Assembly (NCBI GenBank): GCA_028875125.1
Contig: JAPPGC010000086.1
Location: forward strand, 1 to 32,655
Direction: 5' to 3'
Length of the DNA stretch: 32,655 nucleotides
Source: Bacteroidota bacterium
Lineage (GTDB): Bacteria > Bacteroidota > Rhodothermia > Rhodothermales > Bin80
Shown here: positions 1 through 32,655 of the stretch, piece by piece
Numbering within the stretch: the first letter of the stretch is position 1
Layout: every line of letters begins with the position of its first letter
The notes under the pieces: generated by a model
The model's database searches: none
What the model saw: only the letters and a program-made list of their open reading frames with translations
What the model was told of the DNA's origin: nothing
Translations under genes and position numbers: made by a program

Positions 1-515
1 AAATAGGGGATAGGGAATCTCAGTAAAAAATCCACTACAATGTCGAACTTGCGTATATAGCGTACTTTGCCATCCCTGACGAGCAGGTCCAGAGCGGCAA
101 GGGTCTCTTCTATGGGCGTGTTAACATCATAGCGATGAATCTGATACAGATCAATCGTTTCAACGCCCAGTCTGCGCAGGCTGGCTTCGCACGACTGGAC
201 AATATTCTTCCTTGAGAGTCCTCCAGAATTGGGGGCATCCCGAAGGGGAAAGAACACTTTTGAGGCCAGCACAACTTCGTTCATGTTGGCGTAGCGCTTG
301 AGTGCGCGGTCTGTGATTTCCTCACTCACCCCATTGGAATAAATGTCGGCGGTATCAAAGAAATTGATACCGAGCTCAAGGGCGCGCCTGAAAAATGGCT
401 GAGAGGCCTCCTCTTCCAACAGCCAGGGCTGCCAGGATTGATCTCCGAATGACATGCATCCAAGCGCAAGGCGCGAAACGGTGAGGCCTGTATTTCCCAA
501 ACGGGTGTATTCCAT
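1..515 (-). pseudogene. Aldo/keto reductase (YajO-like), disrupted after about 154 residues
   Basis: Translation from the ATG at 515 gives a clear aldo/keto reductase N-terminus: MEYTRLGNTGLTVSRLALG, then GINFFDTADIYSNG (catalytic Asp and Tyr), LASKVFFP (catalytic Lys), SCEASLRRLGVETIDLYQIH (catalytic His) and TPIEETLAALDLLVRDGKVRYI. The wording resembles the YajO/YakC group of NADP-dependent reductases, usually 320-330 residues. After VRYI (position 54) the family expects G-(A/C)-S-N, but this frame continues RKFDIVVDFLLRFPIPY, which I cannot align to the family. The remaining half of the TIM barrel is therefore missing or lies beyond an insertion. The foreign sequence at 1-53 may be the end of an inserted element or an assembly junction. 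An active enzyme cannot be made from what is visible. Confidence 0.8.
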
Positions 516-766
516 GGTAGAGCCTAGAATAAGGTGGTAAGATCGTCGTGGGTGGAGGTCCAACTTAATGTAGAAAAAGAGGATCGAAGATCTGAGATTT
601 TCGAATTTTCTGCCATCTCTCCCGAAGAGGAGTTTCAAGTAGCGATAAAGGCGGAATCACGCCCAAAATCACTGCCACGCCAAATTGTATGGCGAACTTA
701 GGTTAGGTCCCCATCCAAAGACGCCACAATTTTAGGTCATAGCACATTCTGTGATGGAAGTTCAGA

Positions 767-1425
767 TTAGTGGCTGTGTCCGTGATGGGAGTGACTATCC
801 TTGCTTTCTGACGTATTGTGAGAATGTGGGCTTCCATGATGGCTTTCGTGAAAGACGACGTGCAATAAGGAACCAGCCACGAATGCCTGAAAGTAGCTGC
901 TGCCCACAAACTCATCGGCTAATATGCCAGAAAGAAAGAATCCGGTAGCAGTCGTCACCAATAGTCCTGCAATGCCGGCCATAGCGACGACCGTACCATA
1001 GCGAGGGTGCAAAATCCACCAGATCATAAGTCCCACGGCGAGGCGATGGATCGCTATGGGGAGTGTGGTGATTGGCTGATCCGTGTTCAGGCTAGCGCCT
1101 TCTAATAGGGCATGCAGAAAAAACCCAAGAAATCCTGCAACGATGGATAGTATTTCAGTTTTTTTGCAATACCGTGGGAGATATGTTCGACTGAAATAGG
1201 TATCAGAAGCCCTAACGCCATGGCTCCCACGAGAGACATAATGCTAATCGGTTTCCAACCGTCATGCGCAATCTGATGCCCGAAAACCTGAATCAAAACT
1301 AACAGGGGGACCACCACATACATACTTCGATCAAAGGCACGTGTAAGCTTGGGTTGGTCATGTAGTGCCGGGTACAGGAGTGCTCCTATCACTGGTGCAC
1401 CTAGAGCGTAGAGAAGAGGGTCCAT
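767..1425 (-). pseudogene. ZIP-like metal permease, split by a -1 frameshift at an A7 run
   Basis: Two adjacent frames form one membrane protein of about 219 residues. The first (from ATG 1425) encodes 107 residues with several hydrophobic segments, ending ...EHISHGIAKK before running out of frame to a TAG at 1102. The second frame continues in register after the A7 run at 1159-1165 with TEILSIVAGFLGFFLHALLEGASL, then further membrane segments and a His-rich tail ending HSHHGHSH (stop 767). HALLEG resembles the metal-binding HNxPEG of ZIP helix IV, AIHRLAVGL may match the helix V site, and LLHVVFHE suits the last helix. A ZIP-family importer is likely but not certain. The break sits exactly on A-AAA-AAA read as codons AAA-AAA, a slippery heptamer, so recoding or transcriptional slippage could rescue it. 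A one-base deletion or a sequencing error is equally possible. Confidence 0.7.
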
Positions 1426-1455
1426 TCTAGCAGCCTGTGGATAAAGTCGAGGACT

Positions 1456-1665
1456 CTAGGAATTCAAGAAGGGGTGGTTCATATTTCGAGTAAGCGCAAT
1501 GTTCAGATTTGACGGTGCGAAAGCCATGGCTTCCGCAAATTTGAGCGGTTGACCAAGGCTATCTATTTCAGTTTGGGAGGACTGGATCTTTACCCGGCAA
1601 GAGTTCGAAATAGACCTTTTCTCCAAAATAGTTGAAGATCCGCCAAGTTTACGCTCTATGTTCAA
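1456..1665 (-). CDS. Small ORF of unknown function (69 codons, TTG start)
   Basis: This open frame begins with TTG 12 bases after the methyltransferase stop and ends 30 bases before the ZIP-like gene, on the same strand. It could belong to the same transcript. The product (MNIERKLGGSSTIL..., ending MNHPFLNS) has no signal peptide, membrane segment or motif that I recognise. The only ribosome-site hint is a GGGGAT about ten bases ahead. It may equally be an untranslated spacer. Confidence 0.2.
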   Translation of the reverse strand: MNIERKLGGSSTILEKRSISNSCRVKIQSSQTEIDSLGQPLKFAEAMAFAPSNLNIALTRNMNHPFLNS

Positions 1666-1677
1666 AATTGAGATCCC

Positions 1678-2454
1678 CTATAATTTAATATCGTTTAAGT
1701 CAATCTCCGTCTTCGGGAAAGATACGTAAGCGTACACTTTGTGCTTTATGTCATAATCGGGGTCCATCTCGGGTTTTGGCCCTAACACCCATATCCACTT
1801 CTCGGCCCCGGCTGGGAGGGTGTGCCCCCACAAGAGAGGATGCGCACATTGTAGGACATCTCCGTTCCAATATTGTCTTTCCACATCGGCAATTAGGCAT
1901 ACTCGCCCTTGCGCCCCAGCAAGCCAGGCTAAATGGCTCCTTACGACGCGTTGTGCAAAGGACGTTTTTTCACCATCTGAAGCCGGTACGAACTGGCAGG
2001 GCATTAGCGGCAGTTGAGACAGCACGTTTGCACTAATAATCAGGTCGAAACTTGAGTCCCATGGTCGGGTCGGGCGAACATCCAATGAGCGGTGTAAAAA
2101 CACTCGTTCGGCTACGCCAGTGACATCCCCCTGAACAAGCCGTACGTTGTCATAATGCTTTACTTCACTGCGTGGTCCCTGCAAATGCACCACATCAAGA
2201 AGGATCACCTCTCGAAAGCGTGCACTAAGCTGAGCTACGGGAATGTCGTGAAGCGGCCCGGAGCCCACGACCAAAACCCGACCGCGGTCGGAGCACCGGT
2301 TGGCTGCTGCAACCATCAACTCGCGACAACGCAATATGTGATCCCGCCACTGAGACCGACACCGCTTTCCGCGTGCAGCCAGGCGTCGCTGTCCACTTAC
2401 GTAGCCCATGCGGCGCGCGTAGCGCGGCACGCCAGTCCAATGGAATCCAGACAT
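1678..2454 (-). CDS. Class I SAM-dependent methyltransferase, substrate unknown
   Basis: The 258-residue protein has a basic N-terminal helix region (about residues 10-55, RRLAARGKRCRSQWRDHI) followed by a Rossmann methyltransferase core. Motif I, VLVVGSGPLHD, lies at residues 60-70 and the acidic end of strand beta-2 at LLDVVH. QGDVTG and FDLIISANVLSQLP correspond to the adenine-binding and motif IV regions. The motif I glycine pattern (GSGPLHD) is unusual but known in poorly characterised family members. The substrate cannot be read from the sequence. It lies on the same strand as the ZIP-like gene downstream and the His-rich gene upstream, so a link to metal handling is only positional. 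The ATG at 2454 is kept because the methyltransferase N-terminal helix starts right after it. Confidence 0.8.
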   Translation of the reverse strand: MSGFHWTGVPRYARRMGYVSGQRRLAARGKRCRSQWRDHILRCRELMVAAANRCSDRGRVLVVGSGPLHDIPVAQLSARFREVILLDVVHLQGPRSEVKHYDNVRLVQGDVTGVAERVFLHRSLDVRPTRPWDSSFDLIISANVLSQLPLMPCQFVPASDGEKTSFAQRVVRSHLAWLAGAQGRVCLIADVERQYWNGDVLQCAHPLLWGHTLPAGAEKWIWVLGPKPEMDPDYDIKHKVYAYVSFPKTEIDLNDIKL

Positions 2455-2463
2455 AAAGACGTG

Positions 2464-2580
2464 CTAATTGAAGTAATCTCTGCCTTCCACTCTCCGCATA
2501 ATCTTCAAAAGGTCAATAAACTCGTTTTGATAGTACGTCTGCTCTTCATTACTCTGCGAAGTATGGACGATTCCTCGCAT
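2464..2580 (-). CDS. Possible short leader or small protein (38 codons) ahead of the methyltransferase
   Basis: An ATG at 2580 is preceded by AGGA at a spacing of nine bases and opens a 38-codon frame (MRGIVHTSQSNEEQTYYQ..., ending VEGRDYFN). It stops nine bases before the methyltransferase ATG. The arrangement suits a small coupled gene or leader peptide. The peptide is soluble and acidic/polar with no motif that I recognise. Chance is a real alternative at this length. Confidence 0.3.
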   Translation of the reverse strand: MRGIVHTSQSNEEQTYYQNEFIDLLKIMRRVEGRDYFN

Positions 2581-2970
2581 AAGTTCTTATCCTCGCATTC
2601 GTGTATGTCGAGATTGATTTGCCCACTTAGTGGCGGATTTATGACTTGCGATTGGTTCTACCACGAATGTTGCGGATGAGGTGATTATGTTGGCAAGGGA
2701 TTCATTCGACTGGCAAATGCAAGCTCACTCATGTATTCGTATGGAAGCTATGATACCTATTCTTCGGATTACGTGTGGCTCGGACGGTCGGTAGGGACAC
2801 TATGATGCCAATAGCGATCAACGGAGAGCGCATGCATTCGGGTCACCTATACCCTTAGCGTTGGACCATTGATTTCATGCAAGGGAGTCCTCGACTGATT
2901 CGTGACTTTTAGGAACTGGCAGGTTACTGGCCACAGTCACCTGCGTACGCCTCAAATCTAACGCGTACTC
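2581..2970. other. Gene-free stretch of about 390 bp
   Basis: No frame on either strand in this stretch gives a recognisable protein, and no RNA gene or convincing hairpin with a T-run was found. The promoter for the minus-strand genes 2464-1678 would be expected in its left part, but I see no clear -35/-10 pair. Confidence 0.5.
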
Positions 2971-3227
2971 TTATTGCCCTGGATGAATCCGGCCCTTGTG
3001 CTCTCCTTTGTTTTGACGCCCGTCACCCTGACGACCGTTCTCCTCCCTACGATCACGCCCATCGGCCTCATCATTGCCTGATCGGGCGTGACCCACTAGA
3101 AATACAATAAAGGGTAGAGCGCAAACGGACGTTGCGTACCGGGCAAAGACACCACCCTCCCGGCTCCCACGAGCGGTTGGAACGATATGATCAAAGCAAA
3201 GAAGTTAGCGGTTAGAACCTCTAACAT
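2971..3227 (-). pseudogene. Probable small membrane protein with a frameshift, or a gene remnant
   Basis: An ATG at 3227, 33 bases after the His-rich gene's stop and on the same strand, starts MLEVLTANFFALIISFQPLV, a hydrophobic segment. Around 3165 a second frame takes over: VFARYATSVCALPFIVFLVG (a second hydrophobic stretch), followed by a very hydrophilic, Gly/Arg/Glu-rich tail (NDEADGRDRREENGRQGD...) ending at TAA 2971. This second frame has a strong excess of G at first codon positions, a coding signature, yet has no start codon of its own. I infer one small two-helix protein broken by an indel. The family is not recognised. Confidence 0.3.
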
Positions 3228-3260
3228 CTGCGTGCAGTTGACCGAGTCACCGGCGCCGGC

Positions 3261-3608
3261 CTACACCGTTTCTACCGCACCATGATCATCGCAGTGGCCA
3301 TCGTGCTGGTGATGTAGATGGCCATCAACAAGATAATCAGTATGATCGCCATGCGGAACAGCTTCGTGCCCGCAACCGTCACCGTGTACGTGATCGCTAT
3401 CGTGTCCAGAGCAATCATGACCCGAAGTGCAATCGTCTGGATTAGCGTCCGATACCTCAATGGCATGCTCGTCTAAATGATCGCCGTGCGGGTGATGCAT
3501 ATGCCCGTCGTGTAGGTAATCTACGTGATCACCGTGCTTGATTGCTGTATGCCCGCAATCTTCGCCGTGATCGTGGTCAGCGTGATGGTGTGTGTGATGG
3601 TCAGACAT
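3261..3608 (-). CDS. His-rich metal-binding protein with internal duplication
   Basis: This 115-residue protein contains roughly 30 histidines plus many aspartates and four to five cysteines. It consists of two copies of one module of the form HGxxCGHxAxxHGDHxDYLxDGHxHHxHxxH, at about residues 14-47 and 76-108, joined by an acidic linker. There is no signal peptide or membrane segment, so it is probably cytoplasmic. Such His/Asp/Cys modules are found beside zinc transporters. Storage, buffering or delivery of Zn(II), or of Ni/Co, is the likely role, inferred from composition and from the CDF exporter just upstream on the same strand. The ATG at 3608 is followed at once by the His-rich start MSDHHTHHHADHDH, which supports this start. 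Confidence 0.8.
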   Translation of the reverse strand: MSDHHTHHHADHDHGEDCGHTAIKHGDHVDYLHDGHMHHPHGDHLDEHAIEVSDANPDDCTSGHDCSGHDSDHVHGDGCGHEAVPHGDHTDYLVDGHLHHQHDGHCDDHGAVETV

Positions 3609-3768
3609 GATTAGTGGTTTGTCTTATTGGGTTAACTGGACTGGCACAACTGCCTCCGTGCAACAGTCTTGGAGCACGGTGTGTCTAATGTACAAAATTC
3701 AATCCATTCACGCAATAGCAAGTTTCAAGATACAAGCAATGCGTGGAGGGCGATAAGAATCCCTGACA

Positions 3769-4797
3769 TTACATTTTCGCAAGGGCTAACAGGTTATCCA
3801 CGTGATGATCCTCCGTACATCCGGTCAATTGTGTTTCAAGCTGGATAGTCAAATGTGCAATCCCATAGTCATCGCCGATGATTTTGCGTAAACTGCGAAG
3901 CATTTCGTCCCGCTTACCACCGTAGTCTGGATCAATCAGGATATGGGCCGTCAAAGCGTCGCTTCCTGGAGACAGGGTCCAGACATGAATATCGTGAATT
4001 AGTGCCACGCCTGGAAGTTCCTCTATCGCCCGACACATTTCGTGCACATCAACATGCTTTGGCACTCCCTCCAAGAGTACATGCACAACACGCTTTAGCA
4101 GCCCCCACGTACCCCACAAGATCAAGATGCTTAGTATAACGGTCACAACAAGGTCAGCCAATTGCCACCCGAATGCCCAGATCAAGATGCCCGAAATCAC
4201 GACTCCGACGGAGCCTAAGAGGTCCGCGATCACATGCTGATATGCGCCTTCCACATTTACACTATGACCGATTGATTTGTGCAGAATGACGGCTGCACCC
4301 ACATTTACCAAAAGCCCAACAAAGCCAACCGCCAACATGAGTCCCCCCTCAATCTCTGGGGGGGAGGACAAGCGCTGATAGGCTTGGTACAAGATTACCG
4401 CCACAATTAGCCAGAGTGTGAGCGCATTTGCCAAGGCCGCCAATATCTCAAACCTCTGAAAGCCGTACGTGTGTTTGGCCGTGGCGGTACGCTCTGCATA
4501 ATACATCGCTACCAGCGCAAGGCCGATGGAAGCAGCATCGGTGAGCATGTGCCCCGCATCCGCGATAAGGGCCAGGCTTCCAGAAATGATGCCCCCGACT
4601 ACTTCGACAAACATGTAGCCCGTTATGAGAAACAGGGCGTACTTCAAGTGTCGCTTGCTCGCACCCCGCAGGTCGTGTGTGTGGCCTCCTAATCCCCCAC
4701 CATGGCTGTGATCGTGGCCGCCATGGTCGTGGCTGTGATCGTGGCCGCCATGGTCGTGACTGTGATCGTGACTATGACTGCTTTGGTTCTTCGACAT
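3769..4797 (-). CDS. czcD: Cation diffusion facilitator (CzcD/ZitB-type Zn2+/Cd2+/Co2+ exporter)
   Basis: The 342-residue protein moves divalent metal out of the cytoplasm in exchange for protons. The N-terminal 42 residues are a His/Asp/Gly tail with a near-perfect repeated unit SHDHGGHDH, a likely metal-collecting region. Six membrane segments follow. The two HxxxD metal sites are present: H83/D87 in DAGHMLTD (helix 2) and H188/D192 in HVIADLLG (helix 5), the His-Asp combination of zinc-selective members. The C-terminal cytoplasmic domain includes HDIHVWTLSPG. The length matches the family. It is transcribed toward the His-rich gene, separated by 160 bp, and has a good promoter just upstream. 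The gene symbol rests on family resemblance. Confidence 0.93.
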   Translation of the reverse strand: MSKNQSSHSHDHSHDHGGHDHSHDHGGHDHSHGGGLGGHTHDLRGASKRHLKYALFLITGYMFVEVVGGIISGSLALIADAGHMLTDAASIGLALVAMYYAERTATAKHTYGFQRFEILAALANALTLWLIVAVILYQAYQRLSSPPEIEGGLMLAVGFVGLLVNVGAAVILHKSIGHSVNVEGAYQHVIADLLGSVGVVISGILIWAFGWQLADLVVTVILSILILWGTWGLLKRVVHVLLEGVPKHVDVHEMCRAIEELPGVALIHDIHVWTLSPGSDALTAHILIDPDYGGKRDEMLRSLRKIIGDDYGIAHLTIQLETQLTGCTEDHHVDNLLALAKM

Positions 4798-4827
4798 TCA
4801 GAGAGTATACGGAAAATAATTAAAGTA

Positions 4828-4856
4828 AAGGTATCACGGTTAATGCATTGTGTCAA
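4828..4856 (-). promoter_or_regulatory. Predicted sigma-70-type promoter of the CDF exporter gene
   Basis: On the minus strand TTGACA (4856-4851) is followed after 17 bases by TACCTT (4833-4828). The downstream bases make TACCTTTA, also close to the TAnnTTTG form used in Bacteroidota. The expected transcript start is about 20-25 bases before the ATG at 4797. No clear dyad operator overlaps it. Confidence 0.45.
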
Positions 4857-5220
4857 TATACTAGCCAGGACTAGTCACCCGACATCAGGCATTCAGCGTG
4901 TACGCTGTTTAGTGACACATATGCTTGGCTAATCGCTCGCGCAGCGGCTTGACTACGGGAAAGATACATAAATGAAATAAAGCGTTGGCGGCTCCAACAC
5001 GTCGTTAGTCGCCCCAAATCGGTGAAGTTCCGAATCCAGTTTTTCGGCTCTTAGCTTTAATGAGTAGGTAACCTGTTTTTGGAATCCCACGGGACAGAGT
5101 GTGTATTTAGATTGACTTGCTCAACTAGTCAGAACGAAATTACTTACTTGTCACGGGTTTGCTGGGCCTGGCATCATTGTGTTTTATTCTTGGTTGGAGT
5201 GAGAATGGATCATGGTTGGT
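4857..5220. other. Gene-free stretch between the CDF promoter and IS debris
   Basis: Both strands have frequent stops and no recognisable protein here. It may include the terminal part of the IS21-type element whose istB remnant begins at 5221, but I could not define an inverted-repeat end. Confidence 0.4.
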
Positions 5221-5686
5221 TCAATGCGTTATTTTGAAGGATCTGTGAGTCGGGTTCGCAAGGAGTTCCCTTGAGTTTGATGCGGTACACGGGTTGCACC
5301 AGTCTATCCAGAAGTGCCTCAGCAATCGTGGGATTCGCCATTGATTGATGTTAGTGTTCAACGGGCAATTGGCTGGCGACGGTCGTGGAGCGTTTTTGAA
5401 TCCGCTCATCCAGCTATTGGAAAAGATCTTCCCGCGGGGTGCATCAGGCTGATCAGTCCAATATCACCGTCACCAGTACGTCCACTTTGTTGAGCTTCTG
5501 TACAAGTTTTGGAAATGCCCATCAGCGCGGGCAATCCCCAATGTTTCGAGCAAGCGAGACAATCGGTCATAGCACGCATTAATGCCTTCCAGGCAGACTG
5601 TATGGGCCAGCGATACAGCCATTTAGCTTTTGCCCTTGTCTGTGAGACCTGTGATGATCACATTCAGATGACGACGAATCCAGCCG
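5221..5686 (-). pseudogene. IS21-family istB ATPase remnant (truncated, multiple stops)
   Basis: Reading the minus strand and allowing for stops and one frameshift (near 5520) gives an IstB-like sequence in the right order. GWIRRHLNVIITGLTDKGKS corresponds to the Walker A loop (usually GPTGVGKS), then MAVSLAHTVCLEG, YDRLSRLLETLGIARADG, FPKLVQKLNKVDVLV (Walker B strand), LDERIQKRSTTVASQLPVEH and NPTIAEALLDRLVQPVYRIK with LKG. At least five in-frame stops are present, including one replacing the expected Trp after PVEH. The normal protein has about 250 residues. The first ~90 are absent, and the homology starts abruptly at the end of the IS110 remnant. The partner gene istA is not in the window. 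Confidence 0.85.
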
Positions 5687-6316
5687 CTAGTAGGCTAATG
5701 GCTTGCCAGCACTTCTGCCGTAGCGAATGCCGAGTTTACAGTACTTCCATAGTCTCTGCTTTATGGCAAACCGGAGTGGTGTCTGGACAAACGTACCGAA
5801 TACGTACGCGCCTATAACGCCGATCTCAGGCAAATGATGGAACCGTTGAATCTCCGGACATTGTTCGCTCAGTTCAACCATGCTCGCATTGGCCTTTTTT
5901 CGCAGCTCCCCCGTTGCATCCAGCTGGCCATAGAAGTACGTAATGATTATTTACCGAGCTTTGGTCCAGAACCGATCCAGATAGAGCTCGCAATGCGCCT
6001 TGGTGAATACTTCGCTGCCACACACATCGACCATCCCCGCCTGGTGGAATTGCCTCGAATTAAGATGCCGATCTGGCATGATCTTTCCGAACACATAAAT
6101 GCCGTTGAAATGCAATCTTGAAGTCCGCTCGGCACTCTTGATTTGAGTGAAATACTACAACGAAATCCCGCAGTCGAAGTAGCGTTATCAAGTTTGGATC
6201 ATATTGGATGAGAGTTTGGCCGACTCGCTGGCGGTGTTTCGGCAATGTGAGCGTGTCTACACCGTCATGGTCCTCCAGAGCGCCAACACAGCAATGCACC
6301 TAAGCGTTATAAACAT
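5687..6316 (-). pseudogene. IS110-family transposase remnant (frameshifted, internally deleted)
   Basis: The best-preserved part, 5881-5687, reads VELSEQCPEIQRFHHLPEIG, then VIGAYVFGTFVQTPLRFAIK and QRLWKYCKLGIRYGRSAGKP. This is the C-terminal Transposase_20 domain of IS110 elements, with the helix-hairpin-helix-like PGIG motif drifted to PEIG. Upstream pieces in other frames fit the same protein: LLRLRDFVVVFHSNQECRAD with FKIAF, and FHQAGMVDVCGSEVFTKAHC followed by a stop. An N-terminal stub lies near the ATG at 6316 (MFITLRCIAVLAL, EDHDGVDTLTLP). Most of the DEDD catalytic domain is deleted. It ends exactly where istB homology starts, indicating nested or recombined insertion sequences. Confidence 0.75.
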
Positions 6317-6368
6317 CCGTCGCATCCAGTAGCTAGAGGGGAATACCGAGCTGGAGTTATTCTGTCAT

Positions 6369-6390
6369 AAAAAGGCCCCTGGTCCAAGGC
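6369..6390 (-). terminator. Possible rho-independent terminator of the czcCBA operon
   Basis: About 16 bases after the czcA stop, the minus strand has GCCTT-GGACCA-GGGGC (five pairs, two of them G-U) followed by C and TTTTT. The stem is weak, but its position right after the operon and the T-run support termination. Confidence 0.4.
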
Positions 6391-6405
6391 AGATTATGAA
6401 ATCGG

Positions 6406-9400
6406 CTATTGCGTTTGTGGACGGGGTTCGACGGCAAACCACTTGTACAGCGACGGCAGCACCAGCAGCGTCAGGATCGTCGAAGTAACCAGGCCGCCCA
6501 CGACGACAGTCGCGAGCGGACGCTGCACCTCCGAGCCTGTGCCGGTCGAAAACAGCAGTGGGATCAGCCCGAGCGCCGTCGTCAGAGCCGTCATCAGCAC
6601 CGGCCGCAGGCGCAAGAGAGCACCCTCGACCGACGCCTTGTCCAGCGGCACACCGTTACGTATAAGCTGGTTGAGATAGGTCACGAGCACCATCCCGTTT
6701 TCCAAGGCGATGCCGAAGAGCGCGATGAAGCCCACAGACGCAGGCACCGACAGGTTCTGCCCGGTGATGAACAGGGCCACGATGCCCCCGACAAGCGCCA
6801 GCGGAATATTGAGCACGATAAGCGTGGCGTTCCCCAGCGAGTTGAAGCTGCTGTAGAGCAAGAGGAAGATGATTAAGAGTGTGATCGGCACAACGAGGAG
6901 GAGTCGGCGGTTAGCCTCTTGCTGCAAGCGAAACTGCCCACCCCAAGTCGTGAAGTAGCCCGTTGGCAGATCCACTTCCTGTTGAATGACGCGCTGCGCC
7001 TCCTCGACGAACGAGCCGATGTCACGATCCTCGACGTTGAGTTGGATCGTGATGAAACGCTGGTTATTTTCCCGTGTTATCTGACGCGGCCCGACAATTT
7101 CATCCACGCTGGCCAGCTCGCCCAGTGGCACGAGGGCACCGTCTGGAGCCGGAATCAGGATGCTCTCGATCGCTCCTGGTGTCGAACGTGATTCCGGTGA
7201 GAAACGCGCATAGATGTCGAACCGGCGGATACCCTCGAAGATCTGCCCGGCCGTCGTGCCACCGACGGCCGTCTGGATCGTCCGCTGAACCTCCGCGACA
7301 TTGATGCCATATCTTGCGATGGCGGCCCGGTCTACGTGGATGCGCAGTTGGGGCATGCCAGTGATCTGGTCAGCCTGTACGTCAGTAGCCCCACGCACAC
7401 GCCGCACCGCGGTCGCGATCTCGTCCGCCTTACGCTTGAGTTGTCCAAGGTCGTCGCCGAAGAGTTTGATCGCCAGCTCGGCCCGGACACCTTCAAGCAG
7501 TTCATCGACGGTCATCTGTATCGGCTGCGTGAAGTTGGTCAAAACACCTGGGATTTCGCCAATCTCTTCGCGGATGGCCTCCAGCAGCCTTTCCTGACTG
7601 CGGAAACGCCATTCGTTTTCGGGGGCAAGGCCTAGGTACATCTCGGCGCTGTTGATGGGGTCGGTGTGCGCACCCACCTCGCCGCGCCCGATGCGGCTGA
7701 CAACGCTCCTTATCTCTGGAACCCGCATTAGACGCCGCTCTGCGCGCAGCGTCGTCTCGGTACTCTCACGCAGGGAGATCGACGGGGCCATCGTTAGACG
7801 CAGCACCAGTGTGCCCTCCTGCAGCGTCGGTGTGAACTCCGAGCCGAGGAAGGGAAAGATTACTGCTCCGATGATGAGCAACCCCCCGGCCAGCGCTATG
7901 GCCCGGCGGCGCTTCCGCACGAAGAAAACAACGATGGGCTGGTAGGTCCCCGTTAGCCACGCCATAACACGGTCAGCCAGGCTAGGATTGGCTACATTGA
8001 AACCGCCGTGTCGCTGCTGGTGACGCATGAGCAGGCTTGAGAGCACTGGAGCGACAAAAAGCGCGAAGAACAGGGAACCAAGCATAGCCAGCGCCACGGT
8101 ATAGGCCAGCGGGCGAAAGGTTTTGCCCTCGACGCCTTGCAGAGTGAAGAGCGGCAAGAAAACCACGACGATGATTGAGATTGCGAAGACGACGGGGCGC
8201 GACACCTCCGCGCAGGCTCGCGCCACCACGCGCATACGGGATTCGCCCGGTATGGCTTCACGCAGCATCCGGTCTACGTTCTCGACCATAACGATGGTAC
8301 CGTCGACCATCATACCGATCGCGATTGCTAAACCTCCAAGCGACATCAGGTTAGCCGAGATGCCGAACTGGTTCATCCAGATTGCCGCAAACAGTACCGA
8401 GAACGGGATGGCGAGAGCCACAACCACGCTCGGCCGGACGCTTCCCAGAAAGGCGAAGAGCACCAGCACCACAAGCAAGATGCCCTGCCATAGTGCGCTG
8501 GTCACGGTAGAGACTGCTGCCTCGACGAGTGTCTTCTGCTCGTAGTAAGGCACGATCCGTACTCCCTCCGGCAAGATTTCGTTGATCGCGCGGACCTTCT
8601 CCTCCACGTTTCCAATGACGGTCGAGGCATTCGTGCCGAAGAGCTTGATGACCATGCCGGAGACAACTTCTCCCGTGCCATTGCGCGTTTGCACGCCCCG
8701 CCTGATCGACCTACCGATCTCGATGCTGGCTAGGTCGCGGAGGTAGACCGGCGTGCCGTCGAAAGTCTTGATGACGATGTTCTCCAGGTCATCTGTCCCC
8801 GTGGCCAGCCCTACCGAGCGCACGATGAACTCCTCGTTGTTTTGCTCGATGAACTGTGCGCCGACGTTGAGGTTGTTAGCCTCAATAGTTTCGAGTACCT
8901 CGGTGACGGTCACGCCATATTGCAGGAGCGCACCCGGATCAACCACGACATGGAATTGCTTCTCGTGACCGCCAATGCCGAGCACCTCAGTCACCCCTGG
9001 AACCGCCTGAAGATTAGACTTGACGATCCAGTCCTGCATCGTCCGCAGTTCTTCGAGCGAGTACTGCCCGGTGGTGTCGTCGAGGTAGTAGAAAAGCACC
9101 AGCCCCATGCCCGTCGAGATCGGCCCCATCTCCGGCTCGCCGAGGCCCTCAGGAATTGCATCCCGTGCTTCCTGGAGCCGCTCACCCACAACCTGGCGCG
9201 CGAAGTAGATATCGGTGCCGTCCCTAAAGTAGACGTTGACCACAGATAGACCGAAGTTGGACACCGAACGGATCTGCTTGAGGCTCGGCAGTCCATTCAT
9301 TGCAGTCTCGATGGGATAGGTCACATACTGCTCGATCTCTTCAGGCGCCAGCCCTTCGGTGACCGTAAAGATCTGCACGAGCGAAGGCGACACGTCGGGA

Positions 9401-9513
9401 AAAGCGTCTACGGGGAGCCTCTGGTAGCTCAGCCAACCGGCCCCCATTACCAGTACAACCAGCGCAAGGACGAGTAGCCGGCTGCGCAGGAAAAAATCGA
9501 TGAGTCTGTTCAT
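6406..9513 (-). CDS. czcA: Heavy-metal RND efflux pump, inner-membrane subunit (CzcA/CusA family)
   Basis: This 1035-residue proton-driven antiporter is the core of a three-part pump that exports metal ions across both membranes. It has the RND layout: a membrane helix at residues 12-30, a large periplasmic loop opening RLPVDAFPDVS, helices 2-6 from about 335, a second periplasmic loop and six C-terminal helices. The helix IV signature is AIGMMVDGTIVMVEN, with D404 and E411 present but Ala (398) where Zn/Co/Cd-type CzcA has the first Asp of DFGxxxDGAxxxVEN. It also lacks the DAA...IEN form of copper/silver CusA. Metal choice is therefore open. It is last in a czcC-czcB-czcA operon, 17 bp after czcB. 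The window suggests export of surplus zinc or related divalent metals. Base composition is more GC-rich than in the flanking genes. Confidence 0.93.
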   Translation of the reverse strand: MNRLIDFFLRSRLLVLALVVLVMGAGWLSYQRLPVDAFPDVSPSLVQIFTVTEGLAPEEIEQYVTYPIETAMNGLPSLKQIRSVSNFGLSVVNVYFRDGTDIYFARQVVGERLQEARDAIPEGLGEPEMGPISTGMGLVLFYYLDDTTGQYSLEELRTMQDWIVKSNLQAVPGVTEVLGIGGHEKQFHVVVDPGALLQYGVTVTEVLETIEANNLNVGAQFIEQNNEEFIVRSVGLATGTDDLENIVIKTFDGTPVYLRDLASIEIGRSIRRGVQTRNGTGEVVSGMVIKLFGTNASTVIGNVEEKVRAINEILPEGVRIVPYYEQKTLVEAAVSTVTSALWQGILLVVLVLFAFLGSVRPSVVVALAIPFSVLFAAIWMNQFGISANLMSLGGLAIAIGMMVDGTIVMVENVDRMLREAIPGESRMRVVARACAEVSRPVVFAISIIVVVFLPLFTLQGVEGKTFRPLAYTVALAMLGSLFFALFVAPVLSSLLMRHQQRHGGFNVANPSLADRVMAWLTGTYQPIVVFFVRKRRRAIALAGGLLIIGAVIFPFLGSEFTPTLQEGTLVLRLTMAPSISLRESTETTLRAERRLMRVPEIRSVVSRIGRGEVGAHTDPINSAEMYLGLAPENEWRFRSQERLLEAIREEIGEIPGVLTNFTQPIQMTVDELLEGVRAELAIKLFGDDLGQLKRKADEIATAVRRVRGATDVQADQITGMPQLRIHVDRAAIARYGINVAEVQRTIQTAVGGTTAGQIFEGIRRFDIYARFSPESRSTPGAIESILIPAPDGALVPLGELASVDEIVGPRQITRENNQRFITIQLNVEDRDIGSFVEEAQRVIQQEVDLPTGYFTTWGGQFRLQQEANRRLLLVVPITLLIIFLLLYSSFNSLGNATLIVLNIPLALVGGIVALFITGQNLSVPASVGFIALFGIALENGMVLVTYLNQLIRNGVPLDKASVEGALLRLRPVLMTALTTALGLIPLLFSTGTGSEVQRPLATVVVGGLVTSTILTLLVLPSLYKWFAVEPRPQTQ

Positions 9514-9530
9514 TGCAATGCTTCCGTGCT

Positions 9531-10742
9531 CTAGTAACTGTGACCGTCGCTAAGTTCACCTTTTTCGAACTCGGCCTTGAGGGCAAAGCCGCCCCGGGCG
9601 ACGTAGAGCGCGCCTGGCTCAAGGCCCTGTGTGATCTCGGCCTGGGTCTCATTCTCCCTTCCTACCGTGACCGCCTGCGGCGCAAATCCTTCGTCGGTCT
9701 GAACGAAAACAACGGTCTGATCGTCCATCGTGATGAGTGCCGAACGGGGCACAATGAGAGGCACTTCAATGTCATCGACGGCAATGGAGCCGTTTACGAA
9801 GAGTCCGGGTTTCCAGCGTCCGTCTTCGTTGCCAAGCACGATGCGGGCGATGGCGGTGCGGGTCTCCTCACCGACGATGGGACGGACGTACTGGATCGTA
9901 CCCCGGTCACGAAGCTGCCCGCTGGTCGTGACGATATCCACTTGTTGTCCTTCACGGACGAGATCCAGGTCGTTTTGAAACACATTCAGGTCCACCCACA
10001 CCGTGCGCAGGTCGGCGATGGCGAAGGCCTCGGCGTCGGCACTTAGCGCCTCACCCTGGCTGATGTGCTTCTCAATGACCACGCCCGATAGCGACGCCAT
10101 CAGCTCATAATGCACCAGAGCATGCTCGTCCTGCTCAGGCAAGACTTCGATGTAGGCCTCGGAAAAGCCAAGCGCCAGCAACTTCTGCCGGGCCGAACGC
10201 AAGGCGATGCGCACCTCGGCCAGCGCCTGCCTCGCTTCGAGATACTCCTGCTCAGAGGAGATCTTCTTCTGATAGAGGGCTGATTCGCGCTCAAACGTAG
10301 CCTCGGCCAGTTCCAATCGCTCCAGTCCAGCCAAGTAGTCGGCCTTGATGTCGGCCAGGTCGCGGCTGTCAAGGACAGCCAGTACCTCGCCGGCACGGAC
10401 CACATCGCCGACCGACTTGTTGGTCGAGTGCACGAAGCCAGCAATGCGCGGCACGATGTGGGCGAAGCGGTCCTGATTTATCCTGACCTCGCCGGGAAAC
10501 ATCACGGCGACGGTGAGCGTGCCGGGAACCGCCGTTTCAACGTCAATCTCGAACTCTTCAAGTTCGTGGGCGGTGAGGTGAACGAACCCCTCCTCTTCAT
10601 GTCCATCATCAGCAATTCCGGCGTTGTTTGCTGGCGGGGAGTCACCGGAGCCGCAAGCGGTGAATATCATGGCAGCGACGAGCAGCAGACCAGAGAAAAG
10701 GGCGGCTCGCAGCACGCTTGGATATCTATGTAGTCTGTTCAT
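9531..10742 (-). CDS. czcB: Heavy-metal RND efflux periplasmic adaptor (CzcB family)
   Basis: This 403-residue membrane fusion protein links the CzcA pump to the outer-membrane channel. A lipobox-type signal ends at Cys30 (VAAMIFTAC-GSG), so it is probably a lipoprotein. Next come a short His/acid patch (DDGHEEEGFVHLTAHELEE), a barrel-sandwich half motif (VMFPGEVRINQDRFAHIVPR, then GFVHSTNKSVGDVVRAGEVL), a coiled-coil hairpin (about residues 125-195), the second lipoyl half (ASLSGVVIEKHISQGEALSA) and beta-barrel regions. The extended His-rich metal chaperone domain of some CzcB proteins is absent. It starts 14 bases after the czcC stop and precedes czcA, a classical operon order. Confidence 0.92.
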   Translation of the reverse strand: MNRLHRYPSVLRAALFSGLLLVAAMIFTACGSGDSPPANNAGIADDGHEEEGFVHLTAHELEEFEIDVETAVPGTLTVAVMFPGEVRINQDRFAHIVPRIAGFVHSTNKSVGDVVRAGEVLAVLDSRDLADIKADYLAGLERLELAEATFERESALYQKKISSEQEYLEARQALAEVRIALRSARQKLLALGFSEAYIEVLPEQDEHALVHYELMASLSGVVIEKHISQGEALSADAEAFAIADLRTVWVDLNVFQNDLDLVREGQQVDIVTTSGQLRDRGTIQYVRPIVGEETRTAIARIVLGNEDGRWKPGLFVNGSIAVDDIEVPLIVPRSALITMDDQTVVFVQTDEGFAPQAVTVGRENETQAEITQGLEPGALYVARGGFALKAEFEKGELSDGHSY

Positions 10743-10756
10743 GAGAGTCTATCGGA

Positions 10757-12127
10757 TTAAATGTCAGAAAGGGGGGTGCCGATGAGCCGCTCGACCTCGG
10801 CGCGGGCAATGTGGTAGACCGCCAGCGCGTCGATGTACTGGTTGGTCGTCTCGAAAAGCGTGCGCTGTGCATCAAGGAGCATGAGCAGGTCGAACTTGCC
10901 CTCCAAATAGCCTTCTTCTGTAGCCGTAAAGGCCTCCTGCGCGGCAGGCAAGACATCCTGCTGCAAGGTGTTGACCTCGGAGTAAGCACTCGCCAGTTGC
11001 CCATATGCTTCAGCGAGCATCCGGCGGGCCTTTACTTGCGCGGCCTGCTGCGCCTCCTCGCCTTGGCGGAGGCGGTATTTGGCTTCTCGCACAGTGCCCT
11101 GATTGCGGTCGAAGAGGGGCAATGGAATCGAGATCCCTGCTGCCAGCGCCGACTCGTGAAGCTCTCGGACTCGGCGAATGCCGACAATGAAAACAGGATC
11201 CGGTATGCCGCGTGCCCTTTCCAAAGCTACGCCTGCCCGGCGCAGGGCCATCTCGTCACGCCAACGGGCCACGTCTGGATTGCGTTCGATGAAGTTGCCA
11301 AGCCGCTGAGCGGGCGGCACCGCCTCGACAGCAGCCAGGTCGCCTGTTACCCGCTCAAAAGTCGGGGTGCTGCCGCCCCATGCGGCTGCCAGTCGGGTGC
11401 GCTTCGCAGCCAAGTCCCAGGTGGTGCGTTCGTAAGTAAGCCGGGTCGTCGAGAGGACGACCTGTGCGCGACGCTCTTCAAGAGCCGACACCTTGCCGGA
11501 TTCCACGCGTGCCGCGACGCTCTCATAAAACTGCTGTGCTTGAGCGAGCAGGCTGTCGGCCAGGGTCAGGCGCTCCTGGGCCGCAAGTACGCCAGTGAAG
11601 GCCTGCGCCGTCTTGGTGAGCACGTCGAGCCGTACCGTCTCGTAGTCCCAGCCAGCCAGATCGCGTTCGAAGACGGCCACGCGATGGCGGCGGTGGCGGT
11701 CGCCGCCGAGTTCAATGAGTTGGCTCAACCCGACTGTAGTTTCAGTCGAATGGAAGCCGCTTAGCGCTCTTGATCCGCCGAAGTCCTCCAGGTCAGTCAC
11801 GAATTCGGGATTGGGCCGTAATCCGGTCTGGAGTGTGCGCGCCTCGTGAGCGCGGACTTCCCACGCAAAGGCACGCAGATCCGGGTTGTGCAACAAGGCC
11901 AGTACTAGTGCTTCACGGAGAGAAAGTACATTGGAAGGAGCCGAATCCTCTGCATGGAGCGTGTCGCGAGTCGTGGGCAATACCGGCGGCTGGTAGGCGG
12001 GTAGAGTATTGCCGAGAGGGCGCGACTGCGGCCAGGCGGCGTCACGTGGCGTCGCGCAGCCTGTCAGAAAAAGCAAGAGCATCAGTGCCCACAGCGCCAG
12101 AAAGTATGGTTTCATAGGTTTTTTCAA
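10757..12127 (-). CDS. czcC: Outer-membrane efflux channel (CzcC/TolC family lipoprotein)
   Basis: The 456-residue outer-membrane factor supplies the exit duct of the metal pump. The signal peptide ends in a lipobox (LLFLTGC, Cys24). Two TolC-like halves follow, each mainly alpha-helical: SLREALVLALLHNPDLRAFA begins the first, and RLGNFIERNPDVARWRDEMA with the LERARGIPDPVFIVGIRR strand begins the second. The conserved LPLFDRNQG segment is also present. The family length is 400-480. It is first in the operon. The only upstream DNA is the wreck of a DNA methyltransferase gene, so its promoter must lie within that remnant, and no metal-responsive regulator gene is adjacent. An alternative start at Met5 is possible. 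Confidence 0.92.
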   Translation of the reverse strand: MKKPMKPYFLALWALMLLLFLTGCATPRDAAWPQSRPLGNTLPAYQPPVLPTTRDTLHAEDSAPSNVLSLREALVLALLHNPDLRAFAWEVRAHEARTLQTGLRPNPEFVTDLEDFGGSRALSGFHSTETTVGLSQLIELGGDRHRRHRVAVFERDLAGWDYETVRLDVLTKTAQAFTGVLAAQERLTLADSLLAQAQQFYESVAARVESGKVSALEERRAQVVLSTTRLTYERTTWDLAAKRTRLAAAWGGSTPTFERVTGDLAAVEAVPPAQRLGNFIERNPDVARWRDEMALRRAGVALERARGIPDPVFIVGIRRVRELHESALAAGISIPLPLFDRNQGTVREAKYRLRQGEEAQQAAQVKARRMLAEAYGQLASAYSEVNTLQQDVLPAAQEAFTATEEGYLEGKFDLLMLLDAQRTLFETTNQYIDALAVYHIARAEVERLIGTPLSDI

Positions 12128-12149
12128 GACCAGTTACAATGAAGGGTAT

Positions 12150-13145
12150 CGCTGCCATACAAGTCGATTTGCATCCACAAAATGGAACAGGTATAAGGTC
12201 AACGTTGCTGCTGGATGCTGAACAATGCGACAAAGCAGAGCTGAAGGCTTTTGGATCGGATAAACTGTACATACTATTCCCAATGGAACTAGAATATCCA
12301 TCCAAGAATTTCCAGCCTGTTTTCCACTGTAATCACACTCATATTTTCGGTGTTGTAGATTTCCATTTTCTTTGATTACACAATTACCATTACCCTTCGC
12401 GAATTCTTTTAATAAGCGTTCCTTACTTAAACGCCATTTAGATGGCTGTAGATTTGTGACCCTCCGCCACTCATAGCACAGGTTGGGACGGGCGCCCATA
12501 TTTTGAGAACTCGAAATACGGGAGCTGTTGTCAAAATAACGTTGGCCCGTTACGTCAACAAGCGGAAATTGAACTAATCGTTCAGATTCAGTCATTGGTC
12601 CGTATGCACGCAATCCTGCTGCTATCCTGCATAAAACAAAATTGTATCTGTTGTATTGCCTCACGCTCTGGGGACATGCTGATTTCCTTTAGCCAAGATG
12701 GAATGACACTGGCAACAGATTTCATAGCGATATTTTCCCTGTCCAAATATGGCATCCATAACCAGTTTCAATAAATGAATCATGGAGGGATCACAATGTA
12801 AGAAAATGAATCCTGTTGACTTGAGCAATCGCTTCATCTCCAGAAGCCGGATAGTCATGTAGATGAGACTTGATTTATCACTATCCGTCATGGCGGCCAT
12901 GAGCATACGCCGTAGGTAAGAATGAGGTTTTTCGATCATTTCGAGCCATTCAATACCTACATCCAGTAACGTCCAAGTATCCTCAAAGCTGTCCCCCAGC
13001 CTTAATGCAGATGGGAGTGGTGTAGTCGGCCTTTCTGTTGAATGGCGGGTCAAGCCAGATCAGATCAACTGTGGCACCGTTCAAGCCACGCACGATGTAC
13101 AGATTATTATCTGTCCAGATCGTGTTAGAGAGACGATTCCGATTC
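12150..13145 (-). pseudogene. Beta-class site-specific DNA methyltransferase (Mod-like) remnant
   Basis: Pieces in several frames of the minus strand assemble in family order. IWTDNNLYIVRGLNGATVDL and IWLDPPFNRKADY contain catalytic motif IV, DPPF, at 13051-13040. After a frameshift come GDSFEDTWTLLDVGIEWLEM, SLIYMTIRLLEMKRLLKSTG, FIFLHCDPSMIHLLKLVMDA and IFGQGKYRYE. A TGA at about 12661 is followed in the same frame by GNTTDTILFYAG. A new frame then gives CYEWRRVTNLQPSKWRLSKE and YPIQKPSALL. A last shift gives PFCGCKSTCMAA, the SAM-binding motif I (normally DPFCGCGTT). Homology stops about 25 bases before the czcC start, so the C-terminus has been cut off. It is inactive through several independent lesions. 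No restriction partner is in the window apart from an Mrr fragment at the far right. Confidence 0.85.
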
Positions 13146-13331
13146 AGGGGGAGGCAATAAGCGCTCGACCTTTATCACATCAAACACAGGAAGCAATGTT
13201 TTGTACCGCTTATGAAGAGAACCATCTTGCTTTGATCCCAGTCGTCCAACCGCAGCAGTACAACCAACATATTCGCGACCTTGAACGTCGCTAGAAATGA
13301 AATACGAACCGATGGGGAATTGTAAAATCAA
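13125..13331 (-). CDS. Small ORF ahead of the broken DNA methyltransferase
   Basis: A 68-codon frame with TTG start reads MILQFPIGSYFISSDVQGRE, with VGCTAAVGRLGSKQDGSLHK and KRYKTLLPVFDVIKVERLLP further on. It overlaps the presumed N-terminus of the methyltransferase remnant by about 20 bases in another frame. Composition looks protein-like, but I do not recognise a family. It may be a small gene of the former modification locus or part of its decayed N-terminal region. Confidence 0.25.
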   Translation of the reverse strand: MILQFPIGSYFISSDVQGREYVGCTAAVGRLGSKQDGSLHKRYKTLLPVFDVIKVERLLPPPESESSL

Positions 13332-13406
13332 TCAAAGTTCAAATGAATTGGTGACCAAGTATTGCTCCAATCCAGCTTTTTTCAATTTGGCCGGTTTTGA
13401 CTTGCA

Positions 13407-13432
13407 CAAACGGTAGGGAGTCCCCCCGTTTG
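13407..13432. repeat. Intergenic inverted repeat (CAAACGG...CCGTTTG)
   Basis: Seven-base arms enclose an inner GGGA/TCCC pair, giving a plausible two-part hairpin in the spacer between the methyltransferase debris and the TonB-dependent receptor gene. A short T4 follows on the plus strand after five bases, so a weak terminator or an RNA element are both possible. Confidence 0.3.
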
Positions 13433-13520
13433 AGGACTTTTGCAAGAGGATCCAGTGACAGAAGCGAACAAATGGGTCAAAACTATCCTGTTTTTTCGCG
13501 GGATGGAAACTGAGTATAAA

Positions 13521-13535
13521 AAATATTGTATATTT
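13521..13535 (+). promoter_or_regulatory. AT-rich palindrome, candidate Fur/Zur-type operator or promoter core
   Basis: AAATAT-TGT-ATATTT is a perfect 6-base inverted repeat with a 3-base spacer, about 98 bases before the receptor's ATG. AT-rich dyads in this place are typical targets of Fur-family repressors such as Zur, and zinc-regulated control would suit the ZnuD-like product. The match is by form only, and AT-rich promoter DNA can give such a repeat by chance. Confidence 0.3.
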
Positions 13536-13632
13536 CTCTCACGTTTTCTAAAACAGTCAACCGCAGTCAGAGTAACGATCTGTGGTTATCATAAGTGACG
13601 CTCAGCATTCAGTACAAGACAGAGGTTTTTCA

Positions 13633-15999
13633 ATGAAAGGAGTATTTAAGTTGACTATCGGAGCTATGATCACTTTGGCGTTCTTTCAGTCTGCTAATGC
13701 GCAGGATTGGGGACGTATTGAAGGTACCGTTTATGTTACCGAGGGCATCATTGCAAATGATGCAACGGTTAGCCTAGTGGGTTTGAACTACGTTCAGCAA
13801 GTTGATGAATCTGGACGATATGTGTTTGAAGAGGTCCCCTCCGGTTCTGTGCTTCTACGTGTTACGAGTCCGCGTTGGGGACGGAATTCAATAGCGGTCA
13901 CAGTTGTGACGGGAGAAACGACGGAAGCAGATATTCAGGTCTTACGTGATGTCCACCTGGAAGAGATTGTTGTTTCGACAAGTCCGGTGGCTCTTGCCCG
14001 CTCCGAGCTGGTGAATCCGATAGGGGTTCTGACAGGCCGGGACCTTATTGAATCAAGCGCGCTCAGCCTGGGGGAATCTTTGAAGGAAATGCCGGGAATC
14101 TCATCAACATATTTTGGCCCTGCAATCAGCCGACCGATTATTGGTGGGGTTGGAGGTAGCAGGGTGAAGATTCTTCAGCAGGGTGTGGAGACGGGTGATC
14201 TCAGTGATCAGGGTGCAGATCATGCCATGAACATTGATGCCTTTGATACTGGGCGGATAGAGATCATTCGCGGACCAAGTGCGCTGCTGTACGGAAGCAA
14301 CGCAACCGGTGGAGTCATAAACATCATTGATGGTCGGGTTCCGAATGAGCGGCCTGATGGATTCGTTGAAGGAACCGTAATGGGCAGGCTAGGATCAGTA
14401 GCTGATGAGAGGGGTGGGGGCGGAAATATTGCTGGGTCGTTCGGGAATATCGTTTGGCGTGCCCGTGCCCTAGTGCGCGAAAGTGGCGATATTGCCACTC
14501 CAGAATACATGCAGGAAGAGGATCACGGTGAAGATGAAGATCATGAGGAAGAAGCCCCCGACCCAGAAGAGGAGGAAGATGCTGAAGTGCTTCTGACAAG
14601 TATTGAGAACTCCGGGAGTTCGCTGACGAGGGGGTCGTTTGGCTTATCCTGGATTGGTAGACGCGGGTATATTGGAGGTGCCGTCACGGTGCATAACAAT
14701 GATCATGGTATACCAGGACATGCTCACGAAGAGCACGAGGAGGAGGATGAAGAGCACGAGGAGGATATTGACGAGGATCATGAGGAGGAAGAAGAAGGCG
14801 TCGAAGAAGTAACTGCGGAAATGACCTCCAGAACATATGATCTTGAGGGCGCGTACCGTTTTTCTAACGCTGTGCTTCGGGGAATACGCTTCAGAGCCGC
14901 GCTCACCGACTATGAAACTGCCGAACTGGAACATGTCGAAGAAGGGGATGAAGAGGGGTTCAGTACTATTTTGGGTAGGGATCAGTTGGAAGGTCGTTTG
15001 GAAGTGGATCATGTACTTGCCAGCAATATGATAGGGGTTGCCGGCATACAGATAGCGAACAGTGAACTGACGATTGAGGGGAGTGAAGCTTTCCTGCCAA
15101 ATGCGCTGTCCACCGGGATCAGTGTATTCGCGCTTGAACGCGTAAACCTCGACGCACTGAGGTTTGAGTTTTCCGGTCGGATGCAGTGGCAGTCGCATGA
15201 TCCAAGAGACTATTTCACTATGAGAAAGAGGTCCTTCTCGGCTTTAAGTTTGAGTGGAGGCGTGAACTACGAAAGAAGCGAGGACATCAAATTTTCGCTC
15301 AGTTGGGCCCGCGCGGCAAAGATGCCGGATGTGACGGAATTGTACGCCCAGGGGTTGCACACCGCAACACGTGCCGTGGAAATAGGCAACGAAAACCTCG
15401 AGGTTGAGACAACCAACGGACTAACGCTTGCCAGCCATATCCAGAAAGATCGTTTGGAGGCAACGATCAGCGCCTACACTAATCACGCGAACAATTTTAT
15501 ATATCTTGCGCCGACGGAACGGGAAGAAGAGGGCAATCCGGTTTACCAGATGAATCAAGCCGAGGCCAGCATATCCGGTGTAGAAGTTGATGCAAGGTTT
15601 GAATTGCTACACGGGCAAACGTCACACCTGTTGCTGCGTCTGTGGAGTGATTATGTGAGAGGGCGGCTGATTGAAAACGAAGAGGATCTGCCTCGTATGC
15701 CCCCCTTGCGTGTGGGAGCAGGGCTACGGTACGATGTCGGCAATTTTGGAGTTGACTTTTCCGTGAAGCATGTGACCGATCAGGAAAAGGTTTTTCCGGG
15801 AGAAGAGGAGACCCACGGCTATACCATGGTAAATGCCACTGGGAGATACCGCAGGGTTATAGGCTCCACAGTTCAGGTTTTATCCATCCAGGGCATAAAC
15901 TTGACAGATGTTCTGGCGCGGGAGCATACGTCGTTTGTGAAGGGCCTGGTGCCATTGCCCGGTCGGGATATCCGGTTGTCCTACACATTTGTGTTCTAG
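13633..15999 (+). CDS. TonB-dependent outer-membrane receptor, ZnuD-like (zinc uptake)
   Basis: This 788-residue receptor imports a ligand across the outer membrane with TonB energy. The ATG at 13633 is chosen over the frame's earlier start because a signal peptide begins there (cleaved after ANA, residue 23) and AGAGG stands seven bases ahead. A carboxypeptidase-regulatory-like domain (residues 25-105) leads to the segment HLEEIVVSTSP, the likely TonB box. A plug domain follows (ESLKEMPGISSTYFGPAISR, with PIIGGVGGSRVKILQQGVET, and IEIIRGPSALLYGSNATGGV), and the beta-barrel ends in a C-terminal aromatic (SYTFVF). The plug closely resembles ZnuD-type zinc receptors. Barrel loops carry His/acid-rich inserts at about residues 292-318 and 362-393 (GHAHEEHEEEDEEHEED) and 430-441, apt for metal capture. 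It lies upstream of and divergent from the metal-efflux block. Zinc as ligand is inferred. Confidence 0.88.
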   Translation: MKGVFKLTIGAMITLAFFQSANAQDWGRIEGTVYVTEGIIANDATVSLVGLNYVQQVDESGRYVFEEVPSGSVLLRVTSPRWGRNSIAVTVVTGETTEADIQVLRDVHLEEIVVSTSPVALARSELVNPIGVLTGRDLIESSALSLGESLKEMPGISSTYFGPAISRPIIGGVGGSRVKILQQGVETGDLSDQGADHAMNIDAFDTGRIEIIRGPSALLYGSNATGGVINIIDGRVPNERPDGFVEGTVMGRLGSVADERGGGGNIAGSFGNIVWRARALVRESGDIATPEYMQEEDHGEDEDHEEEAPDPEEEEDAEVLLTSIENSGSSLTRGSFGLSWIGRRGYIGGAVTVHNNDHGIPGHAHEEHEEEDEEHEEDIDEDHEEEEEGVEEVTAEMTSRTYDLEGAYRFSNAVLRGIRFRAALTDYETAELEHVEEGDEEGFSTILGRDQLEGRLEVDHVLASNMIGVAGIQIANSELTIEGSEAFLPNALSTGISVFALERVNLDALRFEFSGRMQWQSHDPRDYFTMRKRSFSALSLSGGVNYERSEDIKFSLSWARAAKMPDVTELYAQGLHTATRAVEIGNENLEVETTNGLTLASHIQKDRLEATISAYTNHANNFIYLAPTEREEEGNPVYQMNQAEASISGVEVDARFELLHGQTSHLLLRLWSDYVRGRLIENEEDLPRMPPLRVGAGLRYDVGNFGVDFSVKHVTDQEKVFPGEEETHGYTMVNATGRYRRVIGSTVQVLSIQGINLTDVLAREHTSFVKGLVPLPGRDIRLSYTFVF

Positions 16000-16367
16000 T
16001 ACAGGATATTGCGACTGACTAGTTCACATCTCAGGATGTTTCGGAACAGCATTACCGGGTGAAGTGAAGGCTGCTGCTCGTGGACGGTTGTTAAGCAGGT
16101 GGTGATACGGGATAACTTTGGAGGTGGTGCGCACAACCAGGCCGAATTAAGGGGACGTCATGGATCAAATTCAAGGGTCCATGGGGTCACCGATATGAAC
16201 GGGTTTTTTTTTAGCGTAGTTGTTCCACTCTGGAATGCCAATGGCAGATGCTGACATACTGAGTCATCCGACATTGTCAACATTTTCTCCATAAACGACT
16301 CGTCTAAAAGGTTACAGTTAAGTACATTATGTCTTAGCTTATTTGTCGGTTAGTATCTGCTATTGTT
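16000..16367. other. Intergenic region of 368 bp
   Basis: No credible gene was found. A run of nine T at about 16205-16213 follows ACCGATATGAACGGG, where only a three-base stem can form, so termination of the receptor transcript here is doubtful. The promoter of the DUF1800 gene must lie in the right half, but no clear boxes were seen. Confidence 0.4.
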
Positions 16368-17987
16368 GTGTCAGATCCCCTTTTTGAAGTTCCTCGCAAA
16401 TTCCGTCATTACTTCAAGGAGCGCGGGCAGAAGCCCTCTGCAAATGAGGTATTGTCAGCCCCAGTGCAGACGAGCGCTGGTTTGGATCCCTATGATCAGC
16501 CCCTGACACGTAGAGAGGCTGCGCATCTGTTTCGAAGGATTGCATTTGGGGGCAACACTGCACAGATAGAAGCCGTTGTGGGGCGTTTAGCTCCCGAGGC
16601 AGTACATCAGATCGTGCAGGAAGGACTTCAAAGCCCGGCGCCTGCTCCTCCTTCCTGGCATCAGGACTGGCCACCGTGGGGGGAATCAGACCGTGTCAAA
16701 CAGGCTTATTTTGACAAACAGTTTGGGTGGGCTGAGGAACTTACCGCTGTTTGGCTCAAGCAGATGGTCGAGAATGGCCTACGTGACCGAATGACGCTTT
16801 TTTGGCACGATCACTTTGCAACAGAGCGCGCTACATATTTCTACGCCATTCTGGCCCACAAGCACCTCACTACACTGCGCAAATACGCGCTGGGAAACTT
16901 CAGGGATTTCGTGGTTGCCGTCGGTATAGATCCCGCGATGCTGATTTACCTGGATGGTAGACTCAGTACGCGGCAGAACCCCAACGAAAATTACGCAAGA
17001 GAGCTAGTTGAACTCTTCACCATGGGGCAGTTCGACAAAGACGGCAACCCCAACTACACGCAGGAAGACATTGTAGAACTGTCGCGTGCTTTGACAGGCT
17101 ATCAGGTGGACTACAGGTATTTCAGGGCGCATTTAACACAGAGTTTGCGGGATGCCACAAAAAAGACCATTTTCGGCAGAACCGAGCGGTTTGACTTTGG
17201 AGGGGCGCATCTGGTACTATTTGAGGAACGTGCGCCCCAGATTGCCTACTTCATGGCACGCAAGTTGTACAGGGAATTTGTTTACATAACGCCGCATGAG
17301 GCCGTCACTGAGCAACTTGCTCAATGTTTTCTGGACAATAATTTTGAAATCGCTCCGGTACTGGAAGCCTTGTTCTCCAGCCGTCACTTTTATTCAGAGG
17401 AGGTGATCGGGGCACAGATAAAGAGCCCGGCCGCAATGTTTGTCGGCATTCTGCGGACTTTCGGGCAGGGGGTTCCTCCACGTTCCGGATTGAACTCCAT
17501 TCGTTACGGGATGAAGCGTCTGTCCCAGAATATTTTTGATCCGCCCAGCGTCGCCGGTTGGCCTGGGTATCGGAGCTGGATCTCTACCTCCTCGTTACCT
17601 GAACGATGGTCACAGCTCAGTAAGCTGTTACAGCCGATCCAGTTCGGGATATTCAACCTGAACGGAGTCAAACTTGCCCGGGAACTTGTAGATGAAAATG
17701 ATGATATGGCGGTGTTTAAAGTTCCGGTGGCAATCGCCGAACGCCTTTTGGCAGTACCACTTGAGGACATCTCTATTGATGCACCACCCGAATTCGCCGG
17801 CGACCTGATCACCCATCCAATTCCAAACGAAATACAGAATGGTCCGGGATATGTTCTGGATCTGACGCGCATTTTTCTACGCGGTTTTCCATGGTACAGC
17901 TGGAAGCTTAGTCGGCAGGGGATCGCGTACCAGACCATGGAATATATCAGGTGGATAGCCGGGTTGCCGGAGTATCAGCTCAACTAG
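16368..17987 (+). CDS. DUF1800 family protein
   Basis: The 539-residue product matches the DUF1800 family, whose biochemical role is unknown and whose genes commonly sit next to DUF1501 genes, as here. Recognisable stretches are LTRREAAHLFRRIAFGG near residue 45, DRMTLFWHDHFATE near 137, the strongly conserved NENYARELVELFTMGQFD near 206, and DPPSVAGWPGYRSWIST near 390. GTG is the only reasonable start, and no signal peptide is evident. The stop is five bases ahead of the DUF1501 ATG, so the two form an operon. Confidence 0.85.
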   Translation: MSDPLFEVPRKFRHYFKERGQKPSANEVLSAPVQTSAGLDPYDQPLTRREAAHLFRRIAFGGNTAQIEAVVGRLAPEAVHQIVQEGLQSPAPAPPSWHQDWPPWGESDRVKQAYFDKQFGWAEELTAVWLKQMVENGLRDRMTLFWHDHFATERATYFYAILAHKHLTTLRKYALGNFRDFVVAVGIDPAMLIYLDGRLSTRQNPNENYARELVELFTMGQFDKDGNPNYTQEDIVELSRALTGYQVDYRYFRAHLTQSLRDATKKTIFGRTERFDFGGAHLVLFEERAPQIAYFMARKLYREFVYITPHEAVTEQLAQCFLDNNFEIAPVLEALFSSRHFYSEEVIGAQIKSPAAMFVGILRTFGQGVPPRSGLNSIRYGMKRLSQNIFDPPSVAGWPGYRSWISTSSLPERWSQLSKLLQPIQFGIFNLNGVKLARELVDENDDMAVFKVPVAIAERLLAVPLEDISIDAPPEFAGDLITHPIPNEIQNGPGYVLDLTRIFLRGFPWYSWKLSRQGIAYQTMEYIRWIAGLPEYQLN

Positions 17988-17992
17988 GAATC

Positions 17993-19630
17993 ATGGAGTA
18001 CGGAGTAAGCGAGCGATTTGGAAGCTGTCTGGAGCACGGTTGTGCACATACGGATGAGCACAGTCTGTGGTCACGAAGAAATTTCCTGACCAGCCTGGGA
18101 CAGGCCATTGGCTCCTCAATAGTGCTGGGTTCCACGACCATCAATGCATTGGCAAGATCTCCCGTGCTGGATATGCTCCATCGTCACGATTCCGAGCGGA
18201 TACTGGTACTACTGCAGCTTGGGGGTGGGAATGATGGTTTGAATACGATTATTCCAGTTGAGGATGGTTATTATTATCGTGCGCGTCCGACGCTTTCTAT
18301 TCCAAAACGGGCGGCCCTGCCTTTGACGGATACGCTGGGACTGCATCCTGCGCTGAAAACATTGCGCGGGTGCTACGATAATGGACAAATGGCCATTATC
18401 CAGGGAGTCGGATACAAGAATTCAAGCTTATCACACTTTGACGGCACTGATAACTGGATGTCGGGCATGACATCGGTCGGGCATGATTTTTCCGGATGGG
18501 TAGGGCGAAAGCTGGAGTTCAGTCCCCCCGACTTCGAAGCAAAACCACGCGAGTATCCTCTGGCTGTGCAGGTAGGCGGGATTTCCTCGCGCCTGTTTGA
18601 CGGACGTGAGCACGGCATGGGAATGACCATGGCAAATGTGGAAGTATTTCGGAGGCTCGTGCGCACAGGTCGGTTGTTTGACGAAAAATCTGCTCCTGAT
18701 AATGCTTACGGCAATGAGGTTGCTTTCGTGCGCCGTATTGCCAATGACACATTCACTTACGGCCGGGCCGTCCAGGAAGCCGCTGGCAGGGCGGGCAACG
18801 CTAATTCGTATCCATGGGTTGTACCCGCTTACCTTACCGACAGGCTTTCCATAGTCGCCCGTCTCATCAAAGGCAGGCTTGGGGCACGGGTCTATCATGT
18901 TGGCTTGGGTGGATTCAATACACACGGCTCGCAAGGTAGTGTGTATGGACGTCACGCAACGCTGCTTAGAGCCATGGCAGAGACGGTGAATGCTTTTCTG
19001 AATGACCTGGGTGAGCTCAGCAAGGAGGTACTGGTCATGACTTTTTCGGAATTCGGCAGACGGGTCAACGAGAACGGCTCGGACGGGACTGATCATGGTA
19101 CCGCAGCCCCGTTGTTCCTGTTTGGTCCAGGCGTTAAAGGTGGGATTCTGGGCGATGTGCCCTCACTCCGTGACCTGGATGCTCATGGCAACCTTAAGTA
19201 TGGAATTGATTTTCGTGCTGTTTACTCAACGGTGCTACAACACTGGTTCGGATTCACAGGACCTGCCAGCGCGCAGGTCCTAGGTGAATCATTTGATCCG
19301 CTGGATATTATTGCCAATCCATCGGATCCGACCTATACTGGTGCTGAATCGGCAGCTGAAGTTCCCGATTCCTTTGTACTACATCAGAACTATCCCAATC
19401 CTTTCAACCCAGCGACGACTATTGAGTACAGAATTGGAGTAAACAGCAGGGTTACGCTTGACGTTTTTGATTTAACGGGCCGACGGATAGAGACATTGGT
19501 GGACCGTACGCAGCCGCCCGGGCAGTACTCTGTTCAATTTGATGCTGCCGGTCTTCCAAGTGCGACCTATCTGTATCAGTTGCGTGTGGGTACTCAGGTA
19601 GCCTCGCGCAGAATGGTCCTGCTCAGATAG
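17993..19630 (+). CDS. DUF1501 protein with Tat signal and type IX secretion sorting domain
   Basis: The 545-residue protein carries a twin-arginine signal, SRRNFL (Arg28-Arg29), followed by a hydrophobic stretch, so it should be exported folded. The DUF1501 domain, related to the alkaline phosphatase/sulfatase fold, shows VLLQLGGGNDGLNTIIPVED, LGLHPALKTLRG, FNTHGSQGSVYGRH and MTFSEFGRRVNENGSDGTDH. Its true substrate is unknown. Residues 457-545 form a Por-type C-terminal sorting domain (FVLHQNYPNPFNPATTIEY), which directs passage through the type IX secretion system to the surface or medium. The ATG at 17993 is preferred to GTG 17951, which lies inside the upstream gene; AGGA overlaps that gene's stop just before it. 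The 3' end overlaps pnuC by 37 bases. Confidence 0.88.
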   Translation: MEYGVSERFGSCLEHGCAHTDEHSLWSRRNFLTSLGQAIGSSIVLGSTTINALARSPVLDMLHRHDSERILVLLQLGGGNDGLNTIIPVEDGYYYRARPTLSIPKRAALPLTDTLGLHPALKTLRGCYDNGQMAIIQGVGYKNSSLSHFDGTDNWMSGMTSVGHDFSGWVGRKLEFSPPDFEAKPREYPLAVQVGGISSRLFDGREHGMGMTMANVEVFRRLVRTGRLFDEKSAPDNAYGNEVAFVRRIANDTFTYGRAVQEAAGRAGNANSYPWVVPAYLTDRLSIVARLIKGRLGARVYHVGLGGFNTHGSQGSVYGRHATLLRAMAETVNAFLNDLGELSKEVLVMTFSEFGRRVNENGSDGTDHGTAAPLFLFGPGVKGGILGDVPSLRDLDAHGNLKYGIDFRAVYSTVLQHWFGFTGPASAQVLGESFDPLDIIANPSDPTYTGAESAAEVPDSFVLHQNYPNPFNPATTIEYRIGVNSRVTLDVFDLTGRRIETLVDRTQPPGQYSVQFDAAGLPSATYLYQLRVGTQVASRRMVLLR

Positions 19631-20202
19631 GAGGTGCGCCAGGCGATATATCCTGTGGTGGCCAGACCGAGGTATAGTACGTAGAGCAGAAGTGTGAGAT
19701 AGAGCTCAGCGGCGAAAAAGAGACCAACATAGATCGCATCAGTAACAATCCAGACGAGCCAGCTCTCGAGAATCTTGCGGGCAGCCATCCAGCTTGCAAT
19801 CACGCTGAGCGTGGTCGTCAGGCCTTCTGTTAGCGGGTAGGGCGATCCGGTCAGGTATTTGAGCAGCAGTGCAAATCCTGCGGTTCCCGTCAGGGTCAAT
19901 GCTAGAAGTACGATACCAACGACGGGACGGAGTCGAGTGACTAGCAATGTTCCGCCCCCGGGCCCACCTGTTAGCCAGGAACGCCATCCATAGATGGATA
20001 TGCCAACAAATAGCCCTTGGAGGAGCATAGTTGTGTAGAGACGGTCCTCAAAGAATACAAAGGCAAAAAGCAGACTGCTGATGATGGCAACCGGCCAGGT
20101 CCAGATGTTTTGGCGAACATTAAACCACACGCACAGGACGCCCGTAAGTACAGCGACGCCTTCCAGAAACCGCTCTTCAAGGATTTCCAGGAGTATGTTC
20201 AC
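19594..20202 (-). CDS. pnuC: PnuC-type vitamin transporter (nicotinamide riboside or related)
   Basis: The 202-residue protein has about seven membrane segments and the PnuC family hallmarks, especially WFNVRQNIWTWPVAIISSLL near the N-terminus and WIVTDAIYVGLFFAAELYLT near the C-terminus. PnuC proteins let nicotinamide riboside diffuse in, to be trapped by phosphorylation; relatives in Bacteroidota take up thiamine (PnuT) or riboflavin. No riboswitch or salvage kinase gene adjoins it, so the substrate is not settled. Translation starts at GTG within a GTGA overlap with the upstream gene's stop, indicating coupling. The stop lies inside the convergent DUF1501 gene. Confidence 0.85.
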   Translation of the reverse strand: MNILLEILEERFLEGVAVLTGVLCVWFNVRQNIWTWPVAIISSLLFAFVFFEDRLYTTMLLQGLFVGISIYGWRSWLTGGPGGGTLLVTRLRPVVGIVLLALTLTGTAGFALLLKYLTGSPYPLTEGLTTTLSVIASWMAARKILESWLVWIVTDAIYVGLFFAAELYLTLLLYVLYLGLATTGYIAWRTSYLSRTILREAT

Positions 20203-21398
20203 CAGATCTGAATAACATAAGCCGCTCCCGCATCCGTGCTGCCTGCTGCACCAAGGAGAGCAGTCTGATTGTAGAGATCAATAGAGTTGCCGAAAGCTGC
20301 TTCCCCAATATCTATGATTCCCTGATAGTGCCACTGTCCACTGCTGCGGGCAAATATGTAGACCACGCGATCGACATTGAAATTCAAACGGAGTTGCTCG
20401 TCGTAGCCAACAACAAGGGCCCGGTCCCCATACAGTGCTACTTCCGTACCGAAAGCCCCTTTCCGGTACGGTGTAGGGGGTTCCAGTGTAGCAGTTTTCA
20501 GCCAAGCTCCGGTTGAATCTCGTGCGAATAAAGTAGCCTGCCCGGACTCGTTTCGTCCTGCAGTGGTCTGTCCAACCAGCAGCTCATCGCCGTGCATGTC
20601 GAGTGAGATGAAAAAACCTTCAATTCCTCCCAGCCGAGCAACCTCTGACCAGGATCCCTCCCGGTCAGATTCAAATAGATAAACTGAGCCTGCACTCCGA
20701 CTGAAGTAGGCACTTCCTGCGACCGCCAGGCGGTCAAAGTGGAGAGCAGCATTACCGCCAAAAATTCCGGTCGACACGTCGTCGCTGCCAGTCACTCTAT
20801 GCTTCAGTAACCAAGTGCCATTGACTTTTTCGTAGATGTAGGCAGTGCCGTGCATTTGATTACCGAGTGTTGCGTCACCGGCAGTTGTAAAGAGTATTCG
20901 ATCGTCATGAACGGCAACGGCGGCACCTGCCGGTCCCTCCCGGTTATGGCCGGCACTGGTTAGGCGTCCGGTCTGGGCCCAGGTGCCTGAACCGTTCCGC
21001 TCAAACACATAGATCGCACTCAAACGCTCGGCAGCGAAATATTCCTGGCTGCCCGCCACAAGGGCCACATCGCCATCAAGAGCAACTTTTCGACCAAAAG
21101 CGAAGCCTTCCTCACAATCCGAGGGAACAAGCCGTGCTTTTTCATGCCAGTATCCGGTAGAATCCGCCAATTCAAAGATATAGGCCGCTCCTGCACCTGC
21201 TCCACAGGATGCTTCCCCACTTGCCCCAACGATCGCGCGGGATCCGTCCAGCGCTACTGAAGTTCCGAAATAGTTGCCACTGGTTGTGTCTGCGTGAGGC
21301 AGCCGTGTGATCTGGGCCTGCACACAGAATGTGCAGACCAATCCCCCCACGAGTATTGCTCCGAATTTCAGAAGACATCCATGTGTGAAATACTTCAT
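20199..21398 (-). CDS. Secreted FG-GAP-repeat beta-propeller protein
   Basis: This 399-residue protein has an N-terminal signal peptide (cleavage near VQA-QITR, residue 28) and about seven repeats of the form (Y)FGxSVALxGxRAxVGAxxxxxxGAAYIFE. Examples are NYFGTSVALDGSRAIVGASG, FAFGRKVALDGDVALVAGS, GAFGTEVALYGDRALVVGYD and GNSIDLYNQTALLGAAGS. These are FG-GAP/integrin-alpha-like blades that build a propeller used for binding or as an extracellular scaffold. No catalytic domain and no type IX sorting domain are attached. Its stop overlaps the pnuC start by four bases, an odd partner for a vitamin transporter. The start at 21398 is preceded by a plausible signal sequence only in this frame. Confidence 0.8.
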   Translation of the reverse strand: MKYFTHGCLLKFGAILVGGLVCTFCVQAQITRLPHADTTSGNYFGTSVALDGSRAIVGASGEASCGAGAGAAYIFELADSTGYWHEKARLVPSDCEEGFAFGRKVALDGDVALVAGSQEYFAAERLSAIYVFERNGSGTWAQTGRLTSAGHNREGPAGAAVAVHDDRILFTTAGDATLGNQMHGTAYIYEKVNGTWLLKHRVTGSDDVSTGIFGGNAALHFDRLAVAGSAYFSRSAGSVYLFESDREGSWSEVARLGGIEGFFISLDMHGDELLVGQTTAGRNESGQATLFARDSTGAWLKTATLEPPTPYRKGAFGTEVALYGDRALVVGYDEQLRLNFNVDRVVYIFARSSGQWHYQGIIDIGEAAFGNSIDLYNQTALLGAAGSTDAGAAYVIQIW

Positions 21399-21414
21399 TT
21401 CAATGATTGGCTAC

Positions 21415-23424
21415 TCACGTACTATGATCTCCTAACGACTCCACCAGTGCCTCCCAGCGTGCATACAGATCATCCAGCTCTTTTTGGATAGATGCGTAGT
21501 TTGCACTTGCCTCCTTTGAACGCACCGGATTCGAGTAGACGTTCGGATCGGCCAGCGCTTTTTCTGCTGTACGCATTCGCGTCTCAGCTTCTGCAATCGC
21601 CGCTTCGGCTTCATCGCAGAGCCACTGTTTTTGGTGAGGGGTCAGCTCATCCGTGGCAGATTGTCCGTTCATCTGTGCCTGGCGGTAAGCCCGATTGCGG
21701 GCCTCGGCTTCGCGCCGCTTTTCCTCCTTGGTTTTGGGTCCGCCGGATCGCGTGCGGGTTTTGCGGGTTGGCCTTTTTTGAGTTGGGTGCTCTTGCCCAA
21801 TTCGACTGAGGGATCCATGGGTAAGTGCCCATCGATACTCCGAATAAGTACCCTCGTATATGCGTACCCCCTGATCTCCAATATGCCAGATTACGTTGGC
21901 AACATGGTCAAGAAAATGTCGATCGTGACTCACAACTACAAAGGTTCCGCTGTACTGTCGAAGCGCTTCAATCAACACCTTGATGGACTGGATGTCAAGA
22001 TGATTGGTCGGCTCGTCCAGAATTAGAAAGTTGGCAGGATTGACGAGTGTTCTGGCGAGTGCGAGACGGCTCTTTTCTCCCCCCGAAAGGGCCTGGACAG
22101 GCTTGAATACATCATCGCCTGTAAACAGAAACGCCCCGAGAAGTGTGCGCAAGTAAACCTCTTCGCGCCCAACGGCTTCCCGGTCGAGTGATTCAAGTAC
22201 CGTATCGGTCCCAATCAGGGAATCTGCCTGATGCTGGGCAAAGAATCGGGTATCTACGTTATGGCCTTCCTTGCGTGATCCTTCAATAGTCTCGTTTCCA
22301 AAGAGAATGCGCGCCAGGGTTGATTTACCTGCGCCGTTTTTGCCGATTAGTGCGATTTTTTGTCCACGGGTGATTTCGAGGGGTCCAGCTTTGTCAAAAA
22401 CGCACACGTCCTGCTCTTCAGTACCTGAATAGCTTTTTGAGAATTCGCTTATAGACAGGACTGTACGCCCAGACCGGTTTGGCGACGGGAACCGTATTCG
22501 AATCTGGGCATCTGGTGAGTCAGGTGGCTGTAGACGCTCAAGTTTTTCGAGATGTTTTATTCGGCTCTGGACCTGGCGCGCTTTTGATGCTTTGTACCGG
22601 AAACGTGCGATGAAGCGCTCGGCCTGGAGGATTTCGCGTTGTTGATTTTCGTAAGCGGCCTGTTCAAGGATACGCCGCTTTTCCCGCTCAACCAGGAAGT
22701 AATCATAGTTCCCGGCATATTCTACTATGCGGCCGCGATACAGGTGTGCGACAGTGTTGATCATCCTGTTGAGGAAGTACCTGTCGTGCGACACCAGAAC
22801 AACTGTGCCCGCATAATTGCTAAGGTATTGTTCCAGCCAGTCTATGCTGAGAATATCAAGGTGATTGGTGGGCTCATCAAGAAGTAACACATCTGGCTTC
22901 TGGAGCAGGATACGCGCCAGTGATACCCGCATTCGATAACCCCCGGAGAGGGTGTCTACAGGTCGTGTCAGGTCATCGGTTGCGAAGCCTAACCCTTCCA
23001 GAACCGTTTCTGCCCGTGCCTGTGCAGAATGTGCCTCCTGAATAGCCAGACGTTCGTGGATGGCTTCAAGCTTCCGCAGAATTTTTGCCTGGTCTGCGCC
23101 GGGAAGATCCAGTGCCTGGGTGAGCGACTCTTCACGATCTTGGAGCGCCTCAATAGCCTCAAAGGCGGTTAGTGTTTCCTCGATCACAGATCGCCCGGAG
23201 GTAATTTCCTGTACATCCTGAGCCAGGTAACCAACCGACCCAGCTCGGGCCACCTCGCCGTTATCGGGCTCGATGTATCCCCCTACAACACGCAGGAGAG
23301 TTGTTTTCCCTGCGCCATTGGGACCGATCAAACCGATGCGCTTGCCATCCTTAAGGGTCCATGTCAGCCCGTCAAGTATTTGGTTTCCCCCAAGTGCAAC
23401 GTCAAGTCCCTGTAGCTGAATCAA
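21415..23424 (-). CDS. ABC-F family ATPase (Uup/YdiF-like ribosome-associated)
   Basis: The 669-residue protein has two ATP-binding cassettes and no membrane domain. Cassette 1 has Walker A GPNGAGKT at residues 34-41, signature LSGGYRMRVSLARIL near 160 and Walker B LLLDEPTNHLD near 185. Cassette 2 has GKNGAGKST near 360, LSGGEKSRLALARTL near 445 and LILDEPTNHLD near 470. The linker between them is the basic ABC-F P-site tRNA-interaction region, and a charged C-terminal coiled coil (about 590-665) resembles Uup. Such proteins act on stalled or initiating ribosomes. The start is TTG: an in-frame TGA, which is the stop of the preceding gene, lies 12 bases upstream, so no earlier start exists. 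The 9-base gap suggests cotranscription with the sugar transferase gene. Confidence 0.9.
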   Translation of the reverse strand: MIQLQGLDVALGGNQILDGLTWTLKDGKRIGLIGPNGAGKTTLLRVVGGYIEPDNGEVARAGSVGYLAQDVQEITSGRSVIEETLTAFEAIEALQDREESLTQALDLPGADQAKILRKLEAIHERLAIQEAHSAQARAETVLEGLGFATDDLTRPVDTLSGGYRMRVSLARILLQKPDVLLLDEPTNHLDILSIDWLEQYLSNYAGTVVLVSHDRYFLNRMINTVAHLYRGRIVEYAGNYDYFLVEREKRRILEQAAYENQQREILQAERFIARFRYKASKARQVQSRIKHLEKLERLQPPDSPDAQIRIRFPSPNRSGRTVLSISEFSKSYSGTEEQDVCVFDKAGPLEITRGQKIALIGKNGAGKSTLARILFGNETIEGSRKEGHNVDTRFFAQHQADSLIGTDTVLESLDREAVGREEVYLRTLLGAFLFTGDDVFKPVQALSGGEKSRLALARTLVNPANFLILDEPTNHLDIQSIKVLIEALRQYSGTFVVVSHDRHFLDHVANVIWHIGDQGVRIYEGTYSEYRWALTHGSLSRIGQEHPTQKRPTRKTRTRSGGPKTKEEKRREAEARNRAYRQAQMNGQSATDELTPHQKQWLCDEAEAAIAEAETRMRTAEKALADPNVYSNPVRSKEASANYASIQKELDDLYARWEALVESLGDHST

Positions 23425-23433
23425 GGTACCGAA

Positions 23434-24831
23434 TCAGTATGCGTTACGATTAACAAATCCCTTCCAGACGGTCAAGATCATGATTTTTATATCCAGGTAC
23501 AAGGACCAGTTCTGAATATAATAGAGATCATGTTGAATACGTTTTTCCAAGGATGTATTCCCACGCCACCCGTTGACTTGCGCCCAGCCGGTGATCCCTG
23601 CCTTCATCTTGTGTCGCAGCATATAGCGCGGAATACGGTTCTTGAAATCCTCAATAAACACGGGTCGTTCCGGTCTCGGCCCGACGACGGACATATCTCC
23701 TTTCAGCACGTTGATGAACTGCGGCAGTTCATCAAGGGAGGTACGCCGGAGAATCCGACCGATATGGGTTGCCCGATTTTCACCTTTTTTGGCCCAGACC
23801 GCTCCGGACTCTTTCTCCGCAGTTACTGGCATGGAGCGAAACTTCAGCATGTTGAAACACAACCCATTGAGCCCCATGCGTTCTTGTTTGTAGAGCACGG
23901 GCCCCTTTGAAGAGAGGAGCACCAACACGGCGATTGTGAGCAGGAGCGGTGAAAGAATGATCAGCGCCAGCAGAGAAAACACAACATCAAGGCATCTTTT
24001 GACGAACCTCCGAAAGTCTATAGGTGCTTCATCAATAATGTGCAGTACAGGGAGGCCATCGACGTCGGTAATGCGGCTGTTGATGATATCATGTTGCAGC
24101 AGGTCCGGTACCAGGCAAACATGCACAAGGCGTGTGGAGAGTGAGCTAAGTAGTGTTTCGATCTTACCGACTGCGTGGAGGGGCAGGGCGATATAAACGT
24201 AATGGATTGGGTTTTCTGCCGCATCCAGTAGCGGCAGCACATCATCCACTTTCCCCAAAACGTCCGGTTCGTCGGCTTTGTGATCATCCAGGAAGCCGAT
24301 CACCTGGAATCCCATCCACGGATAAAGCTCAAAGGATTTGGCGAGTCGTCTTCCGGCAGTTCCGGCTCCGACAATAAGAACGCGCCGCAGGTGACGCCCG
24401 CGTCGCCGTGCGCTCCGTACGAAAAAATATATAGAAAGCCGCAGCGTAACCATAGAGATGGGGGTCAGTGCGGCAAAGAGTAGAATCGTCAGGCGCGAAA
24501 CGTTAAAGTCACGATAGAATGACAGGAAAGCCAGCGTGATGATCAGTGCTAGCCCGACAGATTTAGCCACACTTCGTATCAGTGTGGTCCAGCGCTGAGC
24601 GCGATTCGGCACATAGAGGCCCGAAGCCCAGAAAGTGAGCGCTGCAGAAATCAGAATCCATGGCAAGAATATCAGATATCGACTCAACGGATGCCACTCG
24701 GGAAGCGGAACAGGCCAGCTGACGAGGATTTCGAACCGGAGATAGTAGGCAACTATCCAGGCACAGCCGACGAGCAGCATATCCATGAAGAATAGCAGTT
24801 GTTGGTAGAATCGGCTCTGCTCCTGCAGCAT
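23434..24831 (-). CDS. Undecaprenyl-phosphate sugar-1-phosphate transferase (WbaP/WcaJ type)
   Basis: The 465-residue membrane enzyme transfers a hexose-1-phosphate from a nucleotide sugar to undecaprenyl phosphate, the first step of exopolysaccharide or O-antigen repeat-unit assembly. Four N-terminal membrane segments (to about residue 125) lead to a Rossmann-like CoA-binding-type domain (VLIVGAGTAGRRLAKSFELY) and then the catalytic domain. The latter has a re-entrant helix (CLDVVFSLLALIILSPLLL), KQERMGLNG, MLKFRSM, SLDELPQFINVLKGDMSVVG from 365, GPRPERP, and GITGWAQVNGWRG, ending with DLYYIQNWSLYLDIKI. The Asp-Glu catalytic pair of DELPQ is intact. A degenerate relative of this domain is fused to the glycosyltransferase at 28225-30276, so the two may serve one glycan pathway. 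Confidence 0.92.
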   Translation of the reverse strand: MLQEQSRFYQQLLFFMDMLLVGCAWIVAYYLRFEILVSWPVPLPEWHPLSRYLIFLPWILISAALTFWASGLYVPNRAQRWTTLIRSVAKSVGLALIITLAFLSFYRDFNVSRLTILLFAALTPISMVTLRLSIYFFVRSARRRGRHLRRVLIVGAGTAGRRLAKSFELYPWMGFQVIGFLDDHKADEPDVLGKVDDVLPLLDAAENPIHYVYIALPLHAVGKIETLLSSLSTRLVHVCLVPDLLQHDIINSRITDVDGLPVLHIIDEAPIDFRRFVKRCLDVVFSLLALIILSPLLLTIAVLVLLSSKGPVLYKQERMGLNGLCFNMLKFRSMPVTAEKESGAVWAKKGENRATHIGRILRRTSLDELPQFINVLKGDMSVVGPRPERPVFIEDFKNRIPRYMLRHKMKAGITGWAQVNGWRGNTSLEKRIQHDLYYIQNWSLYLDIKIMILTVWKGFVNRNAY

Positions 24832-24881
24832 GGTGATTACCTATATCCAGAATGGTTGTACCTGATGAGGGGAAACAGGGT

Positions 24882-26135
24882 TTATTCCGATGGCTTAAGA
24901 AGCTGCATCGCGGTGTGCAGCAGCACATTTGCCCCTTCAACGCAGGCCTCCCACGGTGTGTACTCACGGAACGAGTGACTGAATCCGCCTGCCGATGGAA
25001 CGAAAATCAAGCCGGCTGGGCAGAGGGTTGCCATTGACTGGGCATCATGTCCGGCCAGTGAGGGCAGGCGCCGGCTGGACAATCCGAGCAGGTCGACAGA
25101 TGATTCAAAGTGCTCCACAATAGTGGGCGCCATTTTACGTTCAGCAACGGATTCAAGGTGCTGGAAATCAACCTTCAGTCCAAACTTTGCAGATGTGTTC
25201 AGGGAGGTTTCCCGCAGGGCCTGTTCCAGCGCACCTGCGCGAGTAGGATCCTCGCTGCGCAGCTCCATGAATACGGTCACTCGATTCGCTACAATGTTGA
25301 AGGCACCTGGTGAAAAGTCCATACGCCCCACTGTGGCAACACAATCGGGGTAATTGTCCATCACTGTTTTCTGGACCATGAGGCAGAACTCGGCTGCCCC
25401 GAGCGCTGCGTCGCGGCGTTTGTTCATGGGCGTCGTACCAGCATGATTGCTTTGCCCCAGGAACGTAATCAGGAACATGTGAATGCCGACCATGCCGGTC
25501 ACTACACCGATATCGGTCTCGCTACGCTCCAGACGTGTTCCTTGCTCTATATGCAATTCCAGGTAAGCTTGCAGGCTATCCGCCGGTCGGGCAGCATCTA
25601 ATAGGCCGCTGATTGACAGTCCGGCCCTCTCTAATGCTTGTTGAAAAGCTTCTGGATCTCCCCTTGGGTTGGTCAAATCCTTCTGGGTCAGTTGTCCTGA
25701 CATGGCGCGGCTTCCAAGAAGTGAAACCCATGTTCCCTCCTCGTCCGTGAAATCGATGACCTCGACGGGCATTTCTGAATCTGCTCCATTATCACGCATG
25801 ACCTGCAATACTTCAAATGCTGCTGCGACGCCCAGTGCACCATCAAATCGTCCGCCATTCGCAACGGAGTCAAGATGGGAGCCCAACAACAGCACAGGTT
25901 TTCCGGTCTCGGGCAGAGTATGACACGCAGAAAGGTTGCCTGCAGTGTCTTCACGGACCGAAAAGCCCCGCTCCTGGATCATATTGCGGAACGTTGCCCG
26001 TGCAGCCAAATGTGCCTCACTCAATGCGGGTCTGTTCAGGCCGCCCTCCGGCGTCGCACCATCCCGTGTAAGCCGTGAGAAATCCTCCAGAAATCGCTTC
26101 TCGTTGATGCGTATGGTTTCTCTCGAGGTTGTCAT
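24882..26135 (-). CDS. M20-family Zn-dependent amidohydrolase (allantoate/N-carbamoyl-amino-acid hydrolase type)
   Basis: The 417-residue enzyme belongs to the M20 group that hydrolyses carbamoyl or ureido amides (allantoate amidohydrolase, beta-ureidopropionase, N-carbamoyl-L-amino acid hydrolase). The dinuclear metal ligands are all visible: H87 in GSHLDSV, D98 in GGRFDGALG, E132/E133 in DFTDEEG, H195 in LELHIEQG and H387 in GGFSHSFREYTP. The dimerisation lid lies between about residues 210 and 330 (GQSNHAGTTPMNKRRDA). The usual TNEEG is TDEEG here. No purine- or pyrimidine-degradation neighbours help choose the substrate. It stands 50 bases ahead of the sugar transferase gene on the same strand. 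Confidence 0.88.
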   Translation of the reverse strand: MTTSRETIRINEKRFLEDFSRLTRDGATPEGGLNRPALSEAHLAARATFRNMIQERGFSVREDTAGNLSACHTLPETGKPVLLLGSHLDSVANGGRFDGALGVAAAFEVLQVMRDNGADSEMPVEVIDFTDEEGTWVSLLGSRAMSGQLTQKDLTNPRGDPEAFQQALERAGLSISGLLDAARPADSLQAYLELHIEQGTRLERSETDIGVVTGMVGIHMFLITFLGQSNHAGTTPMNKRRDAALGAAEFCLMVQKTVMDNYPDCVATVGRMDFSPGAFNIVANRVTVFMELRSEDPTRAGALEQALRETSLNTSAKFGLKVDFQHLESVAERKMAPTIVEHFESSVDLLGLSSRRLPSLAGHDAQSMATLCPAGLIFVPSAGGFSHSFREYTPWEACVEGANVLLHTAMQLLKPSE

Positions 26136-26284
26136 TACTGTAACTGTTCACGGTGCGAAGATCCTGTCTCAGGCCGAAAGCATACACTATGTAGAATGCG
26201 TGCTGTACCGGCCCTCGTAAGAGTGACGCAGTGGTTTACGCGTCTATAGCCATATGTTCAGCAATGATTAGGCTGTTCTCCTGT

Positions 26285-27175
26285 CTAGGACACATTGAGC
26301 GCTATGTCTATCGCACGAACTGAGTGTGTGAGTGCACCGCAGGAGAGATAGTCTACGCCCGTTGTTGCAATGATGGGAGCTGTTTTCAGTGTAATGCCTC
26401 CTGTTGCCTCGGTTTTTATTCGGCCGTCAATATAGTCTACGGCCTGTTTTAACCGTGAGCAGTCTATTGTGCCATCGCTTTTGTGTACTGTCATATTATC
26501 TAGCAGAAGTACATCAATCAGTTCGGCAACTGTGATGGCCTCCTCAACCTCTGCCATTGTACGGGCTTCCACGTCAATCAGGCAATGGGGTAGTTTCTCT
26601 GCGGCGCAGCGCACAGATGCTGCAAGGCCTCCAACGGCCTCAATGTGGTTGTCTTTGATCATTACTAGGTCGTATAGGCCTATGCGATGATTAACTCCTC
26701 CACCCAGCATAACCGCCCATTTGTCCAGCAGTCGTAACCCAGGGGCTGTTTTGCGCGTGTCACGAACAAGCGGCTTGCTTCCCGGGATGCTTTCTATCAT
26801 GGATGCGGTTGCGGTGGCAATCCCACTCATTCGCTGCAAGAGGTTCAGGGCTAGACGCTCAGCCGTAAGTATAGACCGTAGGGGACCTGCGACCGTACCG
26901 ATTACCGACTCTTCCCATACGTGGTTACCATCTTCGAGAACCCAGTTACACTTCACCGTTGGATCAACCAGATTGAACGTGTACTGGGTTGCCACCAGGC
27001 CGGCAACCACGGCGTTCTCTCGCATGACCAGAATTCCCCTGCCTTGGTGATGTTCTGGTATTAGTGCGTTTGAGGTGATATCACCTTCGCCGACATCTTC
27101 CGCCAAAGCATTCTGGAGAATGCATGTCAGGCTTTTTGGCGACAAATAGCCAGGGAGTGGTTCGCGGGCAGGCAT
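26285..27175 (-). CDS. nadC: Nicotinate-nucleotide pyrophosphorylase (quinolinate phosphoribosyltransferase)
   Basis: The enzyme converts quinolinate and PRPP to nicotinate mononucleotide, CO2 and PPi in de novo NAD synthesis. The 296-residue product shows the N-terminal segment ALAEDVGEGDITSNALIP and the active-site stretches RDTRKTAPGLRLLDKWAV, LGGGVNHRIGLYDLVMIKDN and LLLDNM. EATGGIT corresponds to the usual EASGGI, and VEARTMAEVEEAI to the more common VEVET form. The ATG at 27175, seven bases after the accA stop, is chosen over the TTG at 27199, which would overlap accA. No nadA or nadB is nearby, although a PnuC-type transporter lies 7 kb away. Confidence 0.93.
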   Translation of the reverse strand: MPAREPLPGYLSPKSLTCILQNALAEDVGEGDITSNALIPEHHQGRGILVMRENAVVAGLVATQYTFNLVDPTVKCNWVLEDGNHVWEESVIGTVAGPLRSILTAERLALNLLQRMSGIATATASMIESIPGSKPLVRDTRKTAPGLRLLDKWAVMLGGGVNHRIGLYDLVMIKDNHIEAVGGLAASVRCAAEKLPHCLIDVEARTMAEVEEAITVAELIDVLLLDNMTVHKSDGTIDCSRLKQAVDYIDGRIKTEATGGITLKTAPIIATTGVDYLSCGALTHSVRAIDIALNVS

Positions 27176-27182
27176 GAAGGCA

Positions 27183-28175
27183 CTATGTCGCCACGTCAAA
27201 CTTGCCCATCTGGTCGAACCGCTTTAGGCGTTGATTCAGCAGGTCTTCCGTGGACAATTCATTCAGTTCCTGCAGTGCCTCGCAAATGGCCTGGCCAACA
27301 TACTTGTACGTCGTTTCCGGATCGGAATGTGCACCGCCCAGAGGTTCTTTCACAATTTGATCAACAATACCTACATCAACGAGATCAGGTGCGGTGAGCT
27401 TTAAAGCACGCGCGGCCTCTTCCTTATAGTCCCACGATCTCCATAATATGGCTGAGCAGCTTTCCGGGGAGATCACCGAGTACCAGGCGTTTTCCAGCAT
27501 AAGCATACGATCACCAACTCCGATGCCCAGTGCGCCACCTGAAGCTCCTTCTCCGATAACGACGATGACAATCGGGACTTCAAGGCGTGCCATGACAAAC
27601 AGATTGCGGGCAATCGCTTCTGCCTGTCCACGCTCTTCTGCATCCATACCAGGATAGGCGCCCGGGGTATCCAACAGGCAGACAATCGGTTTGCCAAACT
27701 TTTCTGCAAGTTGCATATGTCGCCGTGCTTTCCGGTATCCCTCTGGATTGGGCATACCGAATCGGCGAAAGCGGCGTGCTTTGGTGTCACGCCCCTTTTG
27801 ATGTCCGACTACAAGTATGGTGTGATCCTGGTAGTCGAATTGCTCGCCGCGCAGCGTAGCAAAGCCGCTAACAATTGCCGGATCGTCCCCAAAGCATCGG
27901 TCTCCGTGCAATTCCATGAACCCCTCAGTGAGCGCCGAGATGTAATCTTTGGTGTAGGGTCTCAGGGGATGTCTGGCAATCTGAACACGTTGCCAGCGGG
28001 TCAGGTTGCCGTAGACGGAAGCGCGCAGCTCCTGGATACGCGTTGCGAGAGCGTCAATTTCGTCAGAGAGATCAGCCTCGCTCGTTTCGATGGCCCGCAT
28101 TTCGTCAAGCTTTTGCTCAAGCTCAACGATGGGTTTCTCGAAGTCCAGCAGAAACTTATTGGATTTATTAGGCAT
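27183..28175 (-). CDS. accA: Acetyl-CoA carboxylase carboxyltransferase subunit alpha
   Basis: This 330-residue subunit transfers the carboxyl group from carboxybiotin to acetyl-CoA, the first step of fatty-acid synthesis, together with AccD. Landmarks are a coiled N-terminal helix, [40 protein letters not shown], the glycine-rich crotonase-fold core ([18 protein letters not shown], with [20 protein letters not shown]) and [20 protein letters not shown]. Length and motifs are standard. The ATG at 28175 gives the usual N-terminus; a TTG further upstream would add twelve non-homologous residues. accD is not in the window. nadC follows at once, probably in the same transcript. Confidence 0.95.
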
Positions 28176-28224
28176 CCTTGGCTCTGGAGTGGTCGGAATC
28201 AACAAGTACAAGGGGCGACTGTTC

Positions 28225-30276
28225 CTAAGCCGGTGCCCGCAGGGCGCGTATGGCTATGAACCAATCCAGTACGGCGGACTGATTCCGTACATAGTACCAG
28301 TATGCCTGTTCAGTTTCCTCAGTCGGGCGTCTGATATTTGGTCCGAGCATTTCGCTTACTGCAAATACCCCGGGTTGCAACTGCCATTCGGCAGGAGGGA
28401 TAAACCCGCTTCCCTCATGGAATCCGATTAGGGGGCGCTGTCCTCGCAGAACCGCACGCCACTGCCTGGTTCGTTCGCTCCTTCGCATCCACCGGGAGCG
28501 CGGGCCGGCCATCCTGGCAGCCAGCCAAACAACCGGATGAATGATTGCTCCAGCCAAAGCAGCCATGATGTCAGACACCCGGCGCGCAGCACGTGAGCGC
28601 AAGGCTCCGATCACTTCTTCGGCCTCAAGCAGGGGTGGTTTACCCAGTTTTTCAATGGACGTTTTGCCGATCATGTGGTCCTGCCCGGCATCAACGATAT
28701 GCGTTTGCACGGGTAGTCCGGCAAGCTGCTGCATTAGTGCAAATATTTTCTTGTTCGTCAGACTCGCGGACGCAAAAATTATGGACTCAATATTATGTAC
28801 GCGTACAATGTCACGCAACTGATCGTAATCACCAAAATGGGGCAGCGTGGATGACACGTTGGGTGTACCGTTTTGTGTTGCAATCCCGACTAGCGTGTAC
28901 TGTGGCATCTGTTGTACAGCTTGAAGGTCAGCATCGGAAAGGTTGCCTGCGATGAGCGTTCGGCGGTGCAGGCGCTGGCGGGTTCTGGGTATCAGGCGAA
29001 CCGCAGACAGTATCAGCATGCAGGCTGGCAGACAGGCGATCACAACCGCACGGGAGAATGCTATCTGTTTTACAAAGAATGATAGTGCAGCCAGCGCGGT
29101 GACTGCGGTTACCAGTCCCAAGAATACAAGTCCCAGATATGGCTTGCGTGCCCGGTACCCGCCCGAAGCAGCGATCACACCAGTAGTAATCAGGGCGAAC
29201 AGCGGGGACAGGCCCCAATAGAAGAGTGACATGAATTGCGTTCCGGTCTGGACGGACCGAAACAACCCCAACGCAGCTACCACCCCAACGCATAACACCC
29301 AGTCGCGCACAGCTGTATGGCGCAGCGTGTTTCCGAGCGCCGTTATCAGCCCACGTACAACGACGGCTAGATGTAATACCCATAGGAAGGCTTTAGGATA
29401 ATCCTCGCTCAAATGCTTTCTGGCAAAGCGAGCCATCGCGCCGTGGAAGAGGCGTACATACCTGAGATCACCTTTTTTTGTACTCTCACCTTTGTAGTGA
29501 ATGATCTGGGTTTCCGGTGTGTAATAAATCGCCCAGCCAGCTTTCTGGATCCGGTAACACAGATCCAGGTCTTCGCCGTACATGAAGAATTTCTCATCAA
29601 ACAGTCCGGCGCCTCCTGGGCCGGTCTCGTTATTGGCCGGTCCCGTAAGTGCAGTGCTTCGCACAAACATGCAAGAACCGCTTAACGCGTCAACTTTTGC
29701 CACTTCATTTTCAGGCAGGAATGTAAGGTTATAGCGACCAAAAGTCTTGCTCCGCGGAAATATTCGACTGAGTCCGATCATGCGGTAGAACGCAATTTCG
29801 GGGGTAGGGAATGATCGGCGACTCTCTAGGGCAAAGGTCCCGTCGGGGTTAAGGATACGGCATCCCATAGCCCCGGCATCTGGATGGGTATCCATAAATT
29901 TCGTAAGCACGCCTATCGTGTCTTCCTCAACAATTGTGTCCGGGTTCAGGATGAACAGATATTTCCCGCCTGCTATGCGTATCCCCTGATTGTTAGCGGC
30001 AGAAAACCCTACGTTCGAGCGGTTGGCAATGATCACGACTTCTGGAAACTCCTCACGCAACATACCGACTGATCCATCTACCGAGTTATTGTCAATCACA
30101 ATTATTTCGGCAGGAATGCCGGCCAATGATCGTTTGACGCTACGGAGGGCCTGGCGAAGGAGGTCCCTCACGTTATAATTAACGATGATCACCGATACCT
30201 TCAGAGGTTTGCTGGACGCGCCAGTGCCTGCTGCCGGTGAAAATGGCTGGTTACCGGTCATACCTCGAGAACCCAT
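28225..30276 (-). CDS. Glycosyltransferase family 2 fused to a Rossmann domain and degenerate sugar-phosphate transferase
   Basis: The 683-residue protein starts with a rhamnosyltransferase-like GT2 domain ([40 protein letters not shown] and the metal-binding NPDT), reaching to about residue 300. Several membrane segments follow (about 300-430). Residues 438-545 form a Rossmann domain ([14 protein letters not shown], ending near GKPPLLE) like that preceding the catalytic part of WbaP-type enzymes. Residues 563-683 track the catalytic domain in outline: [20 protein letters not shown] for the re-entrant helix, [12 protein letters not shown] for the VLKGDMSLVGPRP block, and [20 protein letters not shown] for the C-terminal helix. 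The KFRSM and DELPQ catalytic motifs are missing. It is therefore an active-looking glycosyltransferase with a pseudoenzyme tail, probably acting on lipid-linked surface glycans. Confidence 0.85.
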
Positions 30277-30682
30277 TCAACACAATTTTGCTCCATGAGC
30301 AACAGTTCAATGCCGCGTTGTTTCCGTATATCCTGTTGATCGTGTACAGTGCGTCGGTTGTTCGGTCCGTTCGGACAATAAGGAGCAGTATGGAGGGCAA
30401 AGCACGAAGCCGCAGATACAAGTATTGATTATCAATGTCCGTTTTGCAGTGAGCGGCAAACCGCACCGATTCACTACCCAATGTGATCGGCCATAGGGTT
30501 TCGATTGATATGGGTATTACCCGATTCATTAAAACCCTGCGCAATTATCTGCTGTGATGGCGGGTAATTGCGCACGGAACAGAATTTGCTCTTGGAATCC
30601 CGTAATCTGTTGCGCCGTAGGGAATCGCACCGCAACCAGTCTCTTGAATGGATTGCGTTAACATACAATTGAAACAACAGAC
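30277..30682. other. Intergenic region between divergent genes
   Basis: This 406-bp spacer separates the GT2 fusion gene (leftward) from the propeller lipoprotein gene (rightward) and must hold both promoters. I see no credible gene. The one clear structure is the 37-base hairpin at 30538-30574. Confidence 0.45.
30538..30574. repeat. Strong 12-bp inverted repeat (TGCGCAATTATC...GGTAATTGCGCA)
   Basis: Arms of 12 bases pair fully apart from one G-U, with a 13-base loop. No T-run follows on either side, so it is not a standard terminator. It lies about 110 bases before the lipoprotein gene and may be an operator, an RNA hairpin in a leader, or one member of a dispersed repeat family. Confidence 0.6.
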
Positions 30683-31732
30683 ATGACTCAATTTTCTGTG
30701 TTTATGCGAAAAAGGGATCAGGCTACACTGGGCGCGCTGTGGCTCCTCTTATTAACGACTGGATGCAATTCAGGTACTGAATACGTGACCCTAGAAGGGC
30801 TTGCAATTCCCATACCACTCCAAGCCAGCGTTGAGCGGGAGTGGCGGGAGTTCTCTCTACGGCAGCTCTATGAAGTGCCCCGTGAGTCTGGCATCGAGTT
30901 GTATGCGCCGGGGCCATTCACGATAGGATCAGATGGGGCCCTGCATTACATGGATATCGTAGACATGAAAATCAAGCATTTTGATGCTGATGGGTATTTC
31001 AAGCAGTCATTTGGGGGGCCTGGAGAAGGACCAGGGGAATTCAGATTTTTTACGGAGATTGACATCTTGGGGGATTCCGTTCTGACTGTCATGGATCCCA
31101 ACCGCCGGGCCATCTCATTTTTTGCGGTAGACAGTTCGACGTTCCTCTACCGCATACCGAACATACATGCTCACAAATACAAGACCACACGGGGTGGTCG
31201 GGCCTATTGGATTGACTTGGGGGGTGATTCCTTGCTTGGAACTGGTGTCGGGGGGCATAATGCTCGCTTTTTTGGAACCATGATAAAGGGGCAAACTGCG
31301 GCACACGTATTACTTACGGATGGACATATAGCCCCATATCAGGAGGACATTGTTTACGTCTCCTCACGGTATCCGATACTTGTGCGGTATGATTCCATTG
31401 GAACCGTGATTTACGCGCGTGCCACTCCGGATTTCGAGACGGCAGAACTGCCCAGTTTGGAAAGGTTCAACACGAGCACCGGAATCGCCACAGGTGTGCA
31501 AGGCCGATCACTCAATGGACATAGCGAGATATACGGTGAAAAGTTGGTTATATCAGCTAACGTGTCAGCGTCGGAAAAGGCTTTTGACGTTTACGACGCG
31601 GCCACAGGAGATTATGAATATTCGGTCTCTATGCCTAGGGGGCGCAACTACTTTGCATCGTACGATCCCATGCGCAAACGCGTTTGGCAGGTCCGGGACA
31701 CGACCGTAGCAGTATATGCCGTAGACCCCTAA
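30683..31732 (+). CDS. Lipoprotein with 6-bladed beta-propeller (NHL/DUF4934-like)
   Basis: The 349-residue protein has a lipoprotein signal ending LLLLTTGC (Cys28), so it is probably anchored in the outer membrane. The body has propeller-like repeats: IGSDGALHYMDIVDMKIKHF followed by DADGYFKQSFGGPGEGPGEF (the typical G.G.GPGEF turn), DSVLTVMDPNRRAISFFAVD, PILVRYDSIGTVIYAR and FDVYDAATGDYEYSVSMPRG. Such six-bladed propellers are frequent in Bacteroidota and Rhodothermota and their ligands are mostly unknown. Translation may begin at Met1 or Met8; the latter would give a more usual signal length. It is transcribed alone, divergent from the GT2 fusion gene. Confidence 0.75.
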   Translation: MTQFSVFMRKRDQATLGALWLLLLTTGCNSGTEYVTLEGLAIPIPLQASVEREWREFSLRQLYEVPRESGIELYAPGPFTIGSDGALHYMDIVDMKIKHFDADGYFKQSFGGPGEGPGEFRFFTEIDILGDSVLTVMDPNRRAISFFAVDSSTFLYRIPNIHAHKYKTTRGGRAYWIDLGGDSLLGTGVGGHNARFFGTMIKGQTAAHVLLTDGHIAPYQEDIVYVSSRYPILVRYDSIGTVIYARATPDFETAELPSLERFNTSTGIATGVQGRSLNGHSEIYGEKLVISANVSASEKAFDVYDAATGDYEYSVSMPRGRNYFASYDPMRKRVWQVRDTTVAVYAVDP

Positions 31733-32029
31733 GCATTGCATTGGAAAATGCGCATGTGGGACACTCAAGACCAAGAGCCCGCCCTCTCAATTAATGTTTC
31801 GTGTGTGACTCGAAAAGAGGCTGGAGGATTGGGAGGCGCAGATTCAGTGACACCTCAGATGTGTGGTGTTTTCCGGCCCAGCGTCAAGGCCACCCCCGTT
31901 AAGCCTGCAAGCTCTTGCACAAATTGAAGACATTGCTAACTCTGTGCAATTTCCAGTCAGTGCATATGCAAAGGAGTCGGTTTCTATACGCCACGGTGCG
32001 TAGTATGGCTATTGGTTGAGGTCATATAG
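31733..32029. other. Intergenic region of about 300 bp
   Basis: No gene or clear signal was found. The N-terminal half expected for the Mrr-type protein at 32030 could not be traced in any frame here. Confidence 0.4.
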
Positions 32030-32359
32030 CCCCATCGAAAGCAGGGCTGTGATCCACGTGAGGTGGTCCAAGTGAAGCGGCACAGGCGCACTGTGCAGCG
32101 CAAGGACCTGGATGCACTACGTGGTTCACTGCACCGATTCGATGCAGTGCGAGGGACCACCGTAGCGACTTCCCGCTTTACGAAGGGAACAATGAAAGCG
32201 GCGTTTTCCCGAAGTACTGCGCCGATTACTCTCATCGATGGAGACAAGCTTGTCGACCTGCTGATCGAGGACGGAATCGGCATCCGCAAGCGTACGATGG
32301 AGATTCTCTCTATCGATCTCGATGATCTATCGCAGGTAGAGGATTTGGAGGGAGACTAG
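32030..32359 (+). pseudogene. Mrr-type restriction endonuclease, C-terminal fragment
   Basis: After a stop at 32027 the frame reads PREVVQVKRHRRTVQRKDLD, then ALRGSLHRFDAVRGTTVATS, RFTKGTMKAAFSRS, PITLIDGDKLVDLLIEDGIG and IRKRTMEILSIDLDDLSQVE. This matches the second half of the Mrr catalytic domain, including the Q-x-K of the PD-(D/E)xK active site in VQVKR. The preceding helix and the catalytic Asp (normally in a G-x-D-G turn) are absent, so the fragment cannot cut DNA. Translation could still start at GTG 32063. It is a second restriction-modification relic in the window, besides the methyltransferase at 12150-13145. Confidence 0.75.
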
Positions 32360-32425
32360 CTGAACTAGAACGTTCGCACTGCCACGATAGTGGCTATTGG
32401 GGATTATATGTCACAGTCAAGGTCA

Positions 32426-32641
32426 TTATTGATCCATATCATCGTCTTCGACCTTGCACTGTGTATGCCACGCGTCGTATGCCAACAAACATTTAATGAA
32501 TAGATCATATTGTTCTTTGCTATCGCAGGTGGACCGCCTACCATCCCATACCTTGGGTTCATAGATTTCTTTAAACTTTTGCAACTCGATTGCCTGTATA
32601 ACAGATCTTATAGTAGGACTATCCCGGCTGGTTGAGCTACA
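32426..32641 (-). pseudogene. Unrecognised protein fragment without a start codon
   Basis: An open minus-strand frame of 71 codons runs from a stop near 32644 to TAA at 32426 and reads SRDSPTIRSVIQAIELQKFK, EIYEPKVWDGRRSTCDSKEQ and YDLFIKCLLAYDAWHTQCKV. The composition looks like real protein, rich in charged and aromatic residues, but no ATG or GTG opens it. I do not recognise the family. It is either the 3' remainder of a decayed gene or chance. Confidence 0.3.
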
Positions 32642-32655
32642 TTAGCATGCGTTCA

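Follow-up and report, generated by a model that had tools for sequence, protein, structure and literature searches.

The ZIP-like gene at positions 767 to 1425 of the window (the whole stretch of 32,655 nucleotides that was analysed, representing the entire contig C49 of a draft genome of 129 contigs) is divided between two reading frames. The split is best explained by a recent one-base contraction of a run of A residues, i.e., a real loss-of-function mutation in a redundant gene copy, and a probability of roughly 0.58 is assigned to this reading. The relevant features are the following:

3..638, minus strand: aldo/keto reductase ORF, the downstream neighbour, broken near window positions 48-55 by the end of a multicopy element
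767..1165, minus strand: C-terminal part of the ZIP-like protein in the -1 frame, from TM4 to the His-rich tail, homologous to family residues 88-219
1102..1425, minus strand: zero-frame ORF of 107 amino acids, with ATG at 1425 and stop at 1102
1159..1165, minus strand: run of seven A's on the coding strand, read as GCA-AAA-AAA-CTG (T7 on the plus strand)

The zero-frame ORF is authentic up to approximately residue 89, covering the N-terminal part (TM1-TM3 according to the structural model of an orthologue), and then continues with 18 out-of-frame residues to the stop at 1102. In the -1 frame no stop occurs between 1243 and 767, and a good start codon is missing; the first candidate is a GTG at 1036, about 66 bases beyond the zero-frame stop. 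In the preliminary description, a zero frame reading GCA-AAA-AAA-CTG with a continuation in the -1 frame was reported, and its coordinates, heptamer and direction of shift were all found to be correct; likewise, the two parts unite, as proposed, with no residue gained or lost. Alignments with the closest homologues cover all 219 residues and pass the junction free of gaps; in comparison with the family, the split is thus a true change of frame rather than a pair of genes. An arrangement of two separate genes with coupled translation was also considered and rejected, since the homologues are one protein and the second frame offers its first start only at the distant GTG.

Each of the nine other genomes in the genus contains a homologue of the joined protein, and so does most of the family; counting the genome of the window itself, 15 of 16 genomes have one. 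The homologues detected within the genus and family all lack a split at this place, including the syntenic orthologue in the related genome G008 and the second copy in the window's own genome; one homologue (L017) is cut short by the end of its contig. The nearest copies are L001/L022 (88% identity) and L021 (86%), and both orthologues read GCA AAA AAA ACT, i.e., eight A's (A8), as does the homologue L002. In L018 the last AAA of the run is replaced by AAG, and in L004 a CCC breaks up the run. The second copy in the own genome (L003, contig C93) is intact and 77% identical; its run also counts seven A's (A7), yet the frame is kept through a substitution that makes the following codon CCT. No other copy of the junction with a flexible run length was found in the viral_contigs search. 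The run of A's in the Ala-Lys-Lys-Thr codons was thus inherited, and, judged from the sequences, the window copy differs from it by one lost base. Since the closest copies carry A8 and the window A7, the heptamer is a remnant of the inherited A8 after the loss of one base, and recoding at a slippery heptamer, as put forward in the preliminary description, fails the comparison of run lengths. The contig harbouring L021 is labelled Candidatus Latescibacterota and holds a near copy of a Rhodothermales-like region (85% DNA identity over 1.9 kb); it is possibly mis-binned.

Concerning the identity of the protein, the joined sequence reached no Pfam or NCBIfam family. It stayed below the cut-off of the Pfam Zip family (PF02535), which had no match in the own genome and was touched by one of 16 family members at E=0.22, and a sequence profile of the family found no match in the PDB. 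The intact orthologue L001 was modelled with moderate confidence (pLDDT 76), and BbZIP of Bordetella bronchiseptica occupied the first eight VIA-align rows (Z 7.9-9.1, rmsd 4.5-5.2 over 174-198 residues; next unrelated row Z 6.4) and the first six Foldseek rows (probability 0.85-1.00, best E 0.016). TM4 contains an invariant His105 and an acidic residue four positions later (E/D109), giving H-x(3)-E-G (H105...E109-G110) in most members, and TM5 contains an invariant His127. ZIP proteins carry the motif H-N-x-P-E-G, which the TM4 pattern resembles, and the predicted fold matches BbZIP first and over its full length. However, identity to BbZIP is only 12-15%, the family falls below the Pfam cut-off, and His127 lacks the acidic residue four positions on that follows in the classical ZIP site. 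The model and motifs together support a divergent ZIP-like transporter family; the ZIP-like character proposed earlier is therefore supported by the fold match to BbZIP, whereas canonical membership of the Zip family is not. Because the break lies between TM3 and TM4, a truncated product would be devoid of both His-bearing helices, TM4 and TM5.

Some observations touch on the possible function of this uncharacterised family. In another family of the order, L015 (199-2175, minus strand) combines in one protein a ZIP-like domain with a permease that resembles the SO_0444 Cu/Zn efflux family but scores below its cut-off, and the adjoining ORF looks, by its sequence, like a DtxR/MntR-type regulator. 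L016 likewise has a long open frame (683 amino acids). The L015 fusion, and possibly L016 too, could hint at the function of the family. Furthermore, a metal-handling cluster at window positions 3261-12127 comprises a His-rich protein, a CDF transporter with a His-rich N-terminus, a CzcA/CzcB-type efflux pump and a TolC-like outer-membrane subunit; the CDF transporter, the His-rich protein and the CzcA-type RND pump with its adaptor suggest that the neighbourhood serves divalent-metal handling.

The window and G008 have a common gene order (aldo/keto reductase, ZIP-like gene, methyltransferase-like gene, His-rich gene and CDF transporter), with 85-90% DNA identity across the syntenic region. 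Among the 13 gaps of this alignment, only the one in the A-run (1159-1165) falls within coding DNA of a recognised gene, the remaining gaps being located between genes. The A8 and single open frame of the relatives, and the absence of any other indel in the coding DNA aligned to the nearest relative, are established, and a real loss of one base from A8 is the probable reading of them. These same facts fit the main rival explanation, namely that the organism possesses A8 and an intact gene and that one base was dropped from the contig during sequencing or assembly. The defect consists of a single-base homopolymer difference with nothing else wrong in the gene, and according to a survey of frame transitions, most unclustered cases validated by homologues are expected to be sequencing errors (PMC3711429). 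Against an error, the other coding seven-base runs of the window (4358-4364 and 29473-29479) are in frame and no other coding indel relative to G008 is present. Moreover, with a short-read assembly, errors at A8 would be uncommon. An assembly error is accordingly considered a serious but clearly less probable explanation than a real mutation. The last option of the preliminary description, a plain mutation or sequencing error, is thus the favoured one, given the uninterrupted homologues and the A8 of the closest copies.

Parsimony was used to place silent and replacement changes on the window branch, L001 and L021 serving as sister sequences and four copies as outgroups. The branch carries 12 silent and 6 replacement changes (4:2 in the N-terminal and 8:4 in the C-terminal half), and all six replacements are conservative (V20A, I79V, I96V, I129L, I147V, I191V). 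Pairwise dN/dS values versus L001 were 0.27 for the N-terminal and 0.18 for the C-terminal half. For a fully neutral branch, the observed ratio has P=0.0002, and a neutral share of the branch above about 25% is disfavoured. A second disabling change on the window branch was seen in neither half. An old pseudogene was rejected on the grounds of this strong constraint and the lack of further lesions. Purifying selection on both halves implies that the break is recent, or that it is not real, or that function was not abolished. Constraint up to the present is also what an assembly error predicts, and strong purifying selection is equally expected of a gene that is still functional.

In a further rival reading, leaky or functional bypass, a -1 slip of ribosomes on A_AAA_AAA or an A added by RNA polymerase would allow some full-length transporter to be made from a 'pseudo-pseudogene', and the exact frame geometry and the constraint on both halves agree with this. 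However, in Escherichia coli A_AAA_AAA shifts far less readily than A_AAA_AAG (PMC5009743), and frameshift-prone motifs without stimulators exceed the background of about 0.055% only 2.1-10x (PMC4066793). No Shine-Dalgarno-like word was present in the 30 nt upstream of the run, and the RNA after and around the run folded no better than shuffled sequences (z +0.82 and +0.49; pseudoknots are outside the model). A 9-bp inverted repeat flanking the run (TATTTCAGT / ACTGAAATA), which forms a hairpin when folded, was attributed to chance, as its fold was no better than that of shuffles and its upstream arm differs in L001 and L021. RNA-polymerase slippage is usually tied to runs of about nine A or T, the length from which many bacteria show selection against slippage, and eight A's behave as a non-slippery pattern that becomes slippage-prone at nine (PMC1088944). 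By this threshold the run of seven at the break is too short for programmed transcriptional slippage, which speaks against the earlier suggestion of polymerase slippage on A7. Leaky bypass is therefore judged improbable. Slightly less probable still is that A7 is fixed and ribosomal slippage on A_AAA_AAA makes enough transporter, leaving a functional gene of throttled expression with its twin supplying the rest.

Programmed frameshifting was also among the earlier proposals. For its conserved -1 form, with two proteins made by design, the A_AAA_AAA heptamer does stand in the correct phase. The criterion for such cases is a split common to homologues (PMC3711429), whereas here the homologues have one open frame across the site; furthermore, stimulators were lacking, as described above, and the truncated product would be without TM4-TM5. 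This explanation is hardly credible. The window's intact ORFs contain numerous in-frame X_XXY_YYZ heptamers (24 in 18 ORFs), including one A_AAA_AAA at 29473-29479 in a glycosyltransferase-like gene, so the heptamer alone is uninformative. In addition, an A8 losing any base in this phase leaves A_AAA_AAA behind, and the coincidence of heptamer and break hence follows from the mutation itself.

Phase variation of a metal transporter by switching between A7 and A8 would agree with the recurrence of seven to eight A's in the closest copies (L001, L021, L002 and L003). However, none of the other genomes compared is in an off state or shows a sign of switching, the A7 of L003 is in frame by substitution, and the runs of L018 and L004 are broken up. 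A run of seven to eight A's is also short for a contingency locus. Phase variation, likewise raised in the preliminary description, is consequently regarded as very unlikely.

Returning to the loss-of-function mutation, the following course of events is proposed. The Rhodothermales-like bacterium possesses two paralogous genes for ZIP-like membrane transporters, the window gene being one of them. Its lineage would have inherited the A8 encoding Ala-Lys-Lys-Thr and lost one base, most likely by replication slippage, yielding A7 and the frameshift. We infer that this change is recent and real. The product would end after three transmembrane helices, without the helices bearing the conserved metal-site histidines, and the loss may be tolerated because the intact copy on C93 remains, in a genome whose surroundings appear to be visited by insertion sequences. 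Any full-length protein arising from leaky slippage at A_AAA_AAA would be incidental and scarce.

The neighbouring aldo/keto reductase gene is also broken. The rest of it is located at the end of another contig (G000:C129:8323-8838), and the gene is intact in G008. The sequence at window positions 1-55 represents the end of a multicopy repeat, with many copies in the genome, mostly at contig ends; on C129, an inverted terminal sequence of partial similarity comes after the gene part. Based on the repeat and the split, this looks like the insertion of an insertion sequence. Two adjacent genes broken in one lineage and a spare intact ZIP-like copy elsewhere fit local decay, which is plausible. 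Short interspersed repeats located between genes flank the ZIP-like gene (window 1427-1530, 1544-1595 and 572-625) and are common to several genomes of the genus. Moreover, a short ORF at 12661-13053 reads by eye like a DNA methyltransferase fragment and is possibly another broken gene.

For annotation, the two ORFs belong together as one frameshifted gene, neither as two genes nor as a case of recoding. The contraction of A8 in this phase automatically yields a textbook slippery heptamer at the break, and such a heptamer at a frameshift is therefore weak evidence for recoding unless the split is common to homologues. Compared with programmed -1 frameshifting at A_AAA_AAN, as in E. coli dnaX and IS elements (PMC4066793), the window heptamer is of the same class and in the right phase. 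In contrast to those systems, the site is unconserved, the heptamer is weaker, a Shine-Dalgarno-like word and a downstream structure are missing, and two products from this gene would follow no sensible logic. A likeness also exists to homopolymer-tract frameshifts such as those of Blochmannia vafer (PMC3017870) and the GeneTack singletons (PMC3711429), in which a single-base poly(A) indel likewise interrupts a gene that is otherwise intact and constrained. They differ in that the run considered here comprises just seven to eight A's, making rescue by transcriptional slippage less likely. The split is thus probably a one-base homopolymer contraction of an ordinary kind, either real, which is more likely, or introduced by assembly, its main rival.
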